Below, piece after piece: positions 1 through 64,000 of a stretch of DNA of 64,000 bases. The notes under the pieces were generated by a model that worked only from the letters and a program-made list of their open reading frames with translations, had not been told where the DNA came from and searched no databases. The translations under genes were made by a program, and so were the position numbers. Numbering within the stretch: the first letter of the stretch is position 1; every line of letters begins with the position of its first letter. Source of the DNA: Candidatus Lindowbacteria bacterium RIFCSPLOWO2_12_FULL_62_27 (GTDB taxonomy: Bacteria > Lindowbacteria > 2-12-FULL-62-27); NCBI GenBank assembly GCA_001784175.1, contig MFPR01000033.1, positions 573 through 64,572 of the forward strand, in the 5' to 3' direction.

Positions 1-526
1 GCACGGACGACGCCGAGAGCGACGACGGCGGGAATTCGGGCGGAATGCGGCGTACCGACAGCTGTTTATCTGCCGGCAAGCGGGCTCCTGGGATAGCCCC
101 TCCGAAAGTTGTTTTGCGCTCGCCATAAACCTCCGCCTGCGTGGGCGAGCGCTTCAATGAGGACCCGTATTTCGTGCCCGGAATCGTGCTCGCTGGGCGG
201 CCGATTTCGTCCTGCGGCGATTTTTGCCGCAGGGCGACGGCCGCCGAAAAATCGCTGACGCTGCCTTCACGATTACGGGTTCGCCCATTGCCTCTGCCGC
301 CGCGGTTGATCGGGAAGCACCAGCGTGGGCGGGTTCGTCCCGCACCAACGGTGCGGGACGAGTGCCGCCGGCGATCACGGGTTGCGGAGGGAATGGTCAC
401 GGGGCAGCGGGATATGGATGCGGCACGGATTATGCGCTCGTGCGGCACCACGTGTGTCTGCGGCGCGTAATCGTGAGGCGGGTGCGTCCGCACCCGCCCA
501 CTAAGCCTGCCGGCGTTTGAGGCGAA
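1..526. other. Gene-poor stretch with hairpins
   Basis: No convincing gene was found. The open frames here (up to about 110 codons) have arginine- and proline-rich translations typical of GC-rich non-coding frames. Several perfect short inverted repeats are visible: CTGCGGC/GCCGCAG around 211-231, CCGCACC/GGTGCGG around 340-357, and GCGGGTGCG/CGCACCCGC with a 2-base loop at 478-497. The last could act as a terminator or be a relic of a palindromic repeat. Confidence 0.5.
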
Positions 527-943
527 TTACCTGTTCTGGCGGAGATAGCGGCCGATCATGAAGGCCACGCCATCTCTTTGCTCGTCAGTGAGATTAAGCC
601 CTCGCAATATTTCCTCCGGCACTTCTTCTCGGACTGACACAGTACCCACTGTCGATTGAACCGCCTGCCTATTCCACAACAAACAAAAAAATCCACCTCC
701 GTTCGCTCGGATCATCACGGCGAATTCGATCGCTTCACAAAGGCAGAGCAGTTCATGGATTGTCGGCAGACGCTCTTCAGCGAAAAAACGGAATTGTGAG
801 CGTACTGTCAGAGGGCAGACTTTCCCCAAGAAGTCGTAGAGCAACATATGTCCCACCACCTCCGCCGCGAAGTCGCACGACCATGGGTCGTGGACCCCAC
901 CGCCCACTTGCCCAAGTGTGCGCCGGGTCGGAAGTCTATTCAA
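527..943 (-). pseudogene. C-terminal remnant of RecG-like ATP-binding regulator (tentative)
   Basis: A 138-codon frame ending in TAA. Its first 40 residues look like non-coding translation. From about residue 70 it reads like the end of an AlbA_2/HATPase_c_4 (RecG-like) protein: a hydrophobic strand before a GGGF turn and an LW strand, then a segment ending EEILRGLNLTDEQRDGVAF that resembles the helix before the terminal winged helix of that family. The ATPase core and the winged helix are absent, so this would be a fragment. Its base composition is less GC-rich than the genes downstream. No ribosome binding site was found. The family match is by eye only, and it could be a short orphan gene instead. 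Confidence 0.3.
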
Positions 944-1206
944 CTACGACGGAAAAGTGGTCTCCATTTGGTCTCCAGTAGGATGCCAAAACACGACAAA
1001 TTCCGACAAACTGTGAGGGTTGACGCGACGGCAGAGAATGCGGGTTAACTCTCTGATTTATCTGTAACTACGTGATAGCTGAACGACATTCGGAAGTGTT
1101 GCGATTTTCGCCATTAGAAGATTTACAGTCTGCTCTCGTTGTCCACTGGAGCACCTCCCCGGGAACAACGAATCCTTATACTCTAGCCCCTGATGGAGGT
1201 CAACCA

Positions 1207-1576
1207 GTGGGCATACGATGTTCGGATTTATACCGGATCACGGCGACCATCCACCCGGAGAAAAGCCGCGCGATGATCGACGCCGCCGTCGCCCTCGGCG
1301 CGCCGCGCGTATTCATCGTCAAGGGCCGGGGCGTCATGCACGAAAAGAAAATCGGACCTCTGACTGTGCCGGGCCTCTCGCCCTCCTTTGATATCCTGAA
1401 TTTGATCGTGCCCGAAGGAGCGCTGAACCGACGAGCGGGAGATCACCTCGCGGACCATCGGCGAAAAACAGGTCAAACCGATGGTCGAAGCGATCACCGC
1501 GATGCCGGAGCTCGCCGGCACACCGGTCATCCTCTTCGCCTGCCCCTCGCCGCAGGCGCTGACGTATATGAAATAG
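1207..1576 (+). pseudogene. PII-like small regulatory protein, broken by a +1 frameshift
   Basis: GGAGG at 1195-1199 precedes GTG 1207. The frame reads YRITATIHPEKSRAMIDAAV, then a KGRG segment and an LIVPEGAL strand, the layout of a PII/CutA-like ferredoxin fold. At 1426-1427 the sequence has CTGAACC. Removing one A gives L-T-D-E and continues as EITSRTIGEKQVKPMVEAI to TAG at 1574-1576. The repaired protein would be about 122 residues, the usual size for PII. In the uncorrected frame the tail runs to 1662 as arginine-rich nonsense. A sequencing error cannot be excluded. The PII assignment is from the alternating strand/helix pattern and the KGRG motif, not from a search. Confidence 0.5.
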
Positions 1577-1663
1577 CGCGCGGAACTTGCGCAAGAAAAC
1601 GCTGTAAAAAATCCACCGGGTCAACCCTTCCCGGATTCCCCGTGGGTATGCTAAGAAAATAGC

Positions 1664-2047
1664 GTGATGCCCCGAAGATTCTTGGAAAGCCTTTTTGCCT
1701 TTTCGATTTTCATTTTCAGCCCCGTTGCGCTCTGCGTCGGGGTGCCCATTCAATCGTTTGCTCAGATCGAAACGGAAACGCCAGTCCCATCCGGCGAGTC
1801 ACAGGGAGTTGCGGAATCTGAATGCCACCTTTCCGGGTTAAAGACCCGCCGCCGGAGTATCGATTTTTCCACCGGTCGGGCGCCCGTATGGCGGTTGTCG
1901 ATCCACCGGCCCATTTCCGCCGAACATCCGCCGGACGGCGTCCGCCGGACGGATTTCTCCCAAAGGAATCTTTATCAGCGTATCGAGGTTTACCGCATCC
2001 AGAAACGCCCGCCTGTTGTTTGTTCTGCCCGTTTCGGTAATCCATGA
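1664..2047 (+). CDS. Possible secreted orphan protein (weak)
   Basis: A 127-codon frame opening with a plausible signal peptide: basic MMPRRF, a hydrophobic stretch to about residue 25, then a polar QIETETPVPSGES segment. After about residue 55 the translation becomes arginine-rich and loses protein character, which suggests decay or that only the start is real. No good ribosome binding site was found. On the opposite strand, 1838-2140 also gives a protein-like stretch. I see nothing else in 1577-2143. Confidence 0.2.
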   Translation: MMPRRFLESLFAFSIFIFSPVALCVGVPIQSFAQIETETPVPSGESQGVAESECHLSGLKTRRRSIDFSTGRAPVWRLSIHRPISAEHPPDGVRRTDFSQRNLYQRIEVYRIQKRPPVVCSARFGNP

Positions 2048-2143
2048 AGGGATTTCAATTTCAAAAGATGATTTGCCTTGCTCCGTGTGATGTGTGGTGC
2101 GCGGGGTGTCTGATGTGGGAAACAAGATGACCGGAGGTTTGAA

Positions 2144-3874
2144 ATGAATCTGTCGAACTTCAATAAGGCGGCGTATCCGATCCAGGCCCTTTTCAAATAT
2201 ATCTACCGCTGGTTCTTCGCCTGCCCGGACAAGCTTTCCCACTCGAAGATCTCGACCTTTCTCTCCTGTTCGCTCAAATACCATTTCCAGTACGGCAAGA
2301 AATGGCCGACCCGCCTGACGGGGGCGCTCACGTACGGATCCGTCATCCACAAAGTCCTCGAACTCTTTCACGCCCGTTACGACGTCCCGCTGGCCACAGA
2401 GGAGGATATCCTCGATCTTCTGGAGGAGCGCTGGTCGTCGGACGGGTTCAAGACAGCGGAGGAGGAACAGGAATACAAAGCGCGCGGCCGACGGCTTCTT
2501 TCCAAATATCTGGCCGAGGCGAAGGCCCATCCGCCCAATGTTTGGCGGACGGAGCTGTTTGTCGAGGCGACGATCGGCGGTGTCTCGGTGGTCGGCCGGA
2601 TGGACCGGGTGGACCGGGAAGCGGACGGGAGCCTGACGATCGTCGATTACAAAACGGGCGACAAAATGCTGGATCCCGAGTCTCTTCAATCGGACCTTCA
2701 GGCCAATCTGTATTATCTGCTCGGCGAGAAAACCATCGGGCGAAAATTCAAAAAGTTTTTTTACTGGTATCTGGAAAAAGACCGAAAAGTTCCCGTCACG
2801 ATCACGGACGCGGCCCGCAAGGAGACGGAGCAGGTCGTCCGGACCACGGCACACCGGATGCAGTATGACGATCCGAAACCGAAAAAGGGCGTGTTGTGCA
2901 ATTGGTGCGATTATTACGAACGGTGTCCGGCATGGAAGAGCCGCCCCGAACGGCTCTACAAGATCGTCCGCGAATCAGAGGACCGGCTGGGATTGTCCTA
3001 TTCGAAAATCAGCCAATTCCTGAACTGTCCCATGGTCTACAAGAAGGTTTATCTCGACAAAATTTCTCCGAAGCCCAAGGGATTTTTCGCCATCGGCCAC
3101 ACGGTGCATCAGACGATGGAGGAGTTTTACATGTATGACGGCCCGCTGTCCGAACCGCCTCTCGCATGGCTCCTCAAGCTCTATCACGAACACTGGATCG
3201 GGAGGGGCTACGAGTCCAAAGACGCCGAGGAGCAGGTGAGGCGGGAGGGCGAGCAGTGGATGCGGAACTACCACGCCAAATACGTGAAGGGCAAATTCCG
3301 CCGGGGAACTTACAAGGTCGAAGAATACTTCGAATTGCCGCTCGGCCGGCACGCGATCATCGGATACATGGACCGCCTGGACAAAAATGACGACGGCACC
3401 TTCTCGCTCGTTGACTATAAAACCGATCCGGTCATGCGGACGCAGGAGGATGTGAACAAGGACAAGCAGTTGTTTCTCTACGCGTGGGCCTGCAAAAAGC
3501 TGGGCATTCCGCTGCGGGACCAGACATTGATTTTCGTCAAATTCAACGAACACCTCACGACGACGCACACGGAAAAAGACATCGCCGACTTTGAAGCTGA
3601 GATGCTGAAGGTCGCGGACGAGATGGTCGAATCCGAGCGAATCGCGCGTGAGGCGTCGCCCGCGGAAATCGAAAAGCGGTTTGCTCCCAGGATCAACAAA
3701 TACTGCGGCGGCTGTGACTACTTGCCGGTCTGCCCCAAACGCGAGGAAATTCTGACCCAACACAAGGACGAGATCATGCACGCGATTGACGAGACCAAAT
3801 TGAGGGACCGGATTCCCGAAGACGCCGCCGCCGACGTCGAATCGGAACAGCCGGAACCCTCGACCATGCCATGA
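2144..3874 (+). CDS. Tandem PD-(D/E)XK (RecB/Cas4-like) nuclease with two Fe-S cysteine sets
   Basis: A 576-residue protein with the PDDEXK_1 fold twice. Copy 1 (about 26-265) has GRMDRVD, then IVDYKTG with Asp168 and Lys170. Copy 2 (about 285-535) has GYMDRLD, then LVDYKT with Asp424 and Lys426. Each copy carries the four cysteines expected of an AddB/Cas4-type iron-sulfur clamp: Cys42 with Cys252, 255 and 261, and Cys295 with Cys521, 524 and 530. There is no helicase domain. GGAGG at 2133-2137 sets ATG 2144. The likely role is DNA-end processing in repair or DNA uptake; it heads the run that contains comEC. The tandem arrangement in one chain is unusual among RecB-type nucleases known to me. 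Activity is inferred from intact catalytic motifs. Confidence 0.85.
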   Translation: MNLSNFNKAAYPIQALFKYIYRWFFACPDKLSHSKISTFLSCSLKYHFQYGKKWPTRLTGALTYGSVIHKVLELFHARYDVPLATEEDILDLLEERWSSDGFKTAEEEQEYKARGRRLLSKYLAEAKAHPPNVWRTELFVEATIGGVSVVGRMDRVDREADGSLTIVDYKTGDKMLDPESLQSDLQANLYYLLGEKTIGRKFKKFFYWYLEKDRKVPVTITDAARKETEQVVRTTAHRMQYDDPKPKKGVLCNWCDYYERCPAWKSRPERLYKIVRESEDRLGLSYSKISQFLNCPMVYKKVYLDKISPKPKGFFAIGHTVHQTMEEFYMYDGPLSEPPLAWLLKLYHEHWIGRGYESKDAEEQVRREGEQWMRNYHAKYVKGKFRRGTYKVEEYFELPLGRHAIIGYMDRLDKNDDGTFSLVDYKTDPVMRTQEDVNKDKQLFLYAWACKKLGIPLRDQTLIFVKFNEHLTTTHTEKDIADFEAEMLKVADEMVESERIAREASPAEIEKRFAPRINKYCGGCDYLPVCPKREEILTQHKDEIMHAIDETKLRDRIPEDAAADVESEQPEPSTMP

Positions 3875-3892
3875 CGAAAGCGGCCGCCTGAC

Positions 3893-4111
3893 ATGCAGAC
3901 CGCCGGTCGAATGGTTCTGTTCGGCATGATCGTCGCCATGCTCCTTGGCGCCACGGTCCTCTTTTGGAGGAACGGCTTCACGGTTGAAGGCATGTTTGAG
4001 AATCACTGGCGCAAGACTCTTCAAAGCAACGCCGAGTATTATCCCGCGGTCGGCAAGGGAACCCTTCCGGCCGCCGAAGTCGATCCGTCCTGGTCGACCG
4101 AAGGGTACTGA
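3893..4111 (+). CDS. Small membrane-anchored protein
   Basis: A 72-residue protein with one transmembrane helix (about residues 6-25) followed by a short polar tail with WRKTLQ and ending DPSWSTEGY. It lies 18 bp after the nuclease gene and 2 bp before comEC, so it is almost certainly co-transcribed with them. I do not recognise a family. The tight packing and a clean N-terminal hydrophobic helix argue that it is real; the ribosome binding site is weak. Confidence 0.6.
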   Translation: MQTAGRMVLFGMIVAMLLGATVLFWRNGFTVEGMFENHWRKTLQSNAEYYPAVGKGTLPAAEVDPSWSTEGY

Positions 4112-4113
4112 CC

Positions 4114-7008
4114 ATGTCCTTAACTCCGGGCCGGATGTTCGATTGGTTCCGATCGAAATCGGGCGCGAAGTTGCCCGCGCGGCGGCCGGAGGTCCTGCGG
4201 CCCAGCCTGAAAAAATCGCCCATCTGGATCCCGCGGCATCTGTTGATCCTGTTTTGTTACGCCTATATTATCGGCATCGTCGCCGGGATGTACGTCTACC
4301 GGATTCCCCCGTCGTTTCTGATGTATGGATACGGCGCGCTCGTCATCAGCTTGCTGGCCGCGATGATGATTGGATTCCTCAAACGCCAGCATGCCTGGAC
4401 CGCCGGCGCCATCGCCCTCGCCGCCACCGCCCTCGGTCTGGTCAACTACTCTCGCGCCCTCGACACATCGGACCCGAGGCATCTGGTTCATTTCGCCGGC
4501 GAGGGCTTTGACGAGCGAGTCACGCTGACGGGTGTGGTGACGTCCGACCCGGACATCCGGGAACGGTACACCAATCTGGTGGTGGAGCCGGTCACGGTCG
4601 AAACCGAAGAGGGTGAGACCGTCCGGCCAAGCGGTGGCGGCGTCATGGTGCGGCTCTATCCGGACAGCCTCGATTCTTATGGGGACTATGCCTACGGCGA
4701 CAGCATTCAGGTCCGGGCGCCGCTGGTCATTCCGCGTCGAGGCGCGAATCCCGGCGCGTTTGACTACCGGCAGTGGCTGATCGAGCGGCAGGGCTGTTAC
4801 GCGACGATGCAGGTGCGTCGAAATTCGGAAATCCAAAGACTGGGCCGGAACCGCACACATTTCCTTGTCGATTTCTCTCTGCGGATGAAGGAAAAAATTC
4901 TCGAGTCGATCCGCCTGACGATGCCCTACCCTGAATCCTCCTTCCTGGGTGGCGTGACCCTCGGCCTGAAGGGCGGTGTGACGCAGAAGACCCGGTTCGA
5001 ATTCCAATCGACCGGCATCGCGCACGTTCTGGCGGTGTCCGGTCTTCATGTGGGATTCGTCGCCGTCCTGCTGCTCATGCTGGCCCATTTGTTCAATCTG
5101 CCGGAGAAATTTCATCCGGTGTTTATCGTTCTGGGGTTGATCGTTTTCTCGATCATCACCGGCGCATCCCCCGCCACCGTCCGCGCGGCCATCATGTTCA
5201 GCATGTTCATCTGCATCCGGTATTACATGACGGGACTGGGGCTCGCGGCGTCGACGCTCCTCACCATTCCCGTCGCGGCCCTCGCGATCCTTCTGTCCAA
5301 TCCCCTGCTCGTGATGGACGCCAGTTTTCTCCTGTCCTTCGGCGCGGTCCTCTCGCTGGGGCTCTTGACATGGCCCCTTCAGATGGTTTTCAACCGCCTC
5401 TTCGTCGGGTTTCGACTGGTGGCGGCGGGACTCACGGTTGTGTTCCTGACATGGATGGCCCACGCGCACTGGGGCATGTTCTTTGATCGCTCGACCGCGC
5501 CGCTGATTTTCGGGAGTCTGGCGATTTTATGGGCCGCGGCTTTTTTGCTCCAGAAAAAATTCCCGACCGCCGTTCCCTACGGATTTACGTCCATCCATCC
5601 GTGGATCGGTTCCTTCATCGCCGCGCAGGTCGCCATCAATCTGGGCAACAGCCCGCTTTTCGCTCTCTACTTTTACCGCCTGTCGATCTCCGGATGGTAC
5701 GCCAATTTCATCGCCATTCCGCTCTGCGGCATCATCGTCCAGCTGGGAATTCTCGCCGGCTTGTTTTATATGATTCCGGTTGTCGGTCCCTATCTGGCCG
5801 CGATGATCAATGGCGGCAACTTCCTCTTTTGCGCGTTTTTCCTGGGCAGCGCGACCTTTTTCGCAAATCATTTTCCGTACCCCTACGTGGGAACGCCGTC
5901 GACGGAATTCGCGGTTGTCTACTACGCCGTCCTTGCGCTGTTTGTCTGGCATCGGCCCATCTGGCATCGAATCAAAACCGTTTACACGTGGTGGCTCTAC
6001 CGGAAGCAGGTTCCGGAAGTCCGCGGCAAACTTTACGCGACGCTGGCCGTGTCGGTTCTTCTGGTCAGCCTCCCGGTGTTCTACGTGATGGGCAACGCCT
6101 CCGGGCCGCGGCTTCGGATCGCCATTCTCGACGTCGGCCAGGGAAGCGTCACGATCATTCGGACGCCGTCGGAAAAGGGCATTCTCGTTGACGGCGCGCC
6201 GTATGACGGCTACCGGGACTTCAACGCCGGCCAGAACATCGTCGCCCCCGCTCTGTCGGATTACGGCATCAACGTCCTGGACCATGTGGTCCTGACGTCG
6301 TTCAAACCCGAGCACATGGGCGGCCTGCCGTTTCTCCTCCGGCAATTTCACGTCAAGGAGTTTGTCGACTGCCTGCCGCCCGAACTGGCCGACGCGAAGA
6401 CGACGTGGGACACGTTTGCCGCGCGACTCGCGAAATCCCCTTACGCGCCGCTTCTGGAAAGCAAATTCACCGACGAAATTTTTGAATCCTATCGAAAGGT
6501 TCTTGAGGCGGTCGAGGAGAAGCGGGCACGCAGGACCCATCCATCGCAAGGGCGCGTGATTCACGAAGAACAGACGCCGTACGGCATCCTGCGCGTTTCA
6601 ACCGTGGCACTGCCTGACACGGGGCTTTCCATCCCGATGCGGACCGCGCTGGTCAAAATTGAGTGGGGTCCGACCTGGTCGGTTCTTCTGACCGGGGATA
6701 TGACGGAAACGGAGATGGCTCTGGCCGCGAAGACCGACTCCGCCGCGCTCGACGCCGCCGTTCTCTTGTTGCCCTCTCACGGACAGGTTTTCGAGAAGTC
6801 GTTCCTCTCGGCCGTATCGCCCCGATACGCGGTGGCTCAATCCAGGTTGCCCTTCCGGCGGCGGGCCGCCAAGCCGCATGGGACGGAAGAGGAACTGGTA
6901 AACTATTTTCAAAAGGAAGGGGGCACCTATTTTCAGACCAACAAAAACGGCGCGATCCTGATCGAAAGCGACGGAAAACGGTTTTCCGTCAGGCCATATA
7001 CGCCCTAG
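4114..7008 (+). CDS. comEC: ComEC/Rec2 family DNA-uptake channel
   Basis: 964 residues in the usual three parts: N-terminal membrane region with a DUF4131-like domain (about 40-250), the Competence channel domain (about 270-560, with the HVLAVSGLHVGF signature), and a C-terminal metallo-beta-lactamase-like domain (about 660-960, beginning near ILDVGQGSV). ComEC transports single-stranded DNA across the inner membrane during transformation. The metal-binding motif of the last domain, normally HxHxDH, reads S-F-K-P-E-H at 729-734, and the later HHGS-type motif is PSHG, so the hydrolase site looks degenerate. ATG 4114 lies 2 bp after the upstream stop. Confidence 0.9.
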   Translation: MSLTPGRMFDWFRSKSGAKLPARRPEVLRPSLKKSPIWIPRHLLILFCYAYIIGIVAGMYVYRIPPSFLMYGYGALVISLLAAMMIGFLKRQHAWTAGAIALAATALGLVNYSRALDTSDPRHLVHFAGEGFDERVTLTGVVTSDPDIRERYTNLVVEPVTVETEEGETVRPSGGGVMVRLYPDSLDSYGDYAYGDSIQVRAPLVIPRRGANPGAFDYRQWLIERQGCYATMQVRRNSEIQRLGRNRTHFLVDFSLRMKEKILESIRLTMPYPESSFLGGVTLGLKGGVTQKTRFEFQSTGIAHVLAVSGLHVGFVAVLLLMLAHLFNLPEKFHPVFIVLGLIVFSIITGASPATVRAAIMFSMFICIRYYMTGLGLAASTLLTIPVAALAILLSNPLLVMDASFLLSFGAVLSLGLLTWPLQMVFNRLFVGFRLVAAGLTVVFLTWMAHAHWGMFFDRSTAPLIFGSLAILWAAAFLLQKKFPTAVPYGFTSIHPWIGSFIAAQVAINLGNSPLFALYFYRLSISGWYANFIAIPLCGIIVQLGILAGLFYMIPVVGPYLAAMINGGNFLFCAFFLGSATFFANHFPYPYVGTPSTEFAVVYYAVLALFVWHRPIWHRIKTVYTWWLYRKQVPEVRGKLYATLAVSVLLVSLPVFYVMGNASGPRLRIAILDVGQGSVTIIRTPSEKGILVDGAPYDGYRDFNAGQNIVAPALSDYGINVLDHVVLTSFKPEHMGGLPFLLRQFHVKEFVDCLPPELADAKTTWDTFAARLAKSPYAPLLESKFTDEIFESYRKVLEAVEEKRARRTHPSQGRVIHEEQTPYGILRVSTVALPDTGLSIPMRTALVKIEWGPTWSVLLTGDMTETEMALAAKTDSAALDAAVLLLPSHGQVFEKSFLSAVSPRYAVAQSRLPFRRRAAKPHGTEEELVNYFQKEGGTYFQTNKNGAILIESDGKRFSVRPYTP

Positions 7009-7053
7009 GCGATAATGATGAAAAAATCTCTTGGATAAACTACGATCCCGTCA

Positions 7054-8322
7054 ATGAGAATGACCCGGTGTCTGACCCTTTTGGCCGTTCTGTGTTTTCC
7101 GGCAGCGGCGGCCGCCGATGATTCCGGCGCGCGCGCACCCCTGCGCACGCTCAAAGAGGCCTACGTGAGCGCGCTTCAAAACAGCGAGCGAATCACGATC
7201 AGCGCGGAGGCCGTTCGAGAGGCCGAGGCCGTCTACCGGCAGACTCTGGGCGACGCGCTGCCTGAACTCACGTACCGTCGGACGGTGACGCGAAAGGACC
7301 GCACGGGATCGACGCCCGAACGGATGTTCCGTTTGAGCAAGACGGATTTGAGCGGCTACCGGGAGCTGGCGGAATTGCGCGCGGACACAGCCGAGGTCCG
7401 ACGCCTCGTCCACGAACGACTCCGGGCCGAACAGCTCCTCCTCTTCGACGTCGCGGGCGCCTTCTACGGATACCTCCAATCCGCCGAAAACATCACCGCC
7501 ACAAATCGACTCGTCGACCTGTCGCGTGAACGCCTCAGCGAGCTGCAAAAACGCGTGCGCGTCGGCCGGACACGCGAAGCCGATGCCGTCGGGCAGGAAT
7601 ATCAGATCGAATCTCTGCTGTCCCAGCTTGAGGAAAGCGAACGTCTCCTCGAGTCCCGCGGAAACCTCCTGTCCTTTCTCGCCGACGCGCCCGTTGCCCG
7701 GCCGGACGCAATCGACGCGGGAGTGTCGCGGGCCGGGCGGACACTGCCGCCGCTGGCGAGTTTCCTCGCGCGAATCGGCGCGCGGCCCGACGTCCGGGCC
7801 GCATCGGAAAACAGGGAGTCGGCCGGGGCCCTTCTGGACGCGGCACGCGCGGACCGCCTGCCCCAGCTCGACGCGACGGCGAACTACTACACCGACCGGC
7901 CCACATCGAACGCGGGTAATGATTGGGACGTCGCACTGACCGTGGACGTTCCTGTGTTCGACTGGAAAAAACGACAGGGCGCCGTGGATGAGGCCGCCGC
8001 GGTTCTGAAACAGCGCGAACAGGAACTTCGCGCCGCGCGCCGTCTGGCGGAATTGGAAATTCGAAATGCCTGGCGCGACTATGTCTCGGCCCGAAAACAG
8101 CTGGATCTCAGGAAAAAATCGGTCGACCTCGCGCGGCGCGACTACGAACTGCAGGCCCGCGACGACCGGCAGGGACTGGTGACCAGCCTGGAAGTCATCG
8201 AATCGCTCAACCGCCTGAACGCCGCCGAGCTGGCGCAGAACAGCGCGCGCCTCCAGGAACGGCTCGCAGCGGTCAACCTGGAAGTCGCCGCCGGATCGCG
8301 CCCTGAGGACATTCTCAAATGA
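7054..8322 (+). CDS. TolC-family outer-membrane efflux protein
   Basis: 422 residues with a signal peptide (MRMTRCLTLLAVLCFPAAAAA) and the two-fold OEP repeat: long helical stretches near residues 60-110, 135-200 and 300-400, separated by strand segments (DVALTVDVPVFDW). It would form the outer-membrane and periplasmic tunnel of a tripartite exporter. Its stop overlaps the start of the RND pump gene by 4 bases (ATGA), so the two are translationally coupled. No Shine-Dalgarno is evident. No periplasmic adaptor gene lies between or next to them, which is unusual for such a pair. Confidence 0.88.
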   Translation: MRMTRCLTLLAVLCFPAAAAADDSGARAPLRTLKEAYVSALQNSERITISAEAVREAEAVYRQTLGDALPELTYRRTVTRKDRTGSTPERMFRLSKTDLSGYRELAELRADTAEVRRLVHERLRAEQLLLFDVAGAFYGYLQSAENITATNRLVDLSRERLSELQKRVRVGRTREADAVGQEYQIESLLSQLEESERLLESRGNLLSFLADAPVARPDAIDAGVSRAGRTLPPLASFLARIGARPDVRAASENRESAGALLDAARADRLPQLDATANYYTDRPTSNAGNDWDVALTVDVPVFDWKKRQGAVDEAAAVLKQREQELRAARRLAELEIRNAWRDYVSARKQLDLRKKSVDLARRDYELQARDDRQGLVTSLEVIESLNRLNAAELAQNSARLQERLAAVNLEVAAGSRPEDILK

Positions 8323-11300
8323 TTCTCTCGGACCTTTCGATCAAGAAACCCGTCTTCGCCTGGATGATCATGCTGTCCCTCCTCCTCTTCGGCGGCATCG
8401 CGTTTCACCGTCTCGGCGTTTCGCAGAATCCCGACGTCGACTCGCCCGTCGTCAACGTCCGGCTGTCCTGGGAAGGCGCGGGCCCGGAGGTGATGGAGAG
8501 CGAAGTGGTCGATCCCGTCGAGGAGTCGATGATGACGGTCGAGGGAATCAAGAAGGTCAGGTCGACCAGCCGGTTCGGTTCCGCCAACATCACGGCGGAA
8601 TTCGAGTTGTCCAAAGACATCGACGTCGCGGTTCAAGAAGTTCAGACGAAACTCGCGCAGGCCCGGCGCAATCTCCCGGCCGAGATGGATCCGGCCGTCA
8701 TCCAGAAGGTGAACCCCGAGGATGAGCCGATCATGTGGATCGGCGTCTCGGGAACGCGCCCGCAGAGGGAAATCGCCGCGTACGTGCGGGACCACATCAT
8801 CGACCGGTTCCAGACGATTCCGGGCGCCGGGGAAGTCACGATGGGCGGCTACACGGATCCGAATCTTCGCGTCTGGCTCAATCTCGAAAAAATGAACGAC
8901 CTCCAGATCACCGTGGATGACATCCTCTCGGCGATCCAGGCCCAGCACTCCGAGATGCCGGCCGGCGTGCTTCAGTCCGAGCGGGAGGAACAGAACGTCC
9001 GCGTGATGGGCGAGGCGGCGACGGCGGAGGAATTCCGGCGCATCACGATTCCGCAGAGAGTCGGGCAGGGAATCCTCTGGCGGACGATCCGGTTGGGCGA
9101 CATCGCCGACATCGAGGAGGGCCTGGCCGATGTCCGGCGCATTTCGCGCGTCAACGGCGAACCGTCCATCGGGCTTGGCATCCGAAAACAGCGCGGGGCC
9201 AACGCGGTGGACGTTGCGCGCCGGGCCAAGGCCGAGATCGAGGAGATCCGCGCGGAACAACCGGAGGGAATCAAAATCGGCGTCAATTTCGACAGCACCC
9301 GTTTTATCGAGGACAACATCCGCGAACTGATGACCACCCTCATCATGGCCGTCCTCTTCACATCGGTCGTCTGCTGGCTGTTTCTCGGATCGTGGACGTC
9401 CACCTTGAACGTGATCCTCGCGATTCCGACCGCGCTCGGCGGGACATTCATGGTCATCTACTTTCTGGGATTCACGCTCAACACCATCACCCTGATGGCG
9501 ATTTCGCTGGTGGTCGGAATCGTGGTGGACGACGCGATCGTCGTTCTGGAAAATATCGCGCGGCGGCGGGAGATGGGCGAATCCCGGATCCACGCGGCGG
9601 TCCACGGCGCGCGGGAAATCACCTTTTCGGTCATCGTCATCTCGAGCGCCGTCGCGGCGATTTTTCTGCCCGTGGCGTTCATGCGCGGTGTGGTCGGCAA
9701 GTTTTTCTACGAGTTCGGCGTCACCGTCACCGTGGCCGTCGCGTTTTCGCTGCTCGAAGCCATCACCCTCGCGCCGATGCGGTGCAGCCAGTTTCTCCAA
9801 GTCGGCCATGCATCACGCGTCGGCAGGGTGACGGACCGGCTCATGCGGTCTCTCACGGGCGCCTATCGGACCGCGCTCGACGCGGCGCTCCGGCACCGCT
9901 GGAAGGTCCTCGCGGGCGCGACGGCCGTTTTCGCGCTCTCGCTCGGCATTGCCGGAAAACTCCGGCAGGAGATGCTTCCGCCGCAGGACACCGGAACGTT
10001 CATCGTCCGGTTTCAGACGCCGCCCGGCTCATCGCTCGCGTTCACCAATGAGGTTTTTCGAAAGATCGAGGATTTTTTCAGCCGGCGTCCGGAAGTGGTG
10101 AAATATTTCGGCAATGTCGGCGGATTTCAAGGCGGCGAGGTCAACAGCGGCAGGATTTTCGTCACGATGCAGCCGTTGAAGGAGCGGCCCCTCGCTCCCG
10201 GCAAGAACCGGCCGATCACCCAGCAGGAATTTCAGACGATCGTCCGCAAGGGTCTCAAGGACATTCCGGGCCTTCACCGCGTGGCGCTTCAGGACCGCTC
10301 GCAGACCGTCGGCAATATCGGCGGCGGCCGGTCCTATCCCGTCGAAATCGCCGTGTACGGGCCCGACTGGGACAGCCTCGGCGCCTACTCGGAGCGGATT
10401 CGCGGCCGGCTCATGGAATCGGGCGCGGCGGTCGATGTCGACGTGAGCTACCAGGTCGGCGTGCCGGAAGTGAGGATCATTCCGGACCGGGAGGCGGCGG
10501 CGGCCCGGGGAGTGACGGTTGCGGCGATCGCGCGAACGATCAACGCGACGGTGGGCGGGATCCGCGCCGGAAAATATACGAAAGGCGGCCGGAGATATGA
10601 CATCCGCGTCAGCCTGACCGACGCGAACCGGACCGGCGAAGCCGACATTTCGAAGCTCTGGGTGCGCAACGTCCGCGGCGAGATGGTCCGGCTGGCGGAC
10701 GTCACCCGGATTCTGGCGAAGCCGACGCTTCTGTCGGTCCAGCGCGAGGACCGCGAGCGGTCGGTGACCGTTTTCGGCAACGTCACGCCGGGCAGATCCC
10801 AGTCCGAGGCGGTGTCGGCCGCCCTGCGGATCGCGAAGGAAATTCTGCCGGACGGTTATCACGCCACGCCCACCGGCAGCGCGGAGCAGATGCGCGAAAC
10901 GTTTCTCGAACTCATCTTCGCCCTCGTCCTCGGCGTCGCCATCGCCTATATGATTCTCGGCGCGCAGTTCAACAGCTTCGTCCATCCCTTCACGATCCTG
11001 CTCGCACTGCCCTTCAGCCTCTCCGGCGCCCTGGCCGCGCTCTGGGCATGGGGACATTCCATCAACATGATGAGCATGATCGGAATTCTTCTTCTGATGG
11101 GCATCGTCAAGAAAAATGCGATCCTGCTGGTGGACTTCACAAACGCCCGGCGCGAGGCCGGCCTGCCCAAACGCGACGCGATTCTGGAGGCCTGCCCTCT
11201 GCGCCTTCGCCCGATCTTGATGACCTCCTTCGCGATCATCGCCGGCGCGCTTCCCAGCGCCATCGCGCTGGGCGCCGGAGCGGAACTTCGCGCCCCCATG

Positions 11301-11465
11301 GCCACCGTCGTCATCGGCGGCACACTCGTGTCGACCTTGATGACCCTCTTCGTCGTCCCCTGCGCCTACAGCCTCCTCGCGCGCCTCGAGTCCAGACGCA
11401 AGGACGCGCGTCTGGCCGAAGTCAACGAGGCTCTGGCCGCCCCGGACTCTCGTCAAGAATCATAA
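8319..11465 (+). CDS. RND efflux pump, AcrB/HAE1-like inner-membrane transporter
   Basis: 1048 residues, the standard RND length, starting with the family opening LSDLSIKKPVFAWM. The proton-relay residues are intact: the DD pair in GIVVDDAIVVLEN (TM4) and the lysine in GIVKKNAILL (TM10). Two large periplasmic loops follow TM1 and TM7. It probably exports hydrophobic compounds or drugs through the TolC protein encoded just upstream. The missing piece is a membrane-fusion (HlyD/AcrA-like) protein. The next gene overlaps the TAA stop by one base. Confidence 0.92.
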   Translation: MILSDLSIKKPVFAWMIMLSLLLFGGIAFHRLGVSQNPDVDSPVVNVRLSWEGAGPEVMESEVVDPVEESMMTVEGIKKVRSTSRFGSANITAEFELSKDIDVAVQEVQTKLAQARRNLPAEMDPAVIQKVNPEDEPIMWIGVSGTRPQREIAAYVRDHIIDRFQTIPGAGEVTMGGYTDPNLRVWLNLEKMNDLQITVDDILSAIQAQHSEMPAGVLQSEREEQNVRVMGEAATAEEFRRITIPQRVGQGILWRTIRLGDIADIEEGLADVRRISRVNGEPSIGLGIRKQRGANAVDVARRAKAEIEEIRAEQPEGIKIGVNFDSTRFIEDNIRELMTTLIMAVLFTSVVCWLFLGSWTSTLNVILAIPTALGGTFMVIYFLGFTLNTITLMAISLVVGIVVDDAIVVLENIARRREMGESRIHAAVHGAREITFSVIVISSAVAAIFLPVAFMRGVVGKFFYEFGVTVTVAVAFSLLEAITLAPMRCSQFLQVGHASRVGRVTDRLMRSLTGAYRTALDAALRHRWKVLAGATAVFALSLGIAGKLRQEMLPPQDTGTFIVRFQTPPGSSLAFTNEVFRKIEDFFSRRPEVVKYFGNVGGFQGGEVNSGRIFVTMQPLKERPLAPGKNRPITQQEFQTIVRKGLKDIPGLHRVALQDRSQTVGNIGGGRSYPVEIAVYGPDWDSLGAYSERIRGRLMESGAAVDVDVSYQVGVPEVRIIPDREAAAARGVTVAAIARTINATVGGIRAGKYTKGGRRYDIRVSLTDANRTGEADISKLWVRNVRGEMVRLADVTRILAKPTLLSVQREDRERSVTVFGNVTPGRSQSEAVSAALRIAKEILPDGYHATPTGSAEQMRETFLELIFALVLGVAIAYMILGAQFNSFVHPFTILLALPFSLSGALAALWAWGHSINMMSMIGILLLMGIVKKNAILLVDFTNARREAGLPKRDAILEACPLRLRPILMTSFAIIAGALPSAIALGAGAELRAPMATVVIGGTLVSTLMTLFVVPCAYSLLARLESRRKDARLAEVNEALAAPDSRQES

Positions 11466-13150
11466 TGCACGGACTTCTGCAGGATCTTGGCATTACCATT
11501 ATCATCGCCACCTTGGTCAATCTGTTAACGCACCGGCTCAAACAGCCCAGCATTCTCGGATATTTGGCGGTCGGAATCATCATTGGGCCCAACATCGGAC
11601 CCCAGTTGATTTCCGACGCGGCACACATAGATATCATTTCTGAAATCGGATTGATCCTGCTGCTGTTCATCATCGGACTCGAAATGGATATCCCCAAACT
11701 GATGAAGAGCGGCAAGGAGCTGGTCGTTGCGGGAGTGGGTCAGTTTCTGCTCAGCGTGGTTTACGGCGTGGTCTTCTTCAGTCTCATGGGGTACGCGCTC
11801 CAAAGCAGAAAACTCGACGCGCTCTATCTCGCAATTTTTTGCGGACTGAGCAGCACGGCCATTGTGGTCAAACTTCTCTACGACAAATTCGAGCTGGACA
11901 CGCTGTCGGGGCGGATCACTTTGGGCGTACTTATTTTTCAGGATATTTGGGCCATCCTCATTATTTCGTTTCAACCACACTTTCATCACCCCCAAGCGTC
12001 TATTTTCGCCCTGACCATCCTGAAAACCGCCGCGCTTCTGGCAACGGGATTCTTCTTCGGTAAATACATCCTGTCCCGTCTGTACGCGGCGATCTGCAAG
12101 GAGCCGGAGCTGGTCGTGATCGTGTCGATCGGCTGGTGCGCCTTGATGGCGGTTCTGGCGGGATTTCTGGGGCTTTCCAAGGAGATGGGCGCGCTGGTGG
12201 CCGGTCTTTCGGTCTCGACGTTTCCGTACAGCATCCATGTCACTGCCAAAATCGGGCCGCTCAGGGACTTTTTCCTGACGCTGTTTTTTATTTCGCTGGG
12301 CATGAGCATTCCGATGCTCGAGGTCAGTATGCTGAAAGCGGCGGGGGTGCTGGTCGTTTTTGTGTACCTTTCCCGGTTCCTGTCGGTCTATCCGCTTCTT
12401 GCGCTCTGCGGCTCCGGCCGCCGGACCGCTTTTTTATCGAGCTTGAATTTGAGCCAGATCAGCGAATTTTCTCTGGTGATCGCCACGCTGGCCATCAGCC
12501 ACAAGCACATCGACCCGGAGACGATGTCGACCGTTCTCTACGCCATGGCCCTGACATCGATCCTCACGTCCTATCAGATCAAATACAGTCAGAATCTGTT
12601 CCTTCTGTTCGACCGGACGATGAATCGTCTCGGGGTTCGGGGCCGCGAGGCGAAACTCGAAGAGGAAGTGACGAAGGGCGAGGCGTATCCGATTGTGGTT
12701 CTGGGCTACCACCGGGGAGCGCGCGCGTTTACGGACGCGATCGCCCGGGAGCAGCCGGAACTTCTGAAAAAAATATTGGTGGTCGACTTTAATCTGGAAA
12801 TCCTGAAGGAGCTTCAGGGACAGGGCATTCACGGCATGTTCGGCGACGTCAGCAGCCTCGACACGCTCATGCACGCGCACATCGACAAGGCCGGGCTGAT
12901 TCTATCGACCATCCCGGATCTTCTGCTGAAGGGAACCGATAACGTCAAGCTTGTCCGCATGTGCCGGAGAGTCGCGCCGGAGGCCGCCATCGTGGCGACG
13001 GCCGACTTCAAGGACCAGATTCCGGCGCTGAAAGAGGCGGGAGCGACGCAGGTCCTCCTGCCCTATTCACTGGCCGGCGAGCAACTGGCCGGCTTTGTCA
13101 TGGATCGCCTGCCGGCCCTGGATATCGAATCTACTCCCACACCGCCCTGA
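11465..13150 (+). CDS. Kef-type cation/proton antiporter with RCK (TrkA-N) domain
   Basis: 561 residues from ATG 11465, which shares a base with the RND stop (TAATG). A CPA2 membrane domain of about 12 helices (residues 1-385) is followed by an RCK/TrkA-N Rossmann domain (about 415-540) with [16 protein letters not shown]. The full GxGxxG is not present, so nucleotide affinity may differ from KefB/C. It likely exchanges K+ or Na+ for H+. A longer in-frame extension upstream to 11048 is a shadow of the RND gene and was not used. The 3' end overlaps the convergent msr gene by 20 bp. Confidence 0.85.
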
Positions 13151-14198
13151 GACGCGCGTCGCGGCCGCAGCCGAAGCGGTAGTATTTGTATCGGAGCGGA
13201 TTTTTCAGATAGTAGTCCTGGTGGTATTCCTCCGCCGGATAAAACGGGACGGCGGCGCGGATCGGCGTCACGATCCGGCCCTTCTCTTTGAGGCGCGACC
13301 TCACCGATTCCAGCGATTGCTCCGCCTGCTTCTTCTGTTCATCGTCCAGGTAATAAACGGCGCTCGTGTATTGATCGCCCTTGTCGCAGAACTGGCCGCG
13401 CTCGTCCAGAGGATCCACGTTGCGCCAGAAGACCGACAGGAGGTCCGCGTACTTGATCTTCGTCGGATCATACACGACTTCGATGGCCTCCACGTGGCCC
13501 GTGCCGCCCTCGCAGACATCCTCGTAGGTCGGGTTGGCCGCGCGGCCGCCCGTGTAGCCCACCTGGGTCAAGAGAACGCCCCGGTCCTTGAGCGCGTCGA
13601 ACGGCGGCTGCATGCACCAGAAACATCCGCCGGCGAAAACCGCGCGCGCCGCCTTGCTTTTTTCGGGGGCGGCGCCAAACTGCCCTTCGTACTCCGCGTA
13701 GCCCTCCTTCGCCAGGTCCTCTCTTGGAATGAACCGCAGCGCCGCCGAATTGATGCAATACCGCAGGCCGGTGGGCGCCGGGCCGTCGTCAAACACGTGG
13801 CCGAGATGACTGCTCGCGTGCCGGCTCCGGACTTCGGTCCGTACCATGAAGAACGCCCGGTCCGTTTTCTCCGCGATGTTGTCCTTGACCAGCGGCCGCG
13901 TGAAACTCGGCCAGCCGGTCTTCGAATCGAACTTGTCCACGGAACTGAACAGCGGCTCGCCCGACACGACGTCGACGTAGATGCCGGCGCGATGCTCGTT
14001 CCAGTATTCGTTCTGAAAGGGCCGCTCCGTCCCCTCCTCCTGCGTGACTTCGTACTGAAGTTTCGTGAGTTTCTTTTTCAATTCCTCCTGCGTCGGCTTC
14101 TTGAAATCCCTCATGTCCCGTCCCTCCATTGGTGTCACGACGGCGAACCCAACCACCGCCGTCATCAGAATCACCGTGTATCTCATCCCATCACTCAT
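13131..14198 (-). CDS. msrAB: MsrB-MsrA fusion, methionine sulfoxide reductase, exported
   Basis: Start chosen at ATG 14198 (MSDGMRYT), with GGAGG 8 bases upstream; 355 residues. A hydrophobic N-terminal segment ([13 protein letters not shown]) suggests export to the periplasm or membrane anchoring. The MsrB domain (about 25-160) has the catalytic Cys in [11 protein letters not shown] and lacks the CxxC zinc pairs. The MsrA domain (about 170-330) has the GCFWC active site. It repairs both diastereomers of methionine sulfoxide. The order B-A is the reverse of the A-B arrangement of many fusions. It converges on the Kef gene. Confidence 0.92.
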
Positions 14199-15780
14199 CC
14201 CGCCTGCCTCCAAAGGTTATCAGGAATTCAGACCCGCCGCCCGATCGGGGCTGGACCCAGGCACGGCCGCCGTGCCGCTCCGCCGCCTGCCGGACAATCG
14301 CAAGCCCCGCGCCGGTGCCTTCGACGCTGCGGCCCACGCCGCGCTCGAACAACTGAAAAATCCGTTCGGATATTTCCGGCGCGACGCCGGGACCGCGATC
14401 CTGCACCGAAAAGCCCGCGCCCTCCGGACCCCTGTAGCCGGCGATTTCGATCTCCGGCGACTGACCGTCGCGCACGAACTTGAGCGCGTTCGACAGCAGA
14501 TTGTACACGGCCTCGACCGCCGTCGTCCGGTCCACCTCCAGAACGGGCAGAGACGCGTGAACGCGAATCCGCGCGCGACGTTCCCGGATCCGGCTCTCCA
14601 GCCGGTCCATGGCGTCCTGGACAATTTCACGCCCCGGCACTTTCTCTTTTACCATCTCTTTCCGCTTCACGCGCGACAAAAGAAGGATGTCCTCCAGAAG
14701 CTGCCGCATCCGCCCGGAGGCCTTGACGACGCGGCTGAGATAATCGCGGCCTTTTTCGCCTAGGTCCTTTTCGTACCGGTCCGTCAGCCTCATCGAAAAA
14801 GTGTCGATAGACCTGAGCGGCTCTCTCAAATCGTGGGCGATGACGTCCAGCATCATGCCGAGGTCGCGGTTGGCGAATTCGAGATCCTTGGCGTATTCGC
14901 GGCTCAGGCGCTCGGTCCGCACCCGTTCCGAAACGGCCGCCGCCAAAATCAGGGCCGTCACCGCCACGACCGCGACATATATTTGTAGAAGCGCGAGGCT
15001 CGCGGCGAGCGTATCGACGCGAAACGGGCCATGCCCGCCGGCGGTGCCCCAGATGGCGATACTCGCGGCGAGAAACGTCGACGCGGCGGACGCGGCGGGG
15101 CCCATGCGCAGGGCGATCCAGATGGAAAAGGGAAAGATCAAATAAGGCAACGCGTAATTTTTCGGGATGCGCGCGACCACGTCGCCAAAGAGCGCGAGGC
15201 TCACGATCGCCATCATCCCCATCGCGACCGCCGCTTCCACGCACCGGCGCGGTTTGTACCGCAAGCCCCGCCAGCCGCTCAGCGTCAACAGGACCGGGGC
15301 CATGACGAGATTGCCGAGAATGTCGCCCAGCCACCACGCCTGCCATGTGGAACGGACCGCGGGTCCCGCGACAAGCCCGCCCAACCACAGGCTCCCCACG
15401 CCCAGCGTCGCGCTCACGAGCGTGCTGATCAGGGCCGCCAGAACAATCAGGCCCAGCGCGTCCTTCACCCGGTCCAGGGCCGGCCTAAAATCGGCGAACC
15501 GCCGGAGCAGATAAACCCCGAGCACCGCTTCGAGCGTGTTCCCCGCGGCGATCCCGCAGGCGCTGAAGAAAGGAGCGCCGGTGTGGAAGTTGATCGAAAA
15601 CGCGCCGATCGCGATCCCGGGCCACAGCCGGCCGCCGAACAGCATGAGCGCCGCAAGGGAGATGCCGGTGGGCGGCCACACCAGGGTGGCGAACCCGCTG
15701 ACGGCGTCCATCCCCAGCCCGAACTTGGCCGTCACAAAATAAACGCCGGCCAGGACAACAACCTGCATGAGATGCTTCAT
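14191..15780 (-). CDS. MASE1-domain sensor histidine kinase
   Basis: 529 residues. The N-terminal half has about eight membrane helices of MASE1 type (opening [20 protein letters not shown], with [11 protein letters not shown]). A coiled-coil linker follows, then HisKA with the phospho-acceptor in [15 protein letters not shown], and HATPase_c with the N box [15 protein letters not shown] and GTGAGLAIV. It should autophosphorylate and pass phosphate to a response regulator, but none is encoded in this window. Its end overlaps the start of the msr gene by 8 bp on the same strand, so the two may be co-expressed. Confidence 0.88.
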
Positions 15781-15802
15781 GTGGTTATTTCATTTTCCGA
15801 TC

Positions 15803-15831
15803 TTGCAAACCCCCTGTCAACCAGATTATCT
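15803..15831 (+). promoter_or_regulatory. Candidate sigma-70-type promoter for the dehydrogenase gene
   Basis: TTGCAA (15803-15808), a 17-bp spacer, then TTATCT (15826-15831), in the 91-bp gap between the divergent histidine kinase and dehydrogenase genes. It would give a leader of about 35 bases ahead of ATG 15872. Confidence 0.4.
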
Positions 15832-15871
15832 GACCCCCATGAGGGCAAGACGAACCCGCGGAGGTAAACGG

Positions 15872-16810
15872 ATGCGGCCCGTCATTCTCGTGACGGAGCC
15901 GGCCTATTTCAAAAGCGTGATGCGGCGGCTGTCCGCAATCGGCCGGGTCGTGCTCGGAAGCCCGGACCGCAGGGATCTCGAGCGCAGGATTCCCCGGTGC
16001 GATGTCGCGCTGATCCGCGTGGAAACGGCGCTGGACCGCGCGCTCATCGAACGGGCGCGGAGGCTCCGCCTGATCGCCAGCGCCACCACCGGGATCAATC
16101 ACATAGATGCCGACGCCGCCCGGCAACGGGGCGTGCGCATCCTCCACCTCCACGGCGCGCACACCCGGCCCACCGCCGAACACGCCTTCGCGCTCCTGCT
16201 CGCGCTCGCGCGGCGCATCCCGGCCGCCCACGAGTCGATGAGGGCGGGCCGATGGGACCGCGCGCGATGGATCGGCCGGCAACTGGCCGGAAAAAATATC
16301 GGAGTGATCGGCGTCGGAAGGATCGGCCGGACCGTCGCCCGGATGGCGCACGCGTTTGGCATGAATGTGCTGGCGTATGATCCGTATGTCCCGCGAACCG
16401 CGGCCCCGTTCGCCCGCTGGCGCCGAACGCTCGGCGATCTGCTCCGGCCGTCTCACGTGGTCACGCTGCACGCGGCGCTGACGGCGGAAACACGAGGAAT
16501 GATCGGCCGGCGGCAGTTCGATCAGATGCGGCCGGGCAGCCTCCTCGTCAACACGGCCCGCGGCCGGATCGTGGACGAGGCCGCGCTTCTTGCGGCCCTT
16601 CGCTCGGGCCGGATCGCGGGCGCGGCGATCGACGTGTTCTCAACCGAACCGCTGCCCCGATCGAGCCCCTTGAGGAGGTACGCGCGCCGGCGGGACAATC
16701 TGATCCTGACGCCGCACTTGGGCGCGTCGACCGCCGAAGCCGTTCAGGCGGCGGCGGTTGAAATGGCGGAGGGGATAGAGATGTTTCTGAAACGATCAGG
16801 TCTCGTCTGA
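15872..16810 (+). CDS. D-isomer-specific 2-hydroxyacid dehydrogenase
   Basis: 312 residues from ATG 15872, with GGAGG at 15860-15864. The NAD-binding motif is GVIGVGRIGRTVA. The catalytic Arg lies in NTARGRIVDE, the Glu in STEPLP and the His in LTPHLGAST, so the active site looks complete. This family reduces 2-keto acids or oxidises D-2-hydroxyacids (phosphoglycerate, lactate, glyoxylate and others). The substrate cannot be told from sequence. It is arginine-rich and lacks the C-terminal ACT domain of many SerA proteins. Its 3' end overlaps the convergent PAS-GAF gene by 15 bp. Confidence 0.88.
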   Translation: MRPVILVTEPAYFKSVMRRLSAIGRVVLGSPDRRDLERRIPRCDVALIRVETALDRALIERARRLRLIASATTGINHIDADAARQRGVRILHLHGAHTRPTAEHAFALLLALARRIPAAHESMRAGRWDRARWIGRQLAGKNIGVIGVGRIGRTVARMAHAFGMNVLAYDPYVPRTAAPFARWRRTLGDLLRPSHVVTLHAALTAETRGMIGRRQFDQMRPGSLLVNTARGRIVDEAALLAALRSGRIAGAAIDVFSTEPLPRSSPLRRYARRRDNLILTPHLGASTAEAVQAAAVEMAEGIEMFLKRSGLV

Positions 16811-18064
16811 AGGAATTTCAAACGTTACGCCCTCCAGGAGCTTCAGCCGCCGGGCGGTGTCAAAGATGGGCCGGATGGTGGTGAAAAAGTTTCCGTAGTC
16901 GCCGTCCCCTTTTCGGAGCCGGACTGGCGTCGTGACCGTGCCGTTTTCGGCGGCGCGCGCGGCGGTCTCGCCGATCTTCCGGCGAATCTCGGCCACATCG
17001 TCGGGATGGACCATCTCAAACCACGTGAACTCCAGCGGCCCCTGCTCCGGGTATCCCAGTTCCGCGCGGCCCTTCCGGGAAATCATCTGGAACCGGCCGT
17101 CGGGGAAAATCCGCCAGAGGTTGACCGGCGCATACTGGACGGTGTCCCACATTTCCTTTTCTTTTTCCTGTATCCGGACGTCCGCTTCCAGCCGCTCGAT
17201 CTCCATCGCCGCGCGCTTGGAAAACATCTGCAGCACACGGTAATCGTATTCCCCAAATCCGCCGCGGTTCGACCGAAGCACACAGATCACGCCCAGGACC
17301 TTTCCGGAAGAATGAATAATCGGGTAGCCCAGATAGCCGCGACATCCGTATTGCACCACGCACGGGTCCTGCCGCGTGCGCTCGTCGGCCGCCATGTCGG
17401 GAATCCCGAGGACGGCCCGGCTGTGAATCGGAATTGCACAGATGGCCTCCTCAAGCGGCTCGCCGCCCTGCGCCATCAGTTCCGCCGGCACGTTCGCGGC
17501 GTACGCGAACCGCAGGTACTCACCCTCCACCAGATTGATCATGACCCACGGCCGGCCCGGGAAATAGGTGGCGACGCGCGCGGGAAGCTGCCGGAGAATT
17601 TCCACCGGCGAGCCGCTCAGGCTCAGAAGTTCGATCGGTTCCGCCAGAATCCGCTCCATCCGGCTGACATCCCGGAACACCGCGAACCCGCCGATGATCT
17701 CATGCCGGTTGTTTTTCATGGCTGCGCAGTTCAGGCTCACCATCACCGGGTCTCCGCCTTTGCGCTTGATCCGCGCCTCCATGGTTCCCAACCACTGGCC
17801 GTTCTTGAGTACGGAATGGAGCGCGGCCTGGATGCGGGATCGATCATCCTCCGTAAACGTGTCCAGCACCGGCCGATGCAGAATCTCGGCGGACGAGTAA
17901 CCCGTCAGGTGCAGAAACGCGCGGTTCACATAGATCGCGCGCCCCTCCATATCCACCACGCGGATCGCGTCCGGCAGGATGTCGAAGGCTGGCCCGAGCT
18001 GGTCGAGCAGAAGCTTCAGTTCCTCGAGTTTGGTGGGCGCGGCTACTTCCACTTGATGGAACAT
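16796..18064 (-). CDS. PAS-GAF-PAS sensory protein without an output domain
   Basis: 422 residues: PAS (about 22-140, IRVVDMEGRAIYVNRAFLHL), GAF (about 150-300, with GYLGYPI and VLGVICVL), a short coiled coil, and a second PAS-like domain (about 310-420, ending in the HPDD motif). No kinase, GGDEF, EAL, HD or HTH domain follows, and the stop comes directly after the second PAS. It may pass a signal by protein contact, possibly to the MASE1 kinase nearby. Its start overlaps the redoxin gene by 22 bp, so the two are probably translated together and a redox input is plausible. Confidence 0.8.
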   Translation of the reverse strand: MFHQVEVAAPTKLEELKLLLDQLGPAFDILPDAIRVVDMEGRAIYVNRAFLHLTGYSSAEILHRPVLDTFTEDDRSRIQAALHSVLKNGQWLGTMEARIKRKGGDPVMVSLNCAAMKNNRHEIIGGFAVFRDVSRMERILAEPIELLSLSGSPVEILRQLPARVATYFPGRPWVMINLVEGEYLRFAYAANVPAELMAQGGEPLEEAICAIPIHSRAVLGIPDMAADERTRQDPCVVQYGCRGYLGYPIIHSSGKVLGVICVLRSNRGGFGEYDYRVLQMFSKRAAMEIERLEADVRIQEKEKEMWDTVQYAPVNLWRIFPDGRFQMISRKGRAELGYPEQGPLEFTWFEMVHPDDVAEIRRKIGETAARAAENGTVTTPVRLRKGDGDYGNFFTTIRPIFDTARRLKLLEGVTFEIPSDET

Positions 18065-18639
18065 CCCATCGAAGGATTCTGGCGGTCGGCCGGCGACCGG
18101 CCGGCGAGGAGGGCTGCAACGGCCTCCTCGAGCTCCCGCCGCTGGACGGCGGCCGGGTCAGCGCCTCCGGCGCCCCAAGTGCCGGCGCCTCCGGCGCCGG
18201 CCGGGTCCTGCCAGTTGTCGTCCAGGCGGCCGTGGTAGCGGAGTTTCCGGGCGCGGTCGTAAACGTAGAGGTCGGGCGTGCACTGCGCGTCGTAGGCGCG
18301 GGCGGTTTCCTGGCTTTCGTCAAACAGGTAGGGAAAATTGATCCCCCACTCCTTCACTTTTTTCTTCATCTCCCGCGGGTGATCTTCCGGATAATTCGCG
18401 GCGTCGTTCGGATTGATCCCGACCAGTTGCACGCCGCGGTCCTTGAATCGAGCCTGAAAATCGATCAACCTCGGCCAGATGGCCTGCGCGTAGGGACAAT
18501 GGTTGCAGGTGAACACGATCACGAGAACTTCAGCGCTCTTGAAGCTGGATGGCGAATAATTCACCCCGTCGGTCCCGGGCAGCGAAAAATCAATCGTGCC
18601 GGATCCCAGTGGGACTTTCGTCGAATAGGTCAGAGCCAA
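18043..18639 (-). CDS. Thioredoxin-fold redoxin (AhpC/TSA-like), with palindromic insert
   Basis: 198 residues. The redox site is FTCNHCPYAQ (CxxC), and the ending PSMGCSIKWK is typical of a well-conserved redoxin family. It is presumably a cytoplasmic disulfide reductase or peroxidase. Between GRLDDNWQDP and AAVQRRELEEA, a junction that is usually continuous in relatives, lie 16 glycine/alanine-rich residues encoded by a 48-bp palindromic repeat (18151-18207). The insert sits in a surface loop before the last helix and preserves the frame. Confidence 0.88.
   Translation of the reverse strand: MALTYSTKVPLGSGTIDFSLPGTDGVNYSPSSFKSAEVLVIVFTCNHCPYAQAIWPRLIDFQARFKDRGVQLVGINPNDAANYPEDHPREMKKKVKEWGINFPYLFDESQETARAYDAQCTPDLYVYDRARKLRYHGRLDDNWQDPAGAGGAGTWGAGGADPAAVQRRELEEAVAALLAGRSPADRQNPSMGCSIKWK
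18151..18207. repeat. 48-bp palindromic unit inserted in the redoxin gene
   Basis: The nonamer GGCCGGGTC occurs at 18151-18159 and again at 18199-18207, exactly 48 bp apart. Between them are two hairpins with TCC loops: GCGCC/GGCGC at 18161-18173, and GCCGGCGCC/GGCGCCGGC at 18181-18201, joined by CCCAAGT. The same organisation recurs at 62481-62560. Confidence 0.8.
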
Positions 18640-18668
18640 GGCCGTCCACCTCCGCCCCTTTTAACGCC

Positions 18669-18696
18669 TTGCGAACCTAAGTTATGCTTGTATACG
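18669..18696 (+). promoter_or_regulatory. Candidate promoter for the DAO-family gene
   Basis: TTGCGA (18669-18674), a 16-bp spacer, then TATACG (18691-18696). A G-run just before the start codon at 18722 can serve as ribosome binding site. Confidence 0.4.
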
Positions 18697-18721
18697 CGCG
18701 CGCACACGGGGGGTATTTAAA

Positions 18722-19831
18722 ATGAAATCAGTGTTTAAATCAAGTGCCCGGGTCGTGATTGTGGGCGGAGGATTCGCCGGCGCATCGACCGCGTGGTGGC
18801 TGAGAAAATTCGGAGAAACCGACTCGCTCATTCTCGAACGGGAGGTGGGGCCGGGGATGCAGGCCAGCGGGCAAAACGCGGCGATGGCCCGGCAGGCCAC
18901 GCAGGACCTCTTCATCACGCGACTTCTCGCCGAGGGCGTCCGGTTCCTCGCAACGCCCCCGCCGGAATTCCGCGCGCCCCGGCCGGTCCTGCGGCGGTTG
19001 GGGTCGGCGCTGCTGGGGTCCGACGCCCAAGTCGGGAAACTGGCGGACGTCCTCCGCCGCGCGATTCCTTCGGACGAATTTGAAATCGGCCCGGCGGCAA
19101 ACCTCGCAACGCATCCCTACCTGTCCGGCATCCCGGCGCCGATGGCGCTCTATACTCGAAGCGACGGCATGGTCGATCTCGACGCGCTCCTGTCCGGATT
19201 CCTCCGCAACACCGATGTGGCAACGTCGTGTGCGTTTCTATCCGCGGCCCGCGATCCGGACGGCTGGACGGTTCAAACCTCCCGGGGCGACATCCGGTGC
19301 TACACACTGGTGATCGCCGCCGGCGCGTGGGGGAATCTCTGCGGCTCGGGCGCCGGCGCCGGCCTTCGGCTCCTACGGCCGACCACCCGGCACCTGTTCC
19401 AGTCGGTCAGGGGAAAGGATTTTTGTCGTGACGCGCCTTTTGTGTGGGATACAGCCGCCGAAGTCTATGTCCGCCCGGATGGCGGCGGGTCGCTCTACAT
19501 GTCGGCCTGCGACCAGGACGACTGCGATCCGTCGGCGCCGATCCTGCCATCGAATCGCATCCAGGAAATTCTGCGCGGCAAACTCGCCCGCGCCTTCCCC
19601 GCGCTCGCCGCGATCCGATATCACCGCTACTGGGTCGGCACGCGAACACTCTCGCCGGACAACCGGTTCGTCATCGGCCCGGACCCGCGCACCGCCGGCC
19701 TCTTCTGGGCCGCAGGACTCGGCGGTCACGGCGTCACCGCCTCCCCGGCCATCGGCCGCATCGCCGCTCAATCCATCCTCGGCCTTCAAGACCCTCCGCC
19801 CGAACTCTCACCCGCGCGGTTCGAAAAATAG
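18722..19831 (+). CDS. FAD-dependent oxidoreductase, DAO family
   Basis: 369 residues. An N-terminal dinucleotide-binding motif VVIVGGGFAGASTAWWL is followed by an acidic LILERE strand end, and a C-terminal FAD-contact segment reads GLFWAAGLGGHGVTAS. The layout matches the glycine oxidase/D-amino-acid oxidase/sarcosine oxidase group, which oxidises an amino group using FAD. The Arg-Thr-Leu-Ser-Pro-Asp segment near residue 310 (GTRTLSPDNRFVIG) is typical of this group. The substrate is unknown. The gene stands alone, and a palindromic repeat lies 7 bp after its stop, which may serve as its terminator. Confidence 0.82.
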   Translation: MKSVFKSSARVVIVGGGFAGASTAWWLRKFGETDSLILEREVGPGMQASGQNAAMARQATQDLFITRLLAEGVRFLATPPPEFRAPRPVLRRLGSALLGSDAQVGKLADVLRRAIPSDEFEIGPAANLATHPYLSGIPAPMALYTRSDGMVDLDALLSGFLRNTDVATSCAFLSAARDPDGWTVQTSRGDIRCYTLVIAAGAWGNLCGSGAGAGLRLLRPTTRHLFQSVRGKDFCRDAPFVWDTAAEVYVRPDGGGSLYMSACDQDDCDPSAPILPSNRIQEILRGKLARAFPALAAIRYHRYWVGTRTLSPDNRFVIGPDPRTAGLFWAAGLGGHGVTASPAIGRIAAQSILGLQDPPPELSPARFEK

Positions 19832-19837
19832 GGATAA

Positions 19838-19955
19838 GGTGCCGGACATAGACTTATAGACTTATTGTTGGTCATTCCCTTTCGCTTTGGTGCCATCGCG
19901 CTATGAATAAGTCTATAAGTCTATGTCCGGCACCTATTCGTCCGGCACCTATTCG
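19838..19955. repeat. REP-like inverted repeat, TAGACTTA family, copy 1
   Basis: Two perfect 29-bp arms, 19838-19866 and 19906-19934, are separated by 39 bp. Each arm contains a tandem octamer TAGACTTA TAGACTTA and ends in GGTGCC/GGCACC. The outer edge is duplicated: TCCGGCACCTATTCG occurs at 19926-19940 and again at 19941-19955. Related copies lie at 43989 and 44806. The rest of the 344-bp gap (to 20175) holds short GC palindromes near 19960-20000 and no gene that I can see. Confidence 0.85.
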
Positions 19956-20175
19956 TCCGTCGCGTCTGCGCGACAGGCGTCGCGAATGCGCGACGGCGGG
20001 CGCCTGACCCCGTCGCCAAAATCTTCCCGGGTGTTTTTGCAATCGCTTGTAAATTGCACGGTTGTAAAACTTCGTATCCGCCGGCGGGGTGCGGTCTGGT
20101 CCTTGCTGCATCCATCCAAGCCGCCAGATGAGGCGGGCAGGTTCACAAGAAAATGATCGCGGGAGGCGAACGGTC

Positions 20176-20943
20176 ATGAACGGATGGATGTACGGAATGT
20201 ATGCAGGGACATTTATGGGCGGAGTATTGCTGGGGATGGCGGGACTGAGCGGATGTTCGGGGAAGGTTGAGACGAATCCGGCGGCGGTCGCGAGCGTCAA
20301 GCCGGCGATGGAGGCCAAGACCGACGCCAGGAAGTTCATCAGCACGGAGATGATGTACAACCATGCGCTGGGGCTGTTTGAGGAGGGATCCTACGACGAG
20401 GCGGAGAAGGAGTTCGAAGAGGTGTGCGAAAAGTGGCCCAAGTTTTCGAAGCCCTACAAGCATCTGGCGCGGACGCAGATCAAGCAGGGGAAGCTTGAAG
20501 AGGCGCTCGAGAACGCGCTGACCGCGTCGGAACTCAACCCGAAGGACGGCACAATCGACAACGTGATTGGCATGGCGCTGATGGAGCTGGACGACTTCGA
20601 TTCGGCCGAGGCGTCGTTCCGGACGGCCATCAGCAAGTCGCCGACCTTTTCGTGGGCTTACAATAACCTCGGATACCTGCTGATCCGGAAAGGGGACTTC
20701 GTATCGGCGAAGGACATTCTGCTCGAAGGGAGCAAGGTCGACAATGCACCGGCGGTCCTCTTCAACAATCTGGGAATCGTCCTGGAGAAAACCGGCGACA
20801 CCGCCGGCGCCATGGAGGCTTACGCGAAAGCGGTCGAGAAGGACCCCGGCTCCATCAAAGCCACCGGCAATCTGTCGCGACTGGAGACGGACACGCCCGC
20901 GGGCAAGAACGGGGAGATCGCGCAAGTCATGGAGAGCCGGTGA
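20176..20943 (+). CDS. TPR-repeat lipoprotein
   Basis: 255 residues from ATG 20176, with GGGAGG at 20161-20166; an upstream in-frame ATG at 20089 has no ribosome site. A lipobox LSGC sits at residues 24-27, so Cys27 is the likely lipidated residue. About five tetratricopeptide repeats follow (from residue 55; for example the ALGLFEEGSYDEAEKEFEEV and YNNLGYLLIRKGDFVSAKDI types). It is probably an envelope scaffold. A palindromic repeat separates it from the alpha-2-macroglobulin gene 100 bp downstream, so linkage to that gene is uncertain. Confidence 0.82.
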   Translation: MNGWMYGMYAGTFMGGVLLGMAGLSGCSGKVETNPAAVASVKPAMEAKTDARKFISTEMMYNHALGLFEEGSYDEAEKEFEEVCEKWPKFSKPYKHLARTQIKQGKLEEALENALTASELNPKDGTIDNVIGMALMELDDFDSAEASFRTAISKSPTFSWAYNNLGYLLIRKGDFVSAKDILLEGSKVDNAPAVLFNNLGIVLEKTGDTAGAMEAYAKAVEKDPGSIKATGNLSRLETDTPAGKNGEIAQVMESR

Positions 20944-20976
20944 TGATCGCGGGACGCGGCGCTTCCTGCAGAAACC

Positions 20977-21019
20977 CCCTCACCCCAACCCTCTCCCCCT
21001 TTTCAAGGGGGAGAGGGGA
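20977..21019. repeat. CCCTCTCCC palindromic repeat, copy 1
   Basis: A perfect 13-bp stem: CCCTCTCCCCCTT (20989-21001), loop TTC, AAGGGGGAGAGGG (21005-21017). It is preceded by the shared flank CCCTCACCCCAA. Sister copies lie at 29122, 43943 and 46934. It falls between two same-strand genes and could attenuate transcription. Confidence 0.8.
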
Positions 21020-21043
21020 TTTCTTTGAGGGCGGGGCTACGCC

Positions 21044-24000
21044 ATGAACCCCGGAAGAAAAATTTTGGCCATCTGGATCCTCCTCGCCGGATTCGCCATT
21101 GCGCTCGCCGGGTACGGCTTGTATAGGATGATCGCCACCGGCCTGATCCCATCGCCGTTTCGACGCGCCGCGCCGGCGCGCCCGGCGATCGTCAGCGCTG
21201 TCGGCGAACCTGTTCTGCACGGCCCACCGACGCTGTCGAAGGTCGAACAGATCGATTACGTCAGCGGCGAGTACATTCTGTTTCGGGTCGCGTTCAGCGG
21301 CGGGATGGAGGAGGCGGATTTCGACTCCATCCAGATTTTCGGCGGACGCGACGCGTCCGGCGCCGCGCTACGTTATTCCTTCGACGTGCGCCAGGAGCGC
21401 GAGGCGTGGCTGAGAATCCACGGCATCGACACCGGTCTCGTGACGGTGCGGATTCCGGCCGGCGTGCGCGCGAAACACGGCTTGTGGAAGTGGGCCGCCG
21501 ATTCGGTCGTGACCGTGCCGGTATCGTCCTACGCACACGTCACGGACATTCGAGCCGAACAGCGCGAAAAGGACATTCTGATCGCCGTTTCGTTTCCCGT
21601 GCGCGTCGAGTCTCTGCCAACAAATATCGATTCCCATATCACTGTGACGCCGGCGGTCAACTTCCGCGCGGAACCGTCCGAAAACCGGGTCCTGCTCATC
21701 GGGCCATTCGCGCCGGCCCGCACGTACTCCGTCCGCGTCCTCCAGGGGTTCGAGCCGCGGCCCGGCATGCGGATGCGCTCGGACCACGCCGGAACCGTGC
21801 GAACGCCGGCCGCTGAGCCGTTTCTGAAATTCGCGTCGTACCGGACGTACCATTTCCGTGGCGGGCAAATGACGCTGCCGATCGAGCACGCCCACGTCCA
21901 CACCCTCCGGCTGACCGCCTACCGGGTCTATCCGAACAACCTGATCGAATATCTCAACCGCCCCAACATGCAGGACCTCGGCGATCCGGTGCGGTCCGAC
22001 ACGGCGACCGTCGCTGAGCCGGAAAAAGCCGAAGGCCTCACGCGCATCCCACTGGACCGCTGGATCGGCCCATCGGCTCTGGGCGTCTATGAACTCGTGG
22101 CCTCCGCCGAGTCCCGGCGGGAGGACGAATGGAACGAGGAAGGGTATCTCTCCGCCAGAAAACTCATCGTGGTGACGGACCTCGGCGTCATCGTCAAGTC
22201 CGGCGCGCCGGACGCGCCCACCGTAGTTCTCGTGCGGTCGCTGAAGACTACATTGCCGGTCACGGGCGCGAAGGTTACCGCCTATTCGAGAAAAAACCAG
22301 ATCGTCGCGGCGGGTGTCACGGACAGGATCGGCCGGGCCAGCTTGGAGGGAATCGAGGACAAGGCGAGGCTGATCATCGTGGAAACCGCCGCCGACTGGA
22401 CCTTCATCCCGCTCGACGGCCCACCGCTGAACCGGACAGATTTCGACGTGGGCGGCCGGCCGTTTGTCCGGAACCGTTACGAGGCCTTCGTCTATTTCGA
22501 CCGCGGCGCGTACCGCCCGGGGGATACGGTCCATTTGAACGCGATCATCCGCGACCCCGGCCGGACCGCGCCGCCGCCAATGCCGGTCGAGATCGCGGTT
22601 CTGCGCCCGGACCGGAAACTGTTCCGGAAATTTGTGTTGATGACGGACGAAAACGGATCTGCCGGTCTCGACCTCGAAATCCCGGCCTACGCGCGGCTCG
22701 GCGCCTACGCCGTGTCCGCCGGAATGCCGGGCGCACGCATGTCGTACGGCAGCGGCGCGTTTTCCGTGGAGGAATTCATGCCGGACCGGATGAAAGTCGA
22801 TCTGCGGCTGAAATCTCCGAAGATCGACGCCGGAAAACCGGCGATGTTTGCCGTGTCGGCCGAACACCTGTTCGGCGGCGCGGCAGCCGGCCGCGCCGTA
22901 CAAGCGCGCGTTCATCTGAGGTGCACGCCATTTTCGCCGAAGGGCTTTGAAGATTTCCGGTTCGACCATCCGCTGAACGCGTTTGAACAGGAAGGCGTCT
23001 CGCTCAACGACCGGCGGTTGGACACGAATGGCGTCGCGGAGTTCTCGTATGAGTTGCCTGCCCATATCAAGCCGTCGGGACGGGTGATGGTCCAAGTCTC
23101 CGCGTCTGTGCTCGAAGCGGGCGGACGCGCGGTGACTGCGACCCGGGAATGGCCGGCCGACGTCTATCCCTATTATATCGGCCTTCGGCTGAACCGCACG
23201 CCCGACGCCGGCCATCACTACGAGGTGGAGGCCGCAGCCGTCCTTCCGGACGGGACGCCCGCCATCCAGGCAGAAACGGCAACCGTGGTCGTGTCGCACC
23301 TCGTCTGGCGGTCGAGCCATATCCGCGAGCCCAACGGGCGGTACCGGTACCAGTCCGTCCGGATCCCGACGGAAATTCACAGGGAAACGCTGATGCTGAA
23401 AAACGGCCGGGGGGCGGCCCAGCTCGTTCTTCCGGAAGGCGGCTATTATTCGGTGGAACTCTTCGGCGTTGCATCCAACCGCGCCGGACTCACCGCCTCG
23501 GTGTATGACGACGGGATGGACCACGAGCCGGACAAAACTCAGCTTGAGAAGCTTGAACTGGACGCCGACCCGCCGGCGTCGGCGTACGTCGTCGGCGAGA
23601 CCGCCGTGCTCACCGTCCGCGCGCCATTCCCCGGAAGACTGATCTACGCGCTGGAACAGGACCGGGTGCTCTCGATTCACGAACTGCCGATGCCGAAGAC
23701 GATCGCACAAATTCCCATTCCCGTCCGGCCGGCGCATTTGCCGCAGGTATTCGTGTCGGCGCTTGTCGTGCGCGGCGCGTCCAAAAATCTGGACGGCGAA
23801 GTCATCCGGGCGATGGGCGTCGTCCGGCTGAGAATCCGGGAGCCGGACAAGGAGTTGTCCGTCCGGATCGAGGCGCCCGAAACCGTACGGCCCAACGAGC
23901 CGTTCACGGCGCTGGTGTTCGCGCGACCGGCAGCCACGGTGACGGTCGCGGCGGTCGATGAGGGCATCCTGTCGCTCACGGATTTCCAGTCGCCCGATCC

Positions 24001-26146
24001 GGCCCGCTTCTTCTTCTCCGACCGCCGCCACTCGGTGGAAACGTACGACCGGTACGACGATCTCTTTCCGGAATTCAACAGGATTCCCGCGGCAGGGGGT
24101 GACACGGCGCGGCGAAAACATCTTCCGCGGCCCACGGCGCGGCGGGTCGAATCGGCGGTGATCTGGGCGAAGTTCAAAGTGGACGGAACCGGCCGGAAGG
24201 AGTTGAAACTGAAAGCGCCGGATTTCACGGGCCGACTGCGGTTCATGGTCGTCGCCGCAGGGCGGGCCGGCGTCGGTTCCAGGGAGGCGGTGATGACCGT
24301 CCGGGAGCCGCTGATGGTCGAACTGTCCGCGCCGCGGTTCGCCGCGCCGGGCGACCGGTTCGAGCTGCCGGTAACTGTTTTCAACAGGACTGGCCGGCCC
24401 GATACCGTCCAGATTGAGCTTGCCGTTGCCGACACGTGCACGGCCACGGTTGAGCCCCGCGCCTACAAGGCGATGCTCCTGAACGAATCCGAAACGACGT
24501 TCTGGTTTTCCGTCCGGGCGGGTGGCGCAACGGGTTCGATACAATTTTTGGCCGAGGCCCACGGGACGGCGCATCGGACCCGCCGGCGTGTGAGCGTTCC
24601 GTTGCGTCATGCGGCGCCGGCCGTCACGACCGTCGAGTCTCTCATCATTCCTCCCGGAAAACGCGGGCAGTTCCGGCTGGCCGGAAAATTCGTCATGGGC
24701 GCCGGGGACGCAACGCTGATGGTCACGTCCAATCCGTTCGTCCGGCTCGCCGGCGCGCTCGACTACGTCGTCCGGTATCCGTACGGCTGCGTCGAGCAGA
24801 CCACGTCGCAGACGTTTCCGATGCTGTATCTCGCGGACCTCGCGGCCGCGGTTCATCCGGGAAAATTTTCGCCGGGGCAGATTCAGACGTACGTTCAGGC
24901 GGGAATTTTCCGGGTCCTCAGCATGCAGACGGCCGACGGCGGGCTGGCATACTGGCCGGGCAACGCGGAAAGTTATCCGTGGGGAAGTTGTTACGGCGGG
25001 CACATGCTGGTGGAGGCGGCACAGGCCGGATACATGGTCTTTCCGGAATCGCTGGCGCATTTAAAGCAGTATTTGAAAACTCTTTTGGCCGGCAGCGAAT
25101 CGCCGGACATCCGGGCCTACGCGGCCTATGTGCTCGCACTGGCCGGCGAGCGGGTGATCCCCGATCTCGAAAGATTCTCGGCCGACCCGCGCCTGACCGA
25201 CGCCGGCAGGTTCCATGCGGCGGCTGCGTACGCTGCGGCCGGGGACATTGCGATGGCCCGGGCGCTGTTTGACGCGGACGCGGTCCGGCAGGACCACCCG
25301 GCCGACCGCGAATTGGGCGGGACACTGAATTCCGACATCCGGCAGGACGCCGTGATGCTGTCGGCTCTCTTGTCCGTCCATTCGGAGCATCCGCTCATCG
25401 CCAAAATCGCCGACCGGATGATTTCCCGGATGAACCGCGGCCGGTGGCCGAACACGCACGACAACGGATTCGCGCTGATCGCACTGGGCAAACTGGCCCG
25501 CGGAATGCGCGGCCGGCCCGCGCATCATCCCGGCGAAGTTTTCGCGGATGGCGGAGTGGCGGGCCGGTTCGGGGGCGACACCGTCACACGGTTTCAATTC
25601 GACAGCGTCGACACGATCACCGTCGAAAGCCGCGGACAAGCCGGCATGATGCCGTTGCATGCCGTGCTGACAGCCTCCGGCATTCCCGCGACGCCGGACA
25701 TGTCGGATCGCTCGGATGGAATGAAGATCCGCCGGACATTCCTGACCCCGGGCGGGCGCCGCGCAGATCGTTTCGTGCAGGGAGAACTCTATGTCGCGGA
25801 ACTGACGGTTCACGGCGACGCGTCGTTTGAGAATGTCGTCGTGCTGGATCTTCTGCCCGCCGGATTCGAAATCGAAAACCCGAGGCTGGCAACCGCCGCG
25901 AAACACGGGCTGGAGGGGTTGCCGGACATCGACGATCCGTTTCGGGAGGATTATTTGGAAATGCGCGACGACCGGCTCGCGCTGTTCGGGACCGTTCACC
26001 GGCATGGCGGCGCGTTCCGGTATCTGGTGCGCGCCGTTACGCCCGGCGACTTTGTGCTCCCGCATATCCTTGCCGAATGCATGTACGATCCCTCCAGGTT
26101 CGCGCGATCGGGCGCCGGGCGGATCGCGGTCGACCGTGCGCCGTGA
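21044..26146 (+). CDS. Bacterial alpha-2-macroglobulin family protein
   Basis: 1700 residues. An N-terminal hydrophobic segment (about 8-30) anchors or exports the protein. Repeated MG beta-sandwich domains follow, including the YRPGDTVHLNAIIRD motif of MG2/MG3. The thioester motif CVEQ has Cys1249, inside an alpha-barrel thioester domain (about 1210-1530). Such proteins trap and crosslink attacking proteases in the periplasm. No lipobox is evident, unlike the E. coli YfhM type. pbpC follows with an 11-bp overlap, the classic gene pair in which the transglycosylase repairs the wall while the macroglobulin blocks proteases. Confidence 0.92.
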   Translation: MNPGRKILAIWILLAGFAIALAGYGLYRMIATGLIPSPFRRAAPARPAIVSAVGEPVLHGPPTLSKVEQIDYVSGEYILFRVAFSGGMEEADFDSIQIFGGRDASGAALRYSFDVRQEREAWLRIHGIDTGLVTVRIPAGVRAKHGLWKWAADSVVTVPVSSYAHVTDIRAEQREKDILIAVSFPVRVESLPTNIDSHITVTPAVNFRAEPSENRVLLIGPFAPARTYSVRVLQGFEPRPGMRMRSDHAGTVRTPAAEPFLKFASYRTYHFRGGQMTLPIEHAHVHTLRLTAYRVYPNNLIEYLNRPNMQDLGDPVRSDTATVAEPEKAEGLTRIPLDRWIGPSALGVYELVASAESRREDEWNEEGYLSARKLIVVTDLGVIVKSGAPDAPTVVLVRSLKTTLPVTGAKVTAYSRKNQIVAAGVTDRIGRASLEGIEDKARLIIVETAADWTFIPLDGPPLNRTDFDVGGRPFVRNRYEAFVYFDRGAYRPGDTVHLNAIIRDPGRTAPPPMPVEIAVLRPDRKLFRKFVLMTDENGSAGLDLEIPAYARLGAYAVSAGMPGARMSYGSGAFSVEEFMPDRMKVDLRLKSPKIDAGKPAMFAVSAEHLFGGAAAGRAVQARVHLRCTPFSPKGFEDFRFDHPLNAFEQEGVSLNDRRLDTNGVAEFSYELPAHIKPSGRVMVQVSASVLEAGGRAVTATREWPADVYPYYIGLRLNRTPDAGHHYEVEAAAVLPDGTPAIQAETATVVVSHLVWRSSHIREPNGRYRYQSVRIPTEIHRETLMLKNGRGAAQLVLPEGGYYSVELFGVASNRAGLTASVYDDGMDHEPDKTQLEKLELDADPPASAYVVGETAVLTVRAPFPGRLIYALEQDRVLSIHELPMPKTIAQIPIPVRPAHLPQVFVSALVVRGASKNLDGEVIRAMGVVRLRIREPDKELSVRIEAPETVRPNEPFTALVFARPAATVTVAAVDEGILSLTDFQSPDPARFFFSDRRHSVETYDRYDDLFPEFNRIPAAGGDTARRKHLPRPTARRVESAVIWAKFKVDGTGRKELKLKAPDFTGRLRFMVVAAGRAGVGSREAVMTVREPLMVELSAPRFAAPGDRFELPVTVFNRTGRPDTVQIELAVADTCTATVEPRAYKAMLLNESETTFWFSVRAGGATGSIQFLAEAHGTAHRTRRRVSVPLRHAAPAVTTVESLIIPPGKRGQFRLAGKFVMGAGDATLMVTSNPFVRLAGALDYVVRYPYGCVEQTTSQTFPMLYLADLAAAVHPGKFSPGQIQTYVQAGIFRVLSMQTADGGLAYWPGNAESYPWGSCYGGHMLVEAAQAGYMVFPESLAHLKQYLKTLLAGSESPDIRAYAAYVLALAGERVIPDLERFSADPRLTDAGRFHAAAAYAAAGDIAMARALFDADAVRQDHPADRELGGTLNSDIRQDAVMLSALLSVHSEHPLIAKIADRMISRMNRGRWPNTHDNGFALIALGKLARGMRGRPAHHPGEVFADGGVAGRFGGDTVTRFQFDSVDTITVESRGQAGMMPLHAVLTASGIPATPDMSDRSDGMKIRRTFLTPGGRRADRFVQGELYVAELTVHGDASFENVVVLDLLPAGFEIENPRLATAAKHGLEGLPDIDDPFREDYLEMRDDRLALFGTVHRHGGAFRYLVRAVTPGDFVLPHILAECMYDPSRFARSGAGRIAVDRAP

Positions 26147-28427
26147 AACGCGCCGGCGATGCGCGGCGTGCGCCGTCATTGTCGTGATGTCCGCCGTCGC
26201 GCTGATGTCGGCGAAGACGCGGCCGGTATCGCATCCAAAGCCGGCGCCTTCGCCGGCCTTCTACGATTCGGCCGGCGTCCCCTTGCGCGTGGGGCTCAGC
26301 GACCGCGGCACGCTGAATCTCCCGCGTTCGACGTTTCCCAAACGGGTGTCGCAGGCAACGCTGGCAGCCGAGGACGCGCGGTTCTATTCGCATCACGGCG
26401 TGGACCCGCTCGCGCTGATTCGCGCGACGTGGCAAAACCTGTCGGCCCGACGCGTGGTCTCGGGCGGGTCGACGCTGACGATGCAGTACGCGAAAATGCT
26501 CGATCCCGGCGGGCGCCGCGATCGAACGCTCCGCCGCAAGACCAGAGAAATCGCCCGCGCCGTCAGGCTGGAACGGACGCTCAGCAAGGATGAAATTCTG
26601 TCCGCCTATCTGAACCGCGCGCCGTATGGCGGAAACCTGGAGGGAATCGAAATCGCGTCCCGGATCTATTTCGGCCATCCCGCCGACGAGCTGAGCATCG
26701 CGCAGGCGGCGCTGCTCGCGGCGCTTCCCCGCGCGCCGGGACGGCTGGACCCGATCCGGTATCCGGACCGCGCGATTCGGCGGAGAAACCATGTGCTGGA
26801 CCGGATGGCCGCCTGTGGGTTCATCTCCGCCGCCGAGGCCACGCGGCAGAAACAGATGCCGCTGGGCGCGCGGCGTCATCCGCTCCCGTTTCTCGCGCCG
26901 CATTTCTGCGACGCCGCGCAGGCCCTTGGCATGACCGACCGCCGGACCAGTCTTCGGATGGATGTCCAGTCAGCGGTCGAGCGGCGGCTGTCGCCGGCGA
27001 TCGAACGGTACAGGACGCACGGGATTTCTCAGTCGGCCGCCGTGGTGCTGGACGTTCGGACGGGCGCGGTGGTTGCGATGGTCGGTTCCGCCGACTATCA
27101 CGACGCCGGCCGGATCAGCGCCTCCGGCCAGGTCAACGGCGCCATGGCCCCGCGATCTCCGGGCTCGGCCCTGAAGCCGTTTCTGTACGCGCTCGCCTTT
27201 GACCGCGGACTCATTTCGCCCTCGACCTTCATCGCGGACGTCCCGTCGGATTATGCGGGAATCGAACCGCGCAATTACAACCGCAAATGCATGGGATTCG
27301 TCCGCGCGGACGTTGCTCTCTTGGATTCGTTGAACCTGCCGGCCGTGCGGCTGCTGGACGCCGCAGGCACGGGCGATTTTCTGCGGTTATTGAGAAACGC
27401 GGGCCTCACAACCTTGAACCGGAGTCCAGACCACTATGGACTCGGCATCGTCATCGGCGGCGGCGAGGTCACACTCCTGGATCTCACCAACGCTTGCGCC
27501 GCGTTGGCCCGGGGCGGTGTCTGGATGCCGTACACGTTGTCCGCGACGCCATCGTCGAGACGGCCGCGCCTGGAAATCTGTTCGGCCGAGGCCGCGTATC
27601 TGGTCAGACGCATCCTGGAAAACCCCGTGCGATTCGGCCGGGAATCTCCGTTTGAGTTCATCCAGGACGCGACGCCCACGTTCGCGTGGAAAACCGGCAC
27701 GTCCAACGGCCACCGGGACGCGTGGACGGTCGGCTGGAATCCGGAATTCGCGGTGGGCGTATGGTTCGGTAATTTCGACAACCGGCCGTCCGAAAAACTC
27801 GTCGGCGCCGAGATCGCCGCGCCGGTGGTCGCACAGATTTTTGAAGACCTCTACCGATCGCGCCCGGCGCCGGACCCGGCGCCGGTTCCGGCCGGGCTTT
27901 CCACCCGGGCGGTCTGCGCGAGGTCGGGCTATCCACCGGGCCTGCACTGTCCGGCCACGCGCGCGGAACTTCAGATCGCGGGCGTCAGCCCGGCGGCGGT
28001 TTGTCCCGTGCACCGCGTTCGGCCGGGCGCCGCCCCGTCCGTATTCGAGCGGTGGCCGGCGGAAATCGACCAGTATTTGAGAACCCACGGTCTCGCCCAA
28101 AATTCCGGCGCCGATCCTTCAGGCCTTTCCGATGACTTGCGCATCCGCTCGCCGGTGGACGGACGGGTCTACGGAACGGGCGACATCGTTCTTCAAGCGG
28201 CAACGTCCTCGCCCGACGGCCGGCTGTTCTGGTTCGTCGACGGCATGCTCTTCACGGACGCCGCCGCCCATCAGCCGCTGGTCCTCCGGCCCGACCCGGG
28301 CCGCCACCGCGTGTCATGCCTGACGAGGGCGGGCGCGTCGGAGACGGTGCAGTTTGTGGTGGCGGACCCGGGATGTCACCCGCGCGGTTTGGTCACACGT
28401 TCGTACCCGGATAACTCTGTTTTCTGA
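26136..28427 (+). CDS. pbpC: Penicillin-binding protein 1C
   Basis: About 763 residues from GTG 26136, which overlaps the macroglobulin stop. The start gives a basic N-terminus (MRRETRRR) and a single signal-anchor helix. The GT51 glycosyltransferase motif is EDARFYSHHGVDP with GGSTLTMQ. The transpeptidase has SALK in PGSALKPF, and KTGTSNGHRDAW. A C-terminal BiPBP_C domain (about 640-760) completes the type. It polymerises and crosslinks peptidoglycan at the periplasmic face. ATG 26187 is an alternative but would remove the basic N-terminal residues before the anchor. Confidence 0.9.
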   Translation: MRRETRRRCAACAVIVVMSAVALMSAKTRPVSHPKPAPSPAFYDSAGVPLRVGLSDRGTLNLPRSTFPKRVSQATLAAEDARFYSHHGVDPLALIRATWQNLSARRVVSGGSTLTMQYAKMLDPGGRRDRTLRRKTREIARAVRLERTLSKDEILSAYLNRAPYGGNLEGIEIASRIYFGHPADELSIAQAALLAALPRAPGRLDPIRYPDRAIRRRNHVLDRMAACGFISAAEATRQKQMPLGARRHPLPFLAPHFCDAAQALGMTDRRTSLRMDVQSAVERRLSPAIERYRTHGISQSAAVVLDVRTGAVVAMVGSADYHDAGRISASGQVNGAMAPRSPGSALKPFLYALAFDRGLISPSTFIADVPSDYAGIEPRNYNRKCMGFVRADVALLDSLNLPAVRLLDAAGTGDFLRLLRNAGLTTLNRSPDHYGLGIVIGGGEVTLLDLTNACAALARGGVWMPYTLSATPSSRRPRLEICSAEAAYLVRRILENPVRFGRESPFEFIQDATPTFAWKTGTSNGHRDAWTVGWNPEFAVGVWFGNFDNRPSEKLVGAEIAAPVVAQIFEDLYRSRPAPDPAPVPAGLSTRAVCARSGYPPGLHCPATRAELQIAGVSPAAVCPVHRVRPGAAPSVFERWPAEIDQYLRTHGLAQNSGADPSGLSDDLRIRSPVDGRVYGTGDIVLQAATSSPDGRLFWFVDGMLFTDAAAHQPLVLRPDPGRHRVSCLTRAGASETVQFVVADPGCHPRGLVTRSYPDNSVF

Positions 28428-28827
28428 TTTCATGTAAATGAAATTTCAGATGCTTCATATACAATTTGAAATCTTTGTCTGTGCTGAAAACAGATAAATC
28501 ATGTTTCATGGACACTGCAACAATCAAAAAATCCGCGTTGGAGCCTTGCAGCCCCTTCGATCTGAACATGTTGAACAATTCGGCCGCATACTCATAGTCC
28601 TCTGACGTAAGCGGAAAATCTTCGAATGGCTTCAGGTGCTCCTTCAATGCTTCAAATTGTTCCTGTTTGCGCACGCCGGACAAGACCTCTTGACGGATCG
28701 GGCCCAGGAGGACAACACGCCGTTCACCGATAAGCTCTTTCAGCTCGTTTACAACATCCTTAAGTTCGGGTTTGAGCACTGGTCTGAAAGCCGTTGACCA
28801 GACACAGGTATCAACGACGACGTTCAA
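28393..28827 (-). CDS. vapC: VapC-like PIN-domain toxin
   Basis: 144 residues with the PIN acidic residues in place: Asp6 in VVVDTCVWS, Glu in RQEVLSG, and Asp residues in NADFLIVAV and STDKDF. PIN toxins are Mg-dependent RNases, often cleaving tRNA. It overlaps the antitoxin gene by 4 bp, and its 3' end runs 35 bp into the end of pbpC on the opposite strand. AT content and lysine use are clearly higher than in neighbouring genes, which suggests horizontal arrival. Confidence 0.88.
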   Translation of the reverse strand: MNVVVDTCVWSTAFRPVLKPELKDVVNELKELIGERRVVLLGPIRQEVLSGVRKQEQFEALKEHLKPFEDFPLTSEDYEYAAELFNMFRSKGLQGSNADFLIVAVSMKHDLSVFSTDKDFKLYMKHLKFHLHEIRKQSYPGTNV

Positions 28828-29024
28828 GCGCGTCTGCGCTGTTTCTTGTAATCGTAGGAAGGGTCATAGTCGATCTGTCCAAATAAGTTGAGGATTTTAA
28901 TCTGCTTTTTATGTTGGATGTACTCTCTCAACGCCTCTGTAACCGCCGCCTTCTTTGTTCGATGGGCGCCCAACTTCCGAGCCATGACAATCAGTTTGTC
29001 ATCAATCGCCAGATTCGTGGCCAT
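28824..29024 (-). CDS. vapB: VapB-like antitoxin
   Basis: 66 residues. The N-terminal half (NLAIDDKLIVMARKLGAHRT, then KKAAVTEALREYIQ) matches the ribbon-helix-helix VapB family. The C-terminal tail with FGQIDYDPSYDYK is the usual toxin-wrapping peptide. It should bind VapC and repress its own promoter. Placement directly upstream with a 4-bp overlap is standard for the pair. Confidence 0.85.
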   Translation of the reverse strand: MATNLAIDDKLIVMARKLGAHRTKKAAVTEALREYIQHKKQIKILNLFGQIDYDPSYDYKKQRRRA

Positions 29025-29028
29025 GCTT

Positions 29029-29079
29029 GATCACCTCCTATGTCACACAATTATTTACACAGAATTATACACATGTCAA
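29029..29079 (-). promoter_or_regulatory. vapBC promoter, operator-like repeats and full-length Shine-Dalgarno
   Basis: On the minus strand, TTGACA (29079-29074) is followed 18 bp later by AATAAT (29055-29050). Three TGTGT(A/G)-type direct repeats spaced about 11-13 bp overlap the promoter and could be VapB binding sites. AGGAGGTGATC (29039-29029) is complementary to essentially the whole 16S tail and sits 4 bases before the vapB start, a far stronger site than those of neighbouring genes. Confidence 0.5.
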
Positions 29080-29121
29080 CTCGTGATTCCCTGCGGGTTT
29101 GCCGCAGGGGTTCCTTGTTGC

Positions 29122-29150
29122 CCCCTCTCCCCCTTCGGGGGAGAGGGGGG
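29122..29150. repeat. CCCTCTCCC palindromic repeat, copy 2
   Basis: A perfect 13-bp stem, CCCCCTCTCCCCC (29122-29134) and GGGGGAGAGGGGG (29138-29150), with loop TTC. It lies between the fadJ stop and the vapBC promoter and could terminate or insulate either side. Confidence 0.8.
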
Positions 29151-29190
29151 CTGAATAGTTACGGCTTTCTTTATCTGCCCGCGGCCGATT

Positions 29191-31329
29191 TCAACGGACA
29201 GTTTCCTGATGAAACCGCCCGCCCGACTTCGCCAGCCGCACCAGATCGTCGCACGGCGCGAACCGCGCCCCGTGCCGTTCCGAGAACGCGTACAGCCGGT
29301 CGACGCACGACTGCAGGCCGCGGTCGTCCGCGTATTTCAGCAGGCCGCCCCGAAACGGCGGGAACCCCGTGCCCAAGAGCATCCCGACGTCCACCGTTTC
29401 GGCGTCGTCTACTACGCCCTCCGACAAAACACGCGCGGCCTCGTTGACCATCGTGAGAATCAGCCGGTCCGTGATGTCTTCACCCGCGATCGCGGGCGCC
29501 GCCGGCAGGCCGTCATACAGCGCATGGTCCGGTTGCTTTTTCCCGCCTTTGTACAGATAAAACCCCCGCTCGTTTTTCTGGCCCAGCCGCCCCTCCCGGC
29601 GGAGCCGCTCAAAAAGCGGGCACGGCGCCATCCGGTCGCCGTACGCTTCGTGCAGAACATGCGAAACTTTCTCTCCCACATCGAGACCCACCACGTCCAG
29701 AAGATGCAAGGGACCCATCGGCATCCCGAACTTCAGCGCCAGCCGGTCGATGTGATCGATCCGCACGCCCTCGGACAATAGGTACGCCGATTCGTTCATG
29801 TATGGCATGAGGACGCGGTTGACCAGAAAGCCCGGCCGGTCCTTCACGACCACCGGCGTTTTCTTGATCGCCTTCACAAACTCCAGCGCCCGCGCCAGCG
29901 TCTCGTCCGACGTGCAGGGCGCGACGACAATTTCGACCAACGGCATCTTGTCCACCGGATTGAAAAAGTGCAGGCCGATGTACCGGCCCTGCGATTCGGC
30001 CGGCCGGCCCTCGGCGATCTTTCCGATCGGCAGGCTCGACGTGTTGGTGGCCAGGACCACGCCACGCGCCGTCACGCGCTCCAGGTCGTCGAACACCTTT
30101 CGCTTGAGCGGCAGGTCCTCCAGCACCGCCTCGATCACCAGCTCGGCGCTGCGAAGCGGCCCGTAGTCGAGCGTGGGCAGAATGCGCGCCAGAATGTCGC
30201 GCGCCTCCTCCCTCCGGATCCGCTTCCGGGCCAGCGACCCGCGCACGATCTTCTCCGCCGCCCCGATGCCCCGCTGCAAAAATTTCACGTCGATGTCCTT
30301 CAGGCGCACCCCGAGGCCGCAGGCCGACAGGTGCTGCGCGATGCCGGCGCCCATGGTGCCGGCGCCAATCACGGCGCAGGCGCGCGCCGGCGCCGGCTTC
30401 CCGCGGGCACGCGCCATCTCTTCGAGCCGCGGGATCGAATATTTTTTGAATTTCTCCATCTGAAAAAATGTCCGGATCAGGTTCTTGCACTCGCGTGTCT
30501 GCGGCAAGGCCGAAAAAATCTCGGTTTCGATCCGAAGCCCCTCCGACAGCTCCCGCCCGAGGCCCCGGCGGACGGCCGCGATCGCGGCCAGAGGCGCCGG
30601 ATAGTTGCCCTGCGTCTTCTTGAGCACGGCGCTGCGCGCCATCGAACAGGTGAGTTCGCGGATCAGAAAAAACGGCGGCGACCGCCGCGGCCACGCAGCC
30701 TTCTTCGGATGCCGCATCACGAAAGCCTCGACCTCCTCCTGGAACGTGTCGTGCGGCACGCACCGGTCGGCCAGCCCCAGTTTCTCCGCGCGCCGGCCGT
30801 CGATCTGCCGGCCGGTCAGAATGAGATCGAGCGCGGGCTGAAGGCCGATGAGCCGCGGCAGCGTCTGCGTGCCGCCGAACCCCGGGATGATCCCCAGAGT
30901 CACTTCCGGCAGGCCCACCCGCGTTTTGGGACTGTCGCTCACGATCCGGTAATCGCAAAACAGCGCCGCCTCCAGGCCTCCGCCCAACGCCACGCCGTCG
31001 ATCGCGGCATAGGTTGGACACCGGATCGTGTGCAGTTTCCACAATAGGTCGCGGCCCTCCCGCGCCACCGTGGCCGCCGCGTCGGCCGCGTCGATCTTCT
31101 CGATCTCGTGGATGTCGGCGCCGGCGATGAACACGCCGGGCTTGGCGCTCTCCAAAACCAGACCCGAAGGCGGCTCTTGCTCGAGATTCCCGAGCACCTC
31201 CCCCAGCGCCCGCATGGTTTCTGTCGTCAGGACATTGACCGGTTTGTCGGGCAGATCAAAAATCACCCGGACAATCCGCCGGTGGTCCCACGTCTCCTCC
31301 CGGACTGTGATTGCGCCCGCGGCCGCCAT
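29191..31329 (-). CDS. fadJ: Enoyl-CoA hydratase/3-hydroxyacyl-CoA dehydrogenase (FadJ/FadB type)
   Basis: 712 residues from ATG 31329, which shares one base with the thiolase stop (TGATG). An upstream extension to 31602 overlaps the thiolase gene and is not used. The N-terminal crotonase domain (about 1-190) has GVFIAGADIHEI and GGTQTLPRLIG. The NAD-binding domain (about 305-490) has VIGAGTMGAGIAQHLSACGL, followed by two C-terminal 3HCDH domains. It catalyses hydration and oxidation steps of fatty-acid beta-oxidation and works as a complex with the thiolase next door. Confidence 0.93.
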   Translation of the reverse strand: MAAAGAITVREETWDHRRIVRVIFDLPDKPVNVLTTETMRALGEVLGNLEQEPPSGLVLESAKPGVFIAGADIHEIEKIDAADAAATVAREGRDLLWKLHTIRCPTYAAIDGVALGGGLEAALFCDYRIVSDSPKTRVGLPEVTLGIIPGFGGTQTLPRLIGLQPALDLILTGRQIDGRRAEKLGLADRCVPHDTFQEEVEAFVMRHPKKAAWPRRSPPFFLIRELTCSMARSAVLKKTQGNYPAPLAAIAAVRRGLGRELSEGLRIETEIFSALPQTRECKNLIRTFFQMEKFKKYSIPRLEEMARARGKPAPARACAVIGAGTMGAGIAQHLSACGLGVRLKDIDVKFLQRGIGAAEKIVRGSLARKRIRREEARDILARILPTLDYGPLRSAELVIEAVLEDLPLKRKVFDDLERVTARGVVLATNTSSLPIGKIAEGRPAESQGRYIGLHFFNPVDKMPLVEIVVAPCTSDETLARALEFVKAIKKTPVVVKDRPGFLVNRVLMPYMNESAYLLSEGVRIDHIDRLALKFGMPMGPLHLLDVVGLDVGEKVSHVLHEAYGDRMAPCPLFERLRREGRLGQKNERGFYLYKGGKKQPDHALYDGLPAAPAIAGEDITDRLILTMVNEAARVLSEGVVDDAETVDVGMLLGTGFPPFRGGLLKYADDRGLQSCVDRLYAFSERHGARFAPCDDLVRLAKSGGRFHQETVR

Positions 31330-32615
31330 CACTGCGCCTCCAGAAGCAACGCGGCGCCCTGGCCGCCGCCGACGCACAACGTCGCAAGGCCCCGCACCGC
31401 GCCGCGACGCTGCATTTCCTTGAGCAGCGTCAGAATCAGGCGCGCGCCCGACGTGCCGACCGGATGGCCCAGCGCGATGGCGCCGCCGTTCACGTTCAGC
31501 CGCGACGGGTCGATCTCGGACAGAAGATCCTCGCCGTCCAGCCCGTATTCCTTCCGCAGGTTCGCCGAGCCAAAAAGTTTCAGGCACGACAGGACTTGGC
31601 ACGCGAAGGCCTCGTTGATTTCGAAAAGGTCGATCTCTTTCATGGGAACGCTCGCTCGCCGGAGCATCTTTACCGTCGCGAACACCGGCCCGATCCCCAT
31701 CTGCGCCGGCGGGCAGCCGGCATAGGCGTACGCGCGAAGGTAGCCCAGCGGCCTTTCCGGCAGATCAAAAGATTTCACGTCCTGCTCGAGGCACACAAGG
31801 AGCGCCGCAGCGCCGTCCGTCACCGGACACGTATTGCCGGGCGTGACGGTGCCGAATTTCCGGTCGAACACGGCCTTGAGTTTCTCCAGCGCCTCCAGCG
31901 ACTGGTTCTCCCTCGGGCCGATGTCCTGCGTGACCGCCAGGCGCGGCGTGATCACCGGCATGATCTCCTCCGCAAGACGCGCCCGCGCCGCGACGGCCTT
32001 CTGGTGGCTCTTCAGCGCGAAGACGTCCTGCTCGTACCGGCTGATTTTGAATTTTTTCGCCAGCACCTCCGCCGTCTGGCCCATCCCGAGGCCGCAGATC
32101 GGGTCGGTCAGGCCGAGGATCAGGCCGATCCTCGGGGAGAAATCCTTCGGCCGGAACGTCGCGAGCGCCGAGAGGCGCGCGCCCAGCTTCCTCGCCCGCT
32201 GCAGCGCCACCAGTTTCTCGGAAAAACTTTGGGGATAGAGCAGCGGAATCTGGCTCATGTTCTCCGTGCCGCCCGCCAGCATCAGTTTCCCGTGGCCGGC
32301 CAGCAGGCGGTCGTACGCGGTCGTCACCGATTCCATCCCGGACGCGCAGTTGCGATGGACCGTCACCGCCGGCGTGCGGATCGGCAGGCCGGCCAGGAGC
32401 GCCGACACGCGCGCCACGTTCGCCGCCTCGGCCGGCTGCGCGACGTTTCCGAAAATGACCTCGTCCACCTGCTCCGGCCGCACGCCGGTCCGGTCGAGCG
32501 CCTCGCGCATCGCCAGCCGCGCCAGATCATACGCGGGCACGTCCTTGAACGCGTCCCCCGATTTCACAAACGGCGTCCGAATGCCGCCGAGAATCGCCAG
32601 CCGTGGTTGTGTCAT
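31329..32615 (-). CDS. fadI: Acetyl-CoA acyltransferase (thiolase, FadI type)
   Basis: 428 residues from ATG 32615 (MTQPRLAILGGIRTPF). The longer frame to 32666 reads towards the tRNA gene and is rejected. Catalytic residues are visible: Cys in NCASGMES, His in ALGHPVGTSGAR, and Cys in CVGGGQGAA. It releases acetyl-CoA in the last step of beta-oxidation. A TATGAT box at 32633-32628 lies only 12 bases before the ATG and there is no Shine-Dalgarno, so the transcript may be leaderless. First gene of a two-gene operon with fadJ. Confidence 0.93.
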   Translation of the reverse strand: MTQPRLAILGGIRTPFVKSGDAFKDVPAYDLARLAMREALDRTGVRPEQVDEVIFGNVAQPAEAANVARVSALLAGLPIRTPAVTVHRNCASGMESVTTAYDRLLAGHGKLMLAGGTENMSQIPLLYPQSFSEKLVALQRARKLGARLSALATFRPKDFSPRIGLILGLTDPICGLGMGQTAEVLAKKFKISRYEQDVFALKSHQKAVAARARLAEEIMPVITPRLAVTQDIGPRENQSLEALEKLKAVFDRKFGTVTPGNTCPVTDGAAALLVCLEQDVKSFDLPERPLGYLRAYAYAGCPPAQMGIGPVFATVKMLRRASVPMKEIDLFEINEAFACQVLSCLKLFGSANLRKEYGLDGEDLLSEIDPSRLNVNGGAIALGHPVGTSGARLILTLLKEMQRRGAVRGLATLCVGGGQGAALLLEAQ

Positions 32616-32670
32616 CGCGCGTTTTATATCATACTCTCTTCGGAATGACACGAATTCGCTGCGCATCCAT

Positions 32671-32741
32671 GCGGCTGTCGTATAGTGGTAATACCCCAGC
32701 CTTCCAAGCTGGAGCCGCGGGTTCGATTCCCGCCAGCCGCT
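32671..32741 (+). tRNA. tRNA-Gly (anticodon TCC)
   Basis: Acceptor stem GCGGCTG (32671-32677) pairs perfectly with CAGCCGC (32734-32740), with discriminator T. The anticodon arm is CCAGC, loop CTTCCAA, GCTGG, giving anticodon TCC, which reads GGA/GGG. The T arm has GGTTCGATTCC. CCA is not encoded. A T5 run follows. rimI starts 16 bp downstream on the same strand. Confidence 0.95.
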
Positions 32742-32757
32742 TTTTGGGTGAGCGACG

Positions 32758-33231
32758 ATGAATCAACTGACGTTTGTGCCCATGACCATGGAAGACTTGC
32801 CGGAGGTCCTGCGGATCGAACGGGAAAGTTTCCCGAACCCGTGGTCCCGGCCGATGTTCGAGCGGGACATCCTGCACAACAAGCTGGCCCGAATCGTCAC
32901 GGTCCGCACGGGCGGGACCGTCGTCGGGTATTTCTCCCTCTGGAAAATCGTCGACGAAGGGCACCTCGTGACGCTCGCGGTCGATCCCGCGCGCCGCCGG
33001 CAGGGACTCGGCTCGACCATCCTCCGTGAGACCCTCCGGCTCGCCGAATCGATCGGCATCCGGAAACTCACGCTGGAGGTCCGCGAGACCAACCGCGACG
33101 CCCTCCGGATGTATGTGCGGTTCGGATTCGTCAAAACGGGGGTGCGGCTGAAATACTACGAGGACGGCGCCGACGCCTGGATCATGGACCTGGACCTCAC
33201 CCCGCCGCACTCCCTTGGGGCGGTGTCTTGA
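32758..33231 (+). CDS. rimI: RimI-like ribosomal protein N-acetyltransferase (GNAT)
   Basis: 157 residues with the GNAT acetyl-CoA motif VTLAVDPARRRQGLGSTIL and the C-terminal LEVRETNRDALRMYVRFGF, both diagnostic of RimI. It acetylates the N-terminus of ribosomal protein S18 and perhaps others. It probably shares a transcript with the tRNA-Gly gene just upstream, since the gap is too short for a separate promoter. The Shine-Dalgarno is weak. Confidence 0.85.
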   Translation: MNQLTFVPMTMEDLPEVLRIERESFPNPWSRPMFERDILHNKLARIVTVRTGGTVVGYFSLWKIVDEGHLVTLAVDPARRRQGLGSTILRETLRLAESIGIRKLTLEVRETNRDALRMYVRFGFVKTGVRLKYYEDGADAWIMDLDLTPPHSLGAVS

Positions 33232-33333
33232 CCCGCCGCGTAACTTGAGTCACAATCCCCTGCTGCCGATAGGTATGAAAAGGATTGACGATGAAATTTC
33301 GATGTCGCACGAGAGTCGAAGGGAGGCTGCAAG

Positions 33334-33675
33334 TTGACGTTCATCTTACCCGCATTTGCCGAAGCGCCTGCTGCGCCCGGAGGCGCGGCGCCGTTGTTCC
33401 ACACGTTTGTGATGATGTTCCTCATCATCATCATTTTTTATTTTCTTCTCATTCGCCCGCAGAAGAAACGCCAGGAGGAGCATCACCGGATGATCGAGGC
33501 GCTCAAAAAGGGAGACGAGATCATCACATCCGCCGGCATCCACGCGCAGATCGCGGACATCCGGGAAGACCACTTCGTCCTCAAAATCGCGGACAACGTC
33601 CGCATCAAGGCCACCAAGGCTTCCATTTCACAGAAAATCTCCGGCGAGGCCGGCGGGGAGGCGAAATCCAAATGA
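33334..33675 (+). CDS. yajC: YajC, Sec translocase accessory subunit
   Basis: 113 residues from TTG 33334, with GGGAGG at 33321-33326; the upstream in-frame ATG at 33285 lacks a site. One membrane helix (MMFLIIIIFYFLLIRPQKK) is followed by the conserved KKGDEIITSAGIHAQI beta domain. It associates with SecDF at the inner membrane. Its TGA overlaps the next ATG. It opens the cluster that ends with secDF, although two extra genes intervene before secD. Confidence 0.9.
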   Translation: MTFILPAFAEAPAAPGGAAPLFHTFVMMFLIIIIFYFLLIRPQKKRQEEHHRMIEALKKGDEIITSAGIHAQIADIREDHFVLKIADNVRIKATKASISQKISGEAGGEAKSK

Positions 33676-34802
33676 AGTTCTCTGCGCTCGTTCTGTCCCT
33701 CACGGTCCTGGCCGCAGGCGCGGCCTTCGCCGTCGACAATCCGGAGGACTATTACAAGGAGGGCCACCGGAAATTTTTCGAGTCCAATTTCCGCGCCGCC
33801 GCCGTCGAGTTCGCCAAGGCCATCGCCCTCAATCCCAACGTCCCCAAATATCACTTCTTCCTCGGCCGCACCTTCGAGCGGCTCCGCGCGGAGCCCAAGG
33901 CCATCGAGTCCTACCGGACCTGCATCAAGCTCGAGCCGAAACACATCCAGGCCATGAGCCGGCTCGGGAACATCTTCCTCGAGCAGGGCGCCTTCCGAAA
34001 GGCCATCCAGGAGTTCGAGCCGATCCTGAGGGTCCGCGACAGCGATTTCGAGGCCTACCACCGGATCGGCCAGTGCTACTTCAACCTCAGCGATTACCCC
34101 GCGGCCGTCCGGAACCTCCAGAAGGCCATCGAAGTCGACCCGAAAAATCCGTATCCGATGTTTTTCCTCGGCCGCACCTACCTCGAGATGGGCGAGTGGG
34201 CCAAGGCGGTCGACATGCTGTCCAAGTCCGTGGAGCTCGACGCGTCCAACGCCGAGTTTTTCTTCTGGCTCGGCAGCGCCTATTACGCGACGGGGGATTT
34301 CCGGAACGACAAGGAGGAATTCTGGCATTCGGGACAGAACTTCCGCCGCGCCATCGAAATGGGATACTCCAACCCCACCAGCCTCTTCATGCTCGGCAAT
34401 TCCCTCCTCCACCGCGGCATCTTCCTCATCACCAACAACCGCGAGCAGGAGGCGACGGAGCATCTCAAGGCGGCCGTTACGCAATATCAGCAGGTCATCA
34501 AGGCCCAGCCCGACGCGTCCAACGCATTTCTCAACCTCGGGCTCGGATACTACGCGCTGAAAAAATTCGACGACGCCCTCACCGCGATCCGCAAGGCCAT
34601 CGAGCTGGAGCCGACCGTCGATTTCTTCCACGACTTTCTCGGAAACACGCTCTACGTCCTCGGTCGATTCGATGACGCCGTCGAGCAGTGGACACTCGTC
34701 AAGGAACTCAACGACAAATACGAACCCCAGACCTCGTCGATCTTCGGGATCGAGGGCAAACCCATCAAAGACAAAGTCCTCTCGGCGAGACGGAAACGAT
34801 AA
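33672..34802 (+). CDS. Exported TPR-repeat protein in the Sec cluster
   Basis: 376 residues from ATG 33672 (ATGA overlap with yajC). The signal peptide is MKFSALVLSLTVLAAGAAFA. Roughly nine tetratricopeptide repeats follow to residue 345; the IGQCYFNLSDYPAAVRNLQK and LNLGLGYYALKKFDDALTAI units are clear. It is predicted periplasmic. Its position between yajC and secD suggests that it receives or scaffolds exported proteins, but this is only contextual. No enzyme domain is seen. Confidence 0.82.
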   Translation: MKFSALVLSLTVLAAGAAFAVDNPEDYYKEGHRKFFESNFRAAAVEFAKAIALNPNVPKYHFFLGRTFERLRAEPKAIESYRTCIKLEPKHIQAMSRLGNIFLEQGAFRKAIQEFEPILRVRDSDFEAYHRIGQCYFNLSDYPAAVRNLQKAIEVDPKNPYPMFFLGRTYLEMGEWAKAVDMLSKSVELDASNAEFFFWLGSAYYATGDFRNDKEEFWHSGQNFRRAIEMGYSNPTSLFMLGNSLLHRGIFLITNNREQEATEHLKAAVTQYQQVIKAQPDASNAFLNLGLGYYALKKFDDALTAIRKAIELEPTVDFFHDFLGNTLYVLGRFDDAVEQWTLVKELNDKYEPQTSSIFGIEGKPIKDKVLSARRKR

Positions 34803-34807
34803 GTCCG

Positions 34808-35974
34808 GTGCTTCGGGTTGGTCTTCTTTCCCTCGTCCTGATTCTTCCGTCCCCCGCCCACGCCGTCGAACGCGAAACAGATGGGGAGGCTGAGCCGAAG
34901 GCGCAGCAGGCGGCGCCCGCGGCCAAAGTTGGATACGAGGCGGAAAGCGATCTGAAACACGAGCCGGCCAGCAAATCGTATTTCTTCCTGACCAATGACA
35001 TCCAGTGGCCGGAAAAAATGGAACTGGCGCCGCTGCCCAAACCAGCGCCGCCGACACCGCAAGCGGAACCCGCGCCGATCGAGCAGAAAAGGCCGAGACC
35101 GCGGCCGAAACCTGAACCCGAACTCGAACCCGAACCGGCCGGGCCCGACACGGCCATGGCCGAAACGCCCGTCAGGACAACGGTCACGAAACTGCCGATC
35201 GCGCAGGCCGATCGCGACAAGCGCAAGAAACCACCGGTGACCAGAAAACCCGCCGTCGCCATGCCCGACATCGAAAAATTGCTCGCGGACGTCCGCCGGT
35301 CCGCTCAGCCGAAAATGCCGGCCGACGCCGGCGCTCCACCCTCGGGGTCCGCGCCCAAACCACCCGCGGACCTGACGCCCTATCGGTCGGAGGTCGAAGG
35401 CGTGGTCGACATCGATGCGCTGGCGAGAGATCTTGAAAAACTTCAGACCGAAGCCCCCGCCGCCGGCGCGGCTGCGGCAAAGATCTCACCGCCGAAACAG
35501 GCCGGCGAGAAACCGGCCGGGTCCGACGGGTGGACCATTTCCGCCGCAGTGACCGCCACCGCCGCCGCGCTCTATTACGCGATCTCCGTCGCCATCCGGC
35601 GCCGCCGCAAACACATCCGGCCTCAAAGCCATATCGACGCCGAAACCCGCGCGTTTTTCGACAAGCTCATCGCCGAACAGCGCCGACGCGCCGCCGCACG
35701 GGAATCGGCGAAACCTGCGCCGGCGCCGGCGCCCGCGCCCGCACCGCCCGGAGAAACAATCCCGGCGGAAGTTCAAGACGAGGAAACGCTCGTTCCCGAG
35801 GTTTTCCTCCTGCCTCCTGAACTCGCGGAGGGCGCCTACAAGGAAGCCGTGAAACTCGCCGCGATGGGCGAGACGCCGCACGACATCTCGGAAAAATTGA
35901 ACCTCGGCGAAGGCGAAGTCCGGCTGGTGCTGGACATCGCCCGGTTGACCCACCAGCGCATGCAGGCCGCATAA
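34808..35974 (+). CDS. Proline-rich single-span membrane protein with C-terminal HTH-like motif
   Basis: 388 residues from GTG 34808, chosen because it gives a clean signal-like start (LRVGLLSLVLILPSPAHA). A long proline/glutamate-rich segment (about 75-125, repeated PEPELEPEP-type units) is followed by a transmembrane helix at about 238-258 (SAAVTATAAALYYAISVAI) and a basic stop-transfer RRRRK. A cytoplasmic tail with another PAPAPAP linker ends in a helix-turn-helix-like segment, ISEKLNLGEGEVRLVLDI. I do not recognise a family. It lies 3 bp before secD and is surely co-transcribed with it. Confidence 0.7.
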   Translation: MLRVGLLSLVLILPSPAHAVERETDGEAEPKAQQAAPAAKVGYEAESDLKHEPASKSYFFLTNDIQWPEKMELAPLPKPAPPTPQAEPAPIEQKRPRPRPKPEPELEPEPAGPDTAMAETPVRTTVTKLPIAQADRDKRKKPPVTRKPAVAMPDIEKLLADVRRSAQPKMPADAGAPPSGSAPKPPADLTPYRSEVEGVVDIDALARDLEKLQTEAPAAGAAAAKISPPKQAGEKPAGSDGWTISAAVTATAAALYYAISVAIRRRRKHIRPQSHIDAETRAFFDKLIAEQRRRAAARESAKPAPAPAPAPAPPGETIPAEVQDEETLVPEVFLLPPELAEGAYKEAVKLAAMGETPHDISEKLNLGEGEVRLVLDIARLTHQRMQAA

Positions 35975-35977
35975 GAC

Positions 35978-37297
35978 GTGAACAGAAAAATCCTGACGCG
36001 CGTCATCGTGAATGTCGCCGTCCTCGTCGCCGCCTACGCCGCCCTGTACCCGCTGTCCGAAACGATCAACCTCGGATTGGACCTCAAGGGCGGCGTGCTC
36101 CTGTCCATGGAAGTCGAAATCTCCGACATCCCGGCCGACAAGGTCGAGGAGGAAGTCGACAAGGCGATGCAGATCATCCGCAACCGCGTCGACCAGTTCG
36201 GCGTCACCTCTCCGACCATCTCACGGCAGGGAAAAGACAAGATCGTGGTGGAACTGCCCGGCGAAAAAGACCCGGAACGCGCAAAGGCCGTGATCGGCAA
36301 GACGGCCCGGCTGGAGTTCCGGCTGGTCAACGACGACCTCCTCGCGGCGGCGACCGCCGGGAAAGTTCCGGACGGATACGAACTCCTCTACGAGCACATC
36401 CGCGATCCGATCACGCACCTGCGCGTCGATACGCGGCCATGGCTGGTCGAGGCGCGGACTCTCATGACCGGCGAGAATCTCGAAAAAGCATTCATCCAGC
36501 CCGACCCGATGACCAACTCGCCCAACGTCGCATTCCAGTTCAATTCCATCGGCGCCCGGCAGTTCGGCGAGCTCACCTCGCGGAACGTCAACCGCAAGCT
36601 TGCCATCATCCTCGACGGCGTGGTTCAGTCCGCGCCCGTCATCCGCACGGCCATCACCGGCGGCAACGGCGTCATCGAGGGCCGGTTCACCTTTGACGAC
36701 GCCAAGGAACTCTCGGTCGTCCTCAACGCGGGCGCGCTCCCGTCCGAGGTCCGCATCATCGAGGAACGCGCCATCGGGCCGTCCCTCGGGCTCGACTCCA
36801 TCTTCAAGGGACTCCTCGCATCGGCCATCGGATTTGCGCTCACCGTCGCGTTCGTCGTCGCATGGTACAGATTCTCCGGCCTCATCGCCACCGTCGCGCT
36901 CCTCGCCAACGTCATTCTCGTCCTCGGCGCCATGGCCCTCATGAAGGGAACCCTCACGCTGCCCGGCATCGCGGGCCTTTTGCTCACCGTCGCGATGGCC
37001 GTCGACGCCAATGTCCTCGTCTATGAGCGCATCAAAGAGGAGATGCGGGCCGGACGGACGGTCCGCACGGCCATCGACGCGGGGTTCGCGCGCGCCTTCT
37101 GGACCATCTTCGACTCCAACCTCACGACGCTCATCACGGCCGTCGTCCTCTACAAATTCGGCGCCGGGCCCGTCCGCGGATTCGCCGTCACCCTCATCGT
37201 CGGCATCCTCGCCAGCATGTTCACGGCGCTGTACGGATGCAAAACGCTCTTCCTCATCATCACCCGCCGGCCGGACGTCGTCAAAATCTCGATATGA
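35978..37297 (+). CDS. secD: SecD, protein translocase subunit
   Basis: 439 residues from GTG 35978. The first helix is followed by LGLDLKGGVLLSMEV (the DLxGG motif), the P1 domain with NRVDQFGV, and five C-terminal helices including MAVDANVLVYERIKEE. It uses proton motive force to pull exported proteins out of SecYEG. It is of the compact type, shorter than the 615-residue E. coli protein. Its TGA overlaps the secF ATG. Confidence 0.95.
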   Translation: MNRKILTRVIVNVAVLVAAYAALYPLSETINLGLDLKGGVLLSMEVEISDIPADKVEEEVDKAMQIIRNRVDQFGVTSPTISRQGKDKIVVELPGEKDPERAKAVIGKTARLEFRLVNDDLLAAATAGKVPDGYELLYEHIRDPITHLRVDTRPWLVEARTLMTGENLEKAFIQPDPMTNSPNVAFQFNSIGARQFGELTSRNVNRKLAIILDGVVQSAPVIRTAITGGNGVIEGRFTFDDAKELSVVLNAGALPSEVRIIEERAIGPSLGLDSIFKGLLASAIGFALTVAFVVAWYRFSGLIATVALLANVILVLGAMALMKGTLTLPGIAGLLLTVAMAVDANVLVYERIKEEMRAGRTVRTAIDAGFARAFWTIFDSNLTTLITAVVLYKFGAGPVRGFAVTLIVGILASMFTALYGCKTLFLIITRRPDVVKISI

Positions 37298-38853
37298 GTA
37301 AGCCCGGACAGAATCCTCAACCCAAACCGCCCGGCCCCGGCGCAGGCAGCGCGTTCACGTTTTATTTTGATTTCATCGCCAAACGAAATATCGCCTTCGC
37401 TGTCTCGGGTGGCATGGTGCTGCTTTTCTGGATCTGGGTCATCGCTTCCGGCGGACTGAAATATGGAATCGATTTCACGGGCGGCATCCGCCACGTTTTC
37501 AAATTCAACCGGCCCGCCACCGTCGAGCTTTTGTCCAAGGTTCGCGAAGCCTCCCTGATCGCCGATCCGGGCGCGCAGGTGCAGAACCTCGGCAAACCCG
37601 AGGAAGGCGAGGTCATGATCCAGGTCAAGGGGTTCGAGACCGTTGAGAAGGCCGCGCGCGCAGTCGAGCGGGCGCCGGTCATGGGCGTGGAGGATCTCAA
37701 GGCGCGCCTCGCCGACTTCGAGATGTTCGACGCCGGCTTTTACGAAAAATTCCGCGCCGATACCGGACTCCTCGATTCGGCCCGGCTCAAAAAAATAATC
37801 TCCGACTACGTCAATGAATCCACCGCCCGGCGGCTCCAAGTGGAACTCGGCCGCAAATTCGGCGGCGCAGAAGACCGGATCGATCTCAATGCGTTCCCGG
37901 TGGCCGACCGCCTCTTTCAGACCGTCCAGCGGCTCGCGGTCGGCCGGCTGGCGGCCTCGATCCTCGACCGCCTCCCGACGGCCCGCACGACGGAGGACCT
38001 CACGCCGCTCCTCAAAGACGCGGACCTCGATCCAAACCCGTTCGAAGAAAAATACATCCTTCGGGCCCCCACGCTGGAGGAAATAAAAACCGACCTCCAC
38101 GATTTCGCCGGCAGGCCCGAACCGTTGTCCGAGGAACTTCTCAAAATGTACCCGGCCGCATACCGCGAGGCGTTCATGCCGTCCCTTGAGCGCATCGTTG
38201 CCGGGAAGGAGACGCGTGGCCTGTACGATTCGGTCGACGCCGCCACCCGCCAGGTCGACGGCCCCCAGGCGGGACGCCTGCGGGTAATCCTCGCGGCCTC
38301 CTTCCATACCGGCCCCTTCGTTCTGATCAAGACCGACCAGGTCTCGTCCCGGATCGGCGCCGAGCTTCGACAGAAGGCTCTCGCCGTCATTTCGATCAGC
38401 CTCCTCGTCATGCTCCTCTACATCTGGTTCCGGTTCGAATTGCGGTTCGGCGTCGGCGCCATCGTCACGCTCCTCCACGACTCCCTCACCGTCATCCCCC
38501 TCATGTCGGCCCTCGGATACGAGTACGACATCAACCTCATCGCCGCGATCCTCACGATCATCGGGTACTCCCTGAACGACACCATCGTCGTCTATGACCG
38601 CATCCGCGAGAACATGACGGCCATGCGAGGATCGCCGCTCGACGCCGTCATCAATACCAGCATCGTCCAGACGCTCTCCCGCACGCTCGTCACCGGCGTC
38701 ACGTCCCTCCTTGCGATTCTCGCCCTCTTCTTCTTCGGCGGGCCCGTCCTCGAAGGCTTTTCGCTCGCGCTCTTCATCGGCATCCTCGTCGGCACCTACT
38801 CCTCCATCTTCGTCTCCGCGCCCGTCGTCTATCTTTGGCCGGTCAAAAAATAA
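37294..38853 (+). CDS. secF: SecF with greatly enlarged periplasmic domain
   Basis: 519 residues from ATG 37294 (ATGA overlap with secD). Helix 1 leads into YGIDFTGG. The last five helices begin near residue 365 and carry GYSLNDTIVVYDRIREN, a SecF hallmark. Between them lie about 310 residues instead of the usual 110-120. The extra part (about 130-330) is helical and charged (FEMFDAGFYEKF through LERIVAGKETRG), with no cysteines and no recognised domain. Function in the SecDF pump is expected to be normal; the added module is unexplained. Confidence 0.92.
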   Translation: MSKPGQNPQPKPPGPGAGSAFTFYFDFIAKRNIAFAVSGGMVLLFWIWVIASGGLKYGIDFTGGIRHVFKFNRPATVELLSKVREASLIADPGAQVQNLGKPEEGEVMIQVKGFETVEKAARAVERAPVMGVEDLKARLADFEMFDAGFYEKFRADTGLLDSARLKKIISDYVNESTARRLQVELGRKFGGAEDRIDLNAFPVADRLFQTVQRLAVGRLAASILDRLPTARTTEDLTPLLKDADLDPNPFEEKYILRAPTLEEIKTDLHDFAGRPEPLSEELLKMYPAAYREAFMPSLERIVAGKETRGLYDSVDAATRQVDGPQAGRLRVILAASFHTGPFVLIKTDQVSSRIGAELRQKALAVISISLLVMLLYIWFRFELRFGVGAIVTLLHDSLTVIPLMSALGYEYDINLIAAILTIIGYSLNDTIVVYDRIRENMTAMRGSPLDAVINTSIVQTLSRTLVTGVTSLLAILALFFFGGPVLEGFSLALFIGILVGTYSSIFVSAPVVYLWPVKK

Positions 38854-40262
38854 GCCAGGACCGAAGGCTCGCGGCGTTCTTCAGGCTCTACCTCGTCCCG
38901 TTCCATCCGTACACGCGCGACCTCTTCCAGACCCTGCGCCTGTCGGCGTCCGACATCGGCGCCGTCGCCGACCTGTCCAAACTCCCGTACCTCTCCAAGA
39001 AGGACCTTCTGCCGGACCCGCGCGACCCCGACAAGGTCAAGCGGTTCATCCTCGCGCCCACGCCCGAGTCCCTGCGGCAAAGCTGGCCGATCTGGCGGCT
39101 CGCCGGCGCGGCGCTGAACCGCAAAAAATTCAAAGAGAGTTTCTTTCCGGTCCTCCTGACCGCCACGACCGGCCGGTCGGCGGATCCGATCTCGTTTATC
39201 TACGCCCGGCGCGACCTCGACATTCTGACGGAGGCCGGCCGGCGGCTCATCGAGGTGTTCGGCCTGGCCTACCCGGACCGCGCGCTGTCGGTGTTTCCCT
39301 ACGCGCCGCACCTCGCCTTCTGGCAGTGCTGCCTGGCCGGATTCGGCGCGAATCTGTTCATGGTGCAGACCGGCGGCGGCAAAGTGATGGGCACGGAGGG
39401 AAATTTGAAAATGCTGGACAAACTGAAACCGACGGCCATCGTCGGCGTGCCGAGCTACGCGTACCATCTCCTGCGCGAGGCGCTCGCGGCGAAGATCAGC
39501 ACGGCGTCCGTGACCAAAGTCATTCTCGGCGCGGAAAAAGCGCCGCCGGGCATGAAACGAAAAATCATCGAACTCCTCGAAGCCGGCGGCGCCAAGCGGC
39601 CCGTCGTTTTTTCAACCTACGCGTTCACCGAAGCCAAAAAAGCCTGGGGCGAATGCCCGACGGCCGACCCCGAAGTCTCCAGCGGCTACCATCTCACGCC
39701 GGACCTCGACCTCGTTCAGATCGCCGACCCCGTCACCGGCAAAATCCTGCCGCCCGAAACCCCGGGCGAGATCGTTTACACGCCGCTCACCGGCGCCGGC
39801 ACGCTCGTGTGGCGATACCGCACCGGCGACATCGCGGAGGGAGGCATCACCCACCGCCCCTGCCCCCACTGCGGCCGGCTGACCCCGCGGCTCATCGGCC
39901 CCATCTCGCGTGTGTCCAACATCAAGGACCTCCGGCTCACCAAAATCAAGGGCACGCTCGTCAACCTCAACAACATCGCCGGCGTCCTCGACGGATTCGC
40001 CCTGATCGAGGAATGGCAAATCGTTATCCGTAAAAAAGACAACGACCCCCACGAAGTCGACGAGATCGTCCTCTACGCCGCCGTCAAATCCGGCGCCCCG
40101 GAACAGGAAATCGCCGACCGCATCGGAAAAGAATTGCGCGCCGCTTGCGAAATCGCGCCCAACGAAATAAAAATCCTCCCGCTCCGCGAAATGCTCGACC
40201 GCATCAAAATGGAAACCGCCCTCAAGGAGGTCCGCATCCTCGACATCCGGCCCAAGACATAG
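38835..40262 (+). CDS. PaaK-like AMP-forming acyl-CoA ligase family protein
   Basis: 475 residues from TTG 38835, overlapping the end of secF by 19 bp. It has the opening LPYLSKKDLLP and a TATTGRSADP nucleotide-binding loop as in phenylacetate-CoA ligases. The AMP-binding core includes YRTGDIAEGG, and a C-terminal domain contains SRVSNIKDLRLTKIKGTLV. A CPHCG pair near residue 340 may bind zinc. It likely activates a carboxylic acid as an adenylate, but substrate and CoA use are unknown. Overlap with secF suggests it is the last gene of that operon. Confidence 0.78.
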   Translation: MAGQKISQDRRLAAFFRLYLVPFHPYTRDLFQTLRLSASDIGAVADLSKLPYLSKKDLLPDPRDPDKVKRFILAPTPESLRQSWPIWRLAGAALNRKKFKESFFPVLLTATTGRSADPISFIYARRDLDILTEAGRRLIEVFGLAYPDRALSVFPYAPHLAFWQCCLAGFGANLFMVQTGGGKVMGTEGNLKMLDKLKPTAIVGVPSYAYHLLREALAAKISTASVTKVILGAEKAPPGMKRKIIELLEAGGAKRPVVFSTYAFTEAKKAWGECPTADPEVSSGYHLTPDLDLVQIADPVTGKILPPETPGEIVYTPLTGAGTLVWRYRTGDIAEGGITHRPCPHCGRLTPRLIGPISRVSNIKDLRLTKIKGTLVNLNNIAGVLDGFALIEEWQIVIRKKDNDPHEVDEIVLYAAVKSGAPEQEIADRIGKELRAACEIAPNEIKILPLREMLDRIKMETALKEVRILDIRPKT

Positions 40263-40323
40263 GCCGGCGGTTGTACCACCCCCAAGTCAACATTTTCATA
40301 CTCCTGTATCCCTTCCTGTAACT

Positions 40324-40402
40324 ATCACAACCACATTGTGATCCAGATCACACACATTGTGTGAGACCGTAATCCCCTGAAATCACGAGGATTGTGTATT
40401 AA
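40324..40402 (+). promoter_or_regulatory. CRP-like operator cluster and candidate promoter of the papain-kelch gene
   Basis: TGTGATCCAGATCACA (40337-40352) matches the CRP consensus TGTGA-N6-TCACA exactly. It is flanked by further half-sites: ATCACAA (40324-40330) pairs with TTGTGAT (40336-40342), and CACACA/TGTGTG around a single T is centred near 40357. A possible -10 box, TATTAA, lies at 40397-40402, which would put the perfect site about 64 bases upstream of the transcription start, close to the activating position of CRP. The rest of 40263-40508 is leader without genes. Confidence 0.6.
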
Positions 40403-40508
40403 TGTCCGCCCTTCCACTTTTCTGCACGCTTGTTGCAACCCTCCTATCAGTTCGCATGGCGAACGAATCTGGAACGTGAGATGGAAATTGCAAGGGGGTA
40501 CAAGAATC

Positions 40509-43500
40509 ATGAAAAGGTCGAGCACCCTATGGATCGTCGGTTTGATCGTAAGCATTTTGTTCGGTTGGGGCTGGACAGGTCTGGCGATTGCGGCCCACGA
40601 CAAGGACGAATGTCCGCTTCCGAAGTCATTCACCATAGACAAGAAATTCTATGAATGGCGCGAAAAGCGGGCGCCTCTCCATATTAAAAGGAAGCTCGAT
40701 GAGCTTCGGCGCTGTAACAATCCCCGCGCCGCAAGTCACAAAGGACACGCGCACGCGTCCTATGAAGTCGCATACACGACGGCCTTGGACCGGCAGTTGC
40801 GGCATCTCGCAGGCACGCGCGTGCCGTCCAAGTTCAACTTCCAGGCGGCGCTCCGCAAGCAGAAATTGCGGCTGACTTCGACGGCCACCGGCGGCGACAC
40901 CACGTCGGCCCCGACGTCCGGCACATCCGGCGCGCCTTCGGCGGACCTCGCGGTCTTCAGTTGGGTCGATCTCGGCAAGGTGACGCCGGTGAAGGACCAG
41001 GGGTATTGCGGCAGTTGCTGGGACTTCGGCGCGACGAGCGCGCTCGAAGGCAGCTACGCGATCATCAACAATCAACTGATCGACGCGTCCGAGCAGGACG
41101 AGCTGAACTACAGCCCGTGGAGCTGCGCGGGCGGCTGGCATGACGACGCGGCCCAGGACATGGTGAACGTCGGCATCACGACCGAACCGATCGAGCCTTA
41201 CAAGGCGGTCGACATGACATGGAATCCGTCGCACCCGCGGCCCTACAAGGCCGAGTCGACGGGCTGGGTGCCGATCCCGTGGCAGTTTTCCGATTCGCAG
41301 ACGAAGGTGTTGAAGCAGTACCTCACATCCCATGGCCCGCTGGCGGTGGCGGTGAACGCGGACTACCCGTTCATGGCATACGCCTCAGGCGTGTTTGTCG
41401 GCACGTACAATACGACGTACATCAATCACGTCGTGACGATCGTCGGATGGGACGACAGTAAGCAAGCGTGGCTGATCAAGAACTCGTGGGGCACCGGCTG
41501 GGGCATGGGCGGCTACATGTGGATCAAGTACGGCACGAACGCCATCGGCCTCTACCCGGTGTGGGTCAAGGCCAAGCCGGCGGTTCAACCCACCGTCGAC
41601 ATGCCGGTCATTCAGCCGGTCTCCGGGACGTACACGACGACCCTGACAAACGTGACGATGACCTGCGCCACGAGCGGGGCGTCGATCCGTTACACGACCG
41701 ACGGCGCCGCGCCGACGGAGTTTTCGACGCTGTACACGGCGCCGCTCACGGTCATCAAGTCGACCACGATCCGGGCGCGGGCGTTCAAGTCTGACATGAA
41801 CCCCAGCGCCGAGGCGATGGTGTTGTACACCATCAATCTGCCGACGGTCGCCACGCCGGAGATTTATCCGAAGTCGAAGACGTTCTCGACGTCCTTCGGC
41901 GCCAGCGTGTCCTGCAGCACCTGGACGGCGTCGATCCGCTACACGGTCGACGGCGCGCTTCCGACAGAAACCTCGACCCTCTATACGGGTCAGGTGACTG
42001 TCAGCAAATCGATGGTGTTCCGGGCGCGCGCGTTTCAGTGGAACATGTTGCCGAGCAAGGACGCGACGGAGACCTATACGCTCCAGGCGCCGGCCGGCGG
42101 CTGGACGGCGATGGCGCCCATGCCGACGGCGCGGGCCGAGCTGGCCGCGGCGGCGGCGGGCGATGTCGTGTATGCGGTGGGCGGATACAGTTGGTACAAC
42201 TCCGCCGCCAACCGCACGGTCGAGGCGTATAACATGCAGACCAATACGTGGACGATCAAGGCGCAGATGCCGACGGGACGCTGGATGCTGGCGGCCGCGA
42301 CGGTATGGGGCCGCATCTACGCGGTGGGCGGCTGCCCGAGCGGATTCACGCCGACGAACAAGCTGGACGAATACGATCCGTGGACCAACACGTGGAAGGC
42401 GCTGGCGCCGATGCCGGTCGCGCGGTACCGGATGGCGGCCGCGGGATTGGACGGAAAAGTCTACGTGGCGGGCGGGATCACTTCGTACGGTGTGACCGGG
42501 ATGCTCCATGTTTACGATCTGAATCCGCAGGCCTGGTCCACCCTGCCGTCCATGCCGACGGCGCGGTTTGACGCGGGCGCGGCCATCGCCGACGGCAAGC
42601 TCTACGTGATCGGCGGCGCGGCCTACGGCGGCGTCAAGCTGAAAACGGTGGAGTGCTACGATCCGGTCGCGAAGACGTGGTCGACGAAAGCCGCGATGCC
42701 GACGGCGCGCGCGAGCCTCTCGGTGGTACAGCACGCCGGCAAGCTCTACGCGATCGGCGGGCAGGACGCGAACGGCGCGAAGCTCACGACGGTAGAAGTC
42801 TACGATCCGAAGGCCAACACGTGGTCGACCGGCGCGCCGATGCCGACGGCCCGGTACCTGCTGGCGGCCGCGGCGGTCGCCAACAAGGGCATCTCCGTCG
42901 TCGGCGGCTACGACGCCTCCGGCGTGATGACGTCCAAAAACGAGGTCTTCACCGGCGGCGACAGCGGAACCCCGTCGCCAACGCCGACGCCCACGCCCGC
43001 GCCGGACTCTGGGATGACGTGGGTCTCCAAGAAGGCCATGGTCGTCGCGGCGGCGGAACTGGCCGCCTGCGTCGACAACGGGATCGTGTACCACATTAAC
43101 GGCTATAACCCGTCCTTCGGCACGTTCACGACCCTCAACTCCTACGACCCCACGACCAACGTCTGGACCATCCGCCCGAATCCGCCGACCTACAAGCGGA
43201 TGCTGGCGGCGGCGGCCGTCAACGGCATCGTCTACGCCGTCGGCGGCGCCACCCCGGGCGTCTACGCAACGGCCGACCTCATGGCCTTCAACCCAGCGAC
43301 GAACTCGTGGTCCTACAAGGCGTCCATGCCGACGGCGCGCTACGCGCTGGCGGCGGCCGAACTCAACGGCAAACTCTACGCGGCCGGCGGCGCGGGGCCT
43401 TACATTACGAACACGGTGCAAGTGTACACCCCGACGTACAACTCCTGGACCACGCTCCCGTCGATGCCGACGGCGCGGATGAACTGCGGCGCGGCCTCGG

Positions 43501-43901
43501 CCGACGGCAAACTCTACGTGATCGGCGGCTGGGCCAGCACTTTTGCGGTGAGCGGCGCGGTAGAGTGCTACGATCCGGTGACCAACACGTGGACGACCAA
43601 GGCGCCGATGCCGACGCCGCGCTCGGACCTGGCAGTGACGGCCTACAACGGCAAGATCTACGCCTGCGGCGGCAACATCGCGGGCGGCGCGATCGTCTCG
43701 ACGGTCGAGGTCTACGATCCGAAGACCAACACGTGGACCAAGGAAACCCCGATGCCGGTCGTCAAACGCCAGTTCGCAGCGGTAGGCGTCGCGACCAAGG
43801 GCGTCTTCACCCTGGGCGGCTACGGCGAATCCTACGCCACGCTCTCGCGCGTCGACGCGCTAGTCCCGGCCAACGCCACGTCCCTGGCGCTGGCCAAGTG
43901 A
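40509..43901 (+). CDS. Secreted papain-like cysteine protease with two CHB_HEX-type domains and two kelch propellers
   Basis: 1130 residues from ATG 40509, with AAGGGGG at 40492-40498. The longer frame from 40392 lacks a ribosome site, and ATG 40509 gives a good signal peptide (MKRSSTLWIVGLIVSILFGW). A charged pro-region (about 30-130) does not resemble I29. The C1A peptidase (about 145-360) has the full active site: Gln164, Cys170 (CGSCW), His307 (INHVVTIVGWDD) and Asn325 (KNSWGTGWG). Two chitobiase-C/Fn3-like domains follow (about 364-528, each with SIRYT-DGA-PTE-STLYT). Twelve kelch repeats form two six-bladed propellers (about 530-817 and 835-1124), joined by a TPSPTPTPTPAP linker. It is likely an extracellular or surface protease whose propellers bind targets. 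Confidence 0.92.
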   Translation: MKRSSTLWIVGLIVSILFGWGWTGLAIAAHDKDECPLPKSFTIDKKFYEWREKRAPLHIKRKLDELRRCNNPRAASHKGHAHASYEVAYTTALDRQLRHLAGTRVPSKFNFQAALRKQKLRLTSTATGGDTTSAPTSGTSGAPSADLAVFSWVDLGKVTPVKDQGYCGSCWDFGATSALEGSYAIINNQLIDASEQDELNYSPWSCAGGWHDDAAQDMVNVGITTEPIEPYKAVDMTWNPSHPRPYKAESTGWVPIPWQFSDSQTKVLKQYLTSHGPLAVAVNADYPFMAYASGVFVGTYNTTYINHVVTIVGWDDSKQAWLIKNSWGTGWGMGGYMWIKYGTNAIGLYPVWVKAKPAVQPTVDMPVIQPVSGTYTTTLTNVTMTCATSGASIRYTTDGAAPTEFSTLYTAPLTVIKSTTIRARAFKSDMNPSAEAMVLYTINLPTVATPEIYPKSKTFSTSFGASVSCSTWTASIRYTVDGALPTETSTLYTGQVTVSKSMVFRARAFQWNMLPSKDATETYTLQAPAGGWTAMAPMPTARAELAAAAAGDVVYAVGGYSWYNSAANRTVEAYNMQTNTWTIKAQMPTGRWMLAAATVWGRIYAVGGCPSGFTPTNKLDEYDPWTNTWKALAPMPVARYRMAAAGLDGKVYVAGGITSYGVTGMLHVYDLNPQAWSTLPSMPTARFDAGAAIADGKLYVIGGAAYGGVKLKTVECYDPVAKTWSTKAAMPTARASLSVVQHAGKLYAIGGQDANGAKLTTVEVYDPKANTWSTGAPMPTARYLLAAAAVANKGISVVGGYDASGVMTSKNEVFTGGDSGTPSPTPTPTPAPDSGMTWVSKKAMVVAAAELAACVDNGIVYHINGYNPSFGTFTTLNSYDPTTNVWTIRPNPPTYKRMLAAAAVNGIVYAVGGATPGVYATADLMAFNPATNSWSYKASMPTARYALAAAELNGKLYAAGGAGPYITNTVQVYTPTYNSWTTLPSMPTARMNCGAASADGKLYVIGGWASTFAVSGAVECYDPVTNTWTTKAPMPTPRSDLAVTAYNGKIYACGGNIAGGAIVSTVEVYDPKTNTWTKETPMPVVKRQFAAVGVATKGVFTLGGYGESYATLSRVDALVPANATSLALAK

Positions 43902-43942
43902 GGTGATCGCGCCATCATCCAACGCCTCTCGAATTTCGCACC

Positions 43943-43969
43943 CCCTCTCCCGCCCTTGGCGGGAGAGGG
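43943..43969. terminator. CCCTCTCCC palindromic repeat, copy 3, possible terminator
   Basis: A perfect 12-bp stem, CCCTCTCCCGCC (43943-43954) and GGCGGGAGAGGG (43958-43969), with loop CTT, 42 bp after the papain-kelch stop. There is no U-tract, so if it ends transcription it would do so in another way. It belongs to the dispersed family seen at 20977, 29122 and 46934. Confidence 0.6.
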
Positions 43970-43972
43970 TTG

Positions 43973-44017
43973 TCATAGGTGCCTCATAGGTGCCGGACAT
44001 AGACTTATAGACTTATT
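43973..44017. repeat. TAGACTTA family, half copy 2, with tandem duplication
   Basis: TCATAGGTGCC is tandemly duplicated (43973-43983 and 43984-43994). One complete 29-bp arm of the TAGACTTA element follows at 43989-44017. The matching right arm is missing nearby; a degenerate echo (GGCTACCGTGATAAGT) occurs near 44193. Together with the complete copy at 44806 it brackets the gene at 44222-44806. Confidence 0.8.
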
Positions 44018-44030
44018 ACCCGGAGAGAAA

Positions 44031-44157
44031 AATATTGCGTGTGTGGCGTCATGCCCGCGTGGGCGGGCATCCAGTATCCTTCCGCAAAAATACTCTGGAT
44101 TCCCGCTTTCGCGGGAATGACGAATGCCCCTCGACGCCTTGTATCCCACGCAATATT
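44031..44157. repeat. Nested palindromic (BIME-like) element
   Basis: An outer inverted repeat, AATATTGCGTG (44031-44041) and CACGCAATATT (44147-44157), encloses two 8-bp-arm hairpins: ATGCCCGC/GCGGGCAT and ATTCCCGC/GCGGGAAT. These are set head-to-head between GTCAT and ATGAC ends (44048-44121). The inner units resemble the widespread GCGGGAATCCAG-type dispersed repeats of many bacterial genomes. No coding potential is seen. Together with the two neighbouring repeats it fills the 320-bp gap 43902-44221. Confidence 0.75.
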
Positions 44158-44221
44158 TTCTGCTCCCCCTAGTAGGGGAGGCCGGCCGCCGGCTACCGTG
44201 ATAAGTAACCCGTAGCCGGGT

Positions 44222-44806
44222 ATGGACTTGTCAGGACCGTTTGGAGTTAAAGGATTGCAAGCGCCTCCGGATCGCCACCGCGTGAAGATCTGTTTTCCTT
44301 TCCAGCGCCATGGCGTGCCGTTTCATTTCCGACGAGCCGGCACCCCGGTGGAGGAACCGACAAAGATCAGCAAATTCTGGCAGGACTACTATGAACTGGC
44401 CAATGCCGTCGCGCCCGAGTTGAAAATGAAAATTCCAACGGACAATACCGGCACGACGATTTTTTTCAGGCCTGACGAGTTCCCCGTTTGGATGAAACTC
44501 ATCCACAAGGCCCACCTGGGGGCGGTTGTCATCCAGATGAACGGGATGGGGCCATTCCTGTCCGAAGTCGGCGAGCGTCTGGGACCCCTCATTGAAGCAA
44601 ACATGGTCATTGAACGAACCCACAAGTCGGCGGCCGTAAAGATGGAGGTGCCGGTCATTGACATGACCCGGCCATTGAGCGACCAGAAGGTTCCTGTTCT
44701 GAATGCGATTCACGTGGCGCAGGAATTGCATCGTTGGGGCGCAAAAAATCTTCATCACCTCGTGGAGCTGCACGACAAATACACGACCGAATGGAAAAAG
44801 CCATAG
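44222..44806 (+). CDS. Hypothetical protein in a repeat-bounded cassette
   Basis: 194 codons, unrecognised. From about residue 43 it reads like a real globular protein (KISKFWQDYYELANAVAPEL, then an FFRPDEFPVWMKLIHK segment, ending ELHDKYTTEWKKP). The first 42 residues are less convincing and there is no Shine-Dalgarno, so the true start may be the GTG near 44348 or the gene may be 5'-truncated. Its TAG stop is the ATAG at the left edge of the palindromic repeat at 44806. Composition is less GC-rich than in the papain-kelch gene. It sits alone among repeats, suggesting recent acquisition. Confidence 0.5.
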   Translation: MDLSGPFGVKGLQAPPDRHRVKICFPFQRHGVPFHFRRAGTPVEEPTKISKFWQDYYELANAVAPELKMKIPTDNTGTTIFFRPDEFPVWMKLIHKAHLGAVVIQMNGMGPFLSEVGERLGPLIEANMVIERTHKSAAVKMEVPVIDMTRPLSDQKVPVLNAIHVAQELHRWGAKNLHHLVELHDKYTTEWKKP

Positions 44807-44886
44807 GTGCCGGACATAGACTTATAGACTTATGGGAGGTTGTCTGCCAGCTACCGCGATAAGTCTATAAGTCTATGTCCGGCACC
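44806..44886. repeat. TAGACTTA family, complete copy 3
   Basis: Perfect 28-bp arms, 44806-44833 and 44859-44886, enclose a 25-bp centre unrelated to the 39-bp centre of copy 1. The left edge supplies the stop codon of the preceding gene. Confidence 0.85.
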
Positions 44887-45166
44887 TATCACAGACAGAG
44901 GAAGAGTTACATGCATTGTTTACTTTCCCAACATATTGTGGATACTTCTTATCCTTTTGTGGTAATTCTTCTCAGAATACTATAACTTCCTGCCAATTTT
45001 GTGATTACCTAACTACTTAATATTATGATAGTTAAATAAAATATCTGCAAGGCTATTTCATTTGCATGATAATTGCAGGATAATAGGCATGGAAGCTTAC
45101 AAACTTAACAAAACAACCGAACGGGCCAGATTGCTGTTGCTCCTCGGGAGGAAGGAGGGGAGTTAC
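44887..45166. other. AT-rich island with candidate promoters
   Basis: About 180 bases (44900-45085) are strikingly AT-rich for this chromosome. Two promoter-like pairs are visible on the plus strand: TTGTGG (44957-44962) with an 18-bp spacer to TATAAC (44981-44986), and TTGTGA (44999-45004) with a 19-bp spacer to TATGAT (45024-45029). Either would give a leader of more than 100 bases for the gene at 45167. A CTCC/GGAG hairpin overlaps the ribosome binding region. No gene seen. Confidence 0.5.
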
Positions 45167-45379
45167 ATGTACTCGATGCGCGAACGCGAAACGTTCTACT
45201 TGGATGAGCTACGTGCAGGGATGGTGACGGCGGAGCCCGTCTTGGACCGCGGCGGCAACCGGCTTCTGAACTCCGACATCACACTTGACGACAGCAAGAT
45301 ATCGAGGCTGAGGGCTCGAGGGGTAGCGACTGTTCGGGTGAAGCGCGAAGAGGGAAACCTAAAACCGGAGGTACATTAG
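45167..45379 (+). CDS. Small protein resembling the N-terminal domain of HD-GYP proteins
   Basis: 70 residues from ATG 45167, with GGAGGGG at 45154-45160; the in-frame ATG at 45062 has no site. The core, ELRAGMVTAEPVLDRGGNRL followed by LNSDITLDDSKISRLRARGV, matches the small beta-rich module (DUF3391-like) that usually precedes HD-GYP c-di-GMP phosphodiesterase domains. Here it stands alone, with no HD domain nearby. It may act as an adaptor or be a remnant of a larger protein. A second small gene follows after 4 bp. Confidence 0.6.
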   Translation: MYSMRERETFYLDELRAGMVTAEPVLDRGGNRLLNSDITLDDSKISRLRARGVATVRVKREEGNLKPEVH

Positions 45380-45383
45380 GAGT

Positions 45384-45539
45384 TTGCAGATCGACACCAA
45401 CGTCATACGCGATTATCCAAGCAAGGATGGCAAGGCATGCCCGCGCTGTCGGCGGCCGATCGTGACGCGTTTCACCCCCCTTGGCGCGTCACCGGCTGCG
45501 GACGGCGCGCGGCAGGCCGAATGCCGCGGTTCATTCTGA
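45384..45539 (+). CDS. Small cysteine-containing protein (candidate zinc knuckle)
   Basis: 51 codons from TTG 45384 to TGA 45537-45539. GGAGGT lies at 45367-45372, 11 bases upstream. The sequence LQIDTNVIRDYPSKDGKACP leads into CPRC and a later single Cys (AECRGSF), so only three cysteines are present. The opening looks like a natural protein and the gene follows the 45167 gene by 4 bp. No family recognised. It could also be a decayed fragment of a longer gene. Confidence 0.4.
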   Translation: MQIDTNVIRDYPSKDGKACPRCRRPIVTRFTPLGASPAADGARQAECRGSF

Positions 45540-45559
45540 GGATTGCCGCGCCTTTATCG

Positions 45560-45596
45560 GGCGTTTCATCCGGTCGCGAAGGACCGGAGAAACGCC
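45560..45596. terminator. Long hairpin between convergent genes
   Basis: An 8-bp outer stem, GGCGTTTC (45560-45567) and GAAACGCC (45589-45596), is stacked through a small bulge on a 6-bp inner stem CCGGTC/GACCGG with a 6-base loop. It lies between the small-gene pair and the convergent yqeY-like gene and is a plausible bidirectional terminator. It lacks an adjacent T-run; a T6 run occurs later near 45632. Confidence 0.45.
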
Positions 45597-45653
45597 GGAC
45601 GGATCGGCGGGCGACCCGGAACGGACGCGGCATTTTTTATTGTGCTACGTTGA

Positions 45654-46100
45654 TCAGGCCGGGAGCAGACTCAACACAATCTCGTGGACGAGTTTTCCGT
45701 CGGCGCGGCCTTTCACCTTCGGCATGAGCGCGCCCATCACTTTGTGCATGTCCTTCTTGGACGCTGCGCCGGCCGTGGCGATGGCATCCTGCGCGAGGGC
45801 CCGTATCTCAGCCTCGCCCATCTGCGCCGGAAGAAACGCGCTGAGGATGTCGACCTCCCGCTGCTCCTTGTCGACCAGATCCTGTCGGCCGCCGGTTTTG
45901 AAGAGTTCGATGGCCTCCCGGCGCTTTTTGATGCCCTTCTGGACGATGGCCAGCATCTCGTCTTCGGCCAGAGGCGCTTTCTTATCGATCTCCGCGTTTT
46001 TGAAATCGGATTTCACCATCCGCAGCGCGTCCATCTTCAACTGGTTTCTTTCCTTCATCGCGCTCTTGAGCGCTTCCGTAATCTGCTCCGCCACCGCCAT
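45654..46100 (-). CDS. yqeY: GatB/YqeY-domain protein
   Basis: 148 residues from ATG 46100, with GGGGGAGG 8 bases upstream; the frame to 46160 is not used. The helical YqeY domain is clear (ITEALKSAMKERNQLKMDAL, LSAFLPAQM, MGALMPKVKGRADGKLV). It resembles the tRNA-binding tail of GatB, and a role near aminoacyl-tRNA amidation is often suggested, but its function is not established. Divergent from queD. Confidence 0.88.
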   Translation of the reverse strand: MAVAEQITEALKSAMKERNQLKMDALRMVKSDFKNAEIDKKAPLAEDEMLAIVQKGIKKRREAIELFKTGGRQDLVDKEQREVDILSAFLPAQMGEAEIRALAQDAIATAGAASKKDMHKVMGALMPKVKGRADGKLVHEIVLSLLPA

Positions 46101-46183
46101 TGCCGGTTCCTCCCCCGTCAGGTTGTCACGCCAAGCGGCCTGTTGATACGCTGGGTTCACATCACAGTCAAGGGGGTGACGAC

Positions 46184-46588
46184 ATGTTTACCGTGACCAA
46201 AGAAATCCATTTCTGTTACGGGCACCGGCTCATGAACTATGACGGGCAGTGCAAGCACCCGCACGGGCACAACGGCCGGGCGGCGTTTGAGATGTCGGCG
46301 GACCGGCTGGACGCGCGCGGGATGGTGACGGATTTTACGGACATCAAAAACTCCATGAAGGCGTGGATCGACCGGGAGATCGACCACAAGATGCTGCTGC
46401 GCAAGGACGATCCGGCGGTGGAAGTTCTCCGGAAGATGGGGGAGCCGGTGTTCGTCATGGACCAGAATCCCACCGCGGAATCGATCGCGAAACTTTTTTA
46501 CGAAAAGGCCAAAGAGATGGGATTCCCGGTCGTGCGCGTGAGCGTCTGGGAGACGGACACCAGCGTCGCCAGCTACGCGGGCCGGTAA
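46184..46588 (+). CDS. queD: 6-pyruvoyl-tetrahydropterin synthase/QueD family
   Basis: 134 residues from ATG 46184, with AGGGGGTGA upstream. Zinc histidines lie in CYGHRL and in HPHGHN, a Cys precedes the HPHGHN motif, and WETDTS carries the Glu near the C-terminus. QueD makes 6-carboxytetrahydropterin in queuosine/preQ0 synthesis, and close paralogues make pterins; no other queuosine gene is present here to decide. The last 16 bases overlap the convergent glycosylase gene. Confidence 0.85.
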   Translation: MFTVTKEIHFCYGHRLMNYDGQCKHPHGHNGRAAFEMSADRLDARGMVTDFTDIKNSMKAWIDREIDHKMLLRKDDPAVEVLRKMGEPVFVMDQNPTAESIAKLFYEKAKEMGFPVVRVSVWETDTSVASYAGR

Positions 46589-47619
46589 AATCCCCGGCGG
46601 AGCCGTTCGGCAGTGAAGAGATACTGCTGGGCGTATCCGGCGAAGCGGCCGAACCGGGCGCGGTAGAAATCGCCGATCCGCCGGTATTCCCGCGCCGTCA
46701 GATGATCGGCGTCTGTGGCGCGCAGGCCGCGCAAATGCGCGCGATAAAGGCGGAGCGTCGAATTGAAGACATGGACGTCGACCGGCACGGCTTCGAGATG
46801 GCCGAGGGCGAACAGGCACACGCAGTCGGAAACTTTGGGCCCCGCGCCCATGCAGGCGGACTGCACGGCGGTCCAGGCTGTTTCGTAAGGGCAGGCAGCC
46901 GCGTGATGGGTCTTGAAAAAATCGTAGTCGGCCACCCTCACCCCGACCCTCTCCCGCCTGAGGCGGGAGAGGGGGGATCCATATCCGCTGATACGCCGGA
47001 ATGTCCGTATCATGTTTCGCGCCTGTGGAAGGCCGTAGCGCAGGCCGCAGGCGGCGAGTCGGGACGCGCGGGCGGCCGCGAGGCGCGGAGGCGCAGGCGG
47101 CAGAGAGAAACGCCCCCACGGAGTCTCGACCGGCTCGCCGTAGTGACGCGACACGGCGTTGAGGATGAGCGCGATTTTCGCGATCCGATTTTGCGGCGAC
47201 GCCAAAAAAGTCAACAGGCACTCCACCGGCTCGACACGGATCAGCCTCAGGCCCGGCAGCCGCCGCACGGCCTCAGCCACATGCGGGTCGACACAGATGC
47301 GTTTCTCCACTTCCGCCAGCGGTTCCTCCATTCGGAAATACCAGCGAACGAATTCGTCCGGGGCCATCGGCTGCGGCAGGGCCGGGTGGTCCACTTTGGA
47401 GACTGAACATTCGATATCAACACGGTCCGCCGACGGCTGCCTCAGTCTCAGCACACAGCCGTAGGTCGGCGCCGTCCGCCACGCGTCCGCATCGGGATCG
47501 CCATAAGCCAGGAGCCGCCCGCGGCGGTACCGGCCCCATCCGAACGCCGCGCCGCTCGCGAGCGTGGCCCTGAGGTCAAACGGTTCCGCGAGCGACAGCG
47601 TGGCGCGGGTGGGTGTCAC
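46573..47619 (-). CDS. OGG1-type 8-oxoguanine DNA glycosylase with in-frame repeat insert
   Basis: 348 residues. The N-terminal OGG domain (about 1-110) precedes an HhH-GPD domain with the catalytic Lys in GAGPKVSDCVCLFAL and the Asp in EAVPVDVHVF. This matches the OGG1 signature rather than MutM or AlkA. It excises 8-oxoguanine from DNA. Before the HhH, the stretch SPLSRLRRERVGVRVA is encoded by a palindromic repeat (46934-46974) that lies wholly inside the gene and keeps the frame. It falls in the linker between helices where the family varies in length, so activity may persist. Overlaps recO by 44 bp. Confidence 0.85.
   Translation of the reverse strand: MTPTRATLSLAEPFDLRATLASGAAFGWGRYRRGRLLAYGDPDADAWRTAPTYGCVLRLRQPSADRVDIECSVSKVDHPALPQPMAPDEFVRWYFRMEEPLAEVEKRICVDPHVAEAVRRLPGLRLIRVEPVECLLTFLASPQNRIAKIALILNAVSRHYGEPVETPWGRFSLPPAPPRLAAARASRLAACGLRYGLPQARNMIRTFRRISGYGSPLSRLRRERVGVRVADYDFFKTHHAAACPYETAWTAVQSACMGAGPKVSDCVCLFALGHLEAVPVDVHVFNSTLRLYRAHLRGLRATDADHLTAREYRRIGDFYRARFGRFAGYAQQYLFTAERLRRGFYRPA
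46934..46974. repeat. CCCTCTCCC palindromic repeat, copy 4, inside the glycosylase gene
   Basis: A perfect 12-bp stem, CCCTCTCCCGCC (46947-46958) and GGCGGGAGAGGG (46962-46973), with loop TGA. It has the same upstream flank CCCTCACCCC as copy 1. Read through on the minus strand it encodes arginine/valine-rich residues without a stop. Confidence 0.85.
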
Positions 47620-48328
47620 CGGTATGCCAGAGGAGGTAACGGTCGATCAGTTGGCGCAAAGTCCGCTCGTGCGCCGGGTCGACGGCGATGCCGGCCTTGA
47701 GGCGCGGCGGCAGGACCAGCGCGGCCAGCGCGCGGGCTTGCAGAGAGGTCAGAACCACCGCCGCCTGAGACGGGGCCGGGCGGCACGTGGGGCAAAACAG
47801 GCGGCCTTCGGAAAAGTCAAGCACATAGTCTCCCTCGGCCTCCGGAATTTTCCGGCAGGTCGCGCAGGCGCCGACGTCCATCCGCCATCCGAGCGCGCCG
47901 AAGGCCCTGAGAAAAAAAGAGAGCACGAGACTTTCGGCCCGGCCGCCGGCCGACACGGCCGACAGGAGCGCTTCGAACAAATCGCAAATTTCATATTCCG
48001 GGACGCCTGGCGGCAGACTCTTCGCGAGAAAAGACGAAACCTCTGTGAGGCGCGTGAACACTTCGAAATCGCGATAGAGCTCGAACCTCGAAACCAGAAC
48101 CTTCAGATCCTGGACGATCGGCAGTTTCCCGGGCCGGCTCTGGTAGACCGTGAATTCCGAGCGCGTGAACGGTTCGAGCCCGCCGACGAGCCTGCGGCGG
48201 CTGCGCATGGCGCCCTTGGCGACAAACGTCTCGAATCCGCGGCTGACGGTGAGGACGTCGATCATCGCGTCGCTCTCGCCGAAAGGCCGCTTGGTGAGGA
48301 TCGTCCCGAGAATTTTGTAGGAGGGCAT
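47576..48328 (-). CDS. recO: DNA repair protein RecO
   Basis: 250 residues. An N-terminal OB fold opens YKILGTILTKRPFGESDAMI, followed by a helical C-terminal domain with a four-cysteine zinc site (CATC and CPTC, about residues 150-180). RecO loads RecA onto SSB-coated DNA in the RecFOR pathway. The stop lies inside the glycosylase gene, so the two repair genes are co-translated. Confidence 0.92.
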   Translation of the reverse strand: MPSYKILGTILTKRPFGESDAMIDVLTVSRGFETFVAKGAMRSRRRLVGGLEPFTRSEFTVYQSRPGKLPIVQDLKVLVSRFELYRDFEVFTRLTEVSSFLAKSLPPGVPEYEICDLFEALLSAVSAGGRAESLVLSFFLRAFGALGWRMDVGACATCRKIPEAEGDYVLDFSEGRLFCPTCRPAPSQAAVVLTSLQARALAALVLPPRLKAGIAVDPAHERTLRQLIDRYLLWHTGDTHPRHAVARGTV

Positions 48329-48340
48329 GGGCGCCGGAAA

Positions 48341-49624
48341 TCAGAGGGGAAGTTTCGGCAGTTCGACTTTGATTTTCGAGATGTGCTTGTCGTCGGAGGC
48401 GACGATGGTGAATTTCAACTGGCTCAGGGTAATCACGCTGCCCTTGGGGGGAATGGACCCCGCCTGTTCGATGAGAAGCCCGCCGAGGCTGTCGGCTTGG
48501 CGGCTTTTGAGGGTCATCGAAAACTTCTGGTTGAACTCCGAAATCGGCAGCGCGGCGTCGATCAGGTAGGATCCGTCGGACAGGTGTGCGACCTTGTCGA
48601 GTTCGCCCTCGTCGTATTCGTCGCGGATCTCGCCGACGATCTCCTCGACGATGTCCTCGATCGTGATGCATCCGGCCACGCCGCCGTATTCGTCGACCGC
48701 GATCGCCATGTGGCTCCGCTGGCGCTTGAAGTCCTGGAGGAGCCGGTTGACCTTCTTGGCCTCGGGGACGAAGAGGGGTTTGCGAAGGTGCTTGCGGAGG
48801 TCAATGTCCTTCGCGTCCGACTTCCAGAGCGACAGGAGGTCCTTGACGTAGAGCACACCAAGAATGTTGTCGAGCCGGTCCTCGTAGATGGGGAGCCGGG
48901 AATAGCCGGAATCGATGGCGATCTGGAGCATTTCCTGCAGCGTGCTGTTGACTTCCACCGCGACCATGTCGACCCGGGGGATCATGATTTCGCGGACGAC
49001 GGTGTCGTCGAACTCGAAAATACTGTGCAGCATCTCGAGTTCGTGCTTGTCGATCAGCCCCTCTTGCGAGGAGACGCGCATGAGGCTCTTCAGCTCCAAC
49101 TCGGTGATCGCCTGCGAATCGCCGGCCTTGCGTCCGCCAACCAGCCGGAGCAGGGGATTGGTGATGCCGGTGAAGAAATGGTGGAAGATCCGGAGCGCGA
49201 CGGACAGGCGGTAAATAGGACCGATCACGAGGCTCGAGATCGCCTCGGAATGGTGCTTGGCGAATGTCTTGGGCGTGATTTCGCCGAAGAGGAGCAGGAT
49301 GAAGGTCATGACGCCGGTGGAAATGCCGACCACCACGCTCGCGGATTGCGGCATGTCAAGATTGTCGAGAATGCCGTAGGTGGTGACCGTGGCGACGGAG
49401 GACGCCAGAATGTTGACGACGGTGTTTCCGATCAGGATCGTGATCAGGTATCGTTCGGGATGTTCCAGCCACTCCTGGTAGAACTTCTTCCGCTCCGATT
49501 TTTCCCGGTCGATGATTTCCTTGAGTTTGAGTTTGCTGAGCGACGTGATGGCGGTTTCGCTGCCGGAGAAAAACGCGCTCAGCACGACGAGGACGCCAAG
49601 GAAAAGAATCTGCAGAAGTATCAT
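48341..49624 (-). CDS. CNNM/CBS-domain membrane protein (hemolysin-C/CorC family)
   Basis: 427 residues from ATG 49624, which overlaps the ybeY stop. The DUF21/CNNM membrane domain (about 1-190) has SAFFSGSETAITSLSK and LLLFGEITPKTFAK. Two CBS domains (about 205-325) have MIPRVDMVAV and VDEYGGVAGCITIEDI, and a CorC_HlyC domain closes the protein. The family is linked to Mg2+/Co2+ homeostasis. It is the full-length membrane form, not the short soluble YbeX, but occupies the same place after ybeY. Confidence 0.9.
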   Translation of the reverse strand: MILLQILFLGVLVVLSAFFSGSETAITSLSKLKLKEIIDREKSERKKFYQEWLEHPERYLITILIGNTVVNILASSVATVTTYGILDNLDMPQSASVVVGISTGVMTFILLLFGEITPKTFAKHHSEAISSLVIGPIYRLSVALRIFHHFFTGITNPLLRLVGGRKAGDSQAITELELKSLMRVSSQEGLIDKHELEMLHSIFEFDDTVVREIMIPRVDMVAVEVNSTLQEMLQIAIDSGYSRLPIYEDRLDNILGVLYVKDLLSLWKSDAKDIDLRKHLRKPLFVPEAKKVNRLLQDFKRQRSHMAIAVDEYGGVAGCITIEDIVEEIVGEIRDEYDEGELDKVAHLSDGSYLIDAALPISEFNQKFSMTLKSRQADSLGGLLIEQAGSIPPKGSVITLSQLKFTIVASDDKHISKIKVELPKLPL

Positions 49625-50043
49625 TTCTTGCGGATCAGGCGCCGGGCCTGCCGGGACATCGCCCGCCGGCCCTTCGCGGTGCGGTCCTCCATGCCGAGCG
49701 TGTGGAGGAGTCCGTGGACGGCGAGCAGGCCAAGCTCGTCGGCGGCGCTGTGCCGGTATCGCGCGGCCTGTCGGCGGGCCGCATCCCAGGAAACGATGAC
49801 ATCCCCGAGGAGCCACTCCCCGCCCGGCATCTCATCGCCTTCCATCTGCGAGACGGCGATCACGTCCGTCGGGCCGGCCTTTCCGAAAAACCGCCGGTTC
49901 GCGGCGATCATGTCCGCGTCGCCCACCACCGTGAGGGACAGCTCGGCCCTCGCCAGGCCCAGGCGCCGCATCGCCTCCTCCACGGTCCGCCGGAGGCGCC
50001 GCCGGGGAAACCCGCCGACCGACGCGCGCATAAGAACGGGCAT
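49621..50043 (-). CDS. ybeY: YbeY endoribonuclease, altered third zinc ligand
   Basis: 140 residues from ATG 50043, with AGGGGTG 9 bases upstream; a GTG at 50055 inside pgpH is also possible. YbeY matures 16S rRNA and takes part in ribosome quality control. The usual HxxxHxxxxxH zinc motif reads HGLLHTLGMED, so the third His is Asp. The upstream TDVIAVSQ strand and the helix bearing ADELGLLAVHGLLHTLG are normal for the family. Asp can ligate zinc, so loss of function is not certain. Confidence 0.85.
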   Translation of the reverse strand: MPVLMRASVGGFPRRRLRRTVEEAMRRLGLARAELSLTVVGDADMIAANRRFFGKAGPTDVIAVSQMEGDEMPGGEWLLGDVIVSWDAARRQAARYRHSAADELGLLAVHGLLHTLGMEDRTAKGRRAMSRQARRLIRKK

Positions 50044-50044
50044 G

Positions 50045-52288
50045 TCAGGTTTCACCCCTGTGCTTCTCCTTGTCTTTTCGTTTCAGCTCGTCATCCGTCG
50101 GGTACGCGATGCGCGTGTGGTACATGCTGGAGAGCACGCGCGTAAACGCCTCTTCTATTTTTTTCAGGTCTTTCAGCGTCAGCGTGCAGTCGTCCAACTG
50201 TCCGTCCGACACCTTCGATTGTATCAACCGGTGGACCTCCTCCTCAATGCGGTGCGGCGTCGGGCTTTCGAGCGACCGGACGGCGGCCTCAACGGTGTCG
50301 GCCAGCATGACGACGGCCGTTTCCCTGTATTTGGGTTTGGGGCCCGGATAGATGAAACTCTCGCGTTCGGCGATGTCTTCCTCGGTCGACTGGTTGAGCG
50401 CGGCGTCATAGAGAGACTTCATGAGGGATGTGCCGTGGTGCTGCTCGATGAAATCGATGATGATCCTGGGCAGCCGGTGCTCCCGGGCCAGGTCCACACC
50501 CATCTTCACGTGCGTTTTCAGGACCGACGCGTAGAGGCTGGGCTTGATGTCCTTGGTCTCCTTGCCGATGACATCCCCTTTTTCGTCAATGATGAGTTTC
50601 TGGTTTTCAGTGAAATACTCCGGCTTCTTCGTCTTGCCGACATCATGATAATAGCTGCCGACGCGCGCGAGGAGGGAATTGGCGCCGATCGACTCGCAGG
50701 CGGCCTCCGACAAAATCGAGACCGTCTGGCTGTGCTGGTAGCTGCCGGGCGCCGAGAGGAGCATCTGGCGGAGGAGGGGATGGTTGAGGTCGGACAGTTC
50801 CAGGATTTTGAAATCGGAAGGAAGACTGAAGAGGATCGGGATGAAATGGATGAGCCCGAAGGTCAGAAACGGGACGAGGAGCAGGCCCGACCCGAACGCG
50901 ACGGCGGTCGCGATGAGCAGTTCCCGAGTCTGCGTGATGTGGGCGAAGTCGATGAGGACGAAGTGCGAGGCCAGGACCGTGACGGGAGAGACAAATGCAA
51001 GGAAGATTCCGGCCTTCACGATGTCCCCCATCGTCCGGGTCTGGCGCACGGCGAAGACCGACACGATCGACGTGACCGTGTGGACGAGCATGAGCTGATA
51101 ATTGCAGCCGTAGAGGAGCGCGATGGAGACGCCGAGAAACGGCGAGGAGAGCATCGCGACGCGCGGGCGGTAAAAGATCGTGAGGAGCATCGCGTAGGCG
51201 GGGACGGGCAGGGCGAAGGCGACGGCCAGGCGGCTGTCGGTGAGCGTCCAGATCAGGCGCGCAAGGCCCAGCATGAACAGAAACATCAGGGCGATGAACC
51301 ACATCCAGTTCGTGTCGACCAGGCGTTCCGGCTGGTAGACCCGGAGATACTGGAGCATGATGAGGGTGAAAAGGCTGAGGAGCGCGAAGGCGGCGACGCC
51401 GGTGACGATGAGGCGCGTCCGGTCGGCCTTCTGCATTTCTCGGATCGCCGCGAGGTGCGATTCGGTGACGATCTGGTTCTCCCGCACGATGACGTTGCCC
51501 GGCGCATACATCTGGAAGACCGGCTTGATTTTCACCTGCACACGCTCGACCTCATGGCGGAAGTGGTCGCGATCAAACACCTGGTTCGCCTTGATCGCCT
51601 GCTTGAGGACGGCCGAGAGCAGACGGGCCGCGGGAAGGTTCGGATAGATGACGCTCACGGAGCTTTCGAGGTACCCGGCCATGCCCTTCATGTCGATGAG
51701 GTCGGGCGGGCGGCGGATGAGGAGGGGCGGGCGGGTATCGCCGTCGGAGTCGAACTGGATTTCATGCATGCGGTGGCGGTGGAGGTCAAACTCGGCGGCG
51801 GCGGCGGAGGCGTCGTGCAGGATGCCCTTTTCGGCCATGAACTCGTGGATGAGCGATCTCGCCGCGCGCTCGATGTCGGCCCAGTCCCGGTCGGTCAGCT
51901 TCAGCGCTTCCTGCGCGACCGTCTCATCGAGCCAGGACGGAAATTCCGCCGGCCGGCCCGAAGGGTGCGCGGCTCTCTTCAGAGACTCGAAACTCTCCCG
52001 GACTTCCGCCATGACCTGATTCTCGACGCCGGGATCGCGAAGGAACCTTGGCGTGATCGAAAGGATCTGCGCGATACGGAGCGCCTCGGCGCTCTCGCGG
52101 TCTTCGACCTGAAACTTGAGCCGCGCCACGACTTTCCGCGGCGCGGGCTGGCCCACCGAGAGCTGATATCGCGTCAGATCAAAGAGCGGGGTGACCAGAA
52201 GGGTCGAGAGAAAGACAAAGGAGAGGCCCGCGAGACCAAAGAGGATCTGCTTCCGGATCGTCACCCGCCGGCCGGGAAGATCAACCAC
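50045..52288 (-). CDS. pgpH: PgpH-type 7TM-HD phosphohydrolase (c-di-AMP phosphodiesterase family)
   Basis: 747 residues from GTG 52288, overlapping phoH by 8 bp. It comprises one N-terminal helix, an extracytoplasmic 7TMR-HDED domain (about 50-290), seven helices (about 300-490) and a cytoplasmic HD domain (from HSQTVSILSEAA; metal motif SYYHDVGK; then EHHGTSLM). PgpH proteins hydrolyse c-di-AMP. No diadenylate cyclase is in this window. The phoH-pgpH-ybeY-CBS order is a conserved bacterial cluster. Confidence 0.9.
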   Translation of the reverse strand: MVDLPGRRVTIRKQILFGLAGLSFVFLSTLLVTPLFDLTRYQLSVGQPAPRKVVARLKFQVEDRESAEALRIAQILSITPRFLRDPGVENQVMAEVRESFESLKRAAHPSGRPAEFPSWLDETVAQEALKLTDRDWADIERAARSLIHEFMAEKGILHDASAAAAEFDLHRHRMHEIQFDSDGDTRPPLLIRRPPDLIDMKGMAGYLESSVSVIYPNLPAARLLSAVLKQAIKANQVFDRDHFRHEVERVQVKIKPVFQMYAPGNVIVRENQIVTESHLAAIREMQKADRTRLIVTGVAAFALLSLFTLIMLQYLRVYQPERLVDTNWMWFIALMFLFMLGLARLIWTLTDSRLAVAFALPVPAYAMLLTIFYRPRVAMLSSPFLGVSIALLYGCNYQLMLVHTVTSIVSVFAVRQTRTMGDIVKAGIFLAFVSPVTVLASHFVLIDFAHITQTRELLIATAVAFGSGLLLVPFLTFGLIHFIPILFSLPSDFKILELSDLNHPLLRQMLLSAPGSYQHSQTVSILSEAACESIGANSLLARVGSYYHDVGKTKKPEYFTENQKLIIDEKGDVIGKETKDIKPSLYASVLKTHVKMGVDLAREHRLPRIIIDFIEQHHGTSLMKSLYDAALNQSTEEDIAERESFIYPGPKPKYRETAVVMLADTVEAAVRSLESPTPHRIEEEVHRLIQSKVSDGQLDDCTLTLKDLKKIEEAFTRVLSSMYHTRIAYPTDDELKRKDKEKHRGET

Positions 52289-53246
52289 GGCGCCGCGCCT
52301 GCCTTCGGCCGCCGGCCTGGTAGGCGGCGAGAACCCGGGTCACGAGCCGGTGCCGGACAACATCCGAGGGATCGAAATGGACGACCGCGATGCCCGGGAC
52401 GCTCCGCAACCGCTGCTCGGCATCCACGAGACCCGAGAGGGCGCCGGGCGGCAGATCGACCTGGGTGACGTCGCCGGTGATGACCATGCGGGCGTCGGCG
52501 CCCATGCGGGTGAGGAACATGAGCATCTGGGGCGGCGTGGTGTTCTGCGCTTCGTCGAGGATCACAAAGGCGTCGTTGAAGGTTCGGCCGCGCATATAGG
52601 CGAGCGGGGCCAGCTCGATGATCTGTTTGTCCATCAGCCCCATGAATTTTTCCGGCGTGAGCTGGTCGAACATCGCGTCGAAGAGCGGGCGAAGATACGG
52701 ATTGATCTTTTCCTGGTAGCCGCCGGGCAGGTATCCGAGGCGCTCGCCGGCTTCGACGACGGGGCGCGTCAGAATCACGCGCTTGACGCGGCCGTCCCGC
52801 AGAAATTCCAGAGCGGTCGCGACCGCCAGATACGTTTTGCCGGTTCCCGCAGGCCCGATGGCGAGCGTGAGATCATTTTTTCGGATGGAATCGACGTAGA
52901 ATTTCTGGTTTCGCGTTTTCGGCTGGATGAGTTTGCCGGTCACGGTGGTTCCGATCCGGTCCTCGGGCCCGACGCCGCCGACGAGCGCGCGCACCTCCTC
53001 GGCCGAGTACGCGCGGCCGCGCTCGGCCTCGCGCATGAGCCGGTCGAGGACGTCACGCGCGCGGGAGGCCTGATCGGGCCGGCCCGAGTGGATCTCAATC
53101 CCGTTCTGGACCATCCGGAGCCGCACGCCGAACAGGTCCTCGATCACGGTGAGGTTGCGGCCGAGCGTGCCGCTGACACGCTGGAGGATGGCCGACGAAT
53201 CGCCGGAGGATGATTCCGGGAGGGTGACCTCGAGGGTCGATCTCAA
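52281..53246 (-). CDS. phoH: PhoH-family ATPase (PhoH-like/YbeZ)
   Basis: 321 residues from TTG 53246, sharing TTGA with the aspS stop. An N-terminal KH-like region (about 15-90) is followed by an ATPase domain with Walker A GPAGTGKTYLA, Walker B AFVILDEAQN, and the TRPVVEAGE and ITGDVTQVDLP motifs. It is a predicted RNA-acting NTPase that partners YbeY. Position directly before pgpH and ybeY supports this. Confidence 0.92.
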   Translation of the reverse strand: MRSTLEVTLPESSSGDSSAILQRVSGTLGRNLTVIEDLFGVRLRMVQNGIEIHSGRPDQASRARDVLDRLMREAERGRAYSAEEVRALVGGVGPEDRIGTTVTGKLIQPKTRNQKFYVDSIRKNDLTLAIGPAGTGKTYLAVATALEFLRDGRVKRVILTRPVVEAGERLGYLPGGYQEKINPYLRPLFDAMFDQLTPEKFMGLMDKQIIELAPLAYMRGRTFNDAFVILDEAQNTTPPQMLMFLTRMGADARMVITGDVTQVDLPPGALSGLVDAEQRLRSVPGIAVVHFDPSDVVRHRLVTRVLAAYQAGGRRQARRRG

Positions 53247-55009
53247 GTTTTTGGTTTGGCTCTCAGTTGGATCCCGAGGTCGCGCAACTGCCGGTCGTCG
53301 ACGCCGGACGGCGCGTCGAAACAGAGGTCGACGCCGCGCTGGTTCTTCGGAAACGCGATCGCCTCGCGGATCGAGTCGGCGCCCAGCATCAGCATCAGGA
53401 TCCGGTCCTGGCCCAGCGCAATTCCGCCGTGCGGCGGCGCGCCGAGGGCGAGCGCTTGAAGCAGGAATCCAAACTTTTGGTCCACTTCCTCTTTTTCGAG
53501 TCCCAGCGTCCGGAACAGGTCCTCCTGCCAGTCGACCCGGTGGTTCCGGATGCTTCCGCCGCCGATTTCGCTCCCATTCAACACGATGTCATAGGCCTGG
53601 GCCTTGACCTTGAGCGGATCGCTCGCGAGGAGCGCGCGGGTCTCGGCCGTGGCGGCGGTGAAGGGATGGTGGACGGCGACGTGGCGTTTTTCCCCGGCAT
53701 CGTATTCGAGCAGGGGAAAATCGAGGACCCACACGAACGCGTTTTTCCCGGGCACAATCAGGTTGAGCCGCCGGGCGAGGGAGGCGCGAAGCTGCGAGAG
53801 TACGGTGTTGGCGGCGGCGGGCGGTTCGGCGACGAATCCGACGACGTCGCCCTCTTCGGCGCCCATCCGCTCGCGGATTTTGGCGAGAATGCCTTCGGGA
53901 AAATATTTGGCGATGTTTGACGCGAGCGCGCCGCCCGTCACTTTGAAATACGCGAACCCGCCGGCGCCGTACCGCTGCGTCTCCGCCACGAGGTCGTCGA
54001 GGTCCTTGCGGCTGAACGTTGCTCCCTTCGGGATGCGGATGCCCTTCACGATCCCGCCCGACTCGATCGCGCGGAGGAAAACGCCGAACTTGCTTTCGCG
54101 CGCGAGGTCCGTGATCTCGGTCAGCGGGAGGTCATATCGAAGGTCCGGCTTGTCGGACCCGTAGCGCGCCATCGCATCGTCGTAGGAAAGCGTCGGGATC
54201 GGAAGCGCGACCTCCACGTCGAGGGCTTTGCGGAACATGTCCCGCAGGAGGCGGCCGGTCAGGTCGATGACATCTCCGCGATCCACGAACGACATTTCGA
54301 TGTCGATCTGCGTGAACTCGGGCTGCCGGTCGGCCCGCAGGTCCTCGTCGCGGAAACAGCGGGCGACTTGAAAGTAGCGGTCGAAGCCCGCGACCATCAG
54401 GATCTGTTTGTAAAGCTGGGGTGACTGGGGCAGCGCGTAAAACTGGCCGGGCATGAGACGCGAGGGCACGAGAAAATCGCGCGCGCCTTCGGGCGTGCTC
54501 TTGGTCAGAAAGGGCGTTTCGATTTCATAGAAGTCATTTTCGAGCAGAAAATTCCTGACGATGGCGTTCAAGCGGGACCGAAAAGCCAGGTTGCGCTGCA
54601 TGGCGGGACGGCGCAGGTCGAGAAAGCGATGTTTGAGCCGGACCTCCTCGTTGAGTTCCCCGTGCGATATCTGAAACGGCAATGGCAGGGATTTGTTCAG
54701 GATTTCGAGCGTCCGGACGGCGACTTCGATTTCGCCGGTCGGGAGATTCGGGTTGACCGTTTCCGGCGAGCGCGCCACGATCTCTCCCTCGGCGGCGACG
54801 ACCCACTCGTCGCGGACCTGGGACGCGAGTGCGTGGACCTCCGGCTGTTTCGAGGGGTCGCACACGAGCTGCAGGATACCGCTGCGGTCACGGAGGTCGA
54901 TGAAAATCAGCCCGCCGTGGTCGCGGACGCTCTCGACCCAGCCACAGGCGCAGATGCTCCGGCCGAGATCGGAGCGTCGGAAAGTCGCGGCGTACGCGGT
55001 GCGGCGCAT
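53243..55009 (-). CDS. aspS: Aspartyl-tRNA synthetase
   Basis: 588 residues, the bacterial length with the GAD insertion domain. An N-terminal OB anticodon-binding domain (VESVRDHGGLIFIDLRDRSG) is followed by class II motif 2 (ARCFRDEDLRADRQPEFTQI) and motif 3 (GIALGQDRILMLMLG). It charges tRNA-Asp. Its ATG shares one base with the hisS stop (TGATG). Discriminating versus non-discriminating type was not decided. Confidence 0.95.
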   Translation of the reverse strand: MRRTAYAATFRRSDLGRSICACGWVESVRDHGGLIFIDLRDRSGILQLVCDPSKQPEVHALASQVRDEWVVAAEGEIVARSPETVNPNLPTGEIEVAVRTLEILNKSLPLPFQISHGELNEEVRLKHRFLDLRRPAMQRNLAFRSRLNAIVRNFLLENDFYEIETPFLTKSTPEGARDFLVPSRLMPGQFYALPQSPQLYKQILMVAGFDRYFQVARCFRDEDLRADRQPEFTQIDIEMSFVDRGDVIDLTGRLLRDMFRKALDVEVALPIPTLSYDDAMARYGSDKPDLRYDLPLTEITDLARESKFGVFLRAIESGGIVKGIRIPKGATFSRKDLDDLVAETQRYGAGGFAYFKVTGGALASNIAKYFPEGILAKIRERMGAEEGDVVGFVAEPPAAANTVLSQLRASLARRLNLIVPGKNAFVWVLDFPLLEYDAGEKRHVAVHHPFTAATAETRALLASDPLKVKAQAYDIVLNGSEIGGGSIRNHRVDWQEDLFRTLGLEKEEVDQKFGFLLQALALGAPPHGGIALGQDRILMLMLGADSIREAIAFPKNQRGVDLCFDAPSGVDDRQLRDLGIQLRAKPKT

Positions 55010-56298
55010 CAGGCGTCCCTCGGGATGCCCATCCGGTCGAGCGTCGGGATCAGATCGGACTCGGGGACCGTCTGCTGTTCGCCGCGGGAAAGGTCCTTGA
55101 TGGAAACCGAGTTCGTCTTCGCCTCTTCTTCTCCGAGGATCACGACCACGCGGGCGCCCGATTTGTCCGCGGCCCGGAACTGGCTCTTGAAGCTCTTGCC
55201 GTCCGACAACGGGAGCAGGGTGGAAATTTGCGAGGCGCGGAGACGCTCAGCCAGATTGAACGCGCGCCTGCGGGCGGCCCTGTCTTCGGCGCAGACAAAA
55301 AACACCGATGCGGAACAGGCGCCGGCCGCGCCCGGCGTGCTGGAGGCCGGCAGTTTCGACATGAGCTCGATCAACCGCTCGATCCCGCCGGCGAAGCCGA
55401 CCGCCGGGAGGTCCGGGCCGCCGAGCGCCGCGACGAGGCCGTCGTAGCGGCCGCCGGCGATGACGGCGTCCTGCGCGCCGAGGGCGGCCGTGACGAATTC
55501 GAAGACTGTGCGCACATAGTAATCGAGTCCGCGGACGAGCCGGTCGCGCGCGGTGAAGGCAAGACCGGCGTCGGCCAGCAGTTCCTTCACCTCTGCGTCA
55601 TGCCGCCGGCACAACTCGCAGAGACTTTCGGAAATCTTCGGCGACGATTCGTAGGCGTGGACGCAGCCGTCTCGCTTGCAGTCCAGGCACCGGAGCGGAT
55701 TTCGGTCGATCCGGTCCCGGCATTCCTCGCAGAGATCGGCGGCGCGGTCTTTGAGAAAAACGCCGAGGTGGTCGAGAAAAACCGGCCGGCAGGCCGCGCA
55801 GCCGAGGCTGTTGATCAGGAGCGTCGCGTGCCCCGAAAGGCCGAGTTCCTGGAGGAGCGCGTGGCCGACCGAGATCACCTCGGCGTCGGCCGCGGCGGTC
55901 GGCGTGCCGAAATACTCGATCCCGAACTGATGAAATTGCCGGTACCGGCCGGCCTGCGGGCGCTCGTAACGGAACATGGGCCCGAGATAAAAAAGTTTGA
56001 GCGTGTCGGTCACCTGGATTTTTTCCTCGACCAAAAACCGGACCACCGACGCTGTTCCCTCCGGGCGCAGGCTGAGAAGCCGGCCCTTGCGGTCCGCAAA
56101 TGTGTACATTTCCTTCGAGACGATGTCGGTGGCTTCGCCGATGGACCGGCTGAACAGCGCCGCCTCCTCAAAGATCGGCGTGCGGACCTGCTGGATGCCG
56201 TACCGGCGGAAGACGCGGCCGGTGGCGGATTCGATGCGGCAAAAGAGGCGTTCTTCAGGCCCGAAAAAATCCCGGGTCCCGCGGACTTTTTGTATCAA
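55009..56298 (-). CDS. hisS: Histidyl-tRNA synthetase
   Basis: 429 residues from TTG 56298 (MIQKVRGTRDFFG). Class II motif 1 lies in the IQQVRTPIFEEA region, motif 2 in MFRYERPQAGRYRQFHQFG, the histidine-A motif in GLDYYVRTVFEF, and motif 3 in VGFAGGIERL. The C-terminal anticodon-binding domain is present. The gene starts 9 bases after the metK stop and the Shine-Dalgarno is poor, so translation may depend on coupling. Confidence 0.95.
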   Translation of the reverse strand: MIQKVRGTRDFFGPEERLFCRIESATGRVFRRYGIQQVRTPIFEEAALFSRSIGEATDIVSKEMYTFADRKGRLLSLRPEGTASVVRFLVEEKIQVTDTLKLFYLGPMFRYERPQAGRYRQFHQFGIEYFGTPTAAADAEVISVGHALLQELGLSGHATLLINSLGCAACRPVFLDHLGVFLKDRAADLCEECRDRIDRNPLRCLDCKRDGCVHAYESSPKISESLCELCRRHDAEVKELLADAGLAFTARDRLVRGLDYYVRTVFEFVTAALGAQDAVIAGGRYDGLVAALGGPDLPAVGFAGGIERLIELMSKLPASSTPGAAGACSASVFFVCAEDRAARRRAFNLAERLRASQISTLLPLSDGKSFKSQFRAADKSGARVVVILGEEEAKTNSVSIKDLSRGEQQTVPESDLIPTLDRMGIPRDA

Positions 56299-56307
56299 CC
56301 TGAAGTC

Positions 56308-57459
56308 TTATCGACAGAGTCGGGCAAGTGCGGCGGCCTTGTCAGTGCGCTCCCAGGTGAATTCGGGGTTCGTCCGGCCGAAGTGGCCGTAGGCCGCGGT
56401 CTTCTTGTAAATCGGCCGGCGCAGGTTCAGCATTTCCATGATGCCGCGCGGCGTCAGGTCGAAGACTTTGCGGATCGCCCGCGAGATCTTGTCGTCCGAG
56501 ACGGCGCCGGTGCCGAAGGTCTGGACCATGACGCTCACCGGTTCGGCCACGCCGATCGCGTAGGCCACCTGGACCTCGCATTCCTCCGCAAGCTTCGACG
56601 CCACCACGTTCTTGGCGATGTACCGCGCTGCGTAACAGGCTGACCGGTCGACCTTGCTGGGATCCTTGCCGGAGAACGCGCCGCCGCCGTGCCGGCCGAG
56701 GCCGCCATACGTGTCGACGATGATTTTCCGCCCGGTCACGCCCGCGTCGCCCATGGGGCCGCCGACGACAAACCGGCCGGTGGGGTTGACATAGACTTTG
56801 GTGCGGCCGTTCATCAGGCGGGCCGGGATCACTTTTTTGATGACCTTGTTGATGATGTGCGGCCGGATCTGCTGGACGGTCGAATCGGCGCTGTGCTGGG
56901 TCGAGATGACCACCGCGCTGACTCGGACAGGGCGGCCGCGGATGTACTCGACCGTTACCTGGGACTTGCCGTCCGGCCGGAGGAAATCGACCTCGCCGCG
57001 CTTGCGGACGGCGGCCAGCTTCTCGCAGAGCCGGTGCGCCAACATGATGGGCAGGGGCATGAGGCTCGGCGTTTCGTTGACCGCGTAGCCGAACATCAGG
57101 CCCTGGTCGCCGGCGCCGCCGGTGTCGACGCCCATGGCGATGTCGGGCGATTGCTGCTGCATCGCGACGAGGACGGCGCAGGTGTTGCCGTCGAAGCCGT
57201 AGTTGGCGTCGTTGTAGCCGATCCCGTTGACGGTCTGGCGGACGAGTTTCTGATAGTCCAGCCGGGCCTTGGTGGTGATCTCCCCGGCCACCACCACCAT
57301 GCCGGTCTTGAGCAGGGCCTCGCACGCCACGCGCGAATACTTGTCCTGGCGGATGCACTCGTCGAGGACCGAGTCGGCGATCTGGTCGGCCATCTTGTCC
57401 GGATGACCCTCGGTCACCGATTCCGAGGTGAACACAAAACTCCGATTAAAATGCGGCAT
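56308..57459 (-). CDS. metK: S-adenosylmethionine synthetase
   Basis: 383 residues. The signature [20 protein letters not shown], the hexapeptide-type GAGDQG and the phosphate loop [19 protein letters not shown] are all intact. It makes SAM from methionine and ATP, supplying the methyltransferase encoded upstream among others. GGAGGAGAAAG before ATG 57459 is a strong ribosome site. Head of the metK-hisS-aspS run. Confidence 0.96.
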
Positions 57460-57528
57460 TCCCTTTCTCCTCCTTCAACAGTGAGATGTATCTGAATAGG
57501 GAACTTCTATCACAGGGCCCCGGCCAAG

Positions 57529-59274
57529 TCAAAGCGGGGGCGCGGCCGGCGGCCGCCGGTTGGCCAGATGCCACCGCGCTCGCTCGAGGTTGTTGCGGGC
57601 GTCGGCGAAGTCGGGGTTCAGGCGCAGGGCTTCGGTCAGGTAGCGGATGGACTCCTCGAATCGCCCCTGCTGGAGGAGGGCGGCGCCCATGTTGTTGAGG
57701 GCGTTCAGGTGGGTGGGCGCGATCTGGAGGGTGCGCGCGAAGTGACGGACCGCGTCGTCGAGTTTGCCCTGCCGGGCGAGCGCGCTGCCGAGGTTGCTGT
57801 GGGCGTCGGCATAATTCGGCTCGATCAGGAGGGCCGCCTGATACTGGGCGATCGCCTCGTCGATCCTGCCCTTCTGCACGAGGGCCTTGCCCAGGCCGAG
57901 GCGGCCCTTGGTGTGGTTGGGTACGCATCGCACGGTTTCGGAATAATGCCGGATGGCGAGGTCGAGGTTTCCCTCGGTGAGGGACTGATTGCCCAGATTG
58001 TAGTGGGCCAGATAATTGTCCGGCTCGACCCGGACGGAATACTCGTACAGCGTGCGGGTGTCCTTCCACTGCGCCACATACTTTTGCGTACCGAAGAGGA
58101 GCGCGATCAGGATGGCCGCGGCCGCGGCCGACAGAATCGTCCCGCGGCGCGCCCACGCCCGCGTCGCATCGGACACGCCCCACGCGATCGCCATGTACAC
58201 GCCGATGAGCGGGACGTACGTGTAGCGGTCCGCCATGGCCTGCCGGCCGACCTGCACGATTCCGATGACCGGGATCAGCGTCACGACATACCAGAGCCAG
58301 CCCACCGTCAAGTACGGCCACCGGCGCGCCTCCGTGACCGCCAGCCCCGTGACCAGCGCGAGAACGAGGACCGAGCCGATCACCTGCCAGACCGGCAATG
58401 CGTTACCCGGATGAGGGTAGAAAAACGTCAGGCCCTTCGGCCAGAACATGAGGACGATGTATTTGACATAGGACACGAATGCGTTTGCGAGCCGCAAGGA
58501 CAGCGGGACATGGTCGATGGCGGCGGCCGCGTAGCTTTTCTGAACCATGAGCGTCACTACGCAGGATCCCGCCGCGATCAGCATCAGGGGGATTTTTTCC
58601 CTGACGAGCGCTGCGACCGTCGCCGATTCAAACCGCTTGAGCGGCCAATAGTCCAGCATGAGCAGCACGAGAGGAACGCTGACGAGCATCGGTTTGGCCA
58701 TGAGGCCGAGCGCGAGGGACGCGGCGACGGCCGCGTAGCGGACCGCGCCCGGGCGGTGTGCGTAGGACGCGTAGGCCCCCACCGCGAGAAACCAGAAGAA
58801 TGTGCTGAGGACGTTTTTGCGCTCGGCCACCCACGCCACCGATTCGACGGTGAGCGGATGCACGGCGAAGAGCGCCGCCACAAAGGCGGCCTGCCAGACC
58901 GCGGCGGTCATCCGGTGGAGAACCATGAAGAGCAAAATCGCGTTCGCGATGTGGATCGCCAGGCTCACGAGATGGTGCCCGCCGGCGGCCGCATCGAACA
59001 TCTGGCAGTCCAACATATGGGACAGCCAGGTGAGCGGATGCCAGTTGCTGGCGTGGCCGGTGGTGAACGCCCATGCGATGCCGGGGGCGGTCAGGCCCGC
59101 GCGGACCTGCGGATTGTTCGTGACGTACTGGTTGTCGTCGTAGTCAAAAAAATCGTGATGCCGGATGGGCCAGTAGGCGGCCAGCGTCAGGATGGCCAGA
59201 CCGACGGCGATGCCGGACAAAAGCCATCGGTTCATCACGGGGGGTGGAAATCGGGCCAGCCTATTTTTTTTCAT
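57529..59274 (-). CDS. TMTC/PMT-like polytopic membrane protein with C-terminal TPR repeats
   Basis: 581 residues if started at ATG 59274 (MKKNRLARF); ATG 59235 is an alternative and neither has a clear ribosome site. About ten helices (residues 15-390) include the GT-C-like acidic pair in HHDFFDYDDNQYVTNNP and the WHPLTWLSHMLDC and VHPLTVESVAWVAERKN motifs characteristic of bacterial TMTC-like proteins. About five TPRs follow (400-560). Predicted to transfer a sugar from a lipid carrier to exported protein, but not proven for this family. The 59274 start overlaps the methyltransferase end by 14 bp. Confidence 0.8.
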   Translation of the reverse strand: MKKNRLARFPPPVMNRWLLSGIAVGLAILTLAAYWPIRHHDFFDYDDNQYVTNNPQVRAGLTAPGIAWAFTTGHASNWHPLTWLSHMLDCQMFDAAAGGHHLVSLAIHIANAILLFMVLHRMTAAVWQAAFVAALFAVHPLTVESVAWVAERKNVLSTFFWFLAVGAYASYAHRPGAVRYAAVAASLALGLMAKPMLVSVPLVLLMLDYWPLKRFESATVAALVREKIPLMLIAAGSCVVTLMVQKSYAAAAIDHVPLSLRLANAFVSYVKYIVLMFWPKGLTFFYPHPGNALPVWQVIGSVLVLALVTGLAVTEARRWPYLTVGWLWYVVTLIPVIGIVQVGRQAMADRYTYVPLIGVYMAIAWGVSDATRAWARRGTILSAAAAAILIALLFGTQKYVAQWKDTRTLYEYSVRVEPDNYLAHYNLGNQSLTEGNLDLAIRHYSETVRCVPNHTKGRLGLGKALVQKGRIDEAIAQYQAALLIEPNYADAHSNLGSALARQGKLDDAVRHFARTLQIAPTHLNALNNMGAALLQQGRFEESIRYLTEALRLNPDFADARNNLERARWHLANRRPPAAPPL

Positions 59275-60844
59275 ATTTTTGAATCTGCCCTCGAAATCCA
59301 CCCATGTCTACGTCCTGATGGAAGTTTAATTCCAGTCCCGCAGTGCGGGCCTCTTTGGCGTTCTGTTCCGGCAGCGGCGAAATCCAGACAAAGCGTCCGC
59401 CCGGCGCCAGCGTTTCGGCGGCGTGCTCGATGAACCGTTTCAAGAGAGGCCCAACGCCTCCGGGCCGGGAACGCCGGCCCATCGGCGGATCCGTGAGGAT
59501 GAGCGTGACACCCGGCACATGCTCCGTCAGCGCATCGCCGACGCGGAGTCGGGCGCCGTGAATGCCGGCGGCCTTCAGGTTCCGTTCCGCCACTTCGATG
59601 GCGCGCGGATCGATATCGGTCCCGTGAAGTTCCCGGCAGGATCCGGCGAGCGCGCGTTCGACGAGCTCGGTGCCGGCGCCGGCGAAGGGGTCCCAGACCA
59701 CATCGTCCGGCCGCGGGCCCGCGACGCGCGCGAGCGCGGCGGCCAGGGTCGGATGCGACGAGGCGTAAACGGAATTCAGCCGGTAGGCAAAGCGAGGATC
59801 GGGGAGTTTTTTAGGATGAAGGTCGACCCGGGTCTCATTTTTCGATTGATGGACGACCGCCTCCCACGTGCTGTCCGCAGGATCGTTGATCAGTTCGGGC
59901 CGGCGGGCGGCAATCTCTTTCACGCAATTCCAAACCGCCGCGCGCCGGGGACCCGCGCCGGCCCACTCGATGCGGTATCGAATGAGCCCGCACGTCCAGG
60001 TTTTGAAAATCTTCATGGCCGCTTCCTGTGTCAGCGCCGCCACCACAGCCCCGGCCCCCGTGCCCTGGACGGGCGGGAGGGCCATTCCGAAATTCAAAAA
60101 CGTCCGCGCGGAAAAAATACTTTCCAGCGGCCCGCGCAACGTGACGCCGACCGCGCCGCATCCCAGCACCTGCGGCTGCCAGGAAGCGCCGAATTCGGCC
60201 GTCAGGATTTTTTCCAATCCGGCGCGGCAATGGGCGACGAGCCGGGTGCTCGAAGAAGGCGCGACGCCGCCGTCGACGGTGGACTCCGTGTTCCGGACCA
60301 GATTGCGGGAAATGATGAGCGCCGCCTGGCCGATGATCCTTTTTAATTCGGCGTCTTTTGTCTCGAACGCGCGGAGCGCATCGAGAGATTTTTCCCCACC
60401 AATTTTGCCGAGGGACGCCGCGATCGAACGGCGGTGATCGATGCGGTCTTCGCGCGCCCATTTTTGCAGAAGCGCATCTTCCACGCCCGGCAGAGGCATT
60501 CGTCCCAGTGCGAGGACGGCATTGCGGCGTGTTTTGAGATCTTCGTCGTAGAGGAGGGCCAGGAGCGCATCGCGGATGTCAGGGGCTGGCGCGACCTGCC
60601 CGATTCGGCCGAGAATTTTCACGAGATGCCCGCGCACGGGCCGTGTCGACCCGGGCAGGCGGGCGAGAAGGCAAGCTGCGGCAGGACGGCCGACCCGCAG
60701 GATCGCATTTTGAACGGCCTGGACCCGCTCATCGTTCGCTGTTTTCAAAAGTTCGATCAGCGCGTCGACGTCCCGGACAGAGGGCGTGAACGATTTTTCG
60801 CGCACGGCGTCAAGGAGCGCGGCGGCATCCCGGCGGTTTTTCAT
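59261..60844 (-). CDS. HEAT-repeat/THUMP-like/SAM methyltransferase fusion
   Basis: 527 residues from ATG 60844. N-terminal HEAT-like helices (about 1-170; DALLALLYDEDLKTRRNAVLAL unit) precede a THUMP-like segment (about 185-345, with AARRPELINDPADSTWE) and a Rossmann methyltransferase with VVWDPFAGAGTELVERAL and catalytic TDPPMGRR. The last part resembles RNA guanine-N2 methylases such as TrmN/RlmL relatives. It probably methylates tRNA or rRNA. HEAT repeats in front of this core are unusual. The frame upstream to 60958 crosses the divergent promoter and is not used. Confidence 0.78.
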   Translation of the reverse strand: MKNRRDAAALLDAVREKSFTPSVRDVDALIELLKTANDERVQAVQNAILRVGRPAAACLLARLPGSTRPVRGHLVKILGRIGQVAPAPDIRDALLALLYDEDLKTRRNAVLALGRMPLPGVEDALLQKWAREDRIDHRRSIAASLGKIGGEKSLDALRAFETKDAELKRIIGQAALIISRNLVRNTESTVDGGVAPSSSTRLVAHCRAGLEKILTAEFGASWQPQVLGCGAVGVTLRGPLESIFSARTFLNFGMALPPVQGTGAGAVVAALTQEAAMKIFKTWTCGLIRYRIEWAGAGPRRAAVWNCVKEIAARRPELINDPADSTWEAVVHQSKNETRVDLHPKKLPDPRFAYRLNSVYASSHPTLAAALARVAGPRPDDVVWDPFAGAGTELVERALAGSCRELHGTDIDPRAIEVAERNLKAAGIHGARLRVGDALTEHVPGVTLILTDPPMGRRSRPGGVGPLLKRFIEHAAETLAPGGRFVWISPLPEQNAKEARTAGLELNFHQDVDMGGFRGQIQKYEKK

Positions 60845-60850
60845 ATCAGT

Positions 60851-60897
60851 TATATGAATTATGGGAATTGCAGAGTCAACCGATGATCTGGTAGGAT
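60851..60897. promoter_or_regulatory. Overlapping divergent promoters, both apparently leaderless
   Basis: Minus strand: TTGACT (60879-60874), 17 bp, CATATA (60856-60851), then ATG 60844 only 6 bases on. Plus strand: TTGCAG (60868-60873), 18 bp, TAGGAT (60892-60897), then ATG 60909 after 11 bases. The two -35 boxes abut, so the promoters should compete. Confidence 0.4.
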
Positions 60898-60908
60898 TAT
60901 CCAATCGC

Positions 60909-62567
60909 ATGAGCGCGAAGCTGGTAGTGCTGGAGGGTCCGCTGAAAGGGAAAACCATTCCCGTCTACAAATCCCCGATGTCCATCGGCCGGGCCGTCGA
61001 CGCCGATATTGTCCTCACCGATCTTGGGGTTTCACGAAAGCATGCGCAGATCGTTCAAGACCAGGCGGGCTACAAACTCATCGACACCCAGAGCCGGTGC
61101 GGCACCATCCTCAACCAGCGCCCAATCCGGGAATCGCCGTTGAATGACGGGGACGAGATGGTGATCGGCAAGTTCCGGATCCGGTTTTCGGTCGAGGCCG
61201 CGGCGTCGGCCGACGAGATGGCCGACGACGAGACCGACAGCGGGCTGGTTTCCGCCATCAAGGTGGAGAACGTCTTGCTCGGCGCTCCGCATCCGGAAAC
61301 GGAATCGGCCGAACACACCCACAAGACCAATCTGCGGCTGAAGGCCCTCCTCGAGATGGCCACGGCGCTTCAGGACGCCCATGACCTCGACAAGGTGCTG
61401 GCCCAGATTTTGGACAGAATGTTCGTCATCCTCAAACCGGACCGGGCCTACATTCTGCTCGTGGATCCGAAATCGGGAGACATCCGGCCGGCGGGCGTCA
61501 AGACCAAAGACGGCGCGGCGCCGGCGCTGGACCAGATTCCCATCAGCCACACGATCTGCAAGCGCGTGATCCGTAGCCACGAGGCGCTCATCACGATGGA
61601 CGCCGCAACCGATCAGCGGCTCAAGGCCGGCGTGAGCATCCACGATTTCTCCATCCGGTCCGCCATGTGCGCGCCGATGATCCACAATGAAAAGGTGGTC
61701 GGGCTCATCCATGTGGACACCAAGGGGCTGGTGAAAAGCTTCACGAACGACGACCTGGAGCTTCTCGTGGCCGCCGCGTCCACGGCCGCGACCGCGGTCG
61801 CCAACACGATGCTCAGCGTGGAGATTCAGAGGCATGAGGAGGTTCGCCACAACATGTCCCGGTTCTTCTCCCCGGCGATCGTCGAGCAGGTGACGAAGGC
61901 GGAGGGAAAAATGAAGCTGGACGGGGAGCGGATCCGGGTCTCGATCCTGTTCACCGATCTACGGGGCTTCACGGCCCTGTCGCAGGATTTGCAGGTCGAG
62001 GACGTGGTGTCGCTCCTGAACCGCCATTTTTCGATGGCGGTCACGAACCTCTTCAAGGAGGGCGGGACGCTGGACAAATTTCTGGGGGACGGCCTCATGG
62101 CGATTTTCGGCGCGCCGGTCCCTCTCAAAAATCCGGCGGAGGGCGCGGTCAAGGCGGCGACGAACATCATCACGGCGACGGAGATTCTGAACGGCCTGAT
62201 CGCGGCGGACGGGTTGCCGCCGCTCAAAGTGGGAATCGGGATCGCCACGGGATTCGCCATCGTCGGCACCATCGGATCGCCCGAGCGGCTCGAATACACG
62301 GCCATCGGCTCGCCCGTCAATCTCGCGGCACGCCTCACGGCGGTCGCCGAGGCCGGACAGATCCTCATCGACGAGGCTACGGCCGAGGCGCTGTCGCGCA
62401 AGGCCCCGCTCAAGGATCTGGGACAAATCGCCGTCAAGGGCTTCAGCGGCCCCATCCGGCATTATCAGGTCACGGTGACGCCGGCCGGGTCAGCCGCTCC
62501 GCGGCCCCAAGTGCCGGCGTCTCCGACGCCGGCCGGGTCAGCGCCTCCGGCGCCGGCCGGTCAATAA
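60909..62567 (+). CDS. FHA-GAF-class III adenylate/guanylate cyclase
   Basis: 552 residues from ATG 60909. The in-frame ATG at 60861 would add 16 residues but lies inside the likely promoter. FHA (about 1-95) has SIGRAVDADIVLTDLGVSRK, GAF spans about 142-305, and the catalytic domain (about 341-515) has metal Asp residues in LFTDLRGFT and GDGLMAIFGAP. It should make a cyclic nucleotide when FHA binds a phosphothreonine or GAF binds a ligand. The tail (516-552) is proline/alanine-rich, encoded by a 48-bp palindromic repeat. The Ser/Thr kinase nearby is a natural phospho-partner. Confidence 0.88.
   Translation: MSAKLVVLEGPLKGKTIPVYKSPMSIGRAVDADIVLTDLGVSRKHAQIVQDQAGYKLIDTQSRCGTILNQRPIRESPLNDGDEMVIGKFRIRFSVEAAASADEMADDETDSGLVSAIKVENVLLGAPHPETESAEHTHKTNLRLKALLEMATALQDAHDLDKVLAQILDRMFVILKPDRAYILLVDPKSGDIRPAGVKTKDGAAPALDQIPISHTICKRVIRSHEALITMDAATDQRLKAGVSIHDFSIRSAMCAPMIHNEKVVGLIHVDTKGLVKSFTNDDLELLVAAASTAATAVANTMLSVEIQRHEEVRHNMSRFFSPAIVEQVTKAEGKMKLDGERIRVSILFTDLRGFTALSQDLQVEDVVSLLNRHFSMAVTNLFKEGGTLDKFLGDGLMAIFGAPVPLKNPAEGAVKAATNIITATEILNGLIAADGLPPLKVGIGIATGFAIVGTIGSPERLEYTAIGSPVNLAARLTAVAEAGQILIDEATAEALSRKAPLKDLGQIAVKGFSGPIRHYQVTVTPAGSAAPRPQVPASPTPAGSAPPAPAGQ
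62481..62560. repeat. 48-bp palindromic unit, second locus, in the cyclase tail
   Basis: GCCGGCCGGGTCAG occurs at 62481-62494 and again at 62529-62542, exactly 48 bp apart. Hairpins have TCC loops: GCCGC/GCGGC (about 62494-62506), GCCGGCGTC/GACGCCGGC (62514-62534), and GCGCC/GGCGC (about 62542-62554) at the start of a second, partial unit. Organisation matches 18151-18207; the stem changes are compensated. Confidence 0.8.
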
Positions 62568-62956
62568 AGAGGGGAGTGGACGTCCGTTTTCAGCACGTAG
62601 GTAGGCTGGCCGCCCACCGTGTCAGTTTGCTGGATGACGTAAAGCTGCTTGTTGTGGCAGACGAGGTCGAATTGGGCGAAGCCGAGATTCTTGTACGCAT
62701 GGATCCGGAATTCGTTGTCTTTGGCTTTCAAAATATCCTTGACCTCGTCGGGCGGGAAATCTTCATTCAGTTCCTCGCCTTTCATGAGACGCATGATTTT
62801 GAGAACATTGTTCGGTGACAGTCCCTCCTGCTGAAGCTCCTTTCGAATCGCATCCGGCGGCGCGCCCCCCGCGAGCTTCTGCTTCATTCGGTCGACGGTC
62901 TTCAAGAGGTGCTTTTTCATCATGACGAAGATGGTCGTGCGGTCGCCCGGGCTCAA
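62561..62956 (-). CDS. Small hypothetical protein beside the kinase gene
   Basis: 131 residues if started at TTG 62956; ATG 62923 (MMKKHLLKTVDRMKQKLAGG) is an alternative giving 120. No clear ribosome site. The first half is helical and basic, with a DAIRKELQQEGLSPNNVLKI unit that looks like a small helix-loop-helix. The second half is a beta-rich segment (HAYKNLGFAQFDLVCHNKQL, then YVLKTDVHSPLY). Not recognised. It starts 4 bp after the kinase stop, so it is likely co-expressed, and its end overlaps the convergent cyclase gene by 7 bp. Confidence 0.65.
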   Translation of the reverse strand: MSPGDRTTIFVMMKKHLLKTVDRMKQKLAGGAPPDAIRKELQQEGLSPNNVLKIMRLMKGEELNEDFPPDEVKDILKAKDNEFRIHAYKNLGFAQFDLVCHNKQLYVIQQTDTVGGQPTYVLKTDVHSPLY

Positions 62957-62960
62957 GGCG

Positions 62961-64000
62961 CTATTTCACCGTGATGTGGGGTTTGAGTTTTTCGAATTTC
63001 TTTTCTCCGATGCCCGGGATGGTCCTCAGATCCTCGACGCTCGCGAATTTCCCGCCGCGCGCCTCCCGCGCCTTCAGAATTTTCTCGGCCATGGACGCGC
63101 CCACACCCGGCAGGCGGTCCAAGTCGGCGGCGGTCGCCGTGTTAAGGTTGATCAGCTCGCCCTCGGCCATGGGTGGCGTGGGCGAGGTCGAGTGGCTGCT
63201 CGATTTCGGGCGGGGAGCCGAAGCCCTCGAAGCGCCGGCGGGCGCGTCATCCGCAGTGCGTGACCCGCCCGGTCTCAGGACCAGAACAAGCCCCACCGTC
63301 AGGACCAGCGCCGCGGCCGCGCCACCCCATATGATCGAGGGTTTGTGGTACCACGGCCGAAGTTCCAGATTCGCGCGGCTGTAAACGCCGGACATCGTGC
63401 CTTCCATCAGCTTCAGCGCGTTTTCCAGCTCGACGTACAGCTCACCGATCGACGCCCGGCGCTCGTTTTTGTCCTTCGCGAGGCACCGCATGATGACCTC
63501 GTCCAGGTACGGCGGTATTTTGGGATTGATTTCGATCACGCGTTTGGGCATCTCGTTGTTGATGCGTTCGACGACCTGCCAGAGCGTCGCGTCCGGGGAC
63601 TGCGGCGGGAACGGCACCTGGCCGGTCAGGGATTCGTAGAGGACGACGCCGAAGGAATAGATGTCGGTGCGCTGGTCCAGATTGGCCTCGCCGGCGAGCT
63701 GTTCGGGCGACATGTATTCGACCGTGCCGAGGACGGAGCCGGTGGTGGTCATTTCGGATTTTTTCTCCCGCGCGATCCCGAAGTCGAGGAGCTTGGCGGT
63801 GTCGCCGTCGCCCACGATGATGTTGTGGGGCTTGATGTCGCGGTGAATGAGGTTCATGTCATGGATGTACCGCAGGGCGCCGGCAATCTGAAGGCCGATC
63901 ACGAGCCCCCGCCGGGCTTTGAGGGGCCCGCCATCGGTGATGATTTTTTTGAGAGACTGGCCTTTGAGAAGTTCCATCACGAAATAGTGCTGCTCGATTT
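62961..64000 (-). CDS. Ser/Thr protein kinase with C-terminal ComEA-type HhH domain (5' end beyond window)
   Basis: Incomplete: the frame is open to the window edge (reading IEQHYFVMELLKGQSL at the boundary), so the glycine loop and Lys are not seen. Visible kinase motifs are LIHRDIKPHN, LLDFGIARE, GTVEYMSPEQ and DIYSFGVVLYE. One transmembrane helix (IIWGGAAAALVLTVGLVLVL) and a Ser/Pro-rich linker follow. The end, INLNTATAADLDRLPGVGAS to GIGEKKFEKLKPH, is a canonical ComEA helix-hairpin-helix DNA-binding domain, predicted to lie outside the cytoplasmic membrane. Confidence 0.88.
   Translation of the reverse strand, partial: IEQHYFVMELLKGQSLKKIITDGGPLKARRGLVIGLQIAGALRYIHDMNLIHRDIKPHNIIVGDGDTAKLLDFGIAREKKSEMTTTGSVLGTVEYMSPEQLAGEANLDQRTDIYSFGVVLYESLTGQVPFPPQSPDATLWQVVERINNEMPKRVIEINPKIPPYLDEVIMRCLAKDKNERRASIGELYVELENALKLMEGTMSGVYSRANLELRPWYHKPSIIWGGAAAALVLTVGLVLVLRPGGSRTADDAPAGASRASAPRPKSSSHSTSPTPPMAEGELINLNTATAADLDRLPGVGASMAEKILKAREARGGKFASVEDLRTIPGIGEKKFEKLKPHITVK

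Follow-up and report, generated by a model that had tools for sequence, protein, structure and literature searches.

The most familiar role of kelch propellers is that of substrate receptors in eukaryotic ubiquitin ligases. Peptidases of the papain/cathepsin L type (family C1A) combine a PF00112 catalytic domain with an I29-type propeptide. In prokaryotes, C1A genes are reported to be few, and a survey of papain-family peptidases published in 2023 noted, without analysing them, that multidomain proteins are numerous among the C1A peptidases of prokaryotes (PMC10380794).

The gene described here lies in a 64,000-nucleotide stretch of DNA that was analysed as a whole (the window) and encodes a C1A peptidase followed by two CHB_HEX_C_1 domains and two kelch propellers (the C1A-kelch protein; Table 1). 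The genome of the window (G000) and its two sister genomes (G001 and G002) represent the sampled phylum.

Table 1. Features of the C1A-kelch gene and its upstream region, in positions of the window
Feature	Position	Strand	Basis or remark
CRP-type palindrome, perfect, TGTGATCCAGATCACA	40337..40352	.	156 bp 5′ of start codon; 18 in genome versus 0 for mirrored control
Shine-Dalgarno-like AAGGGGGT	40492..40499	+	5′ of ATG 40509; by eye on sequence
Coding sequence, entire, 1130 aa	40509..43901	+	Open frame, ATG at 40509, open to stop at 43901
Putative signal peptide, aa 1-29 (MKRSS, hydrophobic core, AIAA), no lipobox	40509..40595	+	By eye on sequence
Predicted I29-like propeptide, aa 45 to ~120	40641..40868	+	Predicted fold, pro-enzyme match, profile alignment, kept in relatives
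Ser/Thr/Gly-rich linker, aa 121-145, where activation cleavage is presumed	40869..40943	+	Sequence, low pLDDT
Peptidase C1A catalytic domain, aa 146-352	40944..41564	+	Pfam, alignment
Catalytic residues Q164; C170; H307; N325	40998-41000; 41016-41018; 41427-41429; 41481-41483	+	Alignment
CHB_HEX_C_1 domain 1, aa 370-434	41616..41810	+	Profile match
CHB_HEX_C_1 domain 2, ~aa 454-516	41868..42056	+	Profile match
Kelch propeller 1, six repeats, aa 530-816	42096..42956	+	Pfam, repeats, model
Pro/Thr-rich inter-propeller linker GTPSPTPTPTPAP	42957..43019	+	Sequence
Kelch propeller 2, six repeats, aa 838-1123, 48% identical to propeller 1	43020..43877	+	Pfam, repeats, alignment

Architecture of the C1A-kelch protein

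A sequence-only reading of the gene had proposed a secreted C1A protease with a full catalytic set, fused to two CHB_HEX-type domains and to twelve kelch repeats forming two propellers, and this architecture is borne out by the frame, the N-terminus and Pfam. Peptidase_C1 was matched at residues 151-345 (E-value 5.8e-42), CHB_HEX_C_1 in two stretches (2.1e-32) and Kelch_1 in nine stretches (7.8e-99), all well over the cut-offs, and these E-values exclude chance. The typical export signal at the N-terminus suggests that the protein is exported, and no anchor or sorting signal of a known type is visible in it. The CHB_HEX_C_1 pair, confirmed at the sequence level, scored 111.3 bits against a Pfam gathering score of 22 (72.9 and 53.8 bits for the single copies). 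That the fusion is an artefact of draft-genome assembly is extremely improbable: the genome is in 44 contigs and a second copy of the architecture was not found, but the 1130-codon frame is unbroken, its codon usage matches, its G+C content resembles that of its surroundings, and the gene is distant from the contig ends.

The predicted model of residues 355-1130 recovered propeller 1 as a six-bladed kelch propeller (pLDDT 93-98), which matched the kelch domain 5yy8 with a VIA Z of 40.8 and Keap1/KLHL-type kelch domains with a Z of 38-41. Propeller 2 was modelled with lower confidence, and the count of twelve repeats in two propellers holds for it by sequence, with GG and W at the fixed spacing that is characteristic of kelch. 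Repeats 6 and 12 are without the final Trp segment, the pattern that would be seen if each group of six formed one closed propeller with the segment in front of its first repeat. In register, 48% of positions are identical between the propellers, and this similarity suggests that an entire propeller was duplicated within the gene. The CHB_HEX_C_1 domains failed to model, since the alignment contained no relatives for them.

Binding, as the sequence-only reading had supposed, is a plausible role for the propellers: the folds nearest to propeller 1 are Keap1/KLHL-type binding propellers and designed propellers, which suggests non-catalytic binding modules. Pfam also reports the NANM and galactose-oxidase-central-domain kelch models, so that a bifunctional enzyme, with propellers carrying an activity of their own such as that of a sugar epimerase or of galactose oxidase, was considered. 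This is very unlikely, as the nearest folds are those of binding propellers and the NCBIfam models for cyclically permuted mutarotase, NanM and YjhT scored 57-84 bits against cut-offs of 243-416; an assignment to galactose oxidase or to NanM-type enzymes was rejected on these scores.

To assess how rare the combination is, ~185 C1A loci were examined (79 in named genomes, 80 on viral contigs and the rest among the matches listed for other genomes). Using phmmer and a profile of the 12 repeats, neither kelch nor CHB was found in any other C1A frame among the matches listed, some of these loci having little flank. Neither was a second C1A plus kelch frame found in 386 genomes across Bacteria, two candidates per genome being scored, or in the small phyla of genomes G290, G257 and G059, and in plasmid records the matches listed were to the kelch half of the protein. 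No description of C1A with kelch was found in the literature searched, which mostly did not extend to subscription papers or InterPro architecture tables. That the architecture is unusual, as the sequence-only reading had it, is supported. The combination of C1A, CHB and kelch looks rare, and uniqueness is not claimed: the statement is a limited one because it covers two candidates per genome, loci with little flank and listed matches.

A C1A core with a pro-region of this kind is nothing unusual and occurs widely. The tails of other C1A proteins are PKD, dockerin, fn3, PPC, sorting and other domains, or there is none. In 22 of the 61 long bacterial C1A relatives (L054-L123), a chagasin (Inhibitor_I42) domain is present in the chain and may be a built-in inhibitor of another kind. 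Genome G257 has at least 18 C1A matches, an unusual number. On the phage-like viral contig 3300034521_000152 (L231), a kelch protein and a separate papain-like protease are encoded 1 kb apart (2842-3813 and 4833-5900), the latter carrying a copper amine oxidase N-terminal domain. A weak CHB_HEX_C_1 match was also seen elsewhere in G000 (C2, ~89187-89279, minus strand; L044), in a giant gene with an open frame of 22,286 codons.

Pro-region and catalytic domain

The absence of an I29 propeptide had been noted from the sequence, and for the Pfam I29 model this stands, as no match was found at E-values up to 1. It does not stand for the predicted fold. A model of residues 29-364, built from an alignment of 51 sequences, has a mean pLDDT of 88.4 (>90 in the core of the pro-region), and the pro-enzymes 7pck, 3tnx, 4qrx and 1pci match it with a Z of 29-31 over 258-269 residues (255-271 across the matches to procathepsin K, propapain and procaricain), which takes in both pro-region and catalytic domain. 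The best matches were pro-enzymes, with a Z of 31.4 for procathepsin K (269 residues) and for propapain 3tnx (267 residues) and of 29.3 for procaricain (262 residues). The pro-enzyme alignments begin at model residue 17 or 18, whereas mature enzymes align solely from model residue 116-118 (~203 residues, range 201-207; Z ~28-29; 1.2-1.5 Å), residue 1 of mature papain falling at model residue 118, that is, aa 146. The pLDDT is low at model residues 108-110, within the Ser/Thr/Gly-rich linker. Moreover, the family profile aligns with the end of a procathepsin L propeptide, and relatives in many phyla share, at the same place, a pro-region motif of roughly IK-x-x-L-x-x-LR ... F-x-VGYT-x-A-x-D-x-x-L-x-x-L-x-G-x-x-x-P.

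Residues 45 to ~120 are therefore predicted to adopt the propeptide fold of procathepsin K, propapain and procaricain, so that predicted structure and profile alignment, and not Pfam I29, point to an I29-type propeptide. Since model and profile both match pro-enzymes over the pro-region, activation as a papain-type zymogen is the simplest reading, against the earlier suggestion that activation may differ from that of papain; superposition with the pro-enzymes also predicts that the pro-region sits in the cleft. Divergent I29-type propeptides of bacterial papain homologues can thus escape Pfam, and a failed I29 match is not to be taken as absence of a zymogen.

In the catalytic domain, the four catalytic residues, numbered exactly as in the sequence-only reading, do not vary when the sequence is aligned with eight other bacterial C1A proteins, and W327 follows the Asn. 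The QGxCGSCW and NSWG motifs and every catalytic and oxyanion residue are kept, and the model has the papain fold. C167 and C206 (papain C22-C63) are present, and both cysteines of a second papain disulphide are absent. The closest relatives among C1A sequences belong to an Anaerolineae MAG, Methanosaeta, Methanosarcina and a deltaproteobacterial MAG. In the tree, the domain falls inside a clade of 18 (support 100/99), on a branch of 1.46 as compared with 0.1-0.5 in its neighbours (at least three times longer); with this very long branch and the lost disulphide cysteines, specificity may have shifted. No close relative suited to a test of purifying selection was found.

The long branch and the loss of a conserved disulphide pair could also be signs of a decaying or inactive protease in a chain that acts by binding alone, as could the gene's being the sole C1A gene in G000, with none among the matches listed in either sister. 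This is quite unlikely. The same pair is missing in two cyanobacterial relatives whose motifs are intact, and the complete active site, together with the retained motifs and propeptide, argues for divergence and not decay. The protease is very probably active.

Kelch proteins and a CRP-type operator in the phylum

Two observations go beyond the sequence-only reading: a sister genome encodes an M4-kelch protease, and this gene and the C1A-kelch gene have a CRP-type operator in common. Both sisters have kelch proteins. In G002, one frame (L134) encodes an FTP propeptide, a thermolysin-type M4 peptidase and kelch repeats, apparently another exported protease, of an unrelated type, that bears kelch repeats, and the phylum also has exported kelch proteins with no recognised protease domain (L136, L137, L331 and L332).

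A perfect TGTGA-N6-TCACA palindrome lies 156 bp upstream of the start of the C1A-kelch gene, 159 bp upstream of the M4-kelch gene and, in G001, 157 bp upstream of a gene for an exported kelch protein, these distances being uncertain because gene starts were picked by a simple script; another operator precedes a third kelch protein in G002. In total, four of the eight kelch frames counted across the three genomes have the operator close upstream, where the chance of a perfect operator in a 300-bp stretch is ~1/1000. Perfect operators number 18 in G000, 10 in G001 and 5 in G002, and the mirrored control gave 0 in each. Between G000 and a sister genome, the operator is kept at orthologous exported genes (L306/L337, L314/L342 and L315/L335); others are near ordinary metabolic genes, for example that of pyruvate phosphate dikinase. 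CRP-family regulators are encoded in all three genomes, with five strong HTH_Crp_2 proteins in G000, one of which has STRETT in its recognition helix. G000 therefore has both an enriched upstream operator and an encoded CRP-family regulator, as expected of a CRP/FNR regulon.

Together, the sites at kelch genes, those at orthologs and the encoded CRP-family proteins support a predicted CRP-type regulon rich in exported proteins, and one genetic switch seems to be common to a small group of exported proteins with kelch repeats. Upstream of the C1A-kelch gene, no sigma-70 promoter consensus was found, and its leader has no credible riboswitch or other Rfam RNA; conserved RNA structure was inconsistent among three leaders (z of 0.07, −1.3 and −2.9).

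Two other regions of G000 were recorded. One (L308; C6:249000-261000) has five perfect palindromes in 5 kb (sites 3560, 5837, 6372, 7888 and 8423), of which 7888 and 8423 lie close to or inside the beginning of the frame of a beta-helix/NHL protein. The other (L313; C30:66000-72000) has an exported frame (604-2802, minus strand) with kelch-like repeats (DTIYAFQGG / TWDTKA) unrecognised by Pfam at 1e-5, and two CRP-type sites at its 5′ end.

The kelch proteins without a recognised protease domain, and the operator upstream of such proteins, would fit another role, in which the propellers are a structural component of the surface or matrix and the protease acts mainly on its own chain or on kelch proteins nearby, as a maturing enzyme and a tool of maturation and not of targeted digestion. 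Kelch repeats after an unrelated M4 protease suit targeting better, and we consider the structural role unlikely.

Proposed action and comparison with known systems

It is reasonably probable that the C1A-kelch protein is a secreted C1A zymogen endopeptidase, targeted by its propellers and probably under CRP/FNR-family control; we infer its activity, binding role, regulation and location, while what was computed directly comprises the domains, the residues of the active site, the predicted folds of the propeptide and of propeller 1, and the operator with its recurrence. The signal peptide would take the protein over the inner membrane with the I29-like propeptide covering the active-site cleft. 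Removal of the propeptide within the Ser/Thr/Gly-rich stretch (~120 to 146), possibly by self-activation, would then free the Cys170-His307-Asn325 enzyme. The two CHB_HEX_C_1 domains may be beta-sandwich spacers, and both six-bladed propellers, which presumably arose by duplication of a single one inside the gene, would keep the enzyme attached to a protein target, a glycan or a matrix. Expression, together with that of other exported proteins, is probably controlled by a CRP/FNR-family regulator at the upstream operator.

More tentatively, kelch propellers might serve in this phylum as interchangeable targeting modules that were joined independently to C1A and M4 proteases under a common CRP-type switch, which would be an undescribed form of propeller-guided extracellular proteolysis. 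With propellers and protease in one exported chain, and the M4 parallel, bacteria may direct extracellular proteolysis via kelch. As a modular scaffold of a known protease and a known binding fold, the protein lets the role of propellers in substrate choice be tested.

With papain and cathepsin L-like enzymes, the C1A-kelch protein shares the catalytic set, the fold and a pro-region that superposes on solved pro-enzymes, that region being too divergent for Pfam I29 to match; it differs from papain in clearly keeping one disulphide (C167-C206) and in its C-terminal CHB and kelch domains. Like secreted multidomain C1A peptidases of prokaryotes, it has a signal peptide, a pro-region and a C1A core with variable C-terminal domains, yet many of those have chagasin in the chain and, among the matches listed, none was found with kelch or CHB. 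Propeller 1 shares its fold and the kelch motif with the six-bladed Keap1/KLHL propellers, whereas the protein itself is bacterial, apparently exported, without BTB/BACK, and has its propellers in tandem. The M4-kelch protein of G002 is likewise a putatively exported protease that carries a propeptide and kelch repeats and has the operator upstream, but its catalytic fold is unrelated, its kelch region is single and it is without CHB domains. Compared with all these systems, the C1A-kelch protein is a known enzyme in an unusual combination of domains.
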